From assembly GCA_016787895.1 (NCBI GenBank), contig JAEUTN010000014.1, forward strand, positions 930,001 through 994,000: 64,000 nt of DNA, read 5' to 3'. Source of the stretch: Bacteroidia bacterium (GTDB lineage: Bacteria > Bacteroidota > Bacteroidia > B-17B0 > Aurantibacillaceae). Within the stretch, counting starts at the first letter, position 1. Every line of letters starts with the position of its first letter. Positions 1 through 64,000 of the stretch are shown one piece after another. The notes under the pieces were generated by a model. That model did no database searches. It was not told where the DNA came from and saw nothing but the letters and a program-made list of their open reading frames with translations. The position numbers and the translations under genes are program-made.

Positions 1-43
1 AATCTTCTCTTAACTGGGTGATGCGTTTTTTGATGTCATCCAT
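1..43 (-). CDS. 5' end of a gene cut by the window edge, possibly NAD+-dependent DNA ligase
   Basis: An ATG at 43 opens a frame that runs off the window after 14 codons (MDDIKKRITQLRED). A short start followed by a charged helix with a QLRE-like core resembles the N-terminus of LigA proteins, but 14 residues are too few to be sure. A -7 box (TACCTTTG) ends four bases before the ATG, so the gene probably has its own promoter and not only read-through from the operon upstream. Pyruvate kinase, which often follows the IPExxxVDY gene in this phylum, usually begins differently (a TKIVATxGP-like motif). Confidence 0.4.
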   Translation of the reverse strand, partial: MDDIKKRITQLRED

Positions 44-47
44 GGGG

Positions 48-55
48 CAAAGGTA
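48..55 (-). promoter_or_regulatory. -7 box TACCTTTG of the edge gene
   Basis: Exact match to the Bacteroidota -7 consensus TAnnTTTG, placed four bases before the ATG at 43. No convincing -33 TTG was seen at the right distance. The position implies a leaderless or nearly leaderless transcript. Confidence 0.45.
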
Positions 56-76
56 TTTACAATTTATGAATGTGGA

Positions 77-565
77 CTAAAACACCAGATGACTCTTGCT
101 GGGTAATTCCGACACATCAATCAACTGAACGCTTAACAAATCGTCCATGGTTTTGAGCCGTTGTATGATTTTGTGTTTGTGGCCTTCAATTTCTTCTCCT
201 TTCAGAATGAGAAAATAATCGGTTTTGGGCAGCTCTTTAATCAGCAAACTTCTTTCCTCTACGGCTATTTCAGAGAAGAGGTCGGCGTTAGCGGCCGCAT
301 TGAGGTTGGGTTCTTCAAAATTGCTGGCGTTAGGAACAAGCAGGTACTCAATGCCAAATTCCTTGTCGAAATAAGAAAACAGCGAAAACCGAAAGAGTTT
401 GTTATCCTTAAGAGCCAGGCTGAAATGATTGTTCAGTTCAAGGCGAATGAGTAAGGTGTTGTTGATAGTAATGGCGGTTTCGTATTGGTCTTTCAGTATA
501 CTTAAGCCCAATAAAGCGAATTCAAAATCTTCATCATTAATATTCAGTACGTGTGGTTTCGCCAT
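77..565 (-). CDS. IPExxxVDY family protein
   Basis: 162 residues, function unknown. The family is found in Bacteroidota directly after rnc, as here. The name-giving motif is present in degenerate form near residues 109-117 (IKELPKTDY): the Pro is Lys and the Val is Thr, while Ile, Glu, Asp and Tyr are kept. No signal peptide or membrane segment, so it is expected to be cytoplasmic. Its start overlaps the end of rnc by 29 nt, which points to translational coupling and a shared transcript with acpP-fabF-rnc. Family assignment rests on the neighbourhood, the length and the motif remnant. Confidence 0.8.
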   Translation of the reverse strand: MAKPHVLNINDEDFEFALLGLSILKDQYETAITINNTLLIRLELNNHFSLALKDNKLFRFSLFSYFDKEFGIEYLLVPNASNFEEPNLNAAANADLFSEIAVEERSLLIKELPKTDYFLILKGEEIEGHKHKIIQRLKTMDDLLSVQLIDVSELPSKSHLVF

Positions 566-1289
566 ATTCTTGAATCAGGTCTTGTAAGCTGAGCTCTGCG
601 GCTTTTTGCTCGGCTACGCGCTTGCTGAAATTTTCAAACCGCGTATAAGGTTTGTCGTTCACAAATACTTGTATCACATACACCCTGTCCTTGCCGTTCA
701 TCTCCTCCGAAAGCAATCTGTATTCGAGTTGAAATTTATTTTTCTGGCAAAAAATCTGAAGTTGACTTTTAAAATCTTCATTGGTCTGTACCAGCTTGTC
801 AAGGTCGAGGTGGGTTTTAATTATTCTTGAAACTACGAATTTTTTTGTTTTGTTAAATCCATGGTCAAGGTAAAGAGCACCAATAAAAGCCTCAAAGGCA
901 TCTCCCAGGGCGTAGGTAGAAGGCCTTTCGTTACGGCGGGAATTGGTTTTGAGGTGAAGTTCAAAGCCGAATTTTTTGGCAAGACTCTTCAGGCTTTCGC
1001 CATTTACTATCTTACTCCTGAGTTGGGTAAGAAACCCTTCGTTTTTATAAGGATAAATCTCAAACAAATAATCGGCCACAATAGCGCCTAAAATGGCATC
1101 GCCGAGAAATTCGAGGCGTTCGTTGTTTATCGGAGACTTAGAGGCAGCGCTGTGACTGCGGTGCGATAGGGCCTGTTTGTATAATGAGAGGTTAATGGGG
1201 GTGTAACCGCAGGTGGATTTGATCCAGGACTTCAAACTTTTATCGCCGGATTGCTTTTGGAGCAGCGATAATAATTTACGAATGGCCAA
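537..1289 (-). CDS. rnc: Ribonuclease III
   Basis: 250-residue endonuclease that cleaves double-stranded RNA in rRNA precursors and some mRNAs. The family signature NNERLEFLGDA is at residues 55-65. The expected acidic active-site residues are E57, E60, D64, D130 and E133, the last two in the second motif LGDAFEAFIGA. A double-stranded RNA binding domain occupies about 171-240. The N-terminal extension of about 25 residues before the catalytic domain is common in this phylum. It sits 8 nt after fabF and overlaps the next gene, so it belongs to the acpP-fabF-rnc operon, a conserved order. Confidence 0.97.
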   Translation of the reverse strand: MAIRKLLSLLQKQSGDKSLKSWIKSTCGYTPINLSLYKQALSHRSHSAASKSPINNERLEFLGDAILGAIVADYLFEIYPYKNEGFLTQLRSKIVNGESLKSLAKKFGFELHLKTNSRRNERPSTYALGDAFEAFIGALYLDHGFNKTKKFVVSRIIKTHLDLDKLVQTNEDFKSQLQIFCQKNKFQLEYRLLSEEMNGKDRVYVIQVFVNDKPYTRFENFSKRVAEQKAAELSLQDLIQEYGETTRTEY

Positions 1290-1297
1290 GACTTAAA

Positions 1298-2548
1298 TTA
1301 AGTGTATTTTTTGATAATAACGGCAGCGTTGTGACCTCCAAAACCGAAGGTATTGCTGATGGCCGCGTTAATAGTGCGTTTTTGTGCCTTGTTAAAGGTG
1401 AGATTAAAACGCGGATCGATCTCCGGATCAGGAGTTTCGAAATTAATGGTAGGTGGTGCAATGTCGTTTTTCACAGCCAAAACGGTGGCAAGAGCTTCAA
1501 TGGCTCCGGCTGCGCCAAGTAAATGCCCGGTCATGGATTTGGTGGAACTGATGTTCATTTTATACGCCTGTTCACCAAATACATTGGCGATGGCTTTCAG
1601 CTCAGCTCCATCGCCCAGCGGTGTGCTGGTGCCATGGGTATTGATGTAATCAATTTCGTTGGCGGAGATGCCGGCGTCTTTAAGCGCGCGTTTCATTACT
1701 AGAGTCGCACCAAGTCCTTCAGGATGCGGAGCGGTGATGTGGTAGGCGTCTCCACTCATGCCTCCGCCAATGATTTCGGCGTAAATTTTAGCCCCACGGG
1801 CTTTGGCATGTTCGTATTCTTCTAAAACCAGAGCCACTCCGCCTTCTCCCAGAACAAAACCATCGCGGTCCTTGTCATAAGGGCGTGACGCTTTTTCAGG
1901 CGCATCGTTGCGGGTGCTCATAGCCTGAACGGCGTTAAACCCGCCAATACCACTTTCGTTAATGGCAGCTTCCGATCCTCCGGCAATAATGGCGTTGGCC
2001 TTGCCTAAACGAATGTAGGTAAAGGCATCTATTAAGGCGGATGTAGAGGAAGCGCAAGCCGAAACCGTGGTAAAATTTGGTCCGCGGAAACCAAAACGTA
2101 TGGAAATATGACCCGAACAAATGTCGGCAATCATTTTAGGAATAAAGAAAGGGTTGAACCTTGGGGTTCCATCGCCTTTTGCAAAATTAAAGGTTTCGGC
2201 CTGGAAGGTGTCTAAGCCCCCGATACCGCTTCCCCAGATAACACCCACTTCGTCCTTGTCAATTTTTTCGGAGTCGATGCCACTATCGGCAACAGCCTGC
2301 ACACTGGCTGCAATTCCATACCAGGAAAAGGCGTCCAGTTTACGGGCTTCTTTCTTATCGAAATACTCTTCAGGATTAAACCCCTTTACCTCACAGGCAA
2401 AACGGGTTTTGAATTTGGATGCATCAAAACGTGTAATAGGCGCAGCGCCGCTGACTCCATTCACCAGGTTGTTCCAATAGTCGTTTACACTATTGCCCAA
2501 AGGCGTGATGGCTCCAAGCCCTGTAACTACTACACGTTTTAATTGCAT
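1298..2548 (-). CDS. fabF: Beta-ketoacyl-[ACP] synthase II
   Basis: 416 residues, usual length. Elongates acyl-ACP by condensation with malonyl-ACP in type II fatty acid synthesis in the cytoplasm. The thiolase-fold Cys-His-His triad is visible: C165 in VSACASSTSAL, H305 in NTHGTSTPLGD and H342 in MTGHLLGAAG. The glycine-rich C-terminal loop FGFGGHNA is intact. It starts 8 nt after acpP, whose product carries its substrate, and precedes rnc by 8 nt. It is assigned as FabF and not FabB because of the N-terminus and the acpP linkage. Confidence 0.98.
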   Translation of the reverse strand: MQLKRVVVTGLGAITPLGNSVNDYWNNLVNGVSGAAPITRFDASKFKTRFACEVKGFNPEEYFDKKEARKLDAFSWYGIAASVQAVADSGIDSEKIDKDEVGVIWGSGIGGLDTFQAETFNFAKGDGTPRFNPFFIPKMIADICSGHISIRFGFRGPNFTTVSACASSTSALIDAFTYIRLGKANAIIAGGSEAAINESGIGGFNAVQAMSTRNDAPEKASRPYDKDRDGFVLGEGGVALVLEEYEHAKARGAKIYAEIIGGGMSGDAYHITAPHPEGLGATLVMKRALKDAGISANEIDYINTHGTSTPLGDGAELKAIANVFGEQAYKMNISSTKSMTGHLLGAAGAIEALATVLAVKNDIAPPTINFETPDPEIDPRFNLTFNKAQKRTINAAISNTFGFGGHNAAVIIKKYT

Positions 2549-2556
2549 AAACGAAA

Positions 2557-2796
2557 TTAGTTTTTCGCGTTGGTCTCAATGTAAGAAATGGCATCTCCTA
2601 CAGTAGCGATCTTTTCTGCTTGTTCGTCAGGAATAGCGATATTGAATTCTTTTTCGAATTCCATGATCAACTCTACTGTATCCAATGAATCAGCACCCAG
2701 ATCGTTTGTAAAACTGGCGGCAGGAGTTACTTCTTTTTCATCAACGCCTAATTTGTCAACGATGATTGATTTTACTTTGTTTGCAATTTCAGACAT
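2557..2796 (-). CDS. acpP: Acyl carrier protein
   Basis: 79-residue acidic carrier protein. S37 in the [10 protein letters not shown] motif is the site that receives the 4'-phosphopantetheine arm. It is the first gene of the acpP-fabF-rnc-IPExxxVDY operon, with a well-formed promoter just upstream. Length and motif spacing are those of bacterial ACPs in fatty acid synthesis; no sign of a secondary-metabolism carrier. Confidence 0.98.
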
Positions 2797-2821
2797 TCTT
2801 GTTCGATTTAAAAATTCGACA

Positions 2822-2852
2822 CAAAAATAGAAATAACGGGTCTAAAACAAAA
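2822..2852 (-). promoter_or_regulatory. Promoter of the acpP operon
   Basis: On the minus strand a -33 TTTTG (2848-2852) and a -7 TATTTTTG (2822-2829) are separated by 18 nt. This fits the Bacteroidota primary sigma factor consensus (TTG, about 17-23 nt, TAnnTTTG). The -7 box is 25 nt before the acpP start codon. Confidence 0.75.
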
Positions 2853-3019
2853 TTTTAGTTCGTATTCCCCCGCCGGAGCATGGTTTTTAAGTCAAACAAT
2901 TGTCTCCTGAGAGGCTTAATCAACTGAAAATGAGTTATAATAACTTCATCCGGTACACCTGAAATGAAAGAATAATGTGAAAACCAAGCCTTCCCCGGCG
3001 CTTTTTAGAGCTTTGGACT

Positions 3020-3253
3020 TCAGTGTTCCTGCTCCTGTCTTTCTTTAATGTTGAGGCTTTTGTCAAATACGGCAAAATACACCAGGGCAAATACCATGAG
3101 GGCAATGCCGCTAGTAACCACTAAAAAGGGAGAAAGTGTTTGTTCCAGTATACGCCTCCACTTGCCCAGCAAACCCGCGTTGGCCGCCTCTATCTGAAGA
3201 AACAGCAAGGCAATCAGCGCAAGAATAAAAAAAATGGTTCGGTGTTTCAGCAT
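3020..3253 (-). CDS. Small membrane protein of unknown function
   Basis: 77 residues. Two hydrophobic segments (about 6-27 and 42-65) are separated by a short basic stretch GKWRR and followed by a charged C-terminal tail. The first segment ends in an AANA-like sequence, so it could be a cleaved signal peptide, leaving one anchor. It has no recognised family and stands alone between two divergent operons. A 67-codon frame overlaps it (3111-3314), but only this one has a membrane-protein pattern from end to end. Coding status is likely but not certain. Confidence 0.5.
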   Translation of the reverse strand: MLKHRTIFFILALIALLFLQIEAANAGLLGKWRRILEQTLSPFLVVTSGIALMVFALVYFAVFDKSLNIKERQEQEH

Positions 3254-3326
3254 GGCCGTTTATCAGCAGACCTAACGTTACAAAAGGTGCCCGGGTTGGG
3301 TAAGCACCAAACATTTTCTCTGATTA

Positions 3327-3361
3327 TTTTGCATTTTATCCGAATTTAATGCATATATTTG
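3327..3361 (+). promoter_or_regulatory. Promoter of rimP-nusA-infB
   Basis: TTTTG (3327-3331), 22 nt spacer, TATATTTG (3354-3361). The expected transcript start is near 3367, leaving a leader of roughly 55 nt that contains a hairpin before the rimP start. Confidence 0.7.
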
Positions 3362-3384
3362 CCGAAGAAAATAAAACAATGCGG

Positions 3385-3407
3385 ATAGGGGACAGAAAGT
3401 CCCCTAT
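3385..3407 (+). promoter_or_regulatory. Perfect hairpin in the rimP leader
   Basis: ATAGGGGAC (3385-3393) pairs with GTCCCCTAT (3399-3407) around an AGAAA loop: a 9-bp stem without mismatch, 14 nt before the rimP start. The following bases are A/T rich but lack a clean T run, so it does not look like a simple terminator. It may control translation of rimP or be bound by a ribosomal or Nus protein. The structure is seen; the role is inferred. Confidence 0.6.
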
Positions 3408-3421
3408 TTTATTGAATAAAA

Positions 3422-3886
3422 GTGATCAACAAAGACACCATAATGGACATCTGCAGCAGGCATCTCCAAGATACCAAGCTGTACGTTACCGGCATTAAAA
3501 TCAGCAGCGACAACAAGATCAATGTGTTTATCGATGGGGATGAAGGGGTAACCATTAAGGATTGTGTAACCCTGAGTCGGGCCATTGAAGGTGAACTGAA
3601 CCGCGACCGGGAAGATTTTTCTCTCGATGTCAGCTCGCACGGCGCCGCCACCCCACTGGCTTTTCCCCGTCAGTACAAACGCCATGTGGGTCGGGATCTC
3701 GAGGTGCTCAAAACCGACAACACCAAACTCGAAGGCAAATTGCTTCAGAGCGACGAAGAAGGCATTGAAATTGAAGTGAGCAGCAGAGAAAACAAAACAC
3801 TTGGAAAAGGAAAAACCACTGTGGTAAGAACCTACCACGTGCCCTATTCAGAAATGAAAGAAACAAAAATTAAACTTAAATACTAA
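3422..3886 (+). CDS. rimP: Ribosome maturation factor RimP
   Basis: 154 residues with the given GTG start (an ATG at 3443 would remove seven residues). RimP helps mature the 30S subunit. The family core is visible: INVFIDGDEGVTIKDC around residues 33-48, then SRAIEGEL and the LDVSSHG motif that begins the second half. The GTG start is preferred because homologues of this phylum begin with a similar segment before the core helix. It leads the conserved rimP-nusA-infB operon; 15 nt separate it from nusA. Confidence 0.93.
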   Translation: MINKDTIMDICSRHLQDTKLYVTGIKISSDNKINVFIDGDEGVTIKDCVTLSRAIEGELNRDREDFSLDVSSHGAATPLAFPRQYKRHVGRDLEVLKTDNTKLEGKLLQSDEEGIEIEVSSRENKTLGKGKTTVVRTYHVPYSEMKETKIKLKY

Positions 3887-3901
3887 TCAACAACAAAAAC
3901 A

Positions 3902-5161
3902 ATGGAAAGCGTAAACCTTATCGAATCGTTTTCAGAATTCAAGGACATCAAAAACATCGATCGTGCCACTCTCATGAGCATTATTGAAGATGTGTTCAGA
4001 AATATGCTGATCAAAAAATACGGTTCGGATAAAAATTTCGACATTATCGTTAACCCCGACAAAGGTGACGTGGAGATTTATAAAAACCGTGTCATCGTTG
4101 ACGATGAATTTGCAGAAGATTCCTTCGACTACGATGAAAACAAACACATTTCGTATTCCGATGCTATTAAAATTGAACCCGATTTTGAAATTGGAGAAGA
4201 AGTTTCTGAACCGGTAAAATTAGATGACTTCGGAAGAAGAGCCGTGTTATCGGTACGCCAAAACCTGGTTCAAAAGATTCTGGAACTCGAGAAAAACGAG
4301 ATCTACAACAAATACAAAGACAAGATTGGCGACGTGATCACAGCTGAAGTATATCAGGTGTGGAAAAAAGAGATCATGCTGATTGACGACGAAGGAAACG
4401 AATTGTTATTGCCTAAAACCGAGCAAATTCCTTCGGACTTTTTCAAAAAAGGAGACACCGTAAAAGCGGTGGTATCCAAAGTGGAAATGAAAAACGGAAC
4501 TCCTTCGATTATTGTTTCAAGAACTTCTCCGGTTTTCCTTGAACGTTTGTTTGAAACCGAAGTGCCTGAGATTTTCGACGGACTTATCACCATCAAAAAA
4601 ATTGTTCGTGAACCGGGCGAGAGAGCCAAAGTGGCGGTAGAGAGTTACGACGACAGAATTGATCCGGTGGGCGCCTGTGTGGGCATGAAGGGTTCACGTA
4701 TTCATGGCATCGTTCGCGAATTAAAGAACGAAAACATCGACGTGATTAACTTCACCAACAACCCAAGCCTTTTGATTCAGCGTTCATTGAGTCCTGCCAA
4801 AATCACCAGCATTAAACTCGATGACGACAGTAAACGCGCTGAGGTATTTTTGAAACCCGATCAAATCAGCCTGGCCATTGGTAAAGGCGGGTACAACATT
4901 AAACTGGCCGGCAAACTTACCGGTTATGAAATTGATGTGTTCAGAGATACTGACCTGGATGTAGAGACTGAGGACGTGGATCTGGAAGAATTTTCAGATG
5001 AGATTGAAAGCGCCATCATCGAGCAGTTAAAATCCATAGGTTGTGATACCGCAAAAGCAGTGCTTGAACTCAGCGATGAGGAATTAACGCGCCGTACCGG
5101 ACTGGATGAAGAAACCATTAAACAGGTGAGAGATGTGTTGAGCGCTGAATTTGAAGAATAA
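3902..5161 (+). CDS. nusA: Transcription termination/antitermination factor NusA
   Basis: 419 residues. Binds RNA polymerase and nascent RNA and modulates pausing, termination and antitermination. An N-terminal polymerase-binding domain (about 1-130) is followed by an S1 domain (about 135-200) and two KH domains: GACVGMKGSRIHGI near 258 and LAIGKGGYNIKLAGKL near 327. An acidic C-terminal segment ends in a helical repeat around 365-419. Length is standard for the phylum, without the long acidic repeats of enterobacterial NusA. It lies between rimP and infB. Confidence 0.97.
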   Translation: MESVNLIESFSEFKDIKNIDRATLMSIIEDVFRNMLIKKYGSDKNFDIIVNPDKGDVEIYKNRVIVDDEFAEDSFDYDENKHISYSDAIKIEPDFEIGEEVSEPVKLDDFGRRAVLSVRQNLVQKILELEKNEIYNKYKDKIGDVITAEVYQVWKKEIMLIDDEGNELLLPKTEQIPSDFFKKGDTVKAVVSKVEMKNGTPSIIVSRTSPVFLERLFETEVPEIFDGLITIKKIVREPGERAKVAVESYDDRIDPVGACVGMKGSRIHGIVRELKNENIDVINFTNNPSLLIQRSLSPAKITSIKLDDDSKRAEVFLKPDQISLAIGKGGYNIKLAGKLTGYEIDVFRDTDLDVETEDVDLEEFSDEIESAIIEQLKSIGCDTAKAVLELSDEELTRRTGLDEETIKQVRDVLSAEFEE

Positions 5162-5216
5162 AGCACTTCCACGCAGGTGGAAAGCGCAAAAAATTTAATA
5201 AGAGATTAAAAAATAT

Positions 5217-7997
5217 ATGTCTGAAGGAACCAAAACACTTCGATTAAGTAAGGTGGCCAAAGAGTTCAATCTTTCCCTGGGAAAGATTGTGGAATTTCTT
5301 TCCGCAAAAGGCCACAAAGTTGAAAACAACCCCAATGCAAAAATCGGGGATGAAGAGTATACCCTTTTGCTGAAGGAATTTTCAGGCGATAAATCGGCCC
5401 GTGAAGAAGCCGAAAGTGTAGCCCATCATGGCATTAAACTTAAGAAGGAAACCATCGTTCTCGACGAGCTCAAACTGAAAAAAAACAAAGAGGCTGAAGC
5501 TGAAGTGGTGGTGATTAAGGACCTTACAGCGCCTAAAATAGAAATCAAAACAGAAGAGGCGCCCCCTGCTAAAAAAGAAGCGGAAGTTAAAGTGGAGACC
5601 GAAAGTCTTGAAGGACCCAAAGTACTCAGAACGGTTGACCTTGATACCTTAAATCTTAAAACCAAACCGGCTAAAAAAAGTAAAAAGGAAAAGACCGAGG
5701 AGACCTCTGCAGCTGCTGCGCCTGAAAAGGAAACCCCTGTTGAAACGGCGCCTGAACTTACAGAACTTGATACCACGGCTTCACCGTTAAAGGAAGAACC
5801 TAAAGAAGAATTTTTAGCCACTAAATACGAAAAACTCGAAGGCCCAAAAATTCTGGGTAAAGTGGTGTTACCTACAGTAAGGGAAACCACTAAAAAACCT
5901 GCCGATAACGAATCTGCTGCGGATAAGAAAAAACGCAAACGCATCCGCAAAGGCGGCTTGTCTCAGGAGGAAATTAAAAAAGTGGGCACCGAACAATCAG
6001 CCATTGCCCGCGCCCGCGCGAAGGAAAAGTATGGTGACCCAAGAGCTAAAAAACCGGCTCCGGGAACTCCCGCCAAAGCCCGTCATGAACTTACTGAAGA
6101 AGAAATTCAGGCACAAATTAAAGAAACCCTTGCGCGCTTAAGCGAAAAGGGGAATAAATCCAAAACCTCCAAATACCGTCGTGAAAAACGCGACGAGATT
6201 CGCGACCGCATGGCCGAACAAAAGGAGATGGCGGAGGCAGAAAAGAAGGTGCTGAAGGTGGCGGAATTTGTGAGCGCCAACCAATTGGCAACCATGATGG
6301 ATGTGCCGGTAACACAAATTATTTCTACCTGTATGTCTCTGGGTTTGTTTGTTTCCATCAACCAGCGTTTGGATGCGGAAACCATATCCATAGTGGCCGA
6401 AGAGTTTGGGTACAAAGTAGAATTTGTAACGGCCGAAGACATTGAGTCCATTAATGAGGAAAAGAAAGACGCGCCGGAAGAACTGGTAGCGAGAGCGCCA
6501 ATTGTTACAGTAATGGGTCACGTTGACCATGGTAAAACCTCCCTGCTCGACTTTATCCGTAAAGCCGATGTGGTGGCCGGTGAGGCCGGGGGCATTACCC
6601 AGCACATTGGAGCTTATAACGTTAAATTACACAACGGCAGAAGCATTACTTTCCTGGATACCCCTGGTCACGAAGCATTTACGGCCATGCGTGCACGTGG
6701 TGCCAAGGTCACCGACATAGCCATTATTGTGGTAGCGGCCGACGACAGCATCATGCCTCAAACCAAAGAAGCCATCAACCACGCGCAAGCCGCGGGGGTA
6801 CCGATGATTTTTGCGATTAATAAAATTGACAAGCCGGGTGCAAATCCTGATAAAATCCGCGAAGGCCTTTCACAGATGAACATTTTGGTGGAAGAGTGGG
6901 GTGGAAAATTCCAGTGCCAGGAAGTTTCGGCAAAACAAGGAAAAAACATCGACCTTCTGCTTGAAAAAGTATTGCTGGAGGCCGACATGATGGATCTCAA
7001 AGCCAATCCCAACCGAAATGCTACCGGTTCGGTAATTGAAGCCAGTATGGAAGAAGGGCGTGGTTACGTTTCTACTATTTTGGTTCAAAGCGGAACCCTT
7101 CGTGTAGGAGATGTGATGCTGGCCGGTTCATACAGCGGCCGTGTGCGCGCCATGTTTAACGAACGCGGACAAAAAGTGGATGCAGCAGGACCTTCACAGC
7201 CGGTAAAAGTACTTGGTTTGAGCGGTGCTCCAACAGCAGGTGATAAATTCAATGTGATGAACGACGAACGTGAAGCCCGCGAAATTGCCACCCGCCGTTT
7301 GCAATTGCAACGCGAGCAAGGCATACGCACCCACAAACACATTACACTGGATGAGATTGGCAGACGTTTGGCCATTGGCGACTTTAAAGAATTGAACGTG
7401 ATTGTAAAAGGTGACGTTGACGGTTCCATTGAAGCTTTGTCAGATTCCTTATTAAAACTCACCACCGAAAAAGTAGCGGTAAACATCATACACAAATCGG
7501 TGGGTGCCATCAGCGAAAGCGACGTGTTATTGGCTTCGGCATCCAACGCCATCATCATTGGTTTCCAGGTAAGGCCAAGCGCCAGTGCCAGAAAACTGGC
7601 CGAGGTGGAAGAAATTGACATCCGTTTGTATTCGATTATTTACGACGCCATCAACGAAATTAAAGCGGCCATTGAGGGCATGCTGGCGCCTGAATTCGAA
7701 GAGAAGATTGTTTGCAACATCGAGATTCGCGAGGTGTTTAAAATCACCAAGGTGGGTACCATTGCCGGCTGTTATGTGCTGGACGGAAAAGTAACCCGCA
7801 ATACCAAGGTGCGTGTGATTCGCGATGGTATTGTGATCCACACCGGAAGTTTGGGTTCACTGAAACGTTTCAAAGACGATGTAAAAGAAGTAGCCGCAGG
7901 TTACGAGTGCGGACTGGACATTGAAGGCTTTGACGACATTAAAGTGGGCGACATCATTGAAGGTTACGACATGGTGGAAATCAAAGCAAAACTTTAA
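5217..7997 (+). CDS. infB: Translation initiation factor IF-2
   Basis: 926 residues. GTPase that brings initiator tRNA to the 30S subunit and promotes subunit joining. It has a short N-terminal helical domain (1-50), a long lysine/glutamate-rich linker (about 60-330) with two LEGPK-type repeats, and the GTPase domain: G1 GHVDHGKT at 434-441, DTPGHE from 481, NKID at 535-538. Beta-barrel and C-terminal domains follow to the end. The linker is poorly conserved in the family, so its low complexity is normal. The 55-nt gap after nusA holds no terminator, so the three genes are probably co-transcribed. Confidence 0.98.
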
Positions 7998-8012
7998 GAA
8001 AACACAAGACAT

Positions 8013-8044
8013 AAAAAAAGCCTCCGAGTTTCGGGGGCTTTTTT
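8013..8044 (+). terminator. Rho-independent terminator of rimP-nusA-infB
   Basis: GCCTCCGA (8020-8027) pairs with TCGGGGGC (8031-8038), with one T-G wobble and a 3-nt loop. A 7-A run precedes it and a 6-T run follows it, so the minus strand may also be terminated. Confidence 0.9.
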
Positions 8045-8050
8045 ATGCCC

Positions 8051-8111
8051 AAGCCCTTTGAGGTCTTTTCGCAATAACCAAAAAGACCTCAAAGGGTTTT
8101 GAAGGATTTAA
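8051..8111. repeat. Palindromic repeat, copy 1 (perfect 16-bp arms)
   Basis: CCCTTTGAGGTCTTTT (8054-8069) is exactly inverted at 8081-8096 across an 11-nt loop. The whole stretch, including the AAGCC before and the TTTT-GA-TTTAA after, is repeated in degenerate form and the same orientation at 10359-10420, on the other side of the T9SS gene. It could be a mobile palindromic unit or the trace of a duplication or insertion around that gene. Confidence 0.65.
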
Positions 8112-8323
8112 TATGCTTTTGTTATACTGACCCTGATTTTTTCAGGGAAGAACCTTGCCGGACTCAACAATTGTAACTTCTCCAAGATTCCTCCTTCGGC
8201 GGAATGACAAAATAATTTTGTCATGCTGAGCATGACTAAAGCCCAGTCCATAGGACTCCTCTGGAGAGGGCCTGAGGGCGAGCTCGTGCGGCAGAGTAGA
8301 ATCTTATGATACTTTCATTTGCT
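8112..8323. repeat. Intergenic stretch rich in small palindromes (REP-like)
   Basis: No coding frame of note. ATGACAAAAT (8204-8213) is inverted at 8215-8224. GTCATGC (8220-8226) is inverted at 8230-8236. A short AGTCC-ATA-GGACT hairpin follows near 8246. The GGAATGACAAA and GTCATGCTGAGCATG words resemble extragenic repeats scattered in many Bacteroidota genomes. That link is from memory and only one copy is visible here. Confidence 0.45.
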
Positions 8324-10204
8324 TCATTCCACCTTCACCATTCTCAGGTGGCGGGTTAAATTACCAGTGCTTATTTGCAGACTGTAAACACCTGCGTTTA
8401 AGAAAGAGGTATCCAAGGTGTTTTCACCCTGTAGCAAATGGCTTTGATACAGCTCTCGCCCACTTAAATCAAACACTTTTAATATACCTTCAAAAGCGCT
8501 TTCAATTTTTAATTCATTTACCACAGGGTTAGGATAAACCTTCCAGAGGCCAGCCGCTTCTAAATCTTCTATGCCTAAACAAGGGCTTACGTTCACAGTA
8601 AAGGTTTTGGATTGAGTACACCCGTTGGCTGTGGCTGAAACCGTATAAACGGTTGTTTGAGTGGGCTGAAGCGCCACGGCAGTTGCTGTAGAGCCTGTAC
8701 TCCACATATAAGTACTACCTCCGCTTACCGTATAATTGTACCTATCGCCTTTACAAATTAAAGTAGGGCCTGCAACAGCCGGTGTTGGGCCCATTGTAGT
8801 TATGTTCACTGCTTGCATTAAGGTGTCGTTTGTACAAGCGTTCAATAAAACCAATTTTACTGTGTACGTTCCCGGTGCTGCATAAAAGTGATTGGGACTA
8901 CTCTGGCTAGAGGTATTAGCCGTGCCTGAAGAAGGCTCCCCAAAATCCCATAAATAACCACTTGGGGGATAGAGTGTGCTGCTGCAACCACTGCTGAATG
9001 TTGGAACAGGAGGCGGAGAAAAATTGACCTGATTGCAGACAACGGTATTGGTAAAAGGCTGAAGCACGGGTTTGGAATATGGGTTTATGAAATTAGGGAG
9101 GCCGATTCCTGGGAATTTAGGCGCAATGCTCAATGAATTTAATGTAAATCCCATTGCGGCACCACTAGAATTAGGATTATGAATAACAGAAAGACTTTGT
9201 TGAGGCCCTGAAGTTAAATATATCTTGCCATCATTGCCTCTTTGAAGGGCTCCTGTGGATAAAAGTCCTATGTCAAACGAATACTGGGACGCAACTATGG
9301 CTGCACTTGAAGAGGCGCAAACATTCCATTGATAAATAATGGAATTTGTATTTCCAGAAGGGGCCATTGAACCGTAGAGTTTTGTCCCATCTGAAGAAAA
9401 AACAACACCGTAAGCATATGATTGGTTGTTCAGAAACACATAGTTATTCACTATTCCAGTGGCGGGATCGAAATCAAATAACTTAAAACCACTACTCCCC
9501 AAAGTTGTCGGAACAGAGTTGGTATAGGTTGCCGTTGCCAATTTCTTCCCATCAGGCGATATTTTCATTTCTCCCTGATTAGCTAAGGTGCTCCCTGTTA
9601 ATACATCTCCAACAGAGCTAATCACCGGACTCAAGTTTATTCCGTTACCATTTAATAAATATGCCCTGAAATTATTCGTTCCATTCTCATGACTTATATG
9701 CCAAACATCTCTGCCATTACAATGTCTTGCTAAAATTTGTTTTTCGCTACTAGTATTGTATATCAGGTTGTTCTTGGAGACTACCGACCCTGAACCAGCG
9801 GCTAGACTCATATCGACAATTGAATAGTAAAGATTCCCACCTAGCGCTTGGAGCGTAAAAACATAGTATAAGGAATTACTTCCAGGCAGTTTTATAGCGG
9901 TAACCGCTTGTGTCGTTGTTCCACCGCCACCAAATAAGCCGCTTCCATTTGCCATTAAAGCGTGACTAGAATTCCGAATAGTACTTCCATCAGAATAGAA
10001 TAATAGATTCCCAAGGTTATCGCAGATTGTAGCACACCCTTCAGGAGTAATCAAAGAACCGTTTAATACTGCTGCTGGTGGACTTGTGGAGAAATCTAAC
10101 CCTGCATAATTCCCAAAATACCAAAGTCTATTTTCGTTTTGAGCTACATAGTCGTGAACTATGAATAGCAAACTTAACAGAGCCGAATAGAAAACCTGTT
10201 TCAT
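8324..10204 (-). CDS. Secreted beta-propeller/PKD protein with T9SS type A sorting domain
   Basis: 626 residues from the start chosen here. A longer frame begins at 10285, but a classic signal peptide (MKQVFYSALLSLLF) begins at 10204. The first 370 residues carry repeated blades of the SPDGKKLA and SSDGTKLYG type, as in WD40-like secreted propellers. A PKD-like domain follows (YLWDFGEP to VNIT), then an Ig-like segment and a C-terminal sorting domain starting at VYPNP. It is predicted to cross the outer membrane by the type IX system. It stands alone, flanked by two copies of the palindromic repeat. Ligand or activity is not evident. Confidence 0.85.
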   Translation of the reverse strand: MKQVFYSALLSLLFIVHDYVAQNENRLWYFGNYAGLDFSTSPPAAVLNGSLITPEGCATICDNLGNLLFYSDGSTIRNSSHALMANGSGLFGGGGTTTQAVTAIKLPGSNSLYYVFTLQALGGNLYYSIVDMSLAAGSGSVVSKNNLIYNTSSEKQILARHCNGRDVWHISHENGTNNFRAYLLNGNGINLSPVISSVGDVLTGSTLANQGEMKISPDGKKLATATYTNSVPTTLGSSGFKLFDFDPATGIVNNYVFLNNQSYAYGVVFSSDGTKLYGSMAPSGNTNSIIYQWNVCASSSAAIVASQYSFDIGLLSTGALQRGNDGKIYLTSGPQQSLSVIHNPNSSGAAMGFTLNSLSIAPKFPGIGLPNFINPYSKPVLQPFTNTVVCNQVNFSPPPVPTFSSGCSSTLYPPSGYLWDFGEPSSGTANTSSQSSPNHFYAAPGTYTVKLVLLNACTNDTLMQAVNITTMGPTPAVAGPTLICKGDRYNYTVSGGSTYMWSTGSTATAVALQPTQTTVYTVSATANGCTQSKTFTVNVSPCLGIEDLEAAGLWKVYPNPVVNELKIESAFEGILKVFDLSGRELYQSHLLQGENTLDTSFLNAGVYSLQISTGNLTRHLRMVKVE

Positions 10205-10358
10205 AGTATGATTAGATGTTTCAAGATAGTGAATTAATTTGTTTTGCTGCTCGTTGAGGCCCAACTTGGCAAAAGCTGTCAGCAAGCTAAAAATCCATAC
10301 TCTGCAACGTTAAATTTACTTTTAGATGGCTTCGGCTCCGATGTGCTTCGAAATGCTT

Positions 10359-10420
10359 AAGCCTATTGAGGTTCATGGGTAAAAAACCAAAAAGTCCTCA
10401 AAGTATTTTAGATGAATTAA
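10359..10420. repeat. Palindromic repeat, copy 2 (degenerate)
   Basis: Aligns base for base over most of its length with copy 1 at 8051-8111: AAGCC, TTGAGGT, ACCAAAAAG, CCTCAAAG and the A/T-rich end are shared in the same order and orientation. The left arm has diverged, so the palindrome is weaker here. Confidence 0.55.
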
Positions 10421-10431
10421 AGTCGAAATAC

Positions 10432-11520
10432 TTACCCCACCTCCGCCTCAGCCGGTGTAGCATTGCGTATGGCCACCTGCTGCGCCACACTTTGGGCTAA
10501 CTTCATAAACTCTTCGCTCAATGCTGTGTTCTCTTGCAACACGGCAGGGTGCCCTGCATCAGAAGCTTCGCGTATACTTTGTATCAATGGAATTTGTGCC
10601 AATAGGGGCAGGTGCATTTCTTCGGCCATATGTTTCACTCCATCTTTCCCAAAAATATAATATTTGTTTTCAGGCAATTCAGCCGGTGTAAACCAGGCCA
10701 TGTTTTCCACCAATCCGAGTATGGGCACTTTTATTTGAGGAATCTGAAACAAAGCAATGCCTTTTCTTGCGTCGGACAAGGCCACCTCTTGCGGGGTACA
10801 AACAATAACAGCACCTGTCAATGGAATCTGCGAACACAAAGAAATCTGAACATCGCCGGTACCCGGAGGCAGGTCAACAATCAAATAATCGAGCTCACCC
10901 CACACCGTATCGTGAAACAACTGCAATAAGGCTTTTGTGGCCATAGGTCCACGCAAGGCAATCACCTGACCCGGACCTGACATTAAACCAATGGAATTCA
11001 GTTTTACCCCATAACTTTCAACCGGCGCCATTTTACGTTGTCCGTTAAATTCGGCTGAACCCGGACTTTCCTGTCCCAATCCAAACATGATGTGCTGGGA
11101 AGGGCCGTAAATGTCAGCATCCACCAATCCTACCTTAGCGCCCAGTTTTGCTAAACCAAGGGCAAGGTTGGCGGAGATGGTGCTTTTACCAACTCCTCCT
11201 TTTCCGCTGGCCACGGCAATAATGTTTTTTACATCACGCAGGGTGGTTTCATCTTTTTCCTTTTTACTGGTCACGTTTGAAGACATGTTGGCCATTACTA
11301 CCGCGTCCTTATCCACAAAATGTTTGATGGCATTGATACAGGCCTTTTGTATCATGTCTTTCATAGGACAGGCCGGAGTCGTAAGAACTACGGTAAAGGA
11401 AATATTTTTGCCTTCCACCTTCACGTCTTTGATCATGTTGAGTGTTACAAGATCTTTTTTAAGATCAGGATCGTCAACGTATTTTAAGGCATCCAGTACC
11501 TGTTGAATAGAAATTTCCAT
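10432..11520 (-). CDS. Mrp/NBP35 family iron-sulfur cluster carrier ATPase
   Basis: 362 residues, cytoplasmic. The family delivers iron-sulfur clusters to apoproteins. A DUF59/MIP18 domain (1-90, with the TTPACPMKDM motif) precedes the P-loop domain, whose deviant Walker A SGKGGVGKST is at 105-114. The DLPPGTGD motif and the LVENMAWF segment are also present. After the last motif most family members have CxxC, which binds the cluster at the dimer interface. Here the segment reads TPAELPENKYYIFG with no cysteine. I believe this is common in the phylum. It lies 22 nt after the small lipoprotein gene upstream, so the two may be co-transcribed. Confidence 0.92.
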   Translation of the reverse strand: MEISIQQVLDALKYVDDPDLKKDLVTLNMIKDVKVEGKNISFTVVLTTPACPMKDMIQKACINAIKHFVDKDAVVMANMSSNVTSKKEKDETTLRDVKNIIAVASGKGGVGKSTISANLALGLAKLGAKVGLVDADIYGPSQHIMFGLGQESPGSAEFNGQRKMAPVESYGVKLNSIGLMSGPGQVIALRGPMATKALLQLFHDTVWGELDYLIVDLPPGTGDVQISLCSQIPLTGAVIVCTPQEVALSDARKGIALFQIPQIKVPILGLVENMAWFTPAELPENKYYIFGKDGVKHMAEEMHLPLLAQIPLIQSIREASDAGHPAVLQENTALSEEFMKLAQSVAQQVAIRNATPAEAEVG

Positions 11521-11542
11521 GGGTGGGGCAGGGTGTTAAACA

Positions 11543-11824
11543 TTAGTGATTGTGTACTTCGCCCGGAGCATGGGTATGTGTGGGGGCGGGAGTAACAGGG
11601 GCTACAGGAGCCATGGTGGTTGGGCTGGTGCCTGGCACAGCCTGCATGGGTGCCGGACCTTCGGCCTCAGCCATTTGCATGCGAATAACATTGGCAATGG
11701 AATCCTGAACCTGTTTGGAGCGCGACATCATCATGGAGCGGTCTTCGGCAGCCGGACCGCAGGAAGAAAAAGCCAAAAAGCCAAAGGCCAAAAGCCAAAA
11801 AGAAAGTACGAAAGATCTGGTCAT
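11543..11824 (-). CDS. Small lipoprotein, paralogue of the next gene
   Basis: 93 residues from the ATG at 11824, which begins a lipoprotein signal (TRSFVLSFWLLAFGFLAF) with lipobox FSSC. A longer frame starts 27 nt earlier but spoils the signal. The mature protein begins CGPAAEDRS, has a helix with KQVQDSIANVIRMQ, then a Pro/Ala/Thr-rich tail ending in a histidine-rich HTHAPGEVHNH that might bind metal. The CGPxAE start and QDSIA helix recur in the upstream gene, so the two arose by duplication. Function unknown. Confidence 0.75.
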   Translation of the reverse strand: MTRSFVLSFWLLAFGFLAFSSCGPAAEDRSMMMSRSKQVQDSIANVIRMQMAEAEGPAPMQAVPGTSPTTMAPVAPVTPAPTHTHAPGEVHNH

Positions 11825-11848
11825 AATTTGTTTTGAAAAATATTCCAC

Positions 11849-11880
11849 CAAAGCTAGGCAAAAAACAGAAAAGCCCCAAA
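11849..11880 (-). promoter_or_regulatory. Promoter of the 11543-11824 lipoprotein
   Basis: -33 TTTG (11877-11880), 20 nt, -7 TAGCTTTG (11849-11856), 24 nt before the ATG. The -33 lies inside the terminator hairpin of the upstream gene, a compact arrangement. Confidence 0.6.
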
Positions 11881-11898
11881 GCTTACGCTTTGAGGCTT
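11858..11898 (-). terminator. Terminator of the 11923-12156 lipoprotein
   Basis: On the minus strand AAGCCTCAAAGC (11898-11887) pairs with GCTTTGGGGCTT (11882-11871), with one mismatch and a 4-nt loop. A T-rich tail with a six-T run follows. Confidence 0.8.
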
Positions 11899-11922
11899 AA
11901 CCGCTAACTAACTAAACACAAA

Positions 11923-12156
11923 TTACTTTGTTTCTGCAGCAGGAGCAGCAGCAGTTTCAGTGCTAACAGCAGCTGAATCAGCAGGAGCAGCTTCAGTTGC
12001 AGCAGCTTCCATAGATTGGTTGATGGCAGCAGCAATAGAATCTTGCATGAATTTTGCTCTTTCTTCCATTTTAGCTTTTTCTTCAGCTGAAGGACCACAA
12101 GCAACAAAAGCAGTAGCTAAAACAGCTACGGCAACGATTGAGAATACTTTTTTCAT
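11923..12156 (-). CDS. Small Ala-rich lipoprotein
   Basis: 77 residues from the ATG at 12156 (MKKVFSIVAVAVLATAF with lipobox VAC). The mature part starts CGPSAEEKAK, forms a short charged helix ending FMQDSIAAAINQSM, and continues as an Ala/Glu/Thr-rich, probably disordered tail. It is a paralogue of the downstream gene at 11543-11824. It has its own terminator, which suggests strong expression. It is expected in the periplasm or at the outer membrane; function unknown. Confidence 0.75.
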   Translation of the reverse strand: MKKVFSIVAVAVLATAFVACGPSAEEKAKMEERAKFMQDSIAAAINQSMEAAATEAAPADSAAVSTETAAAPAAETK

Positions 12157-12327
12157 TTTTAGGTTTTTTGGTTGATTTACCATTTATACCCTAACTTGAA
12201 AGAAGTAACCCCATAAAACCGAAAAAAACCGAAAATACTTTATAATACACTGATTATCAGTAAATAAAATTTGTGGGCCGTGGGCTAAGAACAATTCAAC
12301 AGGGAATTCGGGCTGAATTTTTGCAGG

Positions 12328-12342
12328 TAAAGGTTACCTTTA
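12328..12342. promoter_or_regulatory. 15-bp palindrome upstream of the sigma factor gene
   Basis: TAAAGGT-T-ACCTTTA is a perfect inverted repeat 32 nt before the ATG of the ECF sigma factor. It contains a near match to the -7 box (TACCTTTA). It may be an operator or part of the promoter; this is inference from position and symmetry. Confidence 0.4.
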
Positions 12343-12374
12343 GTGAGAAATCGTATTAATCTAAACCGGGCCTT

Positions 12375-12974
12375 ATGTCAGTTTCCAAAGTGCAGTTCAG
12401 CGATGAAGAATTCATTGAAGGTTTGCGCAGCGGCAACAACGAAGTACTGAAGGCCTTGTATAAAAAGCATTTTCAACTCGTTCTTAAATTTATTGTAAAC
12501 AACAACGGTACCCAGGAGGCGGCCCAGGACATTTATCAGGAGTGTATTATTGTGCTCTATGAAAATGCTCAGGACCCCGGTTTTCAATTGCACTGCCAGT
12601 TGCACACCTACATCTATTCTGTAGCCAGAAGGTTGTGGTTAAAACAACTGAAAAAAGCCGGCAAAACCTTTTTGATGAAAGAAGATGAGGAAATGGATCT
12701 GGCAGATGTCAGCGAAGACCTTACCCAACATCTTCAAAAGGAAACTGACCTGGAAAAACTGAACACCAGCATGTCACAGTTGGGAGAGCCCTGCCAGAGT
12801 CTGATCCGCGATTTTTACGTGAACCGCCTCAGCATGGATGAGATCTCGGCAAAATTCGGTTACACCAATGCCGACAATGCAAAAAATCAGAAGTACAAAT
12901 GTTTACAACGGTTGAAGAAATTCTTTTTTAATACAACAGGTGGAGTTGAACAAACGCAGAGACTAGAACTATGA
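12375..12974 (+). CDS. ECF-type RNA polymerase sigma factor
   Basis: 199 residues. Region 2 lies at about 25-90 (LYKKHFQLVLKF, with DIYQECIIVLYEN) and region 4 at about 135-185 (LSMDEISAKFGY then a basic LKK segment). No region 1.1 or 3 is seen, so it is of the extracytoplasmic-function class. Its stop codon overlaps the start of the following membrane protein (ATGA, 12971-12974). This coupling is typical of a sigma factor with its anti-sigma factor. The signal it answers is unknown. Confidence 0.9.
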   Translation: MSVSKVQFSDEEFIEGLRSGNNEVLKALYKKHFQLVLKFIVNNNGTQEAAQDIYQECIIVLYENAQDPGFQLHCQLHTYIYSVARRLWLKQLKKAGKTFLMKEDEEMDLADVSEDLTQHLQKETDLEKLNTSMSQLGEPCQSLIRDFYVNRLSMDEISAKFGYTNADNAKNQKYKCLQRLKKFFFNTTGGVEQTQRLEL

Positions 12975-14065
12975 ACATTGTAGAAACATTCGACAGTTAC
13001 TTAAACAATACCCTCCGGGCTGAGGAGAAAAAAGCGTTTGAGAGCCGTTTGCAACAGGATGCTGTATTTGCAAAAGCCTTTCATGAGCACAAAACCCTTG
13101 TGGACACCATGGCCCAATCGGCCAAACGCGAGAACTTCAAACAAAAGCTGAACAACATTCACAAAGAACTTTTCGGAGAGAACACCAAAATTATTTCCAT
13201 GGTGCGCGAAAACAGTTTTGCGCAGCGCCATGGCAGAACCATTGCGGTGGCTGCGAGTACAGCCCTGGTAGCCGTGTTGGCCACTGTTGCGGCTTTAAGT
13301 ACAGGAGGGTATCTGCTTAAAAAGCAAAACAACGAAATCCTGGAATTAAAACGCAATGTAATGGAATTGAAATACTCCAACGATGGCATTGTGGAAGGCA
13401 TTACCAAGAAAAAAACCAAAACCGTTTACGCTCCGGCAAATTTGGAAGGCAGTGCATTTGCCCTGAACAACCGGGGCTACATTGTCACCAGTTACCACAT
13501 GGTAAAATCGGCCGACAGTGTGTTTATACAAAATGAAAACACTGAGCGCAGCCATGCCAAAGTGGTTTACACCGATGAGGCCATTGACCTGGCCATACTT
13601 AAATTAGACAATACCAATGTTGCCGAAAACTGGCAAGTGCCCTATGGTTTAAAAAACAAAACCGCTGAGATAGGCGAAAAAGTGTTTACCCTGGGTTATC
13701 CCCGTTCCGATGTGGTGTATGGAGAGGGTGCCCTAAGTTCCATGAGCGGATACTCCGGCGATACCAGCATGTACCAGATTTCTATTCCTGTAAACCCGGG
13801 AAACAGTGGGGGTCCGCTGTTGGATGAGCAGGGAAACATCGTGGGAGTCATCAAAGGCAAGATAACAGGAGCAGAAGCAACAGGTTTTGCCATGAAAGCC
13901 AACCAAATTTTGCGTTCTTTGGACCAAAATGCCTCAGATTCTCTCAAAACGGAGTTGCTTACCCCAATTTCCAGGAAACAAACACTTCGTAATTTAAAAC
14001 GATCGGAACAGGTGAAGCGCATCAACCCTTACGTATTTAACGTATTGGTTTACAAAGCCGACTAA
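12971..14065 (+). CDS. Membrane protein joining an anti-sigma-like segment to an HtrA-type serine protease
   Basis: 364 residues. Residues 1-80 are a charged helical cytoplasmic segment of the kind found in anti-sigma factors of this phylum (MNIVETFDSYLNNTL, AEEKKAFE). One membrane segment (about 89-114) and a short coiled coil (117-135) follow. Residues 150-320 are a trypsin-fold protease with an intact triad: H176 in VTSYHMV, D207 in DLAIL and S279 in PGNSGGPL. No PDZ domain is seen. The topology puts the protease in the periplasm and the N-terminus next to the sigma factor, to which it is translationally coupled. The architecture suggests an anti-sigma factor with its own sensing or self-cleaving protease. 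The anti-sigma role is inferred; the protease domain is clear. Confidence 0.85.
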   Translation: MNIVETFDSYLNNTLRAEEKKAFESRLQQDAVFAKAFHEHKTLVDTMAQSAKRENFKQKLNNIHKELFGENTKIISMVRENSFAQRHGRTIAVAASTALVAVLATVAALSTGGYLLKKQNNEILELKRNVMELKYSNDGIVEGITKKKTKTVYAPANLEGSAFALNNRGYIVTSYHMVKSADSVFIQNENTERSHAKVVYTDEAIDLAILKLDNTNVAENWQVPYGLKNKTAEIGEKVFTLGYPRSDVVYGEGALSSMSGYSGDTSMYQISIPVNPGNSGGPLLDEQGNIVGVIKGKITGAEATGFAMKANQILRSLDQNASDSLKTELLTPISRKQTLRNLKRSEQVKRINPYVFNVLVYKAD

Positions 14066-14226
14066 TCCCTAAAGGATTTATTCACAAGCTCTATCATTAT
14101 GATAATCAGTAATTTAACAAGCCGTAAACAGATTATCACCCACTTGTACACAGATTAGAAACAGGCTTACCAACATTTATTATCAGTATTCAGCTCATCT
14201 TCTTAAGAAAATTGTTGTTTTATGCC

Positions 14227-14234
14227 TACCTTTG
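14227..14234 (+). promoter_or_regulatory. -7 box TACCTTTG
   Basis: Exact TAnnTTTG match 20 nt before the ATG of the 14255 gene. The TTG repeats at 14212-14217 are closer than the usual -33 distance, so only the -7 box is supported. Confidence 0.5.
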
Positions 14235-14254
14235 TTGTCCCTCAATCCTAAACC

Positions 14255-14692
14255 ATGTTTGAAATTCTTAAACATTTCGAAAGTAAGTATGGAACCCTAA
14301 AAAAGAAAGGGTTAAGGATAGAAGGACTGTCCATGATCGACCCAAAACGTAAAAAACACGTGATCATGGTAAGCAAACCTTTTATGTTCGACAACCGTCA
14401 GTTGCCCAAAACCTATGAAGGTTTGGACATCAAGTCGAAAATAGAAGGCAACCTTCCAAAGGAATTTGCCATTAAAAAAGATTCCAACAAAAAAGAATAC
14501 GTTTGGGCACCATTTAAATTTGAAAAATACGTTGATCGTTGCTCGGAGGAGATTCGCAAGGAGTTCGGGAACCCAAGTATGAGCCGCAACGAAATGTTGG
14601 ATGCATTGGCATTTGGAAATTTTGAAGAGCATAAAAAGAAGAGCCTTCAGCTCATGAAAGAGGGAAAAATTCCACCTTTCAAAATGAACTGA
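14255..14692 (+). CDS. Conserved-looking hypothetical protein, lysine-rich
   Basis: 145 residues, basic, without signal peptide or membrane segment. It opens with FEILKHFESKYGTLKKKG and contains a WAPFKFEKYVDRC segment near 84-96; the C-terminal third is helical. I do not recognise a family. Its own -7 box upstream and a clean terminator downstream make it a single-gene unit. Cytoplasmic, possibly nucleic-acid binding judging by charge only. Confidence 0.75.
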   Translation: MFEILKHFESKYGTLKKKGLRIEGLSMIDPKRKKHVIMVSKPFMFDNRQLPKTYEGLDIKSKIEGNLPKEFAIKKDSNKKEYVWAPFKFEKYVDRCSEEIRKEFGNPSMSRNEMLDALAFGNFEEHKKKSLQLMKEGKIPPFKMN

Positions 14693-14749
14693 ACCAAATT
14701 AAGTAGCCATTGTCATAATTAAGGGTTAAACAATTCGTTACTTAACAAG

Positions 14750-14772
14750 AGCCGGTGAAAGCCGGCTTTTTT
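14750..14772 (+). terminator. Rho-independent terminator
   Basis: GCCGGT (14751-14756) pairs with GCCGGC (14761-14766) around a GAAA tetraloop, followed by six T. It ends the 14255-14692 transcript. Confidence 0.85.
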
Positions 14773-14832
14773 ATTGGTAAGAGATTTTGTATTTTTCTCA
14801 GGAAATAAAATCAAAAACAGAGACTTTTAAAG

Positions 14833-15216
14833 ATGACCTCCAAATTGGAAATTGAAGGAATCGGACTGCTGGAATACCAGAATAGAATTCTAATTGTGCG
14901 ATTAATGGAGGGTCTGGAAATCACACAACCCATTCTTGAAACCATCAGCAGGGAGGGGGTAAACCTGGCGAAGGGACAATTGTTTTGTATACTGGCAGAT
15001 CTAAGAAAAAACATCAGCTCTACACCCGAAGCCAGAAAGTTTGGAGCTGAGAACCAATACATGAAACACCATTTGGCTTACGCTATGCTGGCTGATTCAA
15101 TGCCGGTGGTGCTTTTGTCCAATTTTTTTATTCGTTTCAACCGTCCCAGAATTACAACCCGGCTTTTTAATAAAGAAGAAGAGGCCATCCTCTGGCTAAA
15201 AAAGTTTCTTGATTAA
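14833..15216 (+). CDS. STAS-like (SpoIIAA-type) domain protein
   Basis: 127 residues, a single domain. The alternating strand/helix pattern (IEGIGLLEYQNRILIVRL, then a helix, then QLFCILADLRK near 49-59 and AYAMLADSMPVVLLSNFF near 82-99) resembles the small STAS/SpoIIAA-like proteins of Bacteroidota. No phosphorylatable serine motif can be named with confidence. It ends 4 nt inside the convergent DUF4286 gene. Role unknown; protein-protein signalling is the usual theme of the fold. Confidence 0.6.
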   Translation: MTSKLEIEGIGLLEYQNRILIVRLMEGLEITQPILETISREGVNLAKGQLFCILADLRKNISSTPEARKFGAENQYMKHHLAYAMLADSMPVVLLSNFFIRFNRPRITTRLFNKEEEAILWLKKFLD

Positions 15217-15515
15217 TCTACTTGCTGAAGGATGGTTCTGAAAGCCGCGTATTTGTCCTTGAACAATTTTGCTGTTTCTGCCTGCAGGCGAGGGGCATGC
15301 TCTTTTTGGTAACGTTCCATATCTGACATTTCTAAAAAGCGGTACTGTATGGAATAGGTGTGACCTTCATCTTCAACATACAAAACTTTTAAAATCTGAT
15401 TGTCCACAAAACAACCGCTGCGCATGACATCAGGCATGTGCACTTCCTTCATCCATTTCAGCCAATTGTGGTGTACATCGTCAGAAATGTTTATGGTAAC
15501 ATTATAAATAAACAT
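15213..15515 (-). CDS. DUF4286 family protein
   Basis: 100 residues, cytoplasmic, function unknown. The start MFIYNVTINISDDVHHNWLK and the mid-section SIQYRFLEMSDMERYQ are typical of DUF4286, a ferredoxin-like small-protein family of this phylum. It is transcribed away from tyrS, with about 85 bp between the two start codons, and its 3' end overlaps the STAS-like gene by 4 nt. Confidence 0.8.
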   Translation of the reverse strand: MFIYNVTINISDDVHHNWLKWMKEVHMPDVMRSGCFVDNQILKVLYVEDEGHTYSIQYRFLEMSDMERYQKEHAPRLQAETAKLFKDKYAAFRTILQQVD

Positions 15516-15600
15516 AGGCCTAAAATTAAAAATAAAATGCGGGTTATCGTTCTGTTATGAGCGGCGAAGGTCGCCGGAATATTTGTAAATTTATCACCAT

Positions 15601-16881
15601 ATGAACACAGGTTTTGTTGAAGAGCTGAGGTGGCGCGGGCTGCTTCAGGACATAATGCCGGGAACGGAAGAACTGCTGAACAAGGAAAAGGTGTGCGGTT
15701 ACATTGGTTTTGATCCAACCGCCGATTCCCTGCACATTGGCAGTCTTACCCAAATTTTTACCTTAATGCGATTGCAAAAGGCAGGGCACAAACCCATTGC
15801 TTTGATAGGAGGAGCAACCGGAATGATAGGCGACCCCAGCGGAAAAAGCGCTGAGCGAAATTTGCTGGACGAAACACAGCTTCAAAAAAACGTTGATGGT
15901 ATTGAAAAACAACTTAGGAAATTTCTGGATTTTAATGGTTCAGCGGATGGGGCTGAGCTGCTGAACAATTACGACTGGATGAAAAATTACAGCTTCATCC
16001 ATTTTATTCGCGATATAGGCAAACACCTCACCGTAAATTACATGATGGCCAAAGACTCTGTTAAAAACCGGCTCGAAAGCGGCATGAGTTTTACGGAATT
16101 CTCTTACCAGTTGATGCAGGCCTATGATTTTTATTACCTCTTCACCCATAACAATTGCAAACTGCAGATGGGAGGCTCTGATCAATGGGGCAACATTACC
16201 AGCGGCACCGAACTGATTCGTCGGAAAGGAGGGGCAGAAGCCTTTGGATTAACCACTCAATTGGTGAGAAAAGCGGATGGTTCCAAATTCGGCAAAACGG
16301 AGGGAGGAAACATTTGGCTGGACAAAAAACGTACTTCGCCCTACCGGTTTTTTCAGTACTGGATCAACACCAGTGATGAAGACGCCAAAAATTTCATTCG
16401 CATTTTTACTTTCTTACCTAAACAGGAAATAGAGACGCTCATTACCGAACACGAAAAGGATCCCGGAAAGCGCATTTTGCAAAACAAACTGGCTGAAGAA
16501 CTCACCACTTTGGTGCACAGCAAAGAGGATTACCAAACGGCTTTAGCCGCCAGCAAAGTATTGTTTTCGGGAGGGCTCAGCGATTTTCAGAAACTGGATG
16601 AAACTACCTTTCTTGAATTGTTTGAAGGGGTGCCGCAAATCCAATTAAGTCATGATGAGTTGAAAAACGCAATTTCTGTGGTCGACCTCTTGTCTGAAAA
16701 ATCGAAAATAGCACCCAGCAAAGGTGAAGCGAGAAAATTGATACAGGGCGGTGGCGTGAGCATCAATAAAGAAAAAGTGGAAAGCCAGGACGTGCTGGTA
16801 AACACCTCCCACCTCATTAACAACAAATACATCATCATTCAAAAAGGCAAAAAAAATTATTTTCTCTGTCTGGTAAATTAA
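15601..16881 (+). CDS. tyrS: Tyrosyl-tRNA synthetase
   Basis: 426 residues. Charges tRNA-Tyr with tyrosine. Class I signatures: HIGS at 45-48 within GFDPTADSLHIGSL, and KFGKT at 229-233 as the KMSKS equivalent. Tyrosine-pocket segments YDFYYL and GGSDQWGNI (191-199) are intact. An S4 RNA-binding domain occupies the last 80 residues (PSKGEARKLIQGGGVSIN). A near-consensus -7 box (AATATTTG) lies about 20 nt upstream. The rpoN start follows the stop after one base, so the two are probably co-transcribed. Confidence 0.97.
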   Translation: MNTGFVEELRWRGLLQDIMPGTEELLNKEKVCGYIGFDPTADSLHIGSLTQIFTLMRLQKAGHKPIALIGGATGMIGDPSGKSAERNLLDETQLQKNVDGIEKQLRKFLDFNGSADGAELLNNYDWMKNYSFIHFIRDIGKHLTVNYMMAKDSVKNRLESGMSFTEFSYQLMQAYDFYYLFTHNNCKLQMGGSDQWGNITSGTELIRRKGGAEAFGLTTQLVRKADGSKFGKTEGGNIWLDKKRTSPYRFFQYWINTSDEDAKNFIRIFTFLPKQEIETLITEHEKDPGKRILQNKLAEELTTLVHSKEDYQTALAASKVLFSGGLSDFQKLDETTFLELFEGVPQIQLSHDELKNAISVVDLLSEKSKIAPSKGEARKLIQGGGVSINKEKVESQDVLVNTSHLINNKYIIIQKGKKNYFLCLVN

Positions 16882-16882
16882 C

Positions 16883-18382
16883 ATGGCCCTCAAACAGACG
16901 CAATATTTAAAACTCTCACAAAAACTCCTGCCTCAGCAAATTTTGCTGATGAAACTGCTTCAGTTGCCAACACTTGCACTTGAAGAACGCATTAAAGAGG
17001 AACTGGAGGCCAATCCTGCACTGGAAGAAGACGGGGAACAAGCCACAGAGGAAGAATTGTTCAGCAACGAAAACACGGAAGATGCTGAATTTTCAAATGA
17101 AGAAGACGGGGAAGAGAGTGGTGAAATGAGCGATGCGGAATTAAAAGAAAGCGCCAATGTGGAGATGGAAGATTTTATGGACGAAGGCGAACTGGACGCT
17201 TACAAATACGAAGTCAGCAACAAAGGCTCAGATGAAGAATCACGGGAATTTGTGGTGGTAGAAGGTCCGGCCTACAGAGAACAGTTAGAGCAACAACTGG
17301 GATTAAGGGAATTGTCGGAACAGGACTACAGCATAGGGCTTTATCTAATAGGTTGTTTGGATGAAGATGGCTACATGAGGCGAGAAACCGAATTTGTGGT
17401 GGATGATCTGGCATTTAATTATAATATCAGCACAAATGTTTCTAACGTAGAGGCTGTTCTTAAATTAATCCAAAGCTTCGATCCTCCGGGTGTGGCGGCG
17501 CGCAACCTGCAGGAGTGTTTGTTGTTGCAGCTCGAGCGTAAAACCGAAAAAACAAGGGAAATACTTCTGGCCATAGACATGATAAAACATCATATGGAAG
17601 AGTTTTCCAAAAAACATTACGATAAAATTTTAAAACGCTTGCACATCGAAGAAGAGGATCTGAAAGATGTTATTGAAGTCATCCGTCACCTGAACCCTCG
17701 CCCGGCTAACAGCGGTGAAAGTAAGGAGGACACCATGAGCGCCGTGATACCCGACTTTATCGTAAGTGTGAGCGATGGCATACCTGAACTCAGCATTAAT
17801 GGCAGAAATTTACCCGACCTGAAGATCAGTAAGGATTATAAGGAGATGCTGGCGGAGTACAGCAAAAGCAAGGACAAAAGCAGCAAAGAAGCGGCCGGGT
17901 TTGTAAAAAACAAAATTGAAAGCGCTTCCTGGTTCATAGAGGCTTTACAGCAGCGGTATGCCACCATGTCCATTTGCATGAAGTGTATTCTTGAATTTCA
18001 GAACGACTATTTTGTAAGCGGGGATGAGAGTAAACTCAAACCCATGATATTAAAAGACATCGCCAGTCGAGTGAACATGGATCTTTCTACCATTTCGCGT
18101 ATGGCCAACAGCAAGTACGTTCAAACCCCATATGGCACTTTTCTGCTCAAATCTCTGTTCAGCGAAAGCATGAGCCGTGATGATGGTGAGGAAGTGAGCA
18201 GCCGTGAAATCAAAAACATTCTCAAAGAACTGATCGGGAAGGAGGATAAAAAAAATCCCCTCACGGATGATGAGCTCTGTGAAGCTTTAAATACCAAAGG
18301 CTATCAGATTGCGAGAAGAACAGTGGCCAAATATCGGGAACAACTTGATATTCCGGTTGGACGTATGCGAAGGGAAGTATAA
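16883..18382 (+). CDS. rpoN: RNA polymerase sigma-54 factor
   Basis: 499 residues. Directs RNA polymerase to -24/-12 promoters that need an enhancer-binding ATPase. The Gln/Leu-rich region I (1-50) contains QKLLPQQILLMKLLQLP and ANPALEE. An acidic linker (50-115) is followed by the core-binding domain, a helix-turn-helix (IASRVNMDLSTISRMANSK), and the RpoN box ARRTVAKYRE at about 477-486. It lies directly behind tyrS. No sigma-54 activator gene is in the window. Confidence 0.97.
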   Translation: MALKQTQYLKLSQKLLPQQILLMKLLQLPTLALEERIKEELEANPALEEDGEQATEEELFSNENTEDAEFSNEEDGEESGEMSDAELKESANVEMEDFMDEGELDAYKYEVSNKGSDEESREFVVVEGPAYREQLEQQLGLRELSEQDYSIGLYLIGCLDEDGYMRRETEFVVDDLAFNYNISTNVSNVEAVLKLIQSFDPPGVAARNLQECLLLQLERKTEKTREILLAIDMIKHHMEEFSKKHYDKILKRLHIEEEDLKDVIEVIRHLNPRPANSGESKEDTMSAVIPDFIVSVSDGIPELSINGRNLPDLKISKDYKEMLAEYSKSKDKSSKEAAGFVKNKIESASWFIEALQQRYATMSICMKCILEFQNDYFVSGDESKLKPMILKDIASRVNMDLSTISRMANSKYVQTPYGTFLLKSLFSESMSRDDGEEVSSREIKNILKELIGKEDKKNPLTDDELCEALNTKGYQIARRTVAKYREQLDIPVGRMRREV

Positions 18383-18385
18383 TTC

Positions 18386-20593
18386 CTATTCCAGAACAAG
18401 TTTTTTCAAGACGCTTGTTGAACCATTGCTTAGCCTCAGTAAATACAGGCCTTTTGGCAAAGTGCTGATATCAATAAATGTATTGCCCGCAACTGCTTCA
18501 TTGGCATAAACCTCTTTACCCTCTGTATTAAAAACACTCACCTGAAACTCCAGGGGTTCATTGCCTTTAATGCTGATCAGCCCTTTGCTTGGATTGGGAT
18601 ACACCTCAAAATCCTCATTCACTTGTAAATTACTTAGGCCAACTTCAAACATATTAATTACAGTGTAGGCCGTATCTTCAAAACAAGGATGGGTAGCAAT
18701 CAATTGAACCGTATAACTGCCATTGTTGTTGTAGCTTACCGTAGGACTGGGAGAAGAGCTGTTCTGTCCGTTCCCGAAATCCCAAAAATAGCTTACGTTG
18801 AGTGTGGAAGTGGTGTTGAAAGAAACACTCACACCATTTACGGTATGTGTGAATGCGGCGATGCCGGCGATGTTCAGAGAATTATAAGCCGTATCGCTGA
18901 TGCCTTCACTCAAATTGTAATACGAGCCACTTGCTGTGTTTTCAAGTTTCATGGCCCGCACCAGGTACTCGTGAACGCCTTTGATGATTAGACAGGAATC
19001 CGTGTAGGAATTCCCTGTAATGAGTTGGGCATTAATGCGGGTGTATTCAGTCACACTGTCGTTGCGAACATAAAGGTGGTACCCTAAAACACTGTTGTCG
19101 GTACTGCTGGTCCAGCTTATGTTGCAGTTGTTTCCATTTACCGTTGCTATCACATTTGAAACCGGAGCTACCACATCATTTCTCAAAGTAGGATCTCCCA
19201 TCAGGGCATTGTGTATCCATTTACCGCTGATGCCTACAGAGCTGGCGTAATACAAATTGCCGGGATTGTTTTGAGTCATCCGCAAACCGTAGCCAATAGT
19301 TTCACCAAGGCCCATGTGGTGCAGTTGATAATGGGGCCGGCCCGACCAGAGGTTGGTGAGAATTTTTCCCTGAGCCAGGGGTGCCCTCAAAAAATTATTC
19401 TGCGAATCCCAATCTCCAAAATAGGAACCAAACAACATGGTAAACACGCCCTGTAAATTGGTAGTGCTGAGCGTTGCGGTGTTGCCAATGCCCCCGGCGC
19501 TTGTATAACTGCCTCCTCCGCATCCGTAGGACCATTGATAGGAAGTACCGTTCATGCTGGTAAGATAATCGGCCACTACTATACTGGAAGTTCCAACCAA
19601 TGGCGAAAAATTTTTGTAGGCGCTGGCAGCAAAGGCTTCTCCTGAGAAATAGCCAAAATTATCATCAATTACGGCCTGTTTAACGGGCACTAGTATTTTC
19701 TTTCGGTACTCATGATCTTTGTCGAGATAATTTTTGAGCAATTGTTCTTCCGTTAATGTAAAAGCCGGAAGGTTATAAAAATCAACACGTCCTACCTGCA
19801 ACTCCGTTTCTCCGGGAATAAGACTTTGATCAAATTTACCGTCCCCGGGAACATTGTGGTGACGCGATGAAGAAGCACTTGTGGAGTTAACGGAAACATC
19901 TGTCCAAACCCCATCCATATCTCCATAAAACACGTCGGCCGGCCAGGCGCCCAGATGGTCGGGGTGCCCATCGGGGTTAATGTTGCCGCTGTATGGCACA
20001 GGAACCCGGCCAAGTAAAAAAACGGCTTTGGTATTTTGAGGATCCTTGTTATAAATGGATTTAATGCCTGCTTTTACGGTGTCCACCAAAGCAGTTCGGC
20101 TCACATAAAGGCGAAGCACGGTCCATCCATCCCCTTCCATGTCTTTGATCAAACGGGTGATTTCAGGGGCCAGTGAAACCAGGAAAGTGCTGTCGACGAC
20201 CAGAATCAATTTTCCCCTGTAGTCGGTAGCCGGCACTTCGATTCCGGAATTGATGTATCCAAAACCAGTGTAACCACTACCTGCGCGAACAAGCCTGTAT
20301 TCGTAATTGCTTCCCGCATTTACGGTATTATCTGCAAATAGTGTGGTAGTGCCATTGAGTGTGGCTAAAGGGGTTCCCCAGGTAGTGGCAGTTTTAAGTT
20401 TTCTGAACACCTGATATTGAGAAGTGGTTGCATTGCCGGGCCAGCTCAGGGAAATTTGTGCAGGGGAATTTTGCACCGTGGCGGTGAGCCGAACCGCGGC
20501 ATCGGCTGCAGTTTGTGATTGTGTAGTTAAAACTATCAAACCCGACAAAAGGAAGGTGAGAAGGCAGTTTGATTTGAAATTAAAAATTGACAT
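18386..20593 (-). CDS. Secreted C25-peptidase-like protein with T9SS type A sorting domain
   Basis: 735 residues from the last of three consecutive ATGs (20591-20599); a longer frame begins at 20629. After the signal peptide (FNFKSNCLLTFLLSG) comes an FN3-like domain. A region of about 350 residues follows with features of gingipain-type (C25) folds: GKLILVVDSTFL, AVFLLGRVPVP, LQVGRVDFYN and a closing ALMGDPTLRN. The usual GHG motif that gives the catalytic His appears as LFGSYFGDWD, so catalysis is doubtful. A second FN3, a PKD-like domain (YFWDFGNGQNSSS) and a sorting domain from VYPNP complete it. Convergent with rpoN, 3 nt apart. Confidence 0.8.
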   Translation of the reverse strand: MSIFNFKSNCLLTFLLSGLIVLTTQSQTAADAAVRLTATVQNSPAQISLSWPGNATTSQYQVFRKLKTATTWGTPLATLNGTTTLFADNTVNAGSNYEYRLVRAGSGYTGFGYINSGIEVPATDYRGKLILVVDSTFLVSLAPEITRLIKDMEGDGWTVLRLYVSRTALVDTVKAGIKSIYNKDPQNTKAVFLLGRVPVPYSGNINPDGHPDHLGAWPADVFYGDMDGVWTDVSVNSTSASSSRHHNVPGDGKFDQSLIPGETELQVGRVDFYNLPAFTLTEEQLLKNYLDKDHEYRKKILVPVKQAVIDDNFGYFSGEAFAASAYKNFSPLVGTSSIVVADYLTSMNGTSYQWSYGCGGGSYTSAGGIGNTATLSTTNLQGVFTMLFGSYFGDWDSQNNFLRAPLAQGKILTNLWSGRPHYQLHHMGLGETIGYGLRMTQNNPGNLYYASSVGISGKWIHNALMGDPTLRNDVVAPVSNVIATVNGNNCNISWTSSTDNSVLGYHLYVRNDSVTEYTRINAQLITGNSYTDSCLIIKGVHEYLVRAMKLENTASGSYYNLSEGISDTAYNSLNIAGIAAFTHTVNGVSVSFNTTSTLNVSYFWDFGNGQNSSSPSPTVSYNNNGSYTVQLIATHPCFEDTAYTVINMFEVGLSNLQVNEDFEVYPNPSKGLISIKGNEPLEFQVSVFNTEGKEVYANEAVAGNTFIDISTLPKGLYLLRLSNGSTSVLKKLVLE

Positions 20594-20670
20594 CATCATA
20601 TAACGAAATGGAATAAAAACGGTAAACAAATCGTATGGTGCTTAAACGCCGTAATTCGGTAAGTTCAGGC

Positions 20671-20796
20671 TTATCGTTTGCGGTGTTTGTTAAAACTCGG
20701 ACAGGTATCGCATTTGTTCTTTTGCATAAAACATGAACTCAGAAGAAAAAAGAGTAAACCAATGGCCAAAGCAAAAAGCAATAATCTGCGTTGCAT
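20671..20796 (-). CDS. Tiny lipoprotein of 41 residues
   Basis: Too short for most gene callers, but well supported. It begins MQRRLLLFALAIGLLF and continues FLLSSCFMQKNKCDTCPSF, ending in NKHRKR. The first 20 residues are a lipoprotein signal with lipobox LSSC, and the mature peptide is only 21 residues with a CDTC motif and a basic tail. A TATATTTG box sits 7 nt upstream of the ATG. It stands alone between the C25-like gene and mlaE. A pair of cysteines three apart suggests metal or disulfide chemistry; function unknown. Confidence 0.7.
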   Translation of the reverse strand: MQRRLLLFALAIGLLFFLLSSCFMQKNKCDTCPSFNKHRKR

Positions 20797-20803
20797 GATA
20801 AAA

Positions 20804-20811
20804 CAAATATA
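20804..20811 (-). promoter_or_regulatory. -7 box TATATTTG of the tiny lipoprotein
   Basis: Exact TAnnTTTG match on the minus strand, 7 nt before the ATG at 20796. A TTG at 20836-20838 could be the -33, with a slightly long 24-nt spacer. The mRNA leader would be almost absent. Confidence 0.55.
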
Positions 20812-20871
20812 ATGCAATAAATTAGTATTTTTAGCCAAGAGAACAGGCGCTTACCGGCCTTGATCAATTAT

Positions 20872-21621
20872 ATGGCATTTACACCTCTCAGCAGTATTGG
20901 CAGATATTTTTCCCTGATGTTCAGGGTATTCAGTAAGCCGGAGAAATTCAGTGTCTACATCCGGCAAATCATTTTCGAAATCAATAACCTGGGCATTTCC
21001 TCTTTGCCCATCATCGCTATTATTTCGGTATTTATGGGCGGCATTATTACTATACAGGCTGCTTTTGGATTCGACAATCCCATGGTGCCCATTTACGCGG
21101 TGGGTTATACCACCCGGGAAAGTGTAATTCTGGAATTCAGCCCAACCATTGTGTGTTTGATTCTTGCCGGAAAAGTAGGTTCCAATATTGCCTCTGAAAT
21201 TGGCACCATGCGTATCTCCGAACAAATTGACGCCCTGGAAATCATGGGCATTAATTCGGCAGGCTATCTCATCTTCCCCAAAATTGCAGGTGCTGTTTTT
21301 ATATTTCCATTTTTAATTGCCATCAGCATGTTCCTCGGACTTTGGGGCGGTTACGTGATGGGCATTTCTGCCGGTGCTTGCTCTGCCTATGAATACGTTT
21401 TTGGCATACAGGCTTATTTTGAGCCCTGGAAACTGTATTATGCGTTCACCAAAGTGGTGGTGTTTGCTTTTATCATCACCTCCGTTTCAGCCTATTACGG
21501 CTATTACACCCATGGGGGCGCACTTGAAGTGGGCCGCAGCAGCACCAACGCCGTTGTGTACAGCAGTATTCTCATTTTGTTGTTCAGCCTGATCTTAACC
21601 AATCTGTTCTTTAACCGTTGA
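20872..21621 (+). CDS. mlaE: MlaE-type phospholipid ABC transporter permease
   Basis: 249 residues from the ATG at 20872; a TTG twelve bases earlier is possible. Inner-membrane permease of the Mla system that moves phospholipids between membranes. It has an N-terminal amphipathic segment, about five membrane helices, and the MlaE core: EFSPTIVCLILAGKVGSNIASE near 88-109, then IGTMRISEQIDALEIMG. Its stop overlaps the start of mlaF (TTGA). The partner substrate-binding MCE protein (MlaD) is not in the window, which suggests the operon is split. Confidence 0.92.
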   Translation: MAFTPLSSIGRYFSLMFRVFSKPEKFSVYIRQIIFEINNLGISSLPIIAIISVFMGGIITIQAAFGFDNPMVPIYAVGYTTRESVILEFSPTIVCLILAGKVGSNIASEIGTMRISEQIDALEIMGINSAGYLIFPKIAGAVFIFPFLIAISMFLGLWGGYVMGISAGACSAYEYVFGIQAYFEPWKLYYAFTKVVVFAFIITSVSAYYGYYTHGGALEVGRSSTNAVVYSSILILLFSLILTNLFFNR

Positions 21622-22376
21622 TTGAGATCAAAAACATAAGCAAGGGCTTTGATGGACGGCAAATTGTGCAGGATGTTTCCTTTACTTTTCACAAAGGCAA
21701 AACCAATTTAATTATCGGAGAAAGCGGTTGCGGCAAAACCACCATCATTAAACTGATGGTAGGACTGCATGAACCGGATCAGGGCGATATTATTTACGAC
21801 GGTCAAAATTTTCCGAAACTCAGCACCAAAGGGCAACAGGAAATCAGAAAACAAATTGGCATGACCTTTCAGGGCGGGGCGTTGTTTGATTCTCAGACCC
21901 TGGAGGAGAATGTGATGTTTCCTTTGGATATGTTTACGGACCTGAGTCGCCATGAAAAAATGGACCGTGTGAATTTTTGCCTCGATCGTGTTCAGTTAAC
22001 CGGCAAAAACAAATTGTACCCGGCTGAATTAAGTGGTGGCATGAAAAAACGGGCTGCATTGGCCCGGGCAATTGCCAACAATCCCAGGTATTTGTTTTGC
22101 GACGAACCCAATTCGGGACTGGACCCTAAAACCGCCATTGTCATCGATAAGTTGATTCACAGCATCACACAGGAGTTTGACATCACCACTATCATCATTA
22201 CTCATGATATGAACTCAGTTATTGAGATTGGTGAAAACATCATGTTTGTGCACAAGGGGCAAAATTGGTGGACAGGAGACAGAACGCAAATCCTGAACAC
22301 CAACAACAGGGAATTGTTTGATTTTGTTTTCGCGAGTGAGTACATGAAAAACCTGTTTATGGCAGGTAAAAAATAA
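21618..22376 (+). CDS. mlaF: MlaF-type phospholipid ABC transporter ATPase
   Basis: 252 residues starting with TTG at 21618, overlapping the mlaE stop by 4 nt. Walker A GESGCGKTT is at 34-42, followed by the Q-loop (MTFQGGALFDSQT). The ABC signature is LSGGMKKR, and Walker B is in YLFCDEPNSGLDP, then the H-loop IITHD. The GGALFDS and SGGMKKR variants are those of MlaF/MKL ATPases. It energises the MlaE permease from the cytoplasm. Confidence 0.93.
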   Translation: MIEIKNISKGFDGRQIVQDVSFTFHKGKTNLIIGESGCGKTTIIKLMVGLHEPDQGDIIYDGQNFPKLSTKGQQEIRKQIGMTFQGGALFDSQTLEENVMFPLDMFTDLSRHEKMDRVNFCLDRVQLTGKNKLYPAELSGGMKKRAALARAIANNPRYLFCDEPNSGLDPKTAIVIDKLIHSITQEFDITTIIITHDMNSVIEIGENIMFVHKGQNWWTGDRTQILNTNNRELFDFVFASEYMKNLFMAGKK

Positions 22377-22378
22377 AC

Positions 22379-24286
22379 CTACAGCTCTTCCTGTATCTCC
22401 AGCCAACGTGTGGATTTTGCATCGAGTTCCAGTGTTACTTTCGAGACCTCTTCGCTGATTTTTTGAATTTGGTTGTAATCGCTTAAACCTTCAGCGAGTC
22501 GGTTTTCCAGTTCCTTCTTTTTTAACTCCAGATGGGGAATTTCCACTTCAAGGTCTTGCAATTCGCGCTGGGTTTTATAGGAAAGTTTTTTTGCGGGAGC
22601 CTCTGTTTTCGGTTTTTCAGGCTTTGGAGCCGGAGGTGCTATTTCTTCTAGAACCGGCATGTCTTTTGTGCTGCCTTCTGTTTTTTGGCTGCTTTTCCAG
22701 AGGCGGTATTCGGTGTAGTTTCCAGGAAAATCTTTTATGGCTCCATCGCCTTCCAGCACAAAGGTGTGGTCTACCAATCGGTCAATAAAGTAACGGTCGT
22801 GAGACACAATGAGCACACAGCCTTTGAACTCTTCCAGAAAATCTTCAAGGGTTTGAAGGGTCACAATGTCCAGGTCGTTGGTGGGCTCATCGAGAATCAG
22901 AAAATTCGGATTTTTCATGAGTACCGTGAGCAGAAACAAGCGGCGTTTTTCGCCTCCACTTAAGGTATGCGCGTAAGAAAATTGTACATTGGGAGGAAAA
23001 TTGAAGCGGGTGAGGAGTTGAGAAGCGGAAAGGCTGGAACCGTTAGCCAGAGGAATGTGTTCGGCAATGTCTTTGATGATCTCAATAATACGTTTGTCGT
23101 TATTGATTTGCATACCTCCCTGGGAGTAATACCCAAACACGATGGTTTCACCTAAGGATACCTTTCCGGTATCTACAGGCTCTTTGCCCTGAATGATGTT
23201 CAATAAGGTGGTTTTTCCTGTACCATTGTTACCCACTACTCCGATTTTTTCTCCCGGAATGAAGGTGTAAGTAAAGGGATCGGAAATGATGTTGCGTCTG
23301 GGGTATTTTTTAGTGATGCGATGCAGTTCCACCACCTTTGAGCCCATGCGTTCCATTTTAGTGACCAGTTCAATTTTTTTCTCAGCGCGTTTTTGTTTGG
23401 CCTTTTTTTCTATTTCGTAAAAGGCATCCACACGCGATTTGGATTTGGTGCCACGAGCTTTGGGCATTTTGCGCACCCACACTACTTCTTTGCGGTAAAG
23501 GTTACGGGCCTTGTCTATTTCCGCGTCGGCAATTTGTTCACGTTCCGCTTTTTTCTCGAGGTAATAATCAAAATTGCCTTTGTATTCGTACAAATCGTGG
23601 TTGTCGATTTCAATAATTCGATCGCATACTTCATCCAGGAAATAACGGTCGTGGGTAACCAGCAGGATACTCAAAGCCCCGTCCTGCAAATAATTTTCAA
23701 GCCACTCAATCATCTCAATGTCGAGGTGGTTGGTGGGCTCGTCCATAATGATGAGGTTGGGACGATTAATTAAAGTAAGGGCAAGGGCCACACGTTTTTT
23801 TTGTCCACCGGACAGGGTTTTTATGATTTGAGAAGTGTCGGTGATTTGTAAACGGCTTAAAATTTCGAGTATGTTTTTTTCGTAATCCCAGGCTCCGATT
23901 TCGTTCATTTCGTGAAGGGCCTGCTCCAGAAGGTCGGCGGTTTTATCGCTGTGATCGGTTTCGCTGAGTTTAATCACCGCATCGTAATTTCTCTGGCACT
24001 TCACGTATTGGTTATCAGCGGTATCAATAAGTTGCTGGATACTGAGGTTTTCATCGAATTCAAAATTCTGTTCAAGAAAACCCACGCTGATGTCCTTGCG
24101 AAACACCACTTCCCCTTCATCGGCAATTTCCAGTCCCTTTAAAATTTTAAACAGCGTGGTTTTGCCTGAGCCGTTTTTGGCCACCAGGGCCACTTTGTCG
24201 CCATAATTGATACCAAAACTGATGTTTTTAAACAGGACTTTAGCGCCATAGGCTTTGGAAAGGCGGTTAACGGAGAGCAAATTCAT
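22379..24286 (-). CDS. ABC-F family ATPase, Uup-like
   Basis: 635 residues, two ABC domains in one chain and no membrane segments, hence a cytoplasmic ABC-F protein acting at the ribosome. First Walker A is AKNGSGKTT near residue 37 with signature LSGGQKKR; the second is GNNGTGKTT near 350 with signature LSGGEKRR. The inter-domain linker is basic and helical. The last 70 residues form a coiled coil (RELQDLEVEIPHLELKKKE), the DNA-binding type tail of Uup. Ends 2 nt from the convergent mlaF. Confidence 0.9.
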   Translation of the reverse strand: MNLLSVNRLSKAYGAKVLFKNISFGINYGDKVALVAKNGSGKTTLFKILKGLEIADEGEVVFRKDISVGFLEQNFEFDENLSIQQLIDTADNQYVKCQRNYDAVIKLSETDHSDKTADLLEQALHEMNEIGAWDYEKNILEILSRLQITDTSQIIKTLSGGQKKRVALALTLINRPNLIIMDEPTNHLDIEMIEWLENYLQDGALSILLVTHDRYFLDEVCDRIIEIDNHDLYEYKGNFDYYLEKKAEREQIADAEIDKARNLYRKEVVWVRKMPKARGTKSKSRVDAFYEIEKKAKQKRAEKKIELVTKMERMGSKVVELHRITKKYPRRNIISDPFTYTFIPGEKIGVVGNNGTGKTTLLNIIQGKEPVDTGKVSLGETIVFGYYSQGGMQINNDKRIIEIIKDIAEHIPLANGSSLSASQLLTRFNFPPNVQFSYAHTLSGGEKRRLFLLTVLMKNPNFLILDEPTNDLDIVTLQTLEDFLEEFKGCVLIVSHDRYFIDRLVDHTFVLEGDGAIKDFPGNYTEYRLWKSSQKTEGSTKDMPVLEEIAPPAPKPEKPKTEAPAKKLSYKTQRELQDLEVEIPHLELKKKELENRLAEGLSDYNQIQKISEEVSKVTLELDAKSTRWLEIQEEL

Positions 24287-24325
24287 GGGCGCAAAGGTAA
24301 GTATTTTCTAAGGAGTGTGCTTTCG

Positions 24326-24358
24326 TTTTGGTGTGAAGGCCCTTAATATCTATATTTG
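24326..24358 (+). promoter_or_regulatory. Promoter of the TPR-SpoIIE gene
   Basis: TTTTG (24326-24330), 20-nt spacer, TATATTTG (24351-24358). The leader to the proposed start is about 65 nt. Confidence 0.7.
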
Positions 24359-24429
24359 GTTGTATTGAATGTGTAATGTTCTTTAGTTATATCATATACA
24401 TTGATTTTCAGGGTAGAGATTGAAATAAA

Positions 24430-26565
24430 TTGCGTTTATACTATATATTCTTAGTCAAGCTGTTCAAGCTTTATTTTCTATTTAAGCTTAACCTTAAATA
24501 TTTCTTGTTCCTCGGTATGCTTGTTCATACTTGTTTCTCAATTTCCCAAAACACAAAAATCGACTCACTTAAAGGTTTAATAAGGCCTATAAAAAAAGAT
24601 AGTTCTTTTACCAAAACACTCTTTAGGTTAGCCGATGCTTATGAGACAGTTGGCGAGAATGACTCTGCCATAAAGTATTTAAACGCTGCGATTTTTATAG
24701 GCCAAGAAATAAATTATAAAAGGATAATAGCAAGTTCGAATACGCTTCTGGGCAGAATTCACCTAGAAGAACGACAATATTTAGCCGCGAAAGACTGCTA
24801 TATCAAAGCTTTGGCAATCGATGAAGAGTTAAATAGAATAACCCGATTAGACATGGATCTTTCTAATCTAGGGATAACTTACCATGAACTTGGTGATTAT
24901 ACTAGGGCTGCTGAATTCTATTTCAGAGCACTAAAAATAAGTGATGCGACCGCCGATACAATATATAAAGCTAAAATCTATTCTTGTTTAGGTGATTTAT
25001 ATTACGATACAGGAGATTTTCAGAAATCTTTAAATTATCACCTTCAAAGTCTCAAAACCATAGAGCACTCTAAAGACAAATTTAATATTTGTGCCAGAAT
25101 GCAAAGGGTAGGGGATGCCTATAGCCAATTGAAAAAGTATAATCTTTCACTAGAGTATTATCTCAAGGCGCTTGATATAGCCAAGAAAAACGAATACGCT
25201 GAAATTGTCGCAATTAGTTTAACAAACATTGGATCAACCTATGCTGCGCAAATTAAGCATACAGAAGCACTCAAATATTACAATGAAGCACTTAAAATAT
25301 TTAAAGACCTCGGTGTGGATCACCAAGTTGCTATAGTAAATTTTAGTATTGGAGAGTGTTTTCTAAAAATGGAGCAATATACAAAGGCGGAAAAGTACCT
25401 CTTGAATTCTTTGCCGATGATAAGAGAAGAATATGAAATGGAAATGGAAAAGCAGCTTTACAATGTTTTGTCGGAACTCTATCTAAAAACAAAAAAGTAT
25501 AAAGAAGCTCACTACTTTCTTAAAGCGTATCACCAGCTAAACGATTCCTTGTTTTCCATTGAAAAATTGAAAGACCTCACGCGTAAGGAATTGAACTATG
25601 AATTCGAAAAGAAGCAAGCCCTCACAAAAGCGGAACATGAAAAGGAATTAGCCATTTCAGAGGCTGAGGAAAAACGACAACGTTTGTTTTCCTGGTTTAT
25701 TGCAGCATTAGCAGTATCTATAGGAATTATTTCATTGGTTATTTACAGGTCTCTGCAACTAACAAAAAAGCAAAAACAAATTATAGAAGCGCAGAAACAA
25801 CAGGTAGAAGAACACCAGAAGGAAATTATAGACAGCATTACCTATGCCAAACGTTTGCAGGAGGCCATTCTACCCCCACTAGACTTGATATCAGAAAAGC
25901 TTCCCAATTCATTCGTGCTTTATAAGCCAAAAGATATAGTGGCGGGTGATTTTTACTGGATGGAGGAACAGGAGGACACGGTGTTTATTGCGGCAGCGGA
26001 TTGCACCGGCCATGGTGTTCCCGGGGCATTGGTGTCGGTGGTGTGCAGCAATGCGCTAAATCGCGCGGTGAAAGAGTTTGGACTGCGTGAAACCGGAAAA
26101 ATACTGGACAAGGTAAGGGACCTGGTTTTAGAAACCTTCGAAAAGAGCAGCAGCGAGGTAAAGGATGGGATGGATATATCACTGTTAAGCATCAACCATA
26201 AAAGCAAAAAGATTCAATGGAGCGGAGCGAACAATCCCTTATGGTACATAACAAGTAGTGAGTTGAAAGAAATAAAAGCGGATAAACAAGCCATAGGTAA
26301 AACAGAAAGTCCGGCACCCTTTACTACACATGAGATTGTTTGTGAGGGAGCTGCCAACTTTTATCTGTTTACCGACGGATTTGCGGACCAGTTTGGTGGC
26401 CCTGCGGGCAAAAAATTCAAATACAAACAATTCTCTGAGTTATTACTCTCCCTTCAACAACATGAACCAAAGTTGGTGGCTCAAAGGATGGAGCACAAAT
26501 TCAATGAGTGGAAAGGGAATTTAGATCAGGTGGATGATGTGTGTGTGATAGGAATCAATATGTAA
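24430..26565 (+). CDS. TPR-repeat membrane protein with SpoIIE-type PP2C phosphatase domain
   Basis: 711 residues if translation begins at the TTG at 24430. No in-frame ATG lies between the upstream stop and the signal-like segment (KYFLFLGMLVHTCF), so the start is uncertain. Residues 45-400 hold about eight TPR units (for example AAEFYFRALKISD). A membrane helix at 419-441 is followed by a coiled coil and a SpoIIE/PP2C domain (about 480-711) with metal-binding D507 (AGDFYW) and D524 in DCTGHG, and a closing DDVCVIGI. It probably receives a periplasmic signal through the TPRs and dephosphorylates an anti-sigma-antagonist-like partner. The TPR half is visibly richer in A/T than the phosphatase half. 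Confidence 0.88.
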   Translation: MRLYYIFLVKLFKLYFLFKLNLKYFLFLGMLVHTCFSISQNTKIDSLKGLIRPIKKDSSFTKTLFRLADAYETVGENDSAIKYLNAAIFIGQEINYKRIIASSNTLLGRIHLEERQYLAAKDCYIKALAIDEELNRITRLDMDLSNLGITYHELGDYTRAAEFYFRALKISDATADTIYKAKIYSCLGDLYYDTGDFQKSLNYHLQSLKTIEHSKDKFNICARMQRVGDAYSQLKKYNLSLEYYLKALDIAKKNEYAEIVAISLTNIGSTYAAQIKHTEALKYYNEALKIFKDLGVDHQVAIVNFSIGECFLKMEQYTKAEKYLLNSLPMIREEYEMEMEKQLYNVLSELYLKTKKYKEAHYFLKAYHQLNDSLFSIEKLKDLTRKELNYEFEKKQALTKAEHEKELAISEAEEKRQRLFSWFIAALAVSIGIISLVIYRSLQLTKKQKQIIEAQKQQVEEHQKEIIDSITYAKRLQEAILPPLDLISEKLPNSFVLYKPKDIVAGDFYWMEEQEDTVFIAAADCTGHGVPGALVSVVCSNALNRAVKEFGLRETGKILDKVRDLVLETFEKSSSEVKDGMDISLLSINHKSKKIQWSGANNPLWYITSSELKEIKADKQAIGKTESPAPFTTHEIVCEGAANFYLFTDGFADQFGGPAGKKFKYKQFSELLLSLQQHEPKLVAQRMEHKFNEWKGNLDQVDDVCVIGINM

Positions 26566-26584
26566 ATCTTTACCTGAAGTAAAG

Positions 26585-26615
26585 AATAAAAAACCCCTCC
26601 AAAATGGAAGGGTTT
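26585..26615. terminator. Bidirectional terminator between convergent genes
   Basis: AAACCCCTCC (26591-26600) pairs with GGAAGGGTTT (26606-26615) with one mismatch and a 5-nt loop. The T-rich tail is better on the minus strand, so it mainly serves the 26639-27100 gene. Confidence 0.75.
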
Positions 26616-26638
26616 AGTGTAGAGTAATTGGTTTGTTA

Positions 26639-27100
26639 TTAATTAACCTTGCTGTAATCCACTGAGGAAAGAACTTCTCCGTTTTCGTCCCAATTGGTCC
26701 AGATGCCTGATTTTTGACCATCGTTGTAATTCATCTCAAAACGTTTTTTGCCTTTGTCGTCGAACACCAACCAGGTGCCACTTTTTTTACCAAGATTATA
26801 AAACGCTATGGCAATAACGGAGCCGTTTTCGGAATAACGGGTCCATTTTTGATCTTTTTGTCCCTTACTGAAATACCCGATTTCCATTAATTTACCGGAG
26901 GCGTAGAAATAAGAGGCTTCACCTTCAATTACACCATCCTTCACCGAAAATTGGGATTTGGCATTGTTTTGTACCTGCGAAATGGTTCCGCTGAACAATT
27001 CCCCTTCACTGTCAATGTAGAGTCCTTTATCGTTTAAAGTTTGAGCGTTCAAACAGCCAAGAGCAAAAACGCCTGCGAAAATTAAAATGAGCTTGTTCAT
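26639..27100 (-). CDS. Secreted MORN/YwqK-type repeat protein
   Basis: 153 residues. Signal peptide MNKLILIFAGVFALGCLNAQ, then about four tandem strands-and-turn repeats of the G-x-Y/W pattern (ASGKLMEIGYF, ENGSVIAIAFYN, DKGKKRFEMNYN, ENGEVLSSVDY). This is the MORN_2/YwqK pattern. The toxin-antitoxin label often given to this family is not supported here: there is no partner and the protein is exported. Probably periplasmic or surface; function unknown. Confidence 0.8.
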   Translation of the reverse strand: MNKLILIFAGVFALGCLNAQTLNDKGLYIDSEGELFSGTISQVQNNAKSQFSVKDGVIEGEASYFYASGKLMEIGYFSKGQKDQKWTRYSENGSVIAIAFYNLGKKSGTWLVFDDKGKKRFEMNYNDGQKSGIWTNWDENGEVLSSVDYSKVN

Positions 27101-27248
27101 GGTAGAAGTTCTTGTTGATTTATTTCCTTATACGAAAGTATTAAACTAACGTTTCAGAAACAATTCACTAACAGAACCTTAACTTTAAATTTACCTTAAA
27201 GGGCAAAAGTTTAAAAAGGACTTTACTTTGAGGGCTAAAACTCGGAAA

Positions 27249-27584
27249 TTACAGGGCTTTGAGGTTGAGCTCAGTGTTTTGAGCCAAGTCTGAGGAAAGA
27301 AGTTCTACCGGCTGAAAGCCTATACTTTCAACGCTTACATGGTATACTTTATCGGTGGGTAAGGAAAGGGTAAACTTTCCTTCAAAATTTGCAAAAAACT
27401 CCTCGCCGGTTTCTTTCACTACAATGCGTACTGCAGGAATGGATTCTCCAAAAACATCGGTAACGGTTCCGCTAATGGCCTTGGTGGCCGCGAAATTTTC
27501 GGATTTTCCTTCTTTATCTCCTGCGATACTGAAGAGGGGAAGAAAAGCGAAGAGGACTATGTAGAGGATGGATTTCAACGGCAC
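27249..27584 (-). CDS. Secreted carboxypeptidase-regulatory-like domain protein
   Basis: 111 residues. A signal peptide (KSILYIVLFAFLPLFSIAG) is followed by one beta-sandwich of the CarboxypepD_reg-like type, seen in ISGTVTDVFGESIPAVRIVV and GKFTLSLP and YHVSVESIGFQPVEL. In TonB-dependent transporters of this phylum the same domain stands before the plug; here it stands alone. Probably periplasmic; role unknown. Confidence 0.8.
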   Translation of the reverse strand: MPLKSILYIVLFAFLPLFSIAGDKEGKSENFAATKAISGTVTDVFGESIPAVRIVVKETGEEFFANFEGKFTLSLPTDKVYHVSVESIGFQPVELLSSDLAQNTELNLKAL

Positions 27585-27661
27585 AAAAATAGAACCCGCA
27601 ACTGCACTAAACTTTAGGGGAATATTATCAAATTGTTAAGCGCCCGGCTTTAAAAAGAAGG

Positions 27662-27669
27662 TATATTTG
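27662..27669 (+). promoter_or_regulatory. -7 box TATATTTG of trmD
   Basis: Exact -7 match ending 5 nt before the trmD ATG. A TTG at 27633-27635 could be the -33, with a long 26-nt spacer. The geometry predicts a transcript that starts at or next to the start codon. Confidence 0.6.
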
Positions 27670-27674
27670 CGCCC

Positions 27675-28349
27675 ATGCGTATAGACATACTGAGCGCGGT
27701 ACCCGACCTGATGGAGAGCGCGTTTTCGCATTCCATTTTAAAACGGGCCATTAAAAACGGGCTGGTTGAGGTGAACCTGATTAATCTAAGGGATTACTCC
27801 ACGCACAAACAGAAACAAATTGACGATTATGCCTTTGGGGGCGGGGCCGGTATGGTGTTGATGATTGAGCCCATAGCCGCCTGTATGGCCGACCTGAAAG
27901 CCAAAACCGTTTACGATGAGGTGATTTACATGAGTCCGGATGGAGAATTGCTGAATCAGGGCATTTGCAACCAGCTTTCCTTGAAAAAGAACCTAATGAT
28001 TTTGTGCGGGCATTACAAAGGGGTGGATGAGCGCATACGCGAACACCTGATTACACGCGAGATCAGTATTGGCGATTTTGTTTTAAGCGGGGGAGAATTG
28101 CCTGCGGCGGTACTCAGCGATGCAGTTATTCGTTTAATTCCCGGGGTGCTGAACGATGAAACCTCTGCCCTGAGCGACTCTTTTCAGGATAATTTGCTGG
28201 CCCCACCCGTGTACACGCGTCCGGCCGATTACCAGGGCTGGAAGGTGCCTGACATTTTACTGAGCGGACACAGCGCAAACATTGATAAATGGAGGCATGA
28301 GCAGAGTGTTGAGCGAACTAAAAAACGCAGACCGGATATGCTCAAATAA
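27675..28349 (+). CDS. trmD: tRNA (guanine-37-N1)-methyltransferase
   Basis: 224 residues, standard length. Methylates G37 next to the anticodon using S-adenosylmethionine, which prevents frameshifting. The SPOUT knot region is intact: [14 protein letters not shown] and [15 protein letters not shown] near 137-151, with [11 protein letters not shown] closer to the end. It starts [11 protein letters not shown]. The usual rpsP/rimM/rplS neighbours are absent; it has its own promoter. Confidence 0.97.
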
Positions 28350-28422
28350 GGATAATATTTACATGGCTAAGGTTTTATATTCTTAAATATTTTAGTTTAT
28401 TTGATTTTCAAAAACAGAAAAC

Positions 28423-29961
28423 ATGAAGGTTGGGATTCCAGCGGAAATAGCTCCAAATGAACTGCGGGTTGCGGCCACCCCTAAAACGGTAAAACGACTT
28501 CAAAAACAAGGTTTTGAAGTATTTATCCAGCAAAACGCCGGTGTAAAAGCCAATTTTTCGGACAAGGAATTTGAGGAGGCCGGGGCTAAGATTGTTCCAA
28601 CTGCCGCCCAAATTTATTCTCAATCGGATATTGTTCTGAAAGTAAAAGAACCAAGTCCTGAAGAGGTGGACCAAATGCGTGAAGGTTTGGTGTTGCTGAG
28701 TTATTTGTGGCCGGCTCAAAACCCCGCTTTGTTGCAAAAATTAGCGGATAAAAAAGTGAACGCCGTGGCCATGGACGCCATTCCGCGTATTTCGAGAGCA
28801 CAAAAAATGGACGTGCTTTCCTCCATGGCAAACATTGCGGGCTATCGCGCGGTGATAGAAAGCTCATTTTATTTCGGGCGGTTTTTAAACGGACAGATTA
28901 CCGCGGCAGGTAAAGTAGAGCCTGCTAAAGTATTGGTGATTGGAGCCGGTGTTGCAGGACTTGCGGCCATAGGAGCGGCAAATTCCTTAGGCGCCATTGT
29001 AAGAGCCTTTGACACCAGAAAAGAAGTGGCTGAACAAATTGAATCCATGGGGGCTCAGTTTTTAACGGTAGATATTGAAGAAGACGGGGCTACTGCCTCG
29101 GGCTATTCCAAAGAAATGAGCAAAGCATTTATTGATGCCGAAATGGCTCTGTTTAAAGCTCAGGCCGCTGAAGTGGACATCATCATTACAACCGCTCAGA
29201 TACCCGGGAAACCGGCACCCAAACTGGTGTTAGAAGATCATGTAGCTGTGATGAAACCCGGCTCGGTGATTGTGGATTTGGCGGCTTCCTCAGGTGGCAA
29301 CTGCGCCCTGACCAAAGCCGGAGAAGTTTACACCACAGCCAACGGAGTAACCATACTTGGCAAATTAAATCAATTGCCCAACCAGGCGTCTCAGTTATAC
29401 GGCAACAACCTTTGCCACTTGCTTGACGACATGGGCAAAGCGGAGAAATTTAAAATCGACATGGAAGACGCTGTGGTGTCGAGAGCCATGGTAACGCATA
29501 ACGGAAAAATCAACTGGCCTCCACAGCCTCTACCGGTGAGTTCGGCGCCTGCTAAAAAATCAGCGGCGGTGCAGGCTCAGGAAGTAAAAGAATCAGAAGC
29601 GCAAAAAACAAAACAACAAGCTACTTCTATGCTTATTCGCCTGGTGGTGATAGGTGCCCTGTTGTTGTTGCTCGGGCAATTTGCGCCCGGCGATTTTATG
29701 CAGCACTTCACGGTGTTTGTGTTGGCCGTGTTTGTTGGCTGGCAAGTGATCTGGAATGTATCCCACTCTTTGCACACCCCCCTCATGGCCGTCACCAATG
29801 CCATCAGCGGTATCATCATTGTGGGAGGATTGTTGCAAACCACCAACGATTTAACTAACCCCATGACTATTCTGGCGTTTATCGCGATTCTGGTGGCCAG
29901 CATCAATATTGTAGGGGGCTTTGTGGTAACGCGACGTATGTTGAACATGTTCAAAAAATAA
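28423..29961 (+). CDS. pntA: NAD(P) transhydrogenase subunit alpha (fused form)
   Basis: 512 residues. Proton-translocating transhydrogenase that uses the proton gradient to reduce NADP+ with NADH. Residues 1-380 are the NAD(H)-binding domain I, with the Rossmann motif GAGVAG at 174-179 and the VKEPSPEE motif near the start. Four membrane helices (about 400-510) form the alpha part of domain II. Some bacteria split these parts into PntAA and PntAB; here they are one chain. pntB begins 8 nt after the stop. Confidence 0.97.
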
Positions 29962-29969
29962 TTTAGAAA

Positions 29970-31370
29970 ATGATCGTTAAGGAAATTCAAACGGCAGCTT
30001 ACCTTTTTGCCAGCATTTTATTTATTTTAAGTTTAGGAAGCCTCTCTTCTCAGGAATCGGCCAAACGTGGCGTGTTTTATGGCATTGTGGGCATGCTCAT
30101 CGCCATACTGGCAACCGTTATGGGTCAAGGCGTGCAAGGCCATGCATACATTATTTCTGCCATTGCTGTGGCCTCCGTTATAGGTGTATTGCTGGCGCGC
30201 CGGGTAGAGATGACCTCCATGCCACAGCTGGTAGCGATACTTCACAGTTTTGTTGGATTGGCTGCCGTGCTGGTGGGTTACGGTTCTTACCTCGATCCTA
30301 AAACGCATTTGTTGGAATCAACCGAACACAGCATTCATCTTGTTGAGGTATTTATCGGAGTGTTTATTGGTGCTATTACTTTTACCGGCTCCATTATTGC
30401 CTGGGGTAAACTGGAAGGCAAGGTGCGCAGTAAACCGTTATTGTATCCCGGTCGTCACCTGGTTAACATTGTGCTTTTGCTGGTGTGTATTGTTCTGGGT
30501 GTAATGTTCACCGGAGCTGAAGGCACTACGGGTATGGTGTATTTGTACATTATGACAGCCATCGCTTCTTTCATTGGTGTTATGCTGGTGATGGCTATTG
30601 GTGGAGCAGACATGCCGGTAGTGGTTTCCATGTTAAATTCGTATTCAGGCTGGGCGGCTTCAGCGGCGGGCTTTATGCTTGGAAATGATTTGTTGATTGT
30701 TACCGGTGCATTGGTTGGAAGCTCAGGCGCCATTCTTTCCATTATCATGTGCGAGGCCATGAACCGTTCGTTTTTTGCGGTGATATTTGGTGGCTTTGGC
30801 AATGCCCCTGCATCTGGCGGAGCAGCAGCTGCCATGGAAGGCGAAGTCACCTCAGTGAACCACCAGGAAGTAGCGCAGCTTTTAAAAGAAGCGAAGTCCT
30901 TGGTAATCGTGCCTGGTTATGGTATGGCTGTTGCCAAGGCCCAGTACCCGATTTATGATTTGGTGCAAACCTTACGCAAAGCCGGCAAACAAGTACGATT
31001 TGCTATTCACCCGGTAGCCGGTCGTTTACCGGGGCACATGAATGTATTGCTGGCCGAAGCCAACGTGCCCTATGATATTGTTCTGGAGATGGACGAAATC
31101 AACGAAGATTTACCCAACACCGATGTGGTGATGGTGATTGGCGCGAACGACGTGGTGAATCCCGGCGCGCAGGACGATCCCTCGAGTCCGATTTATGGCA
31201 TGCCGGTAATCGAAGCCTGGAAAGCTGAAAAAGTGATAGTGATGAAACGCTCCATGTCAGTGGGTTATGCAGGCGTTGAAAATCCATTGTTTTACAAATC
31301 CAACGCCGATATGCTTTACGGCGACGCCAAGGACAGCGTAGAAAAAATCCTCGGATATTTAAAAGCCTAA
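29970..31370 (+). CDS. pntB: NAD(P) transhydrogenase subunit beta
   Basis: 466 residues. About nine membrane helices (1-260) complete the proton channel. The C-terminal cytoplasmic domain III (about 290-466) binds NADP(H), with [12 protein letters not shown] near 309, [26 protein letters not shown] and the [10 protein letters not shown] loop near the end. It forms the working enzyme with PntA in the inner membrane and is its operon partner. Confidence 0.97.
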
Positions 31371-31514
31371 TGACTCATTCGCGTTTTATCGGCCGTACAC
31401 TTCTTTTAACCTAAGGGATAATGACTTCGGTCGTAATGTTAATTCTATCCTGATGATTTCACCTTCTTTTTTTCGAAATCAGCGTACACCCAGGTAATTT
31501 AAATCAAAACACCT

Positions 31515-32015
31515 ATGAAAAAATTAGTTCTTTTGGCTGCGGCCTTTTTTGTCTTTAACACGGTAAATGCTCAATGCCCCATTAATAAGGGTCAGGCACA
31601 ACTCAATGCCGGTTTTGGTTTTTCTTCCTGGGGATTACCCGTATATGCAGGCCTTGATTTTGGAGTACACAAAGATGTTACAGTAGGCGGAGAAGTAAGT
31701 TTTCGCACTTACAATGGCAGTTGGAACAACAACAAATACAGGCATTCGGTAATGGGATTTTCAGGCAATGGTAATTACCACTTCAACCATGTTTTAGATA
31801 TTCCGCTTGAATGGGATTTTTATGCCGGGGCAAATCTTGGTTTTTATATTTGGAACTCACCCGACGATTATGATGGAGATAATGTATCAGGTTTGGGTTT
31901 AGGCATTCAGGTTGGAGGCCGTTATTATTTTAACAACAAGATGGGCATCAACCTTGAGTTCGGAGGAGGCAATGCTTTTTCAGGTGGGAAGATTGGGATT
32001 TCGTTGAAGTTATAA
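31515..32015 (+). CDS. Small outer-membrane beta-barrel protein
   Basis: 166 residues. Signal peptide MKKLVLLAAAFFVFNTVNAQ. The mature protein is made of alternating amphipathic strands rich in Gly and aromatic residues (LNAGFGFSSWGLPVYAGLDF, GLGIQVGGRYYF) and ends in the Leu-rich strand IGISLKL. This fits an eight-stranded barrel of the OmpW/OmpX-like size class. Function unknown; no linked gene explains it. Confidence 0.8.
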   Translation: MKKLVLLAAAFFVFNTVNAQCPINKGQAQLNAGFGFSSWGLPVYAGLDFGVHKDVTVGGEVSFRTYNGSWNNNKYRHSVMGFSGNGNYHFNHVLDIPLEWDFYAGANLGFYIWNSPDDYDGDNVSGLGLGIQVGGRYYFNNKMGINLEFGGGNAFSGGKIGISLKL

Positions 32016-32028
32016 AACTGTTCTGAAC

Positions 32029-33867
32029 TCACTCCCAGTCCAACTGCATTTTGCTCAATTTGGAGTAAAGCCCCTCTTCGTTTAAAATAAGTTCTTTGTG
32101 GGTGCCGCTTTCTTTAACGGTGCCGTGCTGCAGCACCACAATTTTATCGGCGTTTTTAATGGTGGAAAAACGGTGCGCAATCACTACGCTGGTGCGGCCT
32201 TCCATCAATTTATCCAAGGCCTCCTGAACCAGTTTTTCGCTTTCGCTGTCCAAAGAGCTGGTGGCTTCATCGAGTATTAAAATGCTTGGGTTTTTAAGAA
32301 CGGCACGTGCAATGGCAATACGCTGCCTTTGTCCACCCGAAAGTTGTATGCCTCTTTCGCCCACCAAGGTGTTGAACTTGTCAGGGAAAGACGATATAAA
32401 ATCGTAAGCATTCGCTTTTTTGGCAGCCTCTTCAATTTCGGCGTCGCCGGCACCGGGCCGGCCATACGCAATGTTTTCCTTGATGCTTCCTGCAAATAAA
32501 ATCACATCCTGAGGCACCAAAGCAATTTGTTTACGAAGCTCGGTAAGTGAAAGTGTTTTGCTGTCCTTTCCATCTATTAATATTTTACCCTGCATGGGAT
32601 CGTAAAAGCGTAAAATCAAAGATGCGATGGTGGATTTGCCCGAGCCGCTGGAGCCCACCAAAGCAACGGTTTCGCCGGGGGCCACTTTAAAACTAACCTT
32701 TTGAAGCACCGTAAAATCAGGACGTGAAGGGTAATTAAAATCCACGCTTTGAAACTCAATTTCACCCTTAGCCGCCTGGCTTTTTTCGCTTTGGTTTTTC
32801 AGTTCTATGCCTTCTATGTCTCCGTCAATTAATTCAAACACCCGGTCGGTAGCGCCCAGCGCTCGTTGTATGGAGGCAATCTGTTCCGGCAGGCCACCCA
32901 GTGAGGCCGCTACAAAAAGTGCCAGCATCATAAATTTTCCGAACTCATCGGCACTGATCTTACCTTCGAGTTTGGCATCGACCATTAAAAACAGGATAAA
33001 AAATACGGTGCCGAAAACACAAGTAATCACAAAGGCAAAAAAGGAACCTCTGAAAATGCCGTATTTAATGCCCACACTGCGAATCTCTTCCGTTTTATTG
33101 CCATAACGCAAAATCTCATAAGCCTCGTTGGTGAAGGTTTTTACGTTACTGATGCCGGTTAAACTTTCGCCTACGATTACGTTGGCTTCCGCAATTTTAT
33201 CCTGAAAAAATTTGGAGTAAGTGCGTATACGTTTGGCGAATAATATAGAAACAAGAGTGAGGGGTGGGATGATAAAAATAAACCATTTGGCAATGCTCCA
33301 GTCGATGTATAAAATCATAAGGATCAATCCCCCGACACCAACAATACTTTGGCGAATGAGTTCGGCAATGTTTACGGTGAAGGCCTCCGAAATCACGTTG
33401 ATGTCAGTAGCCAAACGACTGCTGAGTTCAGCCACCTGGTTTTTGGAGAAAAAGCCCATGGGTTTCTGAATGATGCGCTGGTAAGCTTCGTTTCTAAGGC
33501 CTTTGAGCAAATTTTCGGTCACTTGTGTAAAAAAATACACCCTTCCGAAGGAAAAAAGACCCTGAATGAGCAAAATAATGAGCAAAAAGAAGCCCAATTG
33601 ATACAATTTGGTCTTTAATTCGGCTTCGGGCAGACTATTGTCCCCAAAAAATCCAAAAAGTGCCCCTGATTGCAGGGGAAACAAGAGGCCCACGGCGGCG
33701 GTTCCCACCAAAAAGAACATACCGGCCAAAAATTTCCATTTTTGTTTGCGGATGTAAACAAACAGACGGAAGGATTTTTTGATGTTTTTCCAGCTCAGTT
33801 TAACCTTGGGCAGGTCTTCTTTCCTTGGAGCGCCTGAAGTGTTGCGGGATTCCTCGCGTTTTGCCAT
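32029..33867 (-). CDS. ABC exporter, fused permease-ATPase (MsbA-like half transporter)
   Basis: 612 residues. Six membrane helices in the first 340 residues are followed by an ATPase domain. That domain has Walker A GSSGSGKST around residue 405, Q-loop LVPQDVILF, signature LSGGQRQR, Walker B ILILDEATSSLD and H-loop IAHR. It should work as a homodimer in the inner membrane. The architecture is that of lipid or drug exporters such as MsbA; the substrate cannot be read from sequence. A basic 30-residue N-terminal tail precedes the first helix. It has its own -7 box. Confidence 0.9.
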   Translation of the reverse strand: MAKREESRNTSGAPRKEDLPKVKLSWKNIKKSFRLFVYIRKQKWKFLAGMFFLVGTAAVGLLFPLQSGALFGFFGDNSLPEAELKTKLYQLGFFLLIILLIQGLFSFGRVYFFTQVTENLLKGLRNEAYQRIIQKPMGFFSKNQVAELSSRLATDINVISEAFTVNIAELIRQSIVGVGGLILMILYIDWSIAKWFIFIIPPLTLVSILFAKRIRTYSKFFQDKIAEANVIVGESLTGISNVKTFTNEAYEILRYGNKTEEIRSVGIKYGIFRGSFFAFVITCVFGTVFFILFLMVDAKLEGKISADEFGKFMMLALFVAASLGGLPEQIASIQRALGATDRVFELIDGDIEGIELKNQSEKSQAAKGEIEFQSVDFNYPSRPDFTVLQKVSFKVAPGETVALVGSSGSGKSTIASLILRFYDPMQGKILIDGKDSKTLSLTELRKQIALVPQDVILFAGSIKENIAYGRPGAGDAEIEEAAKKANAYDFISSFPDKFNTLVGERGIQLSGGQRQRIAIARAVLKNPSILILDEATSSLDSESEKLVQEALDKLMEGRTSVVIAHRFSTIKNADKIVVLQHGTVKESGTHKELILNEEGLYSKLSKMQLDWE

Positions 33868-33874
33868 AAGTTTG

Positions 33875-33882
33875 CAAATTTA
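33875..33882 (-). promoter_or_regulatory. -7 box TAAATTTG of the ABC exporter
   Basis: Exact TAnnTTTG match on the minus strand, 7 nt before the ATG at 33867. No clear -33 TTG was found at the right distance. Confidence 0.45.
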
Positions 33883-33947
33883 AAAGGATTATCGACAGGG
33901 CTTGTCACCGGAGTGTAATCAAAATGAGCCCGGGATTAGAAATAAAA

Positions 33948-33978
33948 TTTGCCGAAAACAAAATTTGCCCTATATTTG
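33948..33978 (+). promoter_or_regulatory. Promoter of rpmH
   Basis: TTTG (33948-33951), 19-nt spacer, TATATTTG (33971-33978), about 40 nt before the rpmH start. Confidence 0.75.
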
Positions 33979-34018
33979 CATCCCTTTTTAAGAGTATTAC
34001 CATCAAAACAACATAGAA

Positions 34019-34174
34019 ATGAAACGTACTTTCCAACCATCGCAGCGCAAGAGAAAAAACAAACACGGTTTTATGGAGCGCATGGCTTCGGCTAACGGAC
34101 GCAGGGTATTGGCTTCACGCCGCGCCAGAGGCCGTAAAAAATTAACCGTAAGCAGCGAAAAAACGCATAAATAA
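34019..34174 (+). CDS. rpmH: Ribosomal protein bL34
   Basis: 51 residues: starts [18 protein letters not shown] and continues with the [20 protein letters not shown] core that defines bL34. Very basic, large-subunit protein. It is missed by length-limited ORF lists. It has its own promoter and terminator. The usual partners rnpA and dnaA are not adjacent; a transporter gene lies on one side and the DUF177-rpmF pair on the other. Confidence 0.97.
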
Positions 34175-34194
34175 ATTCAGAATTCGTTCTGAAG

Positions 34195-34226
34195 AGCCGT
34201 CGCTAACAAGTGGACGGCTTTTTTTG
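34195..34226 (+). terminator. Terminator of rpmH
   Basis: AGCCGTC (34195-34201) pairs with GACGGCT (34213-34219) over an 11-nt loop, followed by a run of seven T. Confidence 0.8.
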
Positions 34227-34295
34227 TGTCCGGCCGTTCCATCTGATCCAACACCTTGCTTTCCTCTGAAAATCACCCCATTTCCTGTTAATAAA

Positions 34296-34326
34296 TTTTG
34301 AGAATCGTACAAAAAGCCTATATTTG
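34296..34326 (+). promoter_or_regulatory. Promoter of the DUF177-rpmF operon
   Basis: TTTTG (34296-34300), 18-nt spacer, TATATTTG (34319-34326). It rules out the TTG at 34324 as a start codon, because that TTG is part of the -7 box. Confidence 0.75.
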
Positions 34327-34347
34327 CAGTCCTTTTTTGAAAGGGAG

Positions 34348-34869
34348 ATGGGTAAAAGTCCTTACACGATACAGTTTGGCGGATTGCCTGCAGGTTTACA
34401 CGAATACGAATTCAAAGTAGACCACACGTTCTTTAAACGCTTTGAGTCCAGTGAGATTGAAAAGGCCGATCTGGATGTAAAAGCCCTGCTGACCAAACAA
34501 AACAACCTTCTGCAATTGCAGGTGGATATTGAAGGTACAGTAGGATTGGATTGTGACCGTTGTATGAAGTACTTTGATTATCCGATTGAAGCTTCAGAAA
34601 GCCTGGTCATTAAACACGGAGAACCTTCCGAGAGCACCGATGAAATTCTGGTGATTCCCGAAGGACAGGAGGAGTTTGATGTGGCCCAGTACTTGTACGA
34701 GTACATTGTACTGGCGATACCGGCCCGCCGTGTACCCTGTGAAATTGACGAAGAAGAGTTCGTGTGCGATCAGGAAATGATTGACAAACTGGAGAAACTG
34801 AACGTAGCGCCAACAAAAGAAGAAATTAAAAACCCCTTGTGGGAACAACTGAATAAATTAAAAAACTGA
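34348..34869 (+). CDS. DUF177 (YceD-type) protein linked to rpmF
   Basis: 173 residues from the ATG at 34348, which has a purine-rich AAAGGGAG just upstream, unusual in this phylum. The frame is open from 34324, but that codon lies in the -7 box. YceD proteins are needed for 23S rRNA maturation or large-subunit assembly in several bacteria and in chloroplasts. Two cysteine pairs are visible, C69/C72 (LDCDRC) and C131/C140, which could hold a metal. The acidic middle and C-terminal NPLWEQLNKLK segment are typical. It is followed after 22 nt by rpmF, the conserved partner. Confidence 0.9.
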   Translation: MGKSPYTIQFGGLPAGLHEYEFKVDHTFFKRFESSEIEKADLDVKALLTKQNNLLQLQVDIEGTVGLDCDRCMKYFDYPIEASESLVIKHGEPSESTDEILVIPEGQEEFDVAQYLYEYIVLAIPARRVPCEIDEEEFVCDQEMIDKLEKLNVAPTKEEIKNPLWEQLNKLKN

Positions 34870-34891
34870 AATAAAATAAAAACAAGAAGCC

Positions 34892-35077
34892 ATGCCAAAT
34901 CCTAAACGAAAATTATCAAGATCCCGCAGAGACTCACGTCGCGCCACTTATAAAGCGCCTTCCATGACTATTACCAAAGACGCAGCTACCGGTGAAGCTC
35001 ACCTGATGCACCGCGCGCATTGGTTCGAAGGAAAACTTTATTACAAAGGGAACGTTGTAATGGAAAAAAACGCTTAA
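34892..35077 (+). CDS. rpmF: Ribosomal protein bL32
   Basis: 61 residues. [18 protein letters not shown] start, then [25 protein letters not shown]. Large-subunit protein; no zinc-binding CxxC pair, so the C-minus form. Co-transcribed with the DUF177 gene. The terminator that follows separates it from plsX-fabH, which in many bacteria belong to the same operon. Confidence 0.97.
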
Positions 35078-35103
35078 GCGTTTCATTTTCAATATCACCA
35101 TTC

Positions 35104-35128
35104 AAAGCAGGCTCAGGTCTGCTTTTTT
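35104..35128 (+). terminator. Terminator of DUF177-rpmF
   Basis: AAAGCAG (35104-35110) pairs with CTGCTTT (35119-35125) around an 8-nt loop, followed by a T run. Confidence 0.8.
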
Positions 35129-35158
35129 GTTTTACGAATAAAGCTTAGTTTAGGCGGG

Positions 35159-36406
35159 GTGAAAAAGGCTTTAATCTCATTTTTAAATCTTGGCATCAAT
35201 GCCAACCATTCGGTAATTGAGCAGAGGCGGATTAAAACCGTTAACCTGCTGAATGCGGTTATTTTGCTTTTTCTGCTCATTGGCCTGAGCCATTATCTTT
35301 TTATCGGCAACAATTACCCCCTGGTGCCCGAGCTGCTGTTTATGGGGCTTGCCTCAGCTTCTCTGGTGAGCAGTTATTTGGGCAAAACCAAATGGGCCTT
35401 TTTTCTTTTAACCTTTAATGCCAACCTTTCCATCTTTTTTATCAACCAGTATTATCCCTTTGAGTCGGGCTCATACCTGTATTTTTTCCCTTTAATTGTA
35501 AGTGTAATTCTTCTCAACAATGTTACTTCGCTGAGCTGGATGGGATTCCTGCATTTGGCTGTTTCGGCCCTGTCCTTCATCTTGTCGATTACACTTGATC
35601 TGGATAGCTGGAAACTTCAAGGCCTGAGCCAGGAGGCCATCAGGGTGATGTGGTATTACAACATTAGCATGGCTGTAGTGTTAACCGCAATGGTAAGTGG
35701 CATTCTCAACCGGCTTATTGTGGTTCAAAATCAGGAAATTACCGTACAAAACCAGGGTTTAAGCAAAGCCAAAGAAGAAATAAACGCCTCCTTAAAAGAA
35801 AAGGAAGTGTTGCTGGCGGAGTTGAATCACAGGGTAAAAAACAACCTGGCCATTATTTCCGGGCTGTTGAACCTGCAATTGGAGAGCAGCGGTAATCACG
35901 AAGCCCGGCAGGTGATCAACGATAGCAAAAACCGCATTTTGAGTATGGCCCTGGTGCACAAAATGCTCTACAACCACCCCCAATTAAAGGAGATCGACCT
36001 GTCGAACTATTGCAAAGAACTCATCCGGGAATTGCTCAACTCCTTTAACCTTCACAATAAGGTAGAAATTAAAGAACATTACGACCTCATTTGTTTACCG
36101 GTAAACAAGTCCATCCCTTTTGGGCTCATCCTCAATGAAATTGTGACCAACAGTATCAAGTATGTTTTTAGTCAGGAAAATGGAATTAAACATCACCTGG
36201 AAGTAAGTATTTCGCAAATCAATTCAGAAGTGGTAATGGTTGCTAAAGACTCGGGAATGGGCTTTCCGAGAGACTTTAACGAAGATCAGGACGGGAAATC
36301 GCTGGGTTTGTTTTTGATTAAATCTCTCGCCGAGCAGATTGACGGAAAAGCTGTGTTTTCAAACGACAACGGAGCCCGTGTAGAGCTGAAGTTTCTATTG
36401 AATTAA
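35159..36406 (+). CDS. Orphan sensor histidine kinase of the HisKA_2 class
   Basis: 415 residues from GTG at 35159. Six to seven membrane helices occupy residues 25-190 with no large periplasmic domain, so it probably senses the membrane or small ligands. A coiled coil leads to the HisKA_2 motif LLAELNHRVKNNL, with phospho-acceptor H224. The ATPase domain has GLILNEIVTNSIKYVF (N box), DSGMGFP and GKSLGLFLIKSLA. No response regulator is adjacent; such kinases often pair with LytTR or PhyR-type regulators elsewhere. It interrupts the usual rpmF-plsX-fabH order. Confidence 0.88.
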   Translation: MKKALISFLNLGINANHSVIEQRRIKTVNLLNAVILLFLLIGLSHYLFIGNNYPLVPELLFMGLASASLVSSYLGKTKWAFFLLTFNANLSIFFINQYYPFESGSYLYFFPLIVSVILLNNVTSLSWMGFLHLAVSALSFILSITLDLDSWKLQGLSQEAIRVMWYYNISMAVVLTAMVSGILNRLIVVQNQEITVQNQGLSKAKEEINASLKEKEVLLAELNHRVKNNLAIISGLLNLQLESSGNHEARQVINDSKNRILSMALVHKMLYNHPQLKEIDLSNYCKELIRELLNSFNLHNKVEIKEHYDLICLPVNKSIPFGLILNEIVTNSIKYVFSQENGIKHHLEVSISQINSEVVMVAKDSGMGFPRDFNEDQDGKSLGLFLIKSLAEQIDGKAVFSNDNGARVELKFLLN

Positions 36407-36488
36407 TTTTAAAAATCCAAAAAGCAGGCGCCCCCAAATCAAAAATTAAAATTGTATAATTGTACCACTAAAAAGGCTAGTAAATCGA

Positions 36489-37427
36489 ATGAAGATTGGT
36501 TTTGATATTTTAGGCGGAGACTACGCGCCGGCAAATTGTTTGGAAGGCGCTTTACAAGCTCTTAAAACATTACCGGCAGACGTTAAACTGGTGTTGATCG
36601 GCGACAGCGAGCTTGCCAAATCGTTTTTTACCAAACACAAGGCCGATTTTTCGAGACTAGAATTTGTGCACACCACCGAAGTGATTGAGATGGGGGAACA
36701 CCCGACCAAAGCCTTTTCACAAAAGCCCAACAGCAGCATTTCAGTTGGATTTAAACTTTTAAAAGAAAAACAAATTGACGCGTTTGCCAGTGCCGGCAAT
36801 ACCGGCGCCATGCTGGTAGGTTCCATGTTTACCGTAAAAGCTATACCAGGTGTGATTCGCCCCTGTATTACTTCCATATTACCCAAAGAAAACGGGGGCT
36901 TTGGCATTGTGCTCGATGTTGGCACAAACGCCGACTGTAAGCCTGATGTGTTGTATCAATTTGGCATTTTAGGGTCCATTTGCGCCAAAGAGGTGTATAA
37001 AATCGAAAATCCAAAAGTGGGACTGCTTAATATCGGAGAAGAGGCGGAAAAAGGCAATCTGGTGACCCAGGCCGCTCATGCCCTGATGAAAGACAGCAAG
37101 GACTTCAATTTTATAGGGAATGTGGAAGGCCGGGAAGTGTTTTCAGACAAGGTGGACGTGGTCGTGTGTGAAGGTTTTGTTGGCAACATCCTGTTAAAAA
37201 CAGCGGAAGCTTTTTACGAATTGATTCAAAAACGCAAACGCAGCGACGCGTACTTCGACAAATTTAATTATGAGTTATACGGGGGAACTCCTGTGCTGGG
37301 CATTAACGCGAATGTGTTGATCGGGCATGGCATTTCTTCGGCACTGGCCTTTAAGAACATGTTGTTGCTGGCAAAAGATGTTGTGGATGCCAAACTCAAC
37401 GACAAAATCCTACAAAATTTTCAGTGA
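36489..37427 (+). CDS. plsX: Phosphate acyltransferase PlsX
   Basis: 312 residues. Converts acyl-ACP to acyl-phosphate for phospholipid synthesis, acting at the membrane surface. Family core segments: GFDILGGDYAP at the start, SAGNTGAMLVGS near 101, LDVGTNADCKPDVLYQF near 139, and NIGEEAEKGN near 177. Length is slightly under the enterobacterial form. The last four bases overlap the fabH start. Confidence 0.95.
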   Translation: MKIGFDILGGDYAPANCLEGALQALKTLPADVKLVLIGDSELAKSFFTKHKADFSRLEFVHTTEVIEMGEHPTKAFSQKPNSSISVGFKLLKEKQIDAFASAGNTGAMLVGSMFTVKAIPGVIRPCITSILPKENGGFGIVLDVGTNADCKPDVLYQFGILGSICAKEVYKIENPKVGLLNIGEEAEKGNLVTQAAHALMKDSKDFNFIGNVEGREVFSDKVDVVVCEGFVGNILLKTAEAFYELIQKRKRSDAYFDKFNYELYGGTPVLGINANVLIGHGISSALAFKNMLLLAKDVVDAKLNDKILQNFQ

Positions 37428-38431
37428 TGATCAGAGCAGCCATTACAGCAGTTGCCGGGTTTGTTCCCGAAAACATACTTACCAACAAGGATCTTGAAAA
37501 GATGATTGATACCACCGATGAGTGGATCACCACCCGCACTGGGATCAAAGAACGGCACATTGAGAAAGACGTGAACAAAGCAACGTCTGACATGGGCGCT
37601 GAAGCTGTAAAACTGCTGTGTAAAAAGCGGGGCATTCAGCCTGAAGAAATTGATTTGTTAATATGCGGTACCGTAACCGGCGACATGATTTTTCCGGCAA
37701 CGGCGAATCTCATAGCCGCAAAAATTGGTGCTAAAAATGCCTGGAGTTTTGATATTGGAGCAGCCTGCTCGGGATTTATTTACAGTTTAACCACCGGCGC
37801 ACAGTTTGTTGAAACCGGACGCTATAAAAAAGTCGTGGTGGTTGGTGCCGACATGATGAGTCGCATCATTGATTATACAGATCGCACCACCTGTGTGATT
37901 TTTGGAGATGGAGCCGGCGCTGTACTTCTGGAGCCAACAACGGAAGAGTTGGGTGTGATGGATTTTATTTTGCACTCCGATGGAAACGGGGCCACGCACC
38001 TGCATATGAAAGCAGGGGGATCACTTCGTCCCCCAAGTCACGAAACGGTGGACCAAAAACAACATTATGTGTATCAGGAAGGGCAGCCCGTGTTTAAACA
38101 CGCCGTGGTGAACATGGCGGAGGTAAGCGCGGCCATCATGGAAAAAAACAATTTGAAGTCAGAAGATGTGAAATGGCTGGCTGCCCATCAGGCCAACAAA
38201 CGCATCATCGATGCCACCTCGCACCGCATGGGACTTGACGACAGTAAAGTGATGATGAACATTGAGCGTTACGGCAACACCACATCGGGCACTATTCCGC
38301 TTTTGCTTTGGGATTACGAAAAACAACTGAAAAAAGGGGATGTAATTATTCTTTCCGCTTTTGGCGGAGGGTTTACCTGGGGCGCCATTTACCTCAAGTG
38401 GGCCTACGATGGCAGTAAAACTGGCAAGTAA
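37424..38431 (+). CDS. fabH: Beta-ketoacyl-[ACP] synthase III
   Basis: 335 residues. Starts fatty acid synthesis by condensing acetyl- or branched acyl-CoA with malonyl-ACP. Catalytic triad: C115 in IGAACSGF, H255 in AAHQANKR and N285 in RYGNTTSG. Overlaps plsX by 4 nt, the conserved pair. The gene ends 23 bp before the convergent response regulator. Confidence 0.97.
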   Translation: MMIRAAITAVAGFVPENILTNKDLEKMIDTTDEWITTRTGIKERHIEKDVNKATSDMGAEAVKLLCKKRGIQPEEIDLLICGTVTGDMIFPATANLIAAKIGAKNAWSFDIGAACSGFIYSLTTGAQFVETGRYKKVVVVGADMMSRIIDYTDRTTCVIFGDGAGAVLLEPTTEELGVMDFILHSDGNGATHLHMKAGGSLRPPSHETVDQKQHYVYQEGQPVFKHAVVNMAEVSAAIMEKNNLKSEDVKWLAAHQANKRIIDATSHRMGLDDSKVMMNIERYGNTTSGTIPLLLWDYEKQLKKGDVIILSAFGGGFTWGAIYLKWAYDGSKTGK

Positions 38432-38454
38432 GTCAAATCCCAATCACTTTTATT

Positions 38455-39138
38455 TTACGACCTCACCTCAAGGCAAAAACCATTGCCGTGCAGGTTTTTA
38501 ATTTCCAGTCCTGAGTCAAACGACAGGTATTTACGCAATTTCACAATGTAAACATCCATACTTCGTCCTGTAAAATAAGTGTCTTCTTTCCAAATTTGTT
38601 TCAGGGCTTTTTCACGCGGCAACGCATCGTTTTTATGAACGCAAAGTAAATGCAAAAGAGCGGCCTCTTTTGGGGAAAGCCGGAATTCCTCGCCACTGCG
38701 GTGTTTAAGCAATCGCAGTTTTGAATTGAAAGTGTATTCCCCAATGGTGTGCATAAATCCTTCGGGGGCTTGTTTGTTTACCCGGTTGAGTATGGCTTTG
38801 ATTTTTAAGAGCAGCAATTCTGAATCAAAAGGTTTCAGTATGTAATCTTCCGCTCCAAGGCGATACGCTTTGATCTGATCCTCACGCAGGGTGCGGGCGG
38901 ATAAATACAAAAAGGGCACGTCTTTTCTGTGCGCCTGCATTTCCATACCTAAACTAAAGCCATCTTTTTTGGGCATCATGATGTCGAGTATACATACATC
39001 AAAATGCTGCTCCATAAACCGGTTCAGTCCTTCTTCGCCGTTTTCTGCGTGAACCACCTCAAAGCCGTTCATGCGAAGGTAATCCCTCAACACCAGGGCG
39101 AAGTTTTTTTCATCTTCCACCAGCAGTACTTTAGGCAT
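38455..39138 (-). CDS. OmpR/PhoB-family response regulator
   Basis: 227 residues from the ATG at 39138 (MPKVLLVEDE); a longer frame opens at 39183 but would run 15 residues into the kinase gene without family similarity. Receiver domain: phospho-acceptor D52 in CILDIMMPKKDG, with LSART and ILKPFD downstream. The winged-helix DNA-binding domain is at about 130-225 (FRLSPKEAALLHLL, RSMDVYIVKLRKYL). Its start overlaps the kinase stop by 8 nt, so the two are translationally coupled. Phased TTAAC repeats upstream of the pair are the likely binding site. Confidence 0.94.
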   Translation of the reverse strand: MPKVLLVEDEKNFALVLRDYLRMNGFEVVHAENGEEGLNRFMEQHFDVCILDIMMPKKDGFSLGMEMQAHRKDVPFLYLSARTLREDQIKAYRLGAEDYILKPFDSELLLLKIKAILNRVNKQAPEGFMHTIGEYTFNSKLRLLKHRSGEEFRLSPKEAALLHLLCVHKNDALPREKALKQIWKEDTYFTGRSMDVYIVKLRKYLSFDSGLEIKNLHGNGFCLEVRS

Positions 39139-40687
39139 GGGCAGCAAATTGAAGGGTAAATTCACTTCCTTTTCCTTTTTCACTTTTTACGGAGATGCGA
39201 CCTCCGTGTGCCTCAACAATTGACTTTACATAACTGAGCCCAAGCCCAAAACCTTTTACATCGTGCAGGTTGCCCCCCTGAACCCTGTAAAATTTGTCGA
39301 ACACTTTGCTGAGTTTCTCAGGAGGGATACCAATGCCCTCATCGCTGACACTTAGTTCAAGGGAATTTGCCTTTTGTTCAATACGAATGAGCACATGAGG
39401 AATTCCTTCAGAATATTTAAGGGCGTTATCGATGAGGTTGCTCAGGGCATTGCTGAAGTGAAAGGGGTCACATAAAAAAGAAAGGGATTTCACATTGAAT
39501 TGTTTTGTAATGCTGGCGCCTGAGTTTTGTATTACCAGAGAAAAGGAACGAACGCAATCATCCACCAAAGCAATTAAGTCGGTTTCCTTTTTATTGAGCT
39601 GCAGCTCTCCCTTATCCATCAATGCAATTTGAAGTACTTTTTCAACATGAGTGTTTAATTTGCTGCTCTCTTCCTTAAGTATACGCGTGTATTCATCGAA
39701 TTTTTCAGGGGTATTTCTTACAAGCGGATTGGCAAGGGCGTCGGTGGCAAGGGATAGTGTGGCCAGCGGGGTTTTTAATTCATGGGTCATGTTATTGATA
39801 AAATCGTTTTTTATTTCCCCCAGTTTTTTCTGTTTTAACAAAAGGGAAATGCTGTAGTAAAAAACAGCTACGATGATGAAGGTAAAAAACAGTGAAAGCA
39901 AAAGCATGCTTTTTATGCCGGAGTATACGAGATTGTTCTGCCGCGGGAATTGCAAATACAAGTAACGGTTGTTTGAAAATACCCGTTTGGCCGAAAGGTC
40001 TGCTTTAAATGTAGTTGATGTGGAATCAAATCCCGGAGATTGTTTAAGAATATCATCGGTGTTTGAAGTTTGTTTTTTTAAAGCGTATTCAAACGGGGCT
40101 TGAATACCGGCACGATCCAGTTCTTTTTTCAAGAGCCCTGAGAGTTGTTCTTCACTGATATTTTCCACAGAAGATGATTCGAGCACCTCAATCTCCGTCT
40201 TCATTTTATCAAGCAGGTGTTTTATTTCTTCCGTTTTTGTTGTCCAGCCCTTTGAGTTTTTATTCAGGGTGATGTGTGGGCCTGAACTGCCCGATTCGAA
40301 AGCCGAATCAAAAACGAAGATCTCATTGGTCCAGTGGTTTGAATCAGCAGCTATTGGTGGTGCCGGAGCAGCCGGAGCAGCCGGAGCTCCGGGCGTTTCG
40401 GGCAGTGCAGAAACAGGCGCGTGATGTGAAGATGAGATCACAATTCGAGTGCGGGTGGTTTCTTTATTCAGGGTGCTGTCGGTACGAAAACTGCGTTTGA
40501 TTACCTGAAGGTTTTCGCGTTCATTCAGTAAATCCCCTACACGGCCCAATACGGAATGAACCAGGGTGTTGAACTCCTTTTCCTTTTGGGCATAAAAACG
40601 CTGCATCCAGAAACCCTGCATGAGGAGTACACCAAACAAACTAAGGCTCAACAATACTATGATTAGCGGATAAGGTTTTGACTTCAT
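39131..40687 (-). CDS. Sensor histidine kinase partner of the OmpR-type regulator
   Basis: 518 residues. Membrane helices at about 7-27 and 258-282 enclose a periplasmic sensor of about 230 residues with no recognised fold. That sensor contains a Pro/Ala low-complexity stretch (PGAPAAPAAPAPP, 99-111) encoded by a 9-bp tandem repeat. HisKA has H302 in NNMTHELKTPL. The ATPase domain has NALSNLIDNALKYSE, DEGIGIPPEKL and GFGLGLSYVKSI. Transcribed ahead of the regulator and divergently from a T9SS protein gene that is its probable target. Confidence 0.93.
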   Translation of the reverse strand: MKSKPYPLIIVLLSLSLFGVLLMQGFWMQRFYAQKEKEFNTLVHSVLGRVGDLLNERENLQVIKRSFRTDSTLNKETTRTRIVISSSHHAPVSALPETPGAPAAPAAPAPPIAADSNHWTNEIFVFDSAFESGSSGPHITLNKNSKGWTTKTEEIKHLLDKMKTEIEVLESSSVENISEEQLSGLLKKELDRAGIQAPFEYALKKQTSNTDDILKQSPGFDSTSTTFKADLSAKRVFSNNRYLYLQFPRQNNLVYSGIKSMLLLSLFFTFIIVAVFYYSISLLLKQKKLGEIKNDFINNMTHELKTPLATLSLATDALANPLVRNTPEKFDEYTRILKEESSKLNTHVEKVLQIALMDKGELQLNKKETDLIALVDDCVRSFSLVIQNSGASITKQFNVKSLSFLCDPFHFSNALSNLIDNALKYSEGIPHVLIRIEQKANSLELSVSDEGIGIPPEKLSKVFDKFYRVQGGNLHDVKGFGLGLSYVKSIVEAHGGRISVKSEKGKGSEFTLQFAAHA

Positions 40688-40730
40688 GACTTGCTCAAAA
40701 TTAAGAAGACTTTGATTCGGCCCTGCAACT

Positions 40731-40774
40731 TTAACTTTTCCTTAACAGGCTTTAACCCGGCTTTAACTCGTAAC
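40731..40774. promoter_or_regulatory. Four phased TTAAC direct repeats (putative operator)
   Basis: TTAAC begins at 40731, 40742, 40752 and 40763, and GTAAC at 40770. The spacing 11-10-11 equals one helical turn, as in tandem sites of OmpR/PhoB-type regulators. The array lies between the divergent kinase and T9SS genes. It ends 15 nt before a weak -7 box (GAACTTTG, 40790-40797) for the 40822 gene, that is, at the -33 position. Confidence 0.6.
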
Positions 40775-40821
40775 AGTCTTAGCCGGATGGAACTTTGTGC
40801 TAAATCTTTAAAACCTAAATC

Positions 40822-41583
40822 ATGAAAACAACAAGTTTTATTATTGCCATTTTGCTTTTTAGCGGCAGCCTACTGTTGGCGCAGAATGAAAAAAAGCCGG
40901 TTACCATCCGCGTTAAAAAGGTACTACATGTGAACGGCGTGGAAAAGGTGCTGGACACTACGTTTACCACCAGCGACCCGGTACTGATGCTTAAAGACCT
41001 TCCGGAAATGAATCTGGAAATGGTTACTCCAGCCGAAGGAGGCCCAACCCTTATTACCGAGGACATCAGCCTTGACAAACTACCTCAGGTACCGGAAATG
41101 GAATGGTTACAAACCGAGTTGGGCGAGGAATTCAATAAAATGCCGAATGATCCAGCATCCAAAAAGATTATCATGATTGAAACCAGCTGCGAAACCAATG
41201 ATGGGAATTCAAAAGCAGGTCCTAAAAAACTCACCAAGGTCATCATTAAAACCCACAAGATGGTAGATCCAACGAATGAGGAATTAAAATTGCTGGGGAA
41301 AAACGAAAGCTCAGCGAACGCCCCGCTTGAATTAAGGGAACTCAGCTTTGCTCCCAATCCCAGCAATGGCATTACCGGTATAGACTTGATTTTACCGAAG
41401 AAGGGTCCTACCACAATCAGTGTTTACAATATAAACGGGGAACTGGTGTTTGAAGAAAAGCTGGAGAACTTCAGCGGGCGCTATCAGAAGCAGCTGGATC
41501 TGAGTCATCAGCCAAAAGGCATCTATTTTTTAAGTGTGACGCAAAATGATGAGAACATCACCAAAAAACTGATACTGGAGTAA
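40822..41583 (+). CDS. Secreted protein with T9SS type A sorting domain, probable target of the adjacent two-component system
   Basis: 253 residues. Signal peptide MKTTSFIIAILLFSGSLLLAQ. The mature N-terminal 145 residues are acidic and of unknown fold (TIRVKKVLHVNGVEKVLDTT). The C-terminal 80 residues are a sorting domain starting at FAPNP and ending in LILE, with SVYNINGELV and KGIYFLSV. It is divergent from the kinase-regulator operon, with the TTAAC array in its promoter. It is followed by a strong terminator. Confidence 0.85.
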   Translation: MKTTSFIIAILLFSGSLLLAQNEKKPVTIRVKKVLHVNGVEKVLDTTFTTSDPVLMLKDLPEMNLEMVTPAEGGPTLITEDISLDKLPQVPEMEWLQTELGEEFNKMPNDPASKKIIMIETSCETNDGNSKAGPKKLTKVIIKTHKMVDPTNEELKLLGKNESSANAPLELRELSFAPNPSNGITGIDLILPKKGPTTISVYNINGELVFEEKLENFSGRYQKQLDLSHQPKGIYFLSVTQNDENITKKLILE

Positions 41584-41602
41584 AATAAAAATATATGGTA
41601 AC

Positions 41603-41632
41603 AAAAAACCCGGACATCTTCCGGGTTTTTTT
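41603..41632. terminator. Bidirectional terminator
   Basis: AAAAAACCCGGA (41603-41614) pairs with TCCGGGTTTTTT (41620-41631) around a 5-nt loop. A and T runs on both sides serve the convergent 40822-41583 and kbl genes. Confidence 0.9.
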
Positions 41633-41653
41633 GTAAGGTTTTAGAGTTTCCCA

Positions 41654-42841
41654 TTACTTAATCACGCCCAGCTCTTTTCCCACTTTTGTGAAGGCGGCGA
41701 TGGCCTTATCCAAATGTTCTTTCTCGTGAGCGGCGCTGAGTTGCACACGAATACGGGCTTTGTCCTTTGGAACTACGGGATAAAAGAAGCCAATGGCGTA
41801 AATGCCTTCTTCGAGCAATTTATCGGCAAACACCTGAGAGAGTTTTGCATCGTATAACATCACCGGCACAATGGCGCTGTCTCCTTCACGAATATCAAAA
41901 CCTGCCGATTTAATGCCTTTTTTAAAATAATTCACGTTCCATTCCAGTTTATCGCGAAGCGCAGTGCTTTCAGACAACAGATCAAATACGGCAATGCTGG
42001 CTCCAACAATACCTGGTGCTAAAGAGTTACTGAACAAATAGGGTCGTGAGCGTTGACGGAGCAGCTCAATAATTTCTTTTCTTCCGCTGGTAAAACCACC
42101 CATGGCTCCACCCAGGGCTTTTCCGAGGGTTCCGGTGATGATGTCCACACGGCCCATTACATTTTTGGCTTCAATGGTGCCTCTGCCTGTTTTCCCTATA
42201 AACCCGCTGGCATGGCACTCATCCACCATTACCAGGGCATTGTATTTATCGGCGAGGTCGCAAATTTTATCGAGTGGAGCAACAAAACCATCCATGCTGA
42301 ACACCCCGTCGGTAACAATAATGCGGTGGCGCTGGGCCTGGGCTTTTTTTAATTGTTCCTCAAGATCAGCCATGTCGCAGTTTTTGTAACGGTAACGTTG
42401 AGCTTTGCACAATCGCACCCCATCAATGATGCTGGCATGGTTGAGTTCGTCGCTGATAATGGCATCGTTCTCATCAAACAAAGGCTCAAACACCCCGCCA
42501 TTGGCATCAAAAGCCGCGGCGTAAAGGATGGTATCTTCGGTGCCCAAAAAAGCGGCGATCTTTTGTTCCAGAGTTTTGTGAATGTCCTGGGTACCGCAAA
42601 TAAAACGCACGCTGCTCATGCCAAATCCATGCGTATCCAGGGCTTTTTTTGTGGCCTCCAGCACTTTTGGATGAGAGGATAATCCAAGGTAATTGTTCGC
42701 GCAAAAAATAATCACGTCTTTACCATTCACTTTTACGCTGGCCCCCATGGGCGTGGTGATGATGCGTTCGCGTTTGTACAAACCGTTATCCTGAATTTCT
42801 TTCAGGGTATTCTGCAATTGCTGTTGTAATCCTCCGTACAT
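41654..42841 (-). CDS. kbl: Glycine C-acetyltransferase (2-amino-3-ketobutyrate CoA ligase)
   Basis: 395 residues. PLP enzyme that splits 2-amino-3-oxobutyrate with CoA into glycine and acetyl-CoA, the second step of threonine breakdown. Alpha-oxoamine synthase features: K241 in [10 protein letters not shown] holds PLP, with DECHASGF near 207, and [10 protein letters not shown] and NNYLGL near the N-terminus. Members of the same fold (BioF, serine palmitoyltransferase) are alternatives, but the N-terminal pattern and length fit Kbl. Threonine dehydrogenase is not adjacent. Confidence 0.92.
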
Positions 42842-42857
42842 AATTCAAATATTTCAG

Positions 42858-42865
42858 CAAAGATA
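42858..42865 (-). promoter_or_regulatory. -7 box TATCTTTG of kbl
   Basis: Exact TAnnTTTG match on the minus strand, 16 nt before the kbl ATG. No TTG was seen at the -33 distance. Confidence 0.5.
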
Positions 42866-42934
42866 AATTCTCTTCTCTATTTTCAGCAGCTGTATTAAAT
42901 TAAATATGTTCAAAAGTGCCGGGGCTTGATGGTA

Positions 42935-42962
42935 TTGAAAAAATCTGGTTTTGATACCTTTG
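42935..42962 (+). promoter_or_regulatory. Promoter of the 42968 gene
   Basis: TTG (42935-42937), 17-nt spacer, TACCTTTG (42955-42962), ending 5 nt before the ATG at 42968. It excludes the upstream ATG at 42926 and suggests a nearly leaderless mRNA. Confidence 0.65.
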
Positions 42963-42967
42963 AAGGC

Positions 42968-44827
42968 ATGCGACTGCTGATAACCGCTCTGCTTATGTGT
43001 CCCGCGCTTTTGCTTGCCCAATCCGGCCCGGCAGGTGTCGGAAACCCGACAAACAATGCTCTTTGGCTGAAAGCCGATGCGGGCACAAGTTCAACCATTA
43101 ACGCCACGGCCATTTCTTCCTGGAACGACCAATCGGGAAATGGTATAAACGCCAGCCAAACGGTTGCCGCACAACAACCCTCTTATACTTCCAATGTGCT
43201 GAATGGTTTTCCGGCCATACAATTCGACAATGTAAACGGAGCAAACGTGAACGACAAAATGCTTGGTCCCGATTCGCCCCTTTTGGACAATACCAGCGGA
43301 TATAGTTTTTTTATGGTGACACGGCCACAAAACGTGGACAACAACGCCAGGGTGATTGTTTCCAAACGAACGGCTGTAGCTGTTGACCAATCGTTCATGC
43401 AGTTCTTTTTTACCGGGAGTCGGTTCTACACCGACATTCAATCCAATAACAACAGGTACAATACCTCTGCCACTTTTGCTGCGAATACCAATTACATTAT
43501 TGGCCAGTTCTACGACGGCACACTCGCAGCCGCCTCGCGATGCAGCACCTTTATTAATTCTGGTCTGGATGTTACTTCTACAGAATCCAGCACACTGGTT
43601 ACCGACAATGTGTCTCCTTTGGTTGTAGGGTCAACAGATGCCGGTGACCCAAGGCCATTTGGGGGCTATATCGCTGAAGTGATTATATACAGAAGTGCTC
43701 TTAACGAAGCGGCGAGAATCATAGTTGACAATTACCTTTCGGCCAAATACAACATTGCCTTAAGTGCCAACAACCGGTATTCAGGGGATGATGCGGGCAA
43801 TGGAGATTTTGATTTTGAAGTGTGCGGGGTAGGTCAGGAAAGTTCAGGAAGCAGCACGTCTTTTTCAAGTTCCGTTTCAGGAGGCTTGGGAGTCTCGGTG
43901 AATTCAGGATTGGACAACGGAGATTACCTGCTGGCAGGGCATAATTCCTTTACCAACAATGCTACCTATTTGGATGTGGCGGGCATGACAGGTAGTTTGA
44001 ATGCGCGTTGGAGCCGAATTTGGTATTTCGACATTACCAATACATCTACTTCTATCAACGCAAATCTTGAATTTGACTTAAGCGATGGTGATGTTGGAGC
44101 CATTAGTCCCGGCCCCGCGGCTAATTATGTATTGTTGTACCGCAGTGGACTGAGTGGCAACTGGACCGAGCTGAGCACTGCGAGTTCAGTGAGTGGGGAT
44201 AAGATCAACTTCAACTCCCTTACACTTACCGCAGATGGTTATTATACGATAGGTACCCATGAGTTCAATGCGAGTCCCTTGCCGGTTGAATTACTTTCCT
44301 TCGACGTTTCCTTATGCAAAAGCGGGGTGTGTATGCAATGGATTACTGCTTCCGAAAAAAACAGTGCTTATTTTGTACTGGAGCGAAGCAACAATGGGAT
44401 TGACTTTGAATTTTTAACCCAAACCAAAGCAGCCGGAAACAGTGCCATTGAAATGGCTTACCTGGAAACGGATTTTAAACCTCTGGCCGGCACCAGTTAT
44501 TACAGGCTAAAACAATTTGATAAGGATGGTACCCTTCAAATGACCGTATTAAGAAGTATTGAATACCAGCAAAGCGCCAAACTGTATGTGTTCCCAAATC
44601 CAAGTTCAGGCACGTTCTCACTCAACCTCCAGGGAATAACCGGGGAAGAAGTACTGGTGGTGATTCTTGACGATTCAGGAAAGGAATTGTATTCAAAGGT
44701 ATGGTTGAGCAGCGATGAAGACGTGGTGAAGGGAGTGGATTTACAGGGACAGTTGCCTCCCGGACTTTATCACATTTCGGCTTGTTCAAGACAGAAATTT
44801 TACTCTTCCCGTTTGCTTATCAAATAA
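42968..44827 (+). CDS. Secreted LamG-like protein with T9SS type A sorting domain
   Basis: 619 residues from the ATG at 42968, which begins the signal peptide MRLLITALLMCPALLLAQ. The next 240 residues look like a concanavalin-A/LamG-type jelly roll (WLKADAGT, WNDQSGNGINA, YIAEVIIYRSAL). A Ser/Gly-rich strand region and an FN3-like segment (PVELLSFDVS, NNGIDFEFL) follow. The sorting domain begins at VFPNPSSGTF. Such proteins are often surface adhesins or glycan binders; the ligand is unknown. The open frame upstream of 42968 lies over the promoter. Confidence 0.85.
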   Translation: MRLLITALLMCPALLLAQSGPAGVGNPTNNALWLKADAGTSSTINATAISSWNDQSGNGINASQTVAAQQPSYTSNVLNGFPAIQFDNVNGANVNDKMLGPDSPLLDNTSGYSFFMVTRPQNVDNNARVIVSKRTAVAVDQSFMQFFFTGSRFYTDIQSNNNRYNTSATFAANTNYIIGQFYDGTLAAASRCSTFINSGLDVTSTESSTLVTDNVSPLVVGSTDAGDPRPFGGYIAEVIIYRSALNEAARIIVDNYLSAKYNIALSANNRYSGDDAGNGDFDFEVCGVGQESSGSSTSFSSSVSGGLGVSVNSGLDNGDYLLAGHNSFTNNATYLDVAGMTGSLNARWSRIWYFDITNTSTSINANLEFDLSDGDVGAISPGPAANYVLLYRSGLSGNWTELSTASSVSGDKINFNSLTLTADGYYTIGTHEFNASPLPVELLSFDVSLCKSGVCMQWITASEKNSAYFVLERSNNGIDFEFLTQTKAAGNSAIEMAYLETDFKPLAGTSYYRLKQFDKDGTLQMTVLRSIEYQQSAKLYVFPNPSSGTFSLNLQGITGEEVLVVILDDSGKELYSKVWLSSDEDVVKGVDLQGQLPPGLYHISACSRQKFYSSRLLIK

Positions 44828-44851
44828 ACGTTTCAAACTAAAAAATCAGTT

Positions 44852-44859
44852 TATCTTTG
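44852..44859 (+). promoter_or_regulatory. -7 box TATCTTTG of the VOC gene
   Basis: Exact TAnnTTTG match ending 7 nt before the ATG at 44867. No clear -33. The mRNA leader would be very short. Confidence 0.5.
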
Positions 44860-44866
44860 TTCAGCT

Positions 44867-45931
44867 ATGAACAATTACATTATTTCCGGTATACAGCAAG
44901 TGGGCATAGGCGTTGCCAACGTGCACGAAGGCTTTAACTGGTACAACCGCATGTTTGGCATGGACATTCCTGTTTTTGAGGAAGCCGCTGAAGCCAACTT
45001 AATGCTGCCTTATACAGGCGGTCAGCCTCACAAACGCCACGCCATACTGGCCATCAACATGAAGGGCGGAGGAGGATTTGAAATCTGGCAATACACCAGC
45101 CGTGTGCCTCAGGCCGCTAAATTTAAAGCACAACTGGGCGATCTGGGGTTGTTTTGCGCGAAAATTAAAACGGATAATATTAACGCAAGTTATTCTGAAT
45201 TGCGTGCCAGGGGCGTAAAATTGCTTGGCGACATCAGCAGCAATCCCCAGGGTAAAAAACACTTTTTTGTGGAAGACCCTTTTGGGAATTTGTTTGAAAT
45301 TATTGAGGAGGATGTTTGGTTTGGAAATGGCCAGCAACACACCGGAGGCCCTATAGGCATGATCATTGGAGTGAGTAACCTTCAAAAATCCATACAATTT
45401 TACAACGACATTTTGGGTTATGATAAAGTGTTGTATACGGGAGAGGACAGTTATACCGATTTATCCGTATTGCCGGGAGGCGCTGTAACGGCCAAACGCG
45501 CCATACTCACACACAGTCAAAAGCGTGTAGGCCCCTTCTCCAGATTGTTTGGGAATTCCTACATTGAACTGGTAGAAGCCAAGAACTATACCCCAAGAAA
45601 AATTTTTGAGAACCGTTATTGGGGCGATTTAGGCTTTATTCACCTGTGTTTCGACATTAAAAACATGGCTGCACTGAAGCTCAAATGCGAAGCCTCCGGT
45701 CACCCTCTTACTGTTGATGGGGGTGCGGGATTTGAAATGGGGGAGGCCGCAGGGCACTTCACTTACATTGAAGACCCGGATGGTACCTTGATAGAATTTG
45801 TAGAGACCAAAAAAATTCCCATCCTGAAAAAGTTCGGATGGTACCTTGACCTGCGCAAACGCAAACCCGAAAAACCCTTGCCGGATTGGATGCTGAAAAG
45901 CATGGCGATGAACAGGAAGAAGGCGGTTTAG
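44867..45931 (+). CDS. Protein with two VOC (glyoxalase/dioxygenase-type) domains
   Basis: 354 residues, cytoplasmic. Two vicinal-oxygen-chelate halves, about 5-150 and 162-315, each open with a GIxQVGI or GMIIGVSN strand. Each ends in a metal-ligand strand, EDPFGNLFE (136-144) and EDPDGTLIE (302-310), whose last Glu is the usual metal ligand. A basic tail of 40 residues follows. The tandem plan occurs in extradiol dioxygenases, 4-hydroxyphenylpyruvate dioxygenase-like enzymes and lactoylglutathione lyases. The sequence does not point to one of them and no pathway gene is adjacent. The reaction is open. Confidence 0.82.
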   Translation: MNNYIISGIQQVGIGVANVHEGFNWYNRMFGMDIPVFEEAAEANLMLPYTGGQPHKRHAILAINMKGGGGFEIWQYTSRVPQAAKFKAQLGDLGLFCAKIKTDNINASYSELRARGVKLLGDISSNPQGKKHFFVEDPFGNLFEIIEEDVWFGNGQQHTGGPIGMIIGVSNLQKSIQFYNDILGYDKVLYTGEDSYTDLSVLPGGAVTAKRAILTHSQKRVGPFSRLFGNSYIELVEAKNYTPRKIFENRYWGDLGFIHLCFDIKNMAALKLKCEASGHPLTVDGGAGFEMGEAAGHFTYIEDPDGTLIEFVETKKIPILKKFGWYLDLRKRKPEKPLPDWMLKSMAMNRKKAV

Positions 45932-45996
45932 CCACTGTTTTTGCTTTTTTTGGCCGCTGAAAGAACCGTGTAGCATGAGGTTCGTTTTCTTTTCAA

Positions 45997-46004
45997 TACC
46001 TTTG
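45997..46004 (+). promoter_or_regulatory. -7 box TACCTTTG of the dihydrouridine synthase gene
   Basis: Exact match ending 4 nt before the TTG start codon at 46009, so transcription would begin about where translation does. Confidence 0.55.
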
Positions 46005-46008
46005 TCCC

Positions 46009-46989
46009 TTGCCCAAAATAGGACATATTCAACTTCCTGAATTTCCGCTTTTGCTCGCTCCTATGGAGGATGTAAGCGATCCCCCTTTTCGTTACGTATG
46101 CAAACAATACGGGGCCGATTTGATGTACACCGAATTTATCAGCAGTGAGGGTTTGATTCGCGATGCCATTAAAAGCCGCAAAAAGCTGGATATTTTTGAT
46201 TATGAACGTCCCATTGGTATTCAAATTTTTGGAGGGGATGAAGAAGCCATGGCCCTTTCGGCAAAAATTGTGGATGCCACACAGCCCGATTTGGTGGACA
46301 TTAATTTTGGTTGTCCGGTGAAAAAAGTGGTGTGTAAGGGCGCCGGTGCCGGTGTATTAAAAGATGTGGACCTCATGGTGCGATTAACCAAAGCCGTAAT
46401 TAAAAGCACCAGTTTACCGGTTACCGTAAAAACCCGTTTGGGTTGGGATGAGAGCATGATCAACATCATGGAAGTGGCCGAACGCTTGCAGGACATAGGC
46501 GTACAAGCCCTTACCATTCACGGGCGAACACGTGCCCAGATGTACAAGGGCTCAGCGAACTGGAACCGCATTGCTGAGGTGAAAAACAATCCCCGTATTC
46601 ACATTCCCATTTTTGGAAACGGGGATGTGGACAGTCCGGAGAAAGCCCTGGAATACAAAAACAAATACGGGGTGGACGGTATCATGATTGGTCGCGCAGC
46701 CATTGGTTATCCATGGATTTTTAATGAGATCAAACATTACTTTGCCACCGGAGAACACCTTCCCAAACCTGAAATTTCAAACAGAGTAGAGGTATGCAAA
46801 ACCCATTTGCTGAAATCGGTGGAATGGAAAGGCGAAAAATTAGGGGTGCTAGAAATGCGCAACCATTATGCCAATTATTTTAAGGGCATTCCTAATTTTA
46901 AAGAAACCCGTACCAAATTGGTGACCCTCAACACGCTTGAGGAATTGCTCGGGGTATTGCAAAGCGTTGCTAATCTCGAATTGGCCTGA
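46009..46989 (+). CDS. tRNA-dihydrouridine synthase, DusB-like
   Basis: 326 residues, flavoenzyme that reduces uridine in the tRNA D-loop. The start is TTG at 46009: the family core (LLLAPMEDVSDPPFR) begins at residue 14, so the first in-frame ATG at M19 is too late. C102 in INFGCPVKKV is in the motif that carries the catalytic Cys in the family, and FMN-site segments TVKTRLGWD, ALTIHGRTRAQMYKG and GNGDVDSPEKA follow. DusB is the most likely subgroup, judging from the TEFISSEGL start. Single gene with its own -7 box. Confidence 0.9.
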   Translation: MPKIGHIQLPEFPLLLAPMEDVSDPPFRYVCKQYGADLMYTEFISSEGLIRDAIKSRKKLDIFDYERPIGIQIFGGDEEAMALSAKIVDATQPDLVDINFGCPVKKVVCKGAGAGVLKDVDLMVRLTKAVIKSTSLPVTVKTRLGWDESMINIMEVAERLQDIGVQALTIHGRTRAQMYKGSANWNRIAEVKNNPRIHIPIFGNGDVDSPEKALEYKNKYGVDGIMIGRAAIGYPWIFNEIKHYFATGEHLPKPEISNRVEVCKTHLLKSVEWKGEKLGVLEMRNHYANYFKGIPNFKETRTKLVTLNTLEELLGVLQSVANLELA

Positions 46990-46995
46990 TGACGT

Positions 46996-48804
46996 TTAGT
47001 CTTTAATCAGCTTCAAAGTTTGTGTGCCTTTTTGATCACTGAATTTTAAAAAGTACAGGCCTTTGCTCCACTCCCTTAAATTAAGTTCAAAAGCATATCC
47101 TGAAATTTCAGAACGGTAAACCAATCTTGAACTCAGATCCATCACCTCTATAACACCATTCACAGGTACTGTAAATACAAGCCGAACCAGTTCTGAAGCA
47201 GGATTTGGTATTATCCTGAACTGATTTTCACTATCCACCCATTCTGAAATTCCCACACATGGAACAACATTGATCATCTGAGAGGTGCTGAAGCTTGCGC
47301 CACTGCTGCTACAGGTAATAATCACATTAAAATAAGTGCTGACATAAAGTGTTGGACTCACCAAAGTGCTTAAAGTAGCCGAATTAATAGGCGTGAAAGG
47401 TCCCACCGGTGAAATGGTTCCCGATTGCCATTGGTAGGTTACAGCAGGGTTGGTGTAGCTTTGGGCTAGTCCTAAGATAGCAGGGCTACCATCACACACT
47501 ACCGAATTTGTAGGTACAATGGTGTTTGTACCCGGAATGCCAATGCAGGGACTGCAATTCATCACAGCTACCTGAGCTGCAAGTGTTGTGCTTTGAGCGC
47601 TGTTGGTGCAGGTAATCACCAAATTGTAAAATTGAGCTGAACTGAGACTAGGACTCACCAAAGTGTTAAGGCTGGCGCCCGGAATGGCGGTATAGGGACC
47701 GGCCAAAACGGAAGAGGAATACCATTGATAACTAAGGCCGCTCACTGAGAAGGAATTAGCAAGAGCCATAGAAGCCTGGCTGCCTGCGCAAACGGTTTGA
47801 TTGGAGGGAACAATTGAATTGCTGCCCGGCGCTCCGATACAGGGTGAATTACATATCATCAGATAAACAGATGAGCCGGTATTGAAGCTTAAGCCGCTGT
47901 TGGTACAGGTAATTATCACATTATAAAATACCGGAGTATTAAGCGGTGGACTTGAGTAGCTGGAGAGAGTAGCGCCTGATATAGAGCTGAAGGGTCCAAC
48001 AGGAGAAACCGTGGAACTTTGCCACTGATAACTGATGCCTGAACCAGTGTAGGTGTTGGCCAGACTTAAACTTACAGAACTTCCGGCACATATGGTTTGT
48101 GAAGCAGGCACAATTGAATTAATGGCTGGGGCTCCAAAACAATTGGTACAATTGCTGACGCTTATGGCCTGGGTGGTGGAAAAGGTTTGGTTGCTGTTAG
48201 TACAAGTAATTATGACTCCATAATAAATACTTGAATTTAAAGGCGGACTCACATAGTTAATTTGTGTTGCACCAAGGATACCAATATAGGGTCCGGCTTG
48301 AGTAGTCGATGAAAACCATTGGTATGTCAATCCACTATTGGTATAAGTGTTGACTAAGTTTAAACTGACTGTGCCTCCTGCGCATAGGCTTGGTGTGCTG
48401 GGAATTATGGTGTTGGAAGCAGGTGTGCCGGAACAGGGCGTGTTACAAGGCACAACAGTTACTGAAGTAGTTACACTAATACTCATACCACTGTTGGTGC
48501 AGGTGATAATTACATTAAAGTACGTGGATGTTGTAATTGTGGCGTTGGCTAAGGTACTTAAAGTGGCCCCGCTTACAGGTGAATAAGGGCCAACAGGAGA
48601 AACGGTGGAGCTTTGCCATTGGTAAGTTATGCCGCTTGATGTGTATGGCAGTAACAAGCCTAAACTAAATGAACTACCGGCGCAAGCTGTTGGTGAAGCA
48701 GGCACTATAGTGTTAGGAGAAGGAGCGCCGGTACAGGGATTTTGTGAGCGGGACTGAAAACTCAATATGATACAAAGGAGGAGAAAGAGTCGATGAAGTT
48801 TCAT
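46996..48804 (-). CDS. Secreted protein of five tandem ~100-residue Ig-like repeats with T9SS type A sorting domain
   Basis: 602 residues from the ATG at 48804 (signal peptide KLHRLFLLLCIILSFQSRS); the frame is open to 48918. Five repeats of about 97-100 residues follow. Each starts near CxGxPxxNxIVP, has CAGSxxSL in the second strand, a YQWxSS strand and a YNVIITCTNS strand, and ends in a Cys. The two conserved cysteine pairs suggest disulfides. The last 85 residues are a sorting domain from IIPNPASELV to KLIKD. Probably a surface stalk or adhesin; ligand unknown. Convergent with the dihydrouridine synthase gene. Confidence 0.85.
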   Translation of the reverse strand: MKLHRLFLLLCIILSFQSRSQNPCTGAPSPNTIVPASPTACAGSSFSLGLLLPYTSSGITYQWQSSTVSPVGPYSPVSGATLSTLANATITTSTYFNVIITCTNSGMSISVTTSVTVVPCNTPCSGTPASNTIIPSTPSLCAGGTVSLNLVNTYTNSGLTYQWFSSTTQAGPYIGILGATQINYVSPPLNSSIYYGVIITCTNSNQTFSTTQAISVSNCTNCFGAPAINSIVPASQTICAGSSVSLSLANTYTGSGISYQWQSSTVSPVGPFSSISGATLSSYSSPPLNTPVFYNVIITCTNSGLSFNTGSSVYLMICNSPCIGAPGSNSIVPSNQTVCAGSQASMALANSFSVSGLSYQWYSSSVLAGPYTAIPGASLNTLVSPSLSSAQFYNLVITCTNSAQSTTLAAQVAVMNCSPCIGIPGTNTIVPTNSVVCDGSPAILGLAQSYTNPAVTYQWQSGTISPVGPFTPINSATLSTLVSPTLYVSTYFNVIITCSSSGASFSTSQMINVVPCVGISEWVDSENQFRIIPNPASELVRLVFTVPVNGVIEVMDLSSRLVYRSEISGYAFELNLREWSKGLYFLKFSDQKGTQTLKLIKD

Positions 48805-48947
48805 TTGAATCAGATTAAAAAATGTACAAGGGCTTAACTTTTGTGGAATATAATTAAAGATAGAAAAAAAATCACTTCCATAATCATTTAACATTTTAAA
48901 CGAGGAACAGATATTCAACCTGAAGGCTCAGCATTCGCAGGATTGAT

Positions 48948-48955
48948 TATATTTG
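48948..48955 (+). promoter_or_regulatory. -7 box TATATTTG of the large secreted protein
   Basis: Exact match 15 nt before the ATG at 48971. It contains the TTG at 48953, which is therefore not the start codon. Confidence 0.55.
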
Positions 48956-48970
48956 ATTAAAGATTTGTTT

Positions 48971-51900
48971 ATGAAGAGTAACTCACTCAAATACCTTCTT
49001 CTGTTCTCGCTTTTTCTACTCTTTGGTACTTACAGAGCGCAAAAGCTCACCCAATTTTCAAGCGACACCATAAAATTTATGGGGGATCTCAGGACTTATT
49101 TTATTGATAATTCAGCCAACAAGGAACTGGCAGAGGATTACATTAAAACCATAGAAAAACTCTGGAAGGATAACGTGATTACAGGGTATTACAAAGAGAT
49201 TGCCATCACCACCGCAAATACCATGCTCAGCAAACGCATGAAACCCTATCCCTATTTTCAGGGCTATTTCAATACGCTCGTGAACAGCATACAATCCAAC
49301 CACAGCTTCGAAAACTTTGAGAACTGGCAGCTATGTGTGGATAAAATACTCACTTCAAAATCGAACAGAGGCGTTCAGGAATTTTTAAACATGAGCGAGA
49401 ACCTTTTTCGCGATAACACGTTTTACAAAACCCCTTCCTACCGCTATTACACGCGCGAACCCAATTTTGTATGCGAGTACGATTCCATTCCTTTATTGCG
49501 ATTTACCGAGATCACACTCATTGGTGCCAATCCCCGCGGGGACAGCATGGCCATAGAAGAAACCCGGGGCATTTATTTACCTACCACGGGGCGTTTTATA
49601 GGCAAAGGAGGAACCGTTAGTTGGGAAAAAGCGGGACTGGACGCTTCGGTAAACGCCACTTTAAAACGTTACACCATTGATTGCAAGTCGGGAACTTATT
49701 CCAGCGACAGTGCCGTTTTTAACGGTAAACAGTTTTTTGATAAACCTCAACTGGGCAAACTTACTGACCGCATTATTACTGAAAACAACGACGATTCCTA
49801 TCCCCGGTTTGATTCCTACAGCAAACGTTTGCTGGTGCGCAATATTTATCCGGATGTGGATTACGATGGAGGATTTGGTATGCGCGGGGCAAAATTTGTG
49901 GGCTCCGGAAGTGGCAGCAATCCGGCCCGGATCATATTCAGGCTGGAAGATAAAAAGTTTTTAGAAGTAACGGCCAAAGCCTTTGGTATGGGTGCCGATA
50001 AAATTGTCGCTAGTCCGGGAACCATCAAATTCTTTTTGGGTAAGGATACGATTTACCATCCGGGTCTCAGTTTTAATTACCAGGTTGAAAAACGCACCGT
50101 CACCATTTTGCGGGGCGACGATGGTCTTCAAAAAACACCTTTCCTCAATACTTTTCACATGATGGACATGTATTTTGAGCAGATTGTGTGGAACATAGAC
50201 GAACCTACCCTGGCATTTAATTTTTTGCCAAATAATTTTCAGGGAGAAGCCTTTTTTGAATCCTCCGATTTTTACAACCGCGACAAGGCCGAGGCTATAC
50301 GAATGGGTGAAAAGATTTCGCCCATCACCCGCATGATTGAGTATTACAACAAAGCGGGCAAGCCCGAAAGTTTCAGCGTGAGGGATTTCGCCATCGATAT
50401 CAAATTTATGGCCAACGATTTAAGACCCATCATTTTTAAAATGGCCATTTTTGGTTTGGTGTATTTCAATCCGGAGACCGACATGATTACCGTAAGGCAG
50501 CGTTTGTTTGATTATGCTGAGAATGCCAAACACAAACACGATTACGACATCATCACCCTGCACTCGGTAACTCCCGGAAAAGACAATGCCAATATGAATC
50601 TTCTCAATTTTGACCTCACCGTGCATGGGGTAAAAATGGTTTTGCTCAGCGATACGCAAAAGGTATTTATGTTCCCGAGAAACGGGGATATTGTTTTGAA
50701 AAAGAACAGGGACATGGAATTCAGCGGCACCCTCTCATCGGGTAAATTTGAGTTCATTGGCAAGGATTTTAAGTTTGATTACAAAGAATTTAAAGTGAGA
50801 ATGAATACCATCGATTCCATTAAAATCTTCGTACAATCAACCGAGCCCGATGTCAATGGAAATTACCCTTTCAAGAAAGTGCAAACCCTTATTGAAAATG
50901 TGAACGGAGAACTGCGCATTGACGCGCCAAAAAACAAAAGCGGATGGGGCAAAGCGCCCACCTTCCCAAGTTTTGAAAGTTTCAAGGAGAGTTTTGCCTT
51001 TTACGACAAACGCCAGATTTTTAAAGGCGTTTACAACCGCGATAAATTTTATTTCCGGCTCGACCCTTTTAAGATCGACAGTCTGGATAATTTCAGAAAC
51101 GAAGGGTTGAGGTTTAACGGAACCTTTTCGTCAGCAGGCATTTTTCCGGATTTTCAGGAACTACTCACCCTTCAGAAGGACTATTCGCTTGGCTTCATCC
51201 GGCAAAGTCCGCCCGAAGGATTTCCGATTTACAAAGGCAAAGGAAATTTCAAAGAAGAGATTCGTTTGAGTAACAAAGGATTGCGGGGGGGAGGCGATTT
51301 GAGCTTTTCAGCTAGTTATTCCAAAGTGCCTGACCTTCTCTTTTTTCCCGACAGCGCGAACGGCAACGCCAACACCTTTGATGTAAAAGAAGGCGATAAC
51401 CCCGAGTTTCCAATGGTGCACGGCGACACGGTGCGCCTCCATTTTATGCCTTACCAGGATTTATTACAAGCTTTTGATTTGAAAAAACCCTTTAAGGCGT
51501 ATAAAGAGAACGTGGATTTCAGGGGGCGTTTTGATTTGAGTTTTAAAGAACTCACCGGAAATGGAAAAGTGGACTTTGAAAAAGCCTCACTGATTGCAGG
51601 AAAAATTTTATTTGTGAAACGACGATTTTTCAGCGACACAGCCAATTTTCAGTTAAAGGCCTTCAACGAGGAGGGCTTTACCTTTAGTACGGTGAACGTA
51701 AATGCGAAAATAGATTTTGACCAGAGGCTGGGGGAATTTATTACCAATGGAGAAGGCTCTTATGTGAAGTTTGATAAAAACCAATACATCGCATTTATGG
51801 ACCGTTTCAAATGGTACATGGATGCAGAAGAAATTGAATTGGGAGATGAAAACAAAAAAATGGACCCTGATGCTGAGGAAAGTGGATTGGATCTGGAAGG

Positions 51901-53464
51901 TCCGGAGTTTATCAGCGTGCATCCCAACCAGGATTCCCTTCGCTTTTTTTCACCGGCCGCCAAATACAATTTGCGTAAATACATCATCAAGTGTAAAAAT
52001 GTACCCTACATTTATGTAGCTGACGCAAAGGTGTTCCCTAAAAACGGAGACGTGACTATTTTTAAAGGAGCGGTGATGGATACGCTGAGGGAGTCTTCCA
52101 TATTAGCCAACACAGTTACCAAGTACCATTCCATACGCAACACCACGGCCAATATTTATGGAAGAAGGGCTTATCTGGCTTCAGGGGATTACCAATACGT
52201 GGATGAAAATGAAAAACCCTATCTCATACATTTTAATACCATAAAACCGGACGCTCAGGGCCAAACCATTTCAGAGGGTTTGATTCCTGAGAAAGACAAT
52301 TTCAAGTTCAACGATTATTTTTCCTTTGCCGGAAAAGTGTTCTTACAGGCCACTCAGGAGTTTTTAACCTTTGACGGAGGTACAAAAATTGTTCACAACT
52401 GTAATCGCATTGGAAAGTCGTATTTAAAATTCGCGGGCGAAATCAATCCAAAGGAAATTCTGATTCCTATTCCGAAAAAGGCGCTTGATATGACAGGGCA
52501 GCCTGTGGGAACCGGTTTGTTTTACAGTTTGGATAGCAACAAGGTGTATTCAACCTTTTTGTCATTGCAAGGTTCAAGAATTGCAAAAGATTTGATTGAA
52601 GCCGATGGTTTATTGACGTTTGATAAGGAAACCAAAAAATACGAGATATCGAACAAAGAAAAACTGGAAGAAATGAGTTTGCCAGGTAATTACGTGAGTT
52701 TGAATACCGAAAATTGTGAAATCTATTCAGAGGGCAGTTACAACATCAGCAACGATTTGGGTCAGGTGAAAATCAAAGCCGTTGGAAATGCCTTGGTAGA
52801 TGTACAAAAGAACGACGCCTTATTCAACCTGATGATGATCATTGATTTTTATTTCGACAATGGCATTCTCAAACGTATGTCGAAAGACCTGGAACTTTAT
52901 ATCGGCAGTTTAAATCCGGTACCCTTCGAAGGCGATTTATTTAATCATGGCATCATTGAACTGTTGGGCAAGGAACGCGGTGACAGGGCTTTATCGGAAT
53001 TGAATTTGTACGGCAATTACAAGAAATTTCCCGATGAGCTGGAAAAGGCTTTGGTGTTCAATGAGGTTAAAATGCGCTACAATGAGGAAAGTAAATCCTA
53101 CATTTCTGAAGGCCAGCTGGGTTTAGGCAATGTGTTAAAATCGGAAATTTTCCGCTATGTTAACGGGGTAATTCAGATTAAAAAACAAAGGGGTGGCGAC
53201 GCTTTGGATATATACATTGAGGCCGATCCAAACACCTGGTATTATTTTACCTACTTTAAGGGCACTATGCTGGCCATCAGCAGCAACGCGGCTTTTAATA
53301 CCGATTTACAGGAACTCAAAGCCAAAAGCAAAAAGATGGATGTAGAGAAGGGGCCTTCTTACCGTTTTGATCTCACCAATAAAAAGAAAAAGGATTTGTT
53401 TTTAAGTAAAATGAAACAACTGGGGGCCATGGGCGGGGAAGAAAAAACGGAGGAAGGGCAATAG
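48971..53464 (+). CDS. Very large (1497-residue) secreted protein of unknown function
   Basis: Signal peptide KSNSLKYLLLFSLFLLFGTY from the ATG at 48971. The first 150 residues are helical; the remaining 1,300 are almost entirely beta strands separated by polar turns, with no obvious membrane helix. Recurrent phrases such as SDSAVFNGKQ, VYSTFLSLQGS, NITISEGL-like strands and INPKEILIPIPKKAL suggest a repetitive beta-solenoid or jelly-roll build. OstA/LptA-like or TamB-like proteins have a similar look, but I cannot assign it. No sorting domain ends it (the tail is charged, GGEEKTEEGQ), so it may stay in the periplasm. The two downstream genes are also exported. Confidence 0.85.
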   Translation: MKSNSLKYLLLFSLFLLFGTYRAQKLTQFSSDTIKFMGDLRTYFIDNSANKELAEDYIKTIEKLWKDNVITGYYKEIAITTANTMLSKRMKPYPYFQGYFNTLVNSIQSNHSFENFENWQLCVDKILTSKSNRGVQEFLNMSENLFRDNTFYKTPSYRYYTREPNFVCEYDSIPLLRFTEITLIGANPRGDSMAIEETRGIYLPTTGRFIGKGGTVSWEKAGLDASVNATLKRYTIDCKSGTYSSDSAVFNGKQFFDKPQLGKLTDRIITENNDDSYPRFDSYSKRLLVRNIYPDVDYDGGFGMRGAKFVGSGSGSNPARIIFRLEDKKFLEVTAKAFGMGADKIVASPGTIKFFLGKDTIYHPGLSFNYQVEKRTVTILRGDDGLQKTPFLNTFHMMDMYFEQIVWNIDEPTLAFNFLPNNFQGEAFFESSDFYNRDKAEAIRMGEKISPITRMIEYYNKAGKPESFSVRDFAIDIKFMANDLRPIIFKMAIFGLVYFNPETDMITVRQRLFDYAENAKHKHDYDIITLHSVTPGKDNANMNLLNFDLTVHGVKMVLLSDTQKVFMFPRNGDIVLKKNRDMEFSGTLSSGKFEFIGKDFKFDYKEFKVRMNTIDSIKIFVQSTEPDVNGNYPFKKVQTLIENVNGELRIDAPKNKSGWGKAPTFPSFESFKESFAFYDKRQIFKGVYNRDKFYFRLDPFKIDSLDNFRNEGLRFNGTFSSAGIFPDFQELLTLQKDYSLGFIRQSPPEGFPIYKGKGNFKEEIRLSNKGLRGGGDLSFSASYSKVPDLLFFPDSANGNANTFDVKEGDNPEFPMVHGDTVRLHFMPYQDLLQAFDLKKPFKAYKENVDFRGRFDLSFKELTGNGKVDFEKASLIAGKILFVKRRFFSDTANFQLKAFNEEGFTFSTVNVNAKIDFDQRLGEFITNGEGSYVKFDKNQYIAFMDRFKWYMDAEEIELGDENKKMDPDAEESGLDLEGPEFISVHPNQDSLRFFSPAAKYNLRKYIIKCKNVPYIYVADAKVFPKNGDVTIFKGAVMDTLRESSILANTVTKYHSIRNTTANIYGRRAYLASGDYQYVDENEKPYLIHFNTIKPDAQGQTISEGLIPEKDNFKFNDYFSFAGKVFLQATQEFLTFDGGTKIVHNCNRIGKSYLKFAGEINPKEILIPIPKKALDMTGQPVGTGLFYSLDSNKVYSTFLSLQGSRIAKDLIEADGLLTFDKETKKYEISNKEKLEEMSLPGNYVSLNTENCEIYSEGSYNISNDLGQVKIKAVGNALVDVQKNDALFNLMMIIDFYFDNGILKRMSKDLELYIGSLNPVPFEGDLFNHGIIELLGKERGDRALSELNLYGNYKKFPDELEKALVFNEVKMRYNEESKSYISEGQLGLGNVLKSEIFRYVNGVIQIKKQRGGDALDIYIEADPNTWYYFTYFKGTMLAISSNAAFNTDLQELKAKSKKMDVEKGPSYRFDLTNKKKKDLFLSKMKQLGAMGGEEKTEEGQ

Positions 53465-53526
53465 CAGTGCCTGGCATGCCAATTACATCAGTTCTTTAGT
53501 TCAATCAATTATTTTAACATGAGTTG

Positions 53527-54015
53527 ATGTTTCGCTATAACCTTTTGATCGTTATTCTATTTTCTTTTTTAGCTTCCTACACCCAAACAGAGCTTAAGTC
53601 GGTGGAAAAATGCGATTTTCTGTTTGAAGAAAAGGACAAAATAGAGCTTTCAACAGAAACCATAGACTGTGCTTCTCCGCCGGAGGGCTACTTTTTACTG
53701 GAATCGAACGAGGAGGTGTTCAAATTTTATTCCGCTTACCCTTCCAGTCAATCTTCCTGCAACACCTATCAATTGCCCAGGTTCAATTTTGATACCTGTA
53801 AGGTGTTGTTTTATAAAATTGCTCATTGGTCAGGCACTCAGGTTCAGAAACACTTGTATTATCAGGCAGGTCAGCTGTTTTTTCTGCTTGAGTTGAGGTT
53901 CAGGTCCGAAGAAATTAACTCGAATGTTAGCTATGATTCAGGTTACCTGCTTATCAGCAAACGTTATATAAGCAAAGAGCTTTTTGTTTTTACCTGCCAC
54001 AAAGAAATCAATTGA
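53527..54015 (+). CDS. Small secreted protein of unknown function
   Basis: 162 residues from ATG 53527 (a TTG lies three bases before). Signal peptide MFRYNLLIVILFSFLASYTQ. The mature part has six cysteines (for example VEKCDFLFEE, IDCASPPEGY, QSSCNTYQLP, FDTCKVLFY) and is rich in aromatic strands, as for a small disulfide-stabilised beta fold. No family recognised. It sits 62 bp after the very large secreted protein and 47 bp before a T9SS cargo gene. Confidence 0.72.
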   Translation: MFRYNLLIVILFSFLASYTQTELKSVEKCDFLFEEKDKIELSTETIDCASPPEGYFLLESNEEVFKFYSAYPSSQSSCNTYQLPRFNFDTCKVLFYKIAHWSGTQVQKHLYYQAGQLFFLLELRFRSEEINSNVSYDSGYLLISKRYISKELFVFTCHKEIN

Positions 54016-54062
54016 TAAGGTGAAAAATTTTCCTAACTTTAATAGATACTAAAAATGCAAAC

Positions 54063-55160
54063 ATGAAAAACGCCCTTATTATTTTAAGTAGTTTGGTTTT
54101 TGCGCTCTCAGCAAACGCAACGCACAACCGCTCCGGAGAAATGCTGTACAAACGCGTAGCACCCTTTGGCACCAACAACACACCTATCTACACGTATTCC
54201 ATTACGGTGATCAAATACATGGATCACGGTGCAACAGTTGCCGACCGCTGCGTGGATACCGTTTATTTTGGCGACGGGCAAAAAGGAGTGGCTCCTCGCA
54301 TCAATGGAGGTACAGGCTTAAACTGTGGTTGTTCAGGCACCATACAATGCGGTCAACTGATTGTACAGCAGAATGGGTATACTGTGAAAAAAAGTATTTA
54401 TTCTATTCTTCACACTTATGCCGGAGCCGGAGTCTATACAATCACAAGCTCTGATCCCAACCGAAATGCAGGTATTCATAACATCCCCAACTCAGCTTCC
54501 ACTCCTTTTTACCTGGAGGCCAGATTGGTAATCAGTAGTGTTTCTGCAATGAACAGTTCACCTGAATTTGGGTCAGACCCTGTAAACCAGGCCACTTTAG
54601 GAGTGTGTTTTATAGATGACCTTCAATTGTATGATGCAGATGGAGACAGCCTGATTACAGAATTGATTAATTGCGGAGCAGCTCCCGGCTATTTTGATCC
54701 TGAACTGCCCGTCAATGGCACCTATGGTTTACTGAGTGCAAGCGGACCACTGCAATGGTGCAGTCCGGTTATGGCAACCACCTACCACATTGCTTACCGG
54801 GTAAATGAATTTCGTTACAACGGATCGGGGTTTTTGGTTTTAATTGGATCGGTAATGAGGGAAAGAGAAGTGATAGTCAAATGGGCGCCTGTTGGATTAA
54901 ATGAGATGAAGGGGTCTTTAGAAAATTTGATTTATCCGAATCCCGTTAGCTCAATCATTTATTTAAATTGGGAGAACAGTGGATTTACAGAAGATGCCTT
55001 TTACCTTATTGACCTCAATGGCAGAATTTCGAAACTAAAACAAGAACCTTCAGGCACTGACAGAATACAATTTGATCTTTCGGAATTTGAAAGTGGTTTG
55101 TATTTTTTGCGCGCTGAACGGAATGGGAAGATGGTTTATTGGAAAGTAGCCAAGGATTGA
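54063..55160 (+). CDS. Secreted protein with gliding-associated N-terminal domain and T9SS type A sorting domain
   Basis: 365 residues. Signal peptide KNALIILSSLVFALSANA. The mature start THNRSGEMLYKRV is the pattern that opens many large surface proteins of this phylum, where it precedes PKD or gliding-motility C-terminal domains. A beta-rich domain of about 230 residues with a CGCSG motif follows. Then comes a sorting domain from LIYPNPVSS to WKVAKD, with YLIDLNGRI and SGLYFLRA. Probably cell-surface; ligand unknown. Confidence 0.85.
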   Translation: MKNALIILSSLVFALSANATHNRSGEMLYKRVAPFGTNNTPIYTYSITVIKYMDHGATVADRCVDTVYFGDGQKGVAPRINGGTGLNCGCSGTIQCGQLIVQQNGYTVKKSIYSILHTYAGAGVYTITSSDPNRNAGIHNIPNSASTPFYLEARLVISSVSAMNSSPEFGSDPVNQATLGVCFIDDLQLYDADGDSLITELINCGAAPGYFDPELPVNGTYGLLSASGPLQWCSPVMATTYHIAYRVNEFRYNGSGFLVLIGSVMREREVIVKWAPVGLNEMKGSLENLIYPNPVSSIIYLNWENSGFTEDAFYLIDLNGRISKLKQEPSGTDRIQFDLSEFESGLYFLRAERNGKMVYWKVAKD

Positions 55161-55806
55161 TTTGCAGTAACTTTAAGAAGGCATAAGTGGATTTACACAA
55201 GCTTCTTCCCCTTTCGTAACAAGCATCTATCATCGTGTTCATCTGGCTGAAAAACTTGAAACGTTGTTTTTCGCCGACACCGCTGATGAGGATGCTTTTT
55301 TTGACCACGTTTTCACCCAGTGCCCGGATTGTTCAGAAATGGTTTTGGTCACTATGGCGGTTTAAGGAGTTGAACTGAATTTAAACGCATTTGTTTGCAC
55401 CTGTATGAATGAAAATGCCATTGATTCCCAGCCCCACATTGCTGCAATACATGGAAAAGTTTTCTGCAGAGGGGCCCACTTAATTTTTTCCTGTATCTGC
55501 TCATTATTCAAAATGACAGTCACCTTTTTTTATTTCCCTTCACTACATCCGGGTGTTCGATTGTGGATCTAAGTTGCACTCCTATTTGTAAACTATCTGG
55601 CAAAATTCTTAACACCATAAATGAATTTGTTTTTGTAAAAGAGTGGTTGTATAGCTCAACGGTGAAGGAGTTGAATGTATCTACCTAAAATCAGGGAGTT
55701 TATAGTTGCTGTCTTGAAATAGGTGGAAAAACCCGGATGCGGAAGTTTGTGAAGGATTACAACCCTGAAGGCATGGGCCTAAGCCTTATTCATATTATTT
55801 ATAAGT
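55161..55806. other. 646-bp stretch without an intact gene
   Basis: No promoter, terminator or RNA gene was recognised. One frame (55177-55365, plus) reads like coding sequence (HLAEKLETLFFADTADED, ending TMAV) but has no start codon. A 56-codon frame from ATG 55405 is not convincing. This could be a decayed gene or the 3' flank of one lost by deletion. Nothing firmer can be said. Confidence 0.5.
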
Positions 55807-57531
55807 TCAGGCCGATTTCAACACTATCGAAAAGGTGCTTCCCGCTCCATATTCACTTTCCACCTTAATTTGCCCTCCCTGGGCTTCGATAAATTCTTTG
55901 CTGATGGCCAGCCCCAAACCGGTTCCTTCTTTTTTGGTTCCCGGCACCTTAAAATAACGGGTGAACACCTTGTCCTTGTATTCAGGAGCGATACCCTGTC
56001 CGGAATCGGCTACTGAAAAAATTACGTTTGAATCTTCGGTAGCGATTTTTATATGAATAACAGAGTTCTCATAGGAATACCGTATAGCATTCGAAATTAA
56101 ATTGGTGAGTACCCAGGCACTTTTTTCGGTATCGGCCAATACTTTTGGCAGGTGTTCAGGACGCTGAACATTAATCTTGATTTTTTTTTGTTCCGCTGCC
56201 ATTTTGTTCGCTTCAATGGCATAGGAAACAATTTCCATTGGATCGGAAGGACCGATGGCAAGTTGAATGTTGCCACTGTCAACCTGAGCCATGTTCAGGA
56301 GTTCGCCGGTAATTTTAAGTAATCGGTCGGCATCGTCGTTGATGCTCGTCAACAGATGTTTTTGTTCATCATTTAAATGTCCGATATCATGTTTATTCAG
56401 CAGCTGTAAGCTCAGTTTAATAGAAGAGATAGGGGTTTTAAATTCATGTGAAATGGTGGCTATAAAGTTGGTTTTGGCAAAGTCAAGTTCTTTGTATTCC
56501 GTTACGTTTCTTAACACAATAACGTGTCCGATCAGTTTGCTTTCGGTTTCCCCCGTTGGCACGATGTTGATGTGAAGAATTTCTTTCTCAAAATACCCTT
56601 CCTTGTTATCAGCAAAAATTTTGAGGGCTTTGGGTTTTGATTCCTGGGCACCGTTAAGGTTTAAAATATCCTGAATTAACAATCGGATCAGGTCGTTTTT
56701 TAAAGCCAGATCTTTGGCAAAATGTCCGATAAAGTCGGCTGGATTCAAACCCGTTATTTTCATGGCTTTTTCATTGGCAAACAGAACCTTAAGGTTCTCG
56801 TCCAAACCAATCACCGGATCTTTCATGTTATTGATAAGGGTTTCAATCCGTTTTTTTTCCATCATCAATTTTGCAAGATTACTGGTGTTGTATTCCTGTA
56901 ATTTTTTTGCCATGGAATTAAATGAAGCCGCAAGGTCCCCGAATTCATTGTGATCCTCAAAATGAACCCTTTCCGTATAATTTTTATCGGCAATTTGTTT
57001 GATGCTTAGGGTGAGTTCTTTAATCGGATTTGCAATGTTTTCAGGCAAATTAAACAACAGAACAAAAGCTATCAGAAAACAGAAGGTGCCAGAAATGGCA
57101 ATCCAAAGCGTTGCAGAACCTGCGGTTGATTTTGCAATCTCACTTTTTCGCTGTATGGCCTGCATATTGACATCCATTATTTTAAAAATGTTGTTTCTGA
57201 TTTGCCATTTCACAGCTGTGTCTGATGGATTTTGACGGTAGGCGTTAAACCCCGCTCTCACTTCCATGGTGGCTTCCTTTTCGCCAATTTCAGTAATGTT
57301 GAGTTCCTGCTTTTTGAGTTGCGCATCAAAATCACTTATGGCTTTCGGATCTTTAAGCTCCAAACTGCTTAACATGAACCTCGAGTATTCCAGGGAATTG
57401 TAATTGGCCTCCAGAATATTTTCAGTATCCGTTTTTAAGGCGTGGATGTACCATGCACCTACCACGGTTAAAAGAATAATGAGCAGAAAAAGTAATCCGA
57501 CACCGAGGGTAAGTTTTGTTTTTATTTTCAT
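55807..57531 (-). CDS. HAMP-PAS sensor histidine kinase, kinase half of a split KdpD
   Basis: 574 residues. Membrane helices at about 8-30 and 140-162 enclose a 110-residue periplasmic helical domain. HAMP (165-215), a PAS-like domain (about 230-345), HisKA with H362 in TISHEFKTPI, and an ATPase domain (NLISNAIRYSY, DSGQGIAPEY, GTGLGLAIS) follow. Its ATG overlaps the stop of the kdpD sensor gene (TAATG), so the two are made together. Canonical KdpD fuses its sensor to four membrane helices and a kinase; here the kinase is separate and of another build. Expected to report potassium or turgor status. No response regulator gene is adjacent. Confidence 0.9.
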   Translation of the reverse strand: MKIKTKLTLGVGLLFLLIILLTVVGAWYIHALKTDTENILEANYNSLEYSRFMLSSLELKDPKAISDFDAQLKKQELNITEIGEKEATMEVRAGFNAYRQNPSDTAVKWQIRNNIFKIMDVNMQAIQRKSEIAKSTAGSATLWIAISGTFCFLIAFVLLFNLPENIANPIKELTLSIKQIADKNYTERVHFEDHNEFGDLAASFNSMAKKLQEYNTSNLAKLMMEKKRIETLINNMKDPVIGLDENLKVLFANEKAMKITGLNPADFIGHFAKDLALKNDLIRLLIQDILNLNGAQESKPKALKIFADNKEGYFEKEILHINIVPTGETESKLIGHVIVLRNVTEYKELDFAKTNFIATISHEFKTPISSIKLSLQLLNKHDIGHLNDEQKHLLTSINDDADRLLKITGELLNMAQVDSGNIQLAIGPSDPMEIVSYAIEANKMAAEQKKIKINVQRPEHLPKVLADTEKSAWVLTNLISNAIRYSYENSVIHIKIATEDSNVIFSVADSGQGIAPEYKDKVFTRYFKVPGTKKEGTGLGLAISKEFIEAQGGQIKVESEYGAGSTFSIVLKSA

Positions 57532-58664
57532 TATGAAAGGATTACGAGATCAATATCGTTGAGACTAAGCTTTTTGAGCAAAGCATTAAACACGCTGGTG
57601 GCCAGAATAATGCGGAACAAACTCAGATGTGGTTTGCCTATACAAATGGTGGTGATTTTACGTTCTTCTGCCTGTTGTATAATGGCTTTTGCAATATTTG
57701 TATGTTCCGTTTTAATGATTTCGGCGCCCAGTTCGGTCGCGAGCTTAAAGTTATTGATTAAATGGCGTTGTTTATCCAGGGCTATCTTATCAGCCCGTTC
57801 GTTCGGAGTTTGCACATAGAGTACATACCACTTGCTATTGTAGTAATTGGCGAGGCGGGATGTTTTTCGGATGACGTTTTTGGCCGTTTTTTCATTTGAA
57901 CTGATACAAGCCAGAAATCGTTCGTGTTTCATTAAATGGGCTTTACTCACCTCGCTCTCTACTTTTCTTTCTACTTGTGAGGCCACTTCTTTTAAGGCCA
58001 ATTCGCGGAGTTGAAGGATGTGGTCACTTTTAAAAAAGTTCTTCAGGGCCGATTCTATTTTTTCTGCCTGATATATTTTTCCTTCTTTTAAGCGCGTTAT
58101 CAATTCATCGGCCGTAAGATCGATGTTTACCACTTCATCGGCCTGGGCAATCACACTGTCAGGTACACGTTCTTTCACCTCAATTCCGGTGATCCCTTTT
58201 ATTTCTTCATTCAAACTTTCAATGTGCTGAATGTTCACAGCGGAGATCACGTTTATTCCCGCGCCAATGATTTCCATCACATCCTGCCAGCGCTTTTCAT
58301 TTTTGCTCCCTTCAATATTGGTGTGGGCCAACTCGTCAACGATAACCACTTCGGGACGCAGGTTCAGAATGGCCTGCAGGTCCATCTCGTCCAGTTCCTT
58401 GCCCTTGTAAAACAATTTGCGTCTTGGAATGAGGGGTAAACCGCCCAGCAAGTCGTGGGTTTCTTTACGGTTATGGGTTTCGATATAACCGATTTTAACA
58501 TCAATGCCGTTTTTTAGTAGGGAATGGGCTTCCTGCAACATGCGATAGGATTTGCCGACCCCGGCACTCATGCCGATGTAAATCTTGAATTTTCCCCTTC
58601 TTGAGCGTTGAATGAGGTTCAGGAAATGCTGTACGGTTTTATCTTTTTCTTCCTGTTCAGACAT
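57531..58664 (-). CDS. kdpD: KdpD sensor domain protein (N-terminal KdpD + UspA-like domain)
   Basis: 377 residues. KdpD domain with Walker A GMSAGVGKS (31-39) and Walker B-like VVIVDELAHTN (106-116), followed by the IGYIETH and NIQHIESLN segments. A universal-stress-protein-like domain occupies about 245-377. It lacks the four membrane helices and the kinase of full-length KdpD, so it is a cytoplasmic sensor half. The kinase is provided by the overlapping downstream gene. It is 104 bp after the porin gene in the kdp cluster. Confidence 0.92.
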   Translation of the reverse strand: MSEQEEKDKTVQHFLNLIQRSRRGKFKIYIGMSAGVGKSYRMLQEAHSLLKNGIDVKIGYIETHNRKETHDLLGGLPLIPRRKLFYKGKELDEMDLQAILNLRPEVVIVDELAHTNIEGSKNEKRWQDVMEIIGAGINVISAVNIQHIESLNEEIKGITGIEVKERVPDSVIAQADEVVNIDLTADELITRLKEGKIYQAEKIESALKNFFKSDHILQLRELALKEVASQVERKVESEVSKAHLMKHERFLACISSNEKTAKNVIRKTSRLANYYNSKWYVLYVQTPNERADKIALDKQRHLINNFKLATELGAEIIKTEHTNIAKAIIQQAEERKITTICIGKPHLSLFRIILATSVFNALLKKLSLNDIDLVILS

Positions 58665-58768
58665 TTAAATTCAAATTCAGCAATATTCCGTTTATGATTC
58701 AATTGTAATTAAAAAACACTTGCGGCTTTTGTAGCAAACCAAATTCATTGATAGTAATGAGTATCCAA

Positions 58769-59854
58769 CTAAAATGAAATGGCCAATGAACCGGTAAAAA
58801 AGTAATTCATGTTACTGGCTTTTTGATTTAGCGTGAAGATCTGGTCTTTGCTGTTCCAGGTTCTGGCTTCCACCCGAAACATGACATTCTCCAAAGGTAA
58901 GTAATCAAAGTTTAAGGAGAAGCCCATGGTTTGAAAGCCGTTAGGGGTACCTGTTGCAATAATCACCCCTGATGGGTCGGAGTAGTATTCAGCGCGCGCG
59001 GCAATGCGTGTTTTTATTCCGGGTTTGTACTGCAAAATTAAAATGGGAGTGTACCAATTGTTGTAGGCATTAGTATCTGTTTTCATTTGTTGAAGTCCCA
59101 CATCTACACCTGCAATCACACCAAACTTTTCGCTCAATTGAAACTGACCATAGAAGTTATTAAAATACCTCCAGGCCTTTAAACTGTCTGGCTGTTCATT
59201 TCCAACAAAGGTGCTCCAATTCAATGTGATGTTTGAGTTGGGTTTAAGTGTTAATTGGGTACCGAAGGCGGGTGTTTGATTGCCCGGTATTCTCTGAATA
59301 CGTTGCCAGCCATTCAAATACATGGCAGCGAGATACCATTTTTGGTTGTTGCTGGTATAACCAAGTTTAACCCCACTTTCGTAATACGGTGTGTTGTCGG
59401 CCAACAGGCTTCGGGTGAGGTTCCAGCAATCTTTGCCCACCGCACTTTCAAAACCGATGTGAGAAGGCATTACCCCCGCATCGACCCAGAGATTGTGTTT
59501 GTTCGAAAGTTTTACACCTGCGTTGGCTTCGAACACATTTTTTAAAAGACCTTGTTCTCCGGCTAAATTGTACTGCGCATAGGTACCCGCCATGAGGGCG
59601 AAATTGCCGCGTACCTTATCATTGGAATAATTGGCTTTAATAAATCCAATGTTCAGATTCACTTCGTTGTGTCGGTTGAAAGAATACACAAAAGGCGGTC
59701 GTTCATGTGAGGCTGGGTTGGACAGATCGTAACTGTAGTACACCTCAAGGTATCCTGAAATGGTTAATGGATTGTGTGTGGTTGTTGTTGAGTCTTGTGC
59801 ATTTAAGTGTGCCATACTTAAGGCAAGAGTTCCCACTAATAATTTTGTTTTCAT
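58769..59854 (-). CDS. Outer-membrane porin-like beta-barrel of the kdp cluster
   Basis: 361 residues. Signal peptide KTKLLVGTLALSMAHLNA, then about 16 amphipathic strands with aromatic girdles (LTISGYLEVYYSYD, WYLAAMYLNGW, RIAARAEYYSD) and a C-terminal strand ending in Phe (TGSLAISF), as in outer-membrane proteins inserted by BamA. It starts 10 nt after kdpC. A barrel of this type in kdp operons of the phylum suggests passage of potassium or its counter-ions through the outer membrane; that role is inferred. Confidence 0.88.
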   Translation of the reverse strand: MKTKLLVGTLALSMAHLNAQDSTTTTHNPLTISGYLEVYYSYDLSNPASHERPPFVYSFNRHNEVNLNIGFIKANYSNDKVRGNFALMAGTYAQYNLAGEQGLLKNVFEANAGVKLSNKHNLWVDAGVMPSHIGFESAVGKDCWNLTRSLLADNTPYYESGVKLGYTSNNQKWYLAAMYLNGWQRIQRIPGNQTPAFGTQLTLKPNSNITLNWSTFVGNEQPDSLKAWRYFNNFYGQFQLSEKFGVIAGVDVGLQQMKTDTNAYNNWYTPILILQYKPGIKTRIAARAEYYSDPSGVIIATGTPNGFQTMGFSLNFDYLPLENVMFRVEARTWNSKDQIFTLNQKASNMNYFFTGSLAISF

Positions 59855-59864
59855 TTTCGGAAAT

Positions 59865-60431
59865 TTATTGTTTTAATTTATTCAGTTCAATATTAAGTTT
59901 TAACACATTTATCTTTTCTACACCAAACAGTCCAAGCAGGGGTTTTTCAGTTTGCTTTTCGACCAGCTTCAACAGATCGGCCTCTTCTAAATGGCGGAGC
60001 TTAGCAATTCTTTTTATCTGAATTTTAGCTGCTGCCGGAGTGATGTCGGGGTCTAAGCCTGAGCCGCTGGCAGTAACCAGTTCCGCAGGAATTTGTGAAC
60101 GATCTACCCCCGGGTTGTGTACCAAAAACGTATCGATCCGGGCCTGAACGCTGGCCAAATAATCAGGGTTGGAAGCACCCTTATTACTACCGCAAGAACC
60201 CGCTGCATTGTAATCGACGGCGGAAGGTCTTCCGATAAAATACGCTTCGTCGGTAAAGTTTTGGCCAATGGCGGCATAACCCACCACTTTTCCGTTCACT
60301 TCAAGGGTTTCGCCTTTTCCTCCTCCGGGCGCAGCCTTAGCTATTCCGGCAATGAGTAAGGGATAAAGTGCTGAGCAAATCAGGATCAATAGTCCTGTAA
60401 GCTTTAATGAGGGGATGATGTATGTTTTCAT
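59865..60431 (-). CDS. kdpC: Potassium-transporting ATPase subunit KdpC
   Basis: 188 residues. One N-terminal membrane helix (about 10-32) and a periplasmic domain with the family motifs YFIGRPSAVDYN (64-75) and GSGLDPDITPAAA (123-135). It stabilises the KdpFABC complex and helps potassium uptake at low concentration. Third gene of kdpA-kdpB-kdpC, 18 nt after kdpB. Confidence 0.97.
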   Translation of the reverse strand: MKTYIIPSLKLTGLLILICSALYPLLIAGIAKAAPGGGKGETLEVNGKVVGYAAIGQNFTDEAYFIGRPSAVDYNAAGSCGSNKGASNPDYLASVQARIDTFLVHNPGVDRSQIPAELVTASGSGLDPDITPAAAKIQIKRIAKLRHLEEADLLKLVEKQTEKPLLGLFGVEKINVLKLNIELNKLKQ

Positions 60432-60449
60432 GTTATTAAGTAGTTAAGG

Positions 60450-62495
60450 TTAAAAAAACAGGCCTATGAAAAGATCAATTAATTTGATTCCGATAAAAGG
60501 CAGGGCCACCCCGCCAAAACCGTAGATCAATAAATTACGTCTCAATAGAGCGCTTGCGCCAATGGGTTTGTATTCTACGCCACGCAGGGCCAGGGGTATT
60601 AAAATCGGAATGATGATGGCATTAAAAATAACAGCGGAAAGTATAGCGCTTTCCGGACTGTGCAGGCGCATAATGTTCAAGCCTTGCAAAGCCGGTATGG
60701 AGGCAATAAACAAAGCCGGTACAATGGCAAAGTACTTGGCTACGTCGTTCGCAATGGAAAAAGTAGTTAATGTACCGCGGGTAATTAATAACTGTTTTCC
60801 AATCTCAACAATTTCAATCAGTTTGGTTGGGTCGTTGTCCAGGTCCACCATGTTGCCCGCCTCTTTAGCCGCCTGAGTTCCGCTGTTCATGGCCACACCC
60901 ACATCGGCCTGTGCCAGGGCGGGAGCGTCGTTTGTTCCATCGCCCATCATGGCCACCAATTTACCTTCGGCCTGCTCCCGTTTGATGTAATTCATTTTAT
61001 CCTCGGGTTTGGCTTCCGCAATAAAATCATCTACTCCTGCTTTCTCTGCAATAAATTTAGCAGTGAGGGGATTGTCACCGGTAACCATAACCGTTTTAAT
61101 TCCCATCTTTCTGAGACGTTCAAATCGTTCAGAGATACCCGGTTTAATAATATCCTGCAATTCAATCACGCCAATGACCTTTTCATTTTCAGAAACCACC
61201 AAAGGAGTTCCCCCATTGCTCGAAATGGATTTTACCCTTTCGCTTACTTCAGTTGGAAAATGCTGACCGGCTTTGGCGCATAAATCTCTGATGGCGTCTG
61301 CGGCTCCTTTACGGATGCGTGTGTTGTCGAAGTCAACACCCGAACTTCTGGTTTCCGCGGTGAATTTAATGTAGCGGGGATTATTCAGCTGATAATTCAG
61401 TGGATTAATACCTGCCAATTCAATGATGGATTTACCTTCAGGGGTTTGGTCGCTCAAGGAACTTAACACCACACATTTGGTGAAGTGTTTTTCATCCACA
61501 CCGGGTGCAGGATAAAAGTGCGTGGCTTTTCTGTTCCCGATGGTTATGGTGCCGGTTTTGTCAAGCAACAACACATCAATGTCGCCGGCAGTTTCAACGG
61601 CTTTGCCTGATTTGGTGATGACGTTGGCCCTTAAAGCCCTGTCCATTCCAGCGATACCAATGGCTGAAAGCAGGCCACCAATGGTAGTGGGAATCAAACA
61701 CACAAACAATGAGATCAAAGCGGCAATGGTAATGGGTGTATTCGCGTAATCGGCAAAAGGTTTTAAGGTTACACACACAATAATAAACACCAAAGTAAAA
61801 GCTGCCAGTAAAATGGTTAAGGCAATTTCGTTGGGTGTTTTTTGTCTGCTGGCACCTTCCACCAGAGCAATCATTTTGTCAAGGAAGGATTCGCCGGGTT
61901 CAGTGGTCACCCTGACTTTAATCTTATCAGACAACACTTTTGTACCGCCTGTTACGCTGGATTTATCACCTCCGGCTTCGCGGATCACCGGAGCCGATTC
62001 ACCGGTAATGGCCGACTCGTCAATAGTGGCCAATCCTTCAATAATTTCACCATCAGTGGCAATGATTTCTCCCGCTTCACAAACAAACACGTCGCCCTTT
62101 TTCAATTGAGAGGAGCTAACCATTTTTATTTCGTTAAGAGTGAGTTCACCTACTGGTTGAATTAATCTGGCGGGGGTTTCTTCCCGTGTCTTGCGAAGTG
62201 ATTCGGCCTGTGCTTTTCCTCTGGCTTCGGCAATGGCTTCGGCAAAATTGGCGAATAACAAGGTTAAAAACAGAACGATTAAAACCAGCAGGTTATACGC
62301 CAGGCTGCCTTGTGTGCCGTCGTTATGAAAGAACAGATTGATGGTCACGATCAGCATCACCAGTGTTCCGAGCTCTACGGTGAACATCACCGGGTTTTTG
62401 ACCATTCGTTTCGGATGTAATTTTATAAAGGATTGTTTGAAAGCCTCTTTTAAAAGGTCTTTTTGAAACAAGGATTTATTTTTTGAAGTATTCAT
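60450..62495 (-). CDS. kdpB: Potassium-transporting P-type ATPase subunit KdpB
   Basis: 681 residues. Energising subunit of the KdpFABC pump. Phosphorylated Asp D312 in [11 protein letters not shown]; actuator motif TGES at 164-167, whose Ser is the inhibitory phosphorylation site in E. coli; nucleotide-binding segments and the [12 protein letters not shown] hinge near the end. Seven membrane helices are expected. It begins 11 nt after kdpA. Confidence 0.98.
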
Positions 62496-62506
62496 GGGTG
62501 TACGAT

Positions 62507-64000
62507 TTAAAAGTATAAACTAAAGTATTCTGCAAAGGGGCCTAATACCAATGCGGGGAAAAAGGCCAGGGCAGCGATGATCATAATCACGGCGTAGGTC
62601 ATAATGCCAAAGGTGCCCGTATCGGTTCTTAATGTTCCGGCAGATTCAGGGATGTATTTTTTGCGGGCCAGCAAACCTGCAATGGCGATGGGACCGATGA
62701 TGGGTAAAAAGCGGCCAAGGATTAACACAAATCCGGTAGTAATGTTCCAGAACAAATTATTGTCGCCCAGTCCTTCAAAGCCGCTGCCGTTATTGGCCGC
62801 AGAAGAAGTGTATTCATACAACATTTCCGAAAAACCATGATAACCCGGGTTATTCAGCCAATTGCCAGGTTTCACCGCCCAGTCGGCATTCGCATGATTA
62901 ACGTTTACGTAAGAAGAAAGAGCGGTGCCGGCTAAAATGAGCAATGGATGTAATAAGGCAATGAAGGAGGCAATTTTCATTTCCCTTGCTTCAATTTTCC
63001 GGCCCAAAAATTCAGGAGTTCGCCCAACCATCAAACCGGAAATAAAGACCGCGATGATGATAAATATATAATAGTTCAGAATGCCCACGCCACAGCCTCC
63101 ATAAAAGGCATTGGTCATCATGCCCAGCAACTGCATGGAGCCCGAAACCGGCATGGAACTATCGTGCATGGAGTTCACAGAGCCTGTAGATATAATTGTT
63201 GTAACTATACTCCAGTAAGCAGAAGCCCAGGACCCGAAACGCACTTCTTTTCCTTCCATGCTTCCCATGCTTTGGTTCACTCCCATCTGGGTTATAGCAG
63301 GGTTGCCGTTCACTTCGGCAATAAGGGTGGGAATTAGGAAGGTGAGCATGCCAAAGGTCATCACACCAAAAATCACATAGGCCAGTTTTTTGCGATTCAG
63401 GTAGAAGCCCAGTGTAAAGATGAGTGCAATGGGAATCAGCACCTGCACTATCATTTCGACCATGTTGGTGAGGTAATTCGGATTTTCCAAAGGATGAGAC
63501 GAATTGGCCCCAAACCAGCCTCCGCCATTGGTGCCCAGGTGTTTAATGGCAATCATGCCGGCAGCCGGGCCGCGGGAAACCTGAACCGTATCACCTTGTA
63601 AATTCACCAGGGTGTCTTTGCCGTCAAAACTGGCCGGTGTTCCATTAAAGGCCAGAATGGTCGCAACGACTATGCTAAGCGGCAAAAGCACGCGTGTAAG
63701 GGATTTTAAAAAGATATCGAAGAAATTTCCCAGTCCTTCTGTAGTTTTTTCGCGCATGGCGTTAAACACCACTATCAGCGCGGCGATACCGGTGGCTGCA
63801 GAAACAAATTGCAGGAAAGTGATGACCGCCAATTGTGTGAGGTAGGTGAGGCCGCTTTCACCGGAATAGTGTTGCAGGTTACAATTCACCAGAAAGCTGA
63901 TGGCGGTATTAAAACTCAGATCCGGACTCATGGAGGGGTTGCCATCCGGGTTGAGAAACAATGCGCCCTGGGTCAGGAGCATGATAAAGGCATACACAAA
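62507..64000 (-). CDS. kdpA: Potassium-transporting ATPase subunit KdpA (5' part missing)
   Basis: At least 496 residues; the N-terminus lies beyond the window edge (full family length is about 560). Potassium channel-like subunit with filter loops: [19 protein letters not shown] near the middle and GGCGVGILN further on. Ten membrane helices are expected in the whole protein. It is the first gene seen of the kdpA-B-C-porin-kdpD-kinase cluster; a kdpF, if present, would be outside. Confidence 0.96.

Follow-up and report, generated by a model that had tools for sequence, protein, structure and literature searches.

The window, by which we mean the whole 64,000-nt stretch of DNA analysed here, contains on its forward strand an ECF sigma factor gene followed by an overlapping gene for a membrane protein, in which a presumed cytoplasmic anti-sigma domain is joined through one membrane helix to a periplasmic serine protease domain (Table 1). 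The coordinates, open reading frames and ATGA overlap assigned to this pair in an earlier sequence-only reading were correct on checking. The first product, about 200 aa long and containing sigma-70 regions 2 and 4, belongs to the ECF group; its match to TIGR02937 extends over residues 25-182 with 65.8 bits (cut-off 42.9), and when structures were compared, sigma chains were recovered for both of its domains. A small lipoprotein gene is divergent to the pair, and a second one (11543-11824, minus strand) follows it on the same strand with a similar sequence (CGPxAExxxM...QDSIA); the same pair of small lipoprotein genes is found in relatives. Near the module there is also a gene for an Mrp/ApbC-type ATPase (10432-11520, minus strand), and two large secreted-looking proteins are encoded at 8324-10285 and 18386-20629 (both minus strand), whose C-terminal tails resemble, by eye, sorting signals of type IX secretion.

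Table 1. Features of the sigma factor/fusion protein module and its divergent neighbour (positions in the window).
Feature	Position	Strand	Remarks
ECF sigma factor gene	12375..12974	+	199 aa; TIGR02937 E 3.4e-18, Pfam Sigma70_r2 E 1.8e-7
Anti-sigma/protease fusion gene (anti-sigma role predicted)	12971..14065	+	364 aa; ATGA overlap with sigma gene at 12971-12974
Presumed anti-sigma domain, cytoplasmic residues 1-76	12971..13198	+	three predicted helices; NF052375 match
Membrane helix, about residues 91-109	13241..13297	+	hydropathy peak at residue 91
Ala94-Ala95, start of membrane helix	13250..13255	+	invariant 72/72; presumed RseP site and ClpXP end
S1C serine protease domain, residues 156-320, periplasmic	13436..13930	+	Trypsin_2; DegS/HtrA fold
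Catalytic codons	H176 13496-13498; D206 13586-13588; S279 13805-13807	+	triad 72/72
C-terminal tail LKRxEQxKRINPYVFNVxVY, residues 341-361	13991..14053	+	conserved; helix and strand in model
Predicted sigma-dependent promoter GGTTAC-N15-GTATTAA of sigma operon	12332..12359	+	autoregulation (predicted)
Predicted sigma-dependent promoter GGTTAC-N15-GTATAAA of divergent lipoprotein gene	12183..12210	-	
Divergent small lipoprotein gene	11923..12156	-	77 aa, MKKVFSIV...FVACGPSAEEK

The periplasmic trypsin-fold domain proposed for the membrane protein was borne out as an S1C, DegS-like domain. The 364-aa product matches Pfam Trypsin_2 with an E value of 2.5e-22, and the protease domain, which is confidently modelled by AlphaFold, matches DegS/HtrA proteases with Z of about 19-20, among them 2qf3 (rmsd 2.4 over 164 residues); a trypsin-like fold with a His-Asp-Ser triad places it among the HtrA/S1C proteases. 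The triad had been read as H176, D207 and S279, and both the intactness of the triad and two of these positions stand, but the aspartate is D206, one residue away. In all 72 full-length sequences collected, H176, D206, S279, G277, G280 and P282 are invariant, the oxyanion glycine included. Because the triad, G277 and G280 have been retained while family identity to the window protein falls to 28%, selection for catalysis is indicated, and the domain is very probably an active protease; the occurrence of the triad in every sequence rules out a pseudoprotease as a general explanation. No match to a PDZ domain was found in the fusion protein with Pfam, and therefore the DegS mode of sensing cannot apply to it. 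Consistent with a protein outside the DegS family, the DegS model TIGR02038 gave 62 bits against a cut-off of 423, with the match confined to the protease domain. Of the NCBIfam models, the MarP model NF033740 matched the protease part best (E 8.5e-27), but at 94 bits against a cut-off of 250, which likewise falls outside membership. Two further HtrA-like proteases are encoded in the genome from which the window comes.

A search for the same fusion in other genomes had been suggested, and we have found it to be widespread in Bacteroidia. A single-sequence search for related loci gave one close relative only. A full-length copy was present in 36 of 36 other genomes of the genus (first sample) and copies were found in genomes of other families too; when 295 genomes of the class were searched with a profile, 43 had a full-length fusion, spread over ten families. 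The distinct full-length homologues collected number 72, from 10 families of the one class, and these rule out a chance fusion or an assembly error. A phylum-level search gave hits from Bacteroidia only, every genome listed for it being of this class, so that the result does not address other classes. Protease-only relatives (12 loci, about 350-570 aa) have the protease domain in common with the fusion and are without an ECF neighbour; no homologue of the window sigma factor was next door to those examined, and several of them also have the conserved C-terminal tail. In our literature search there was no description of an ECF-paired anti-sigma/S1C protease fusion, though it may have been mentioned before.

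The pairing of the two genes, which the sequence-only reading had drawn from one locus, turned out to be a genuine conserved unit. An ECF gene lies directly upstream of every full-length fusion homologue whose contig reaches far enough, and the single fusion without one is accounted for by its position at a contig end. In profile searches of the 295 genomes, the fusion and one sigma subgroup co-occur one-to-one (42/43, the exception being the contig-end fusion). When the search was reversed with the sigma profile, the hits formed two groups separated by a gap in score (227 vs 205 bits), and the top 42 were the neighbours of the 43 fusions. From this comparative evidence, we regard a conserved sigma partnership of the fusion protein as almost certain.

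Like class I anti-sigma factors, the fusion protein is encoded beside its cognate ECF gene. For Bacteroidota, the share of ECFs reported to have a class I anti-sigma domain as neighbour is only 6% (PMC7406223). About 90 residues precede its membrane helix, and AlphaFold on 39 orthologues predicted three N-terminal helices in all (residues 3-11, 17-29 and 31-68; pLDDT about 85-92). Whereas class I domains consist of a three-helix bundle and, behind a linker, a fourth helix (PMC7406223), the model of the fusion has three helices, of which the third is long (38 residues). The N-terminus matches the NCBIfam anti-sigma model NF052375 with an E value of 1.3e-5, a score under the curated cut-off, and among 35 family members this kind of match to the NCBIfam anti-sigma model was obtained for 11, again with scores under curated cut-offs; the N-terminal profile, searched against PDB sequences, retrieved unrelated helical proteins only. 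At 15 of 20 sister ECF loci that we read, the downstream gene encodes a membrane protein with a fusion-type N-terminus (E 5.6e-16 to 2.4e-8 against the profile of the fusion N-terminus, in a small ORF set), and these 15 proteins have different periplasmic regions with no GxSGG-type serine-protease motif. At the sister loci the same N-terminal domain is thus combined with varied periplasmic parts of 198-681 aa, and scanning of five of these parts gave no Pfam match. The N-terminus, which had been called anti-sigma-like, therefore behaves as a sigma-coupled module of anti-sigma type, and an anti-sigma function of the fusion protein is highly probable, with the N-terminus presumably binding the sigma factor. 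We have also modelled the sigma factor and the N-terminus as a read-through, built from loci where both frames are in register, and obtained a confident model (pTM 0.78). The closest PDB matches of this model include chains of AlgU-MucA, BldN-RsbN and sigmaE-RseA, but the two sigma domains together superpose poorly on the known complexes (rmsd about 8-14), and therefore we draw no inference from it on the geometry of sigma/N-terminus binding.

The one membrane helix claimed earlier was recovered as a single strongly hydrophobic helix. Around the Ala-Ala pair at its start the most common reading is VAAS (40/72), and Ala-Ala of any kind near the helix start is found in 7 of 15 sister proteins, against 72 of 72 fusions. 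The pair resembles VAAC at 106-109 of E. coli RseA, located at the membrane helix, where RseP cuts between 108 and 109 (PMC6963605), and XAA motifs serve ClpXP in RsgI factors (PMC12203970). An RseP orthologue is present in the genome of the window. These observations support site-2 cleavage by RseP at Ala94-Ala95, and the fusion protein may be processed by RseP and then by ClpXP. Beyond the helix, the coiled coil that had been proposed corresponds to a helix modelled at residues 116-135 with pLDDT below 50, and this part of the proposal is therefore weak. The linker, about 34-55 residues long, is poorly defined in the AlphaFold model, and a conserved site for cleavage was looked for in it without success. 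This result is compatible with the relaxed specificity of HtrA-type enzymes, but self-cleavage stays a hypothesis.

A predicted promoter motif accompanies the module in other genomes. The sequence-only reading had noticed neither this motif nor the divergent lipoprotein gene nor the invariant Ala-Ala. In its relaxed form it was found in 55 of 69 sigma upstream regions (24/32 outside the genus set), while base shuffles gave 0.02 on average, and a genus scan detected a match in 39 of 40 genomes. A divergent small lipoprotein gene adjoins 59 of 67 sigma loci, in comparison with 0 of 18 control loci, and 26 of these 59 genes have a motif-type site within 110 nt upstream. The genes behind motif sites are the sigma operon, the divergent small lipoprotein gene, and genes for a DUF4349 lipoprotein and a coiled-coil lipoprotein, with a DUF2459 protein gene in one genome. 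Since the motif stands before lipoprotein genes, the output of the sigma factor likely includes envelope lipoproteins, as far as predicted promoters can tell. In the window's genome, a one-mismatch search for further targets gave 9 hits vs 7 for a reversed control pattern, and therefore our claim for that genome is confined to the two sites on either side of the module. The DUF4349 lipoprotein, which has a C-terminal membrane helix and whose gene has the promoter motif in many of the genomes of the genus (11 loci), was not found in the window's genome by a search that had no positive control, and upstream of the 287-aa lipoprotein orthologue in that genome there is no matching promoter site. 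In one distant relative a gene similar to the Mrp/ApbC-type one occupies the divergent position beside the sigma gene, and the small lipoprotein was not detected.

The envelope stress response that is known best, that of E. coli sigmaE, has the anti-sigma factor RseA and the protease DegS as separate proteins; DegS makes the site-1 cut in RseA and senses outer-membrane proteins by its PDZ domain. The present module resembles the sigmaE-RseA-DegS-RseP system in having an ECF sigma factor, a membrane-anchored protein of presumed anti-sigma function, a periplasmic S1C protease and an RseP orthologue. It differs from that system in that the fusion is without the PDZ domain that DegS has, its N-terminus shows no detectable similarity to RseA, and there is no RseB gene beside the fusion gene. 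MarP is similar in being a membrane-anchored periplasmic S1 protease without PDZ, and to our knowledge it has neither an anti-sigma N-terminus nor a sigma partner. The anti-sigma factor RsgI9 of Clostridium thermocellum crosses the membrane with one helix and bears an S1C peptidase-like domain on the extracellular side (PMC12203970), so that the attachment of an S1C-type domain to an anti-sigma factor has in part a precedent. However, it belongs to the SigI/RsgI family, not to the ECF systems, and is an orphan without its own sigma gene. Its autocleaving periplasmic domain is a separate one, and the S1C-like domain has been described as polysaccharide-binding. Pfam and NCBIfam scans gave no RsgI-type match in the fusion protein, whose partner is an ECF factor, and it is accordingly placed outside the RsgI family. 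The Dma anti-sigma factors of Bacteroides, which act with ECF21, are also envelope-linked membrane proteins encoded beside an ECF gene (PMC13088901), but they span both membranes, end in a beta-barrel and have no protease domain.

We consider the chances about even that the fusion acts as an anti-sigma factor, spanning the inner membrane once, with a built-in site-1 protease, an intact S1C enzyme without PDZ. At rest, the cytoplasmic N-terminus would hold the sigma factor. A signal, presumably from the envelope and perhaps the misfolded envelope proteins suggested earlier, would activate the attached protease, in cis or across neighbouring copies, and the protease would cut the flexible linker outside the membrane, this being the site-1 cut. 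RseP would then cut the shortened protein at the Ala-Ala pair with which the membrane helix begins. This cut would expose an xAA end to ClpXP, which would remove the rest and free the sigma factor. From GGTTAC-N15-GTATTAA promoters, the sigma factor would transcribe its own operon as well as genes for envelope lipoproteins. Self-cleavage as the trigger is a step to which we would give at best an even chance.

The protease may instead perform quality control mainly on other envelope proteins without self-cutting, while the anti-sigma part reads the protease load or the site-1 cut is left to another protease. The linker without a conserved cleavage site would suit such a role, HtrA-type proteases are generally quality-control enzymes, and two more HtrA-like proteases exist in the genome; but there would be no need for every member to have the protease fused to the anti-sigma part if the substrates were elsewhere, and a protease tethered beside a linker of 34-55 residues is well placed to cut it, and so we hold this explanation to be rather unlikely. 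It is improbable that the protease fold chiefly binds a ligand with catalysis being incidental, an idea suggested by RsgI9, whose S1C peptidase-like domain has been described as able to bind cellulose (PMC12203970), because the catalytic residues with G277 and G280 would hardly have stayed invariant across so divergent a set of 72 sequences. More improbable still is an envelope protease that is merely co-made with and regulated by the sigma factor and has no anti-sigma role: the anti-sigma matches lying under curated cut-offs would agree with it, but the part common to the proteins downstream of 15 of the 20 sister ECFs is the N-terminal domain and not the protease, the co-occurrence with one sigma subgroup is one-to-one, and the roughly 90 residues ahead of the membrane helix also speak against it.

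Brake and protease, which are separate in E. coli, thus appear to be joined in one chain in many Bacteroidia. As a tentative general reading, which may well prove incorrect, these proteins would be single-chain anti-sigma receptors with their own site-1 protease, widespread in Bacteroidia, that start regulated intramembrane proteolysis by cutting themselves and are coupled to a dedicated promoter and to a small lipoprotein, perhaps their signal or their output. If this is true, the conserved single-chain family would be a compact form of the RseA/DegS-type circuit and would give Bacteroidota an envelope-stress pathway, and the predicted promoter and lipoprotein targets would make its regulon directly testable.
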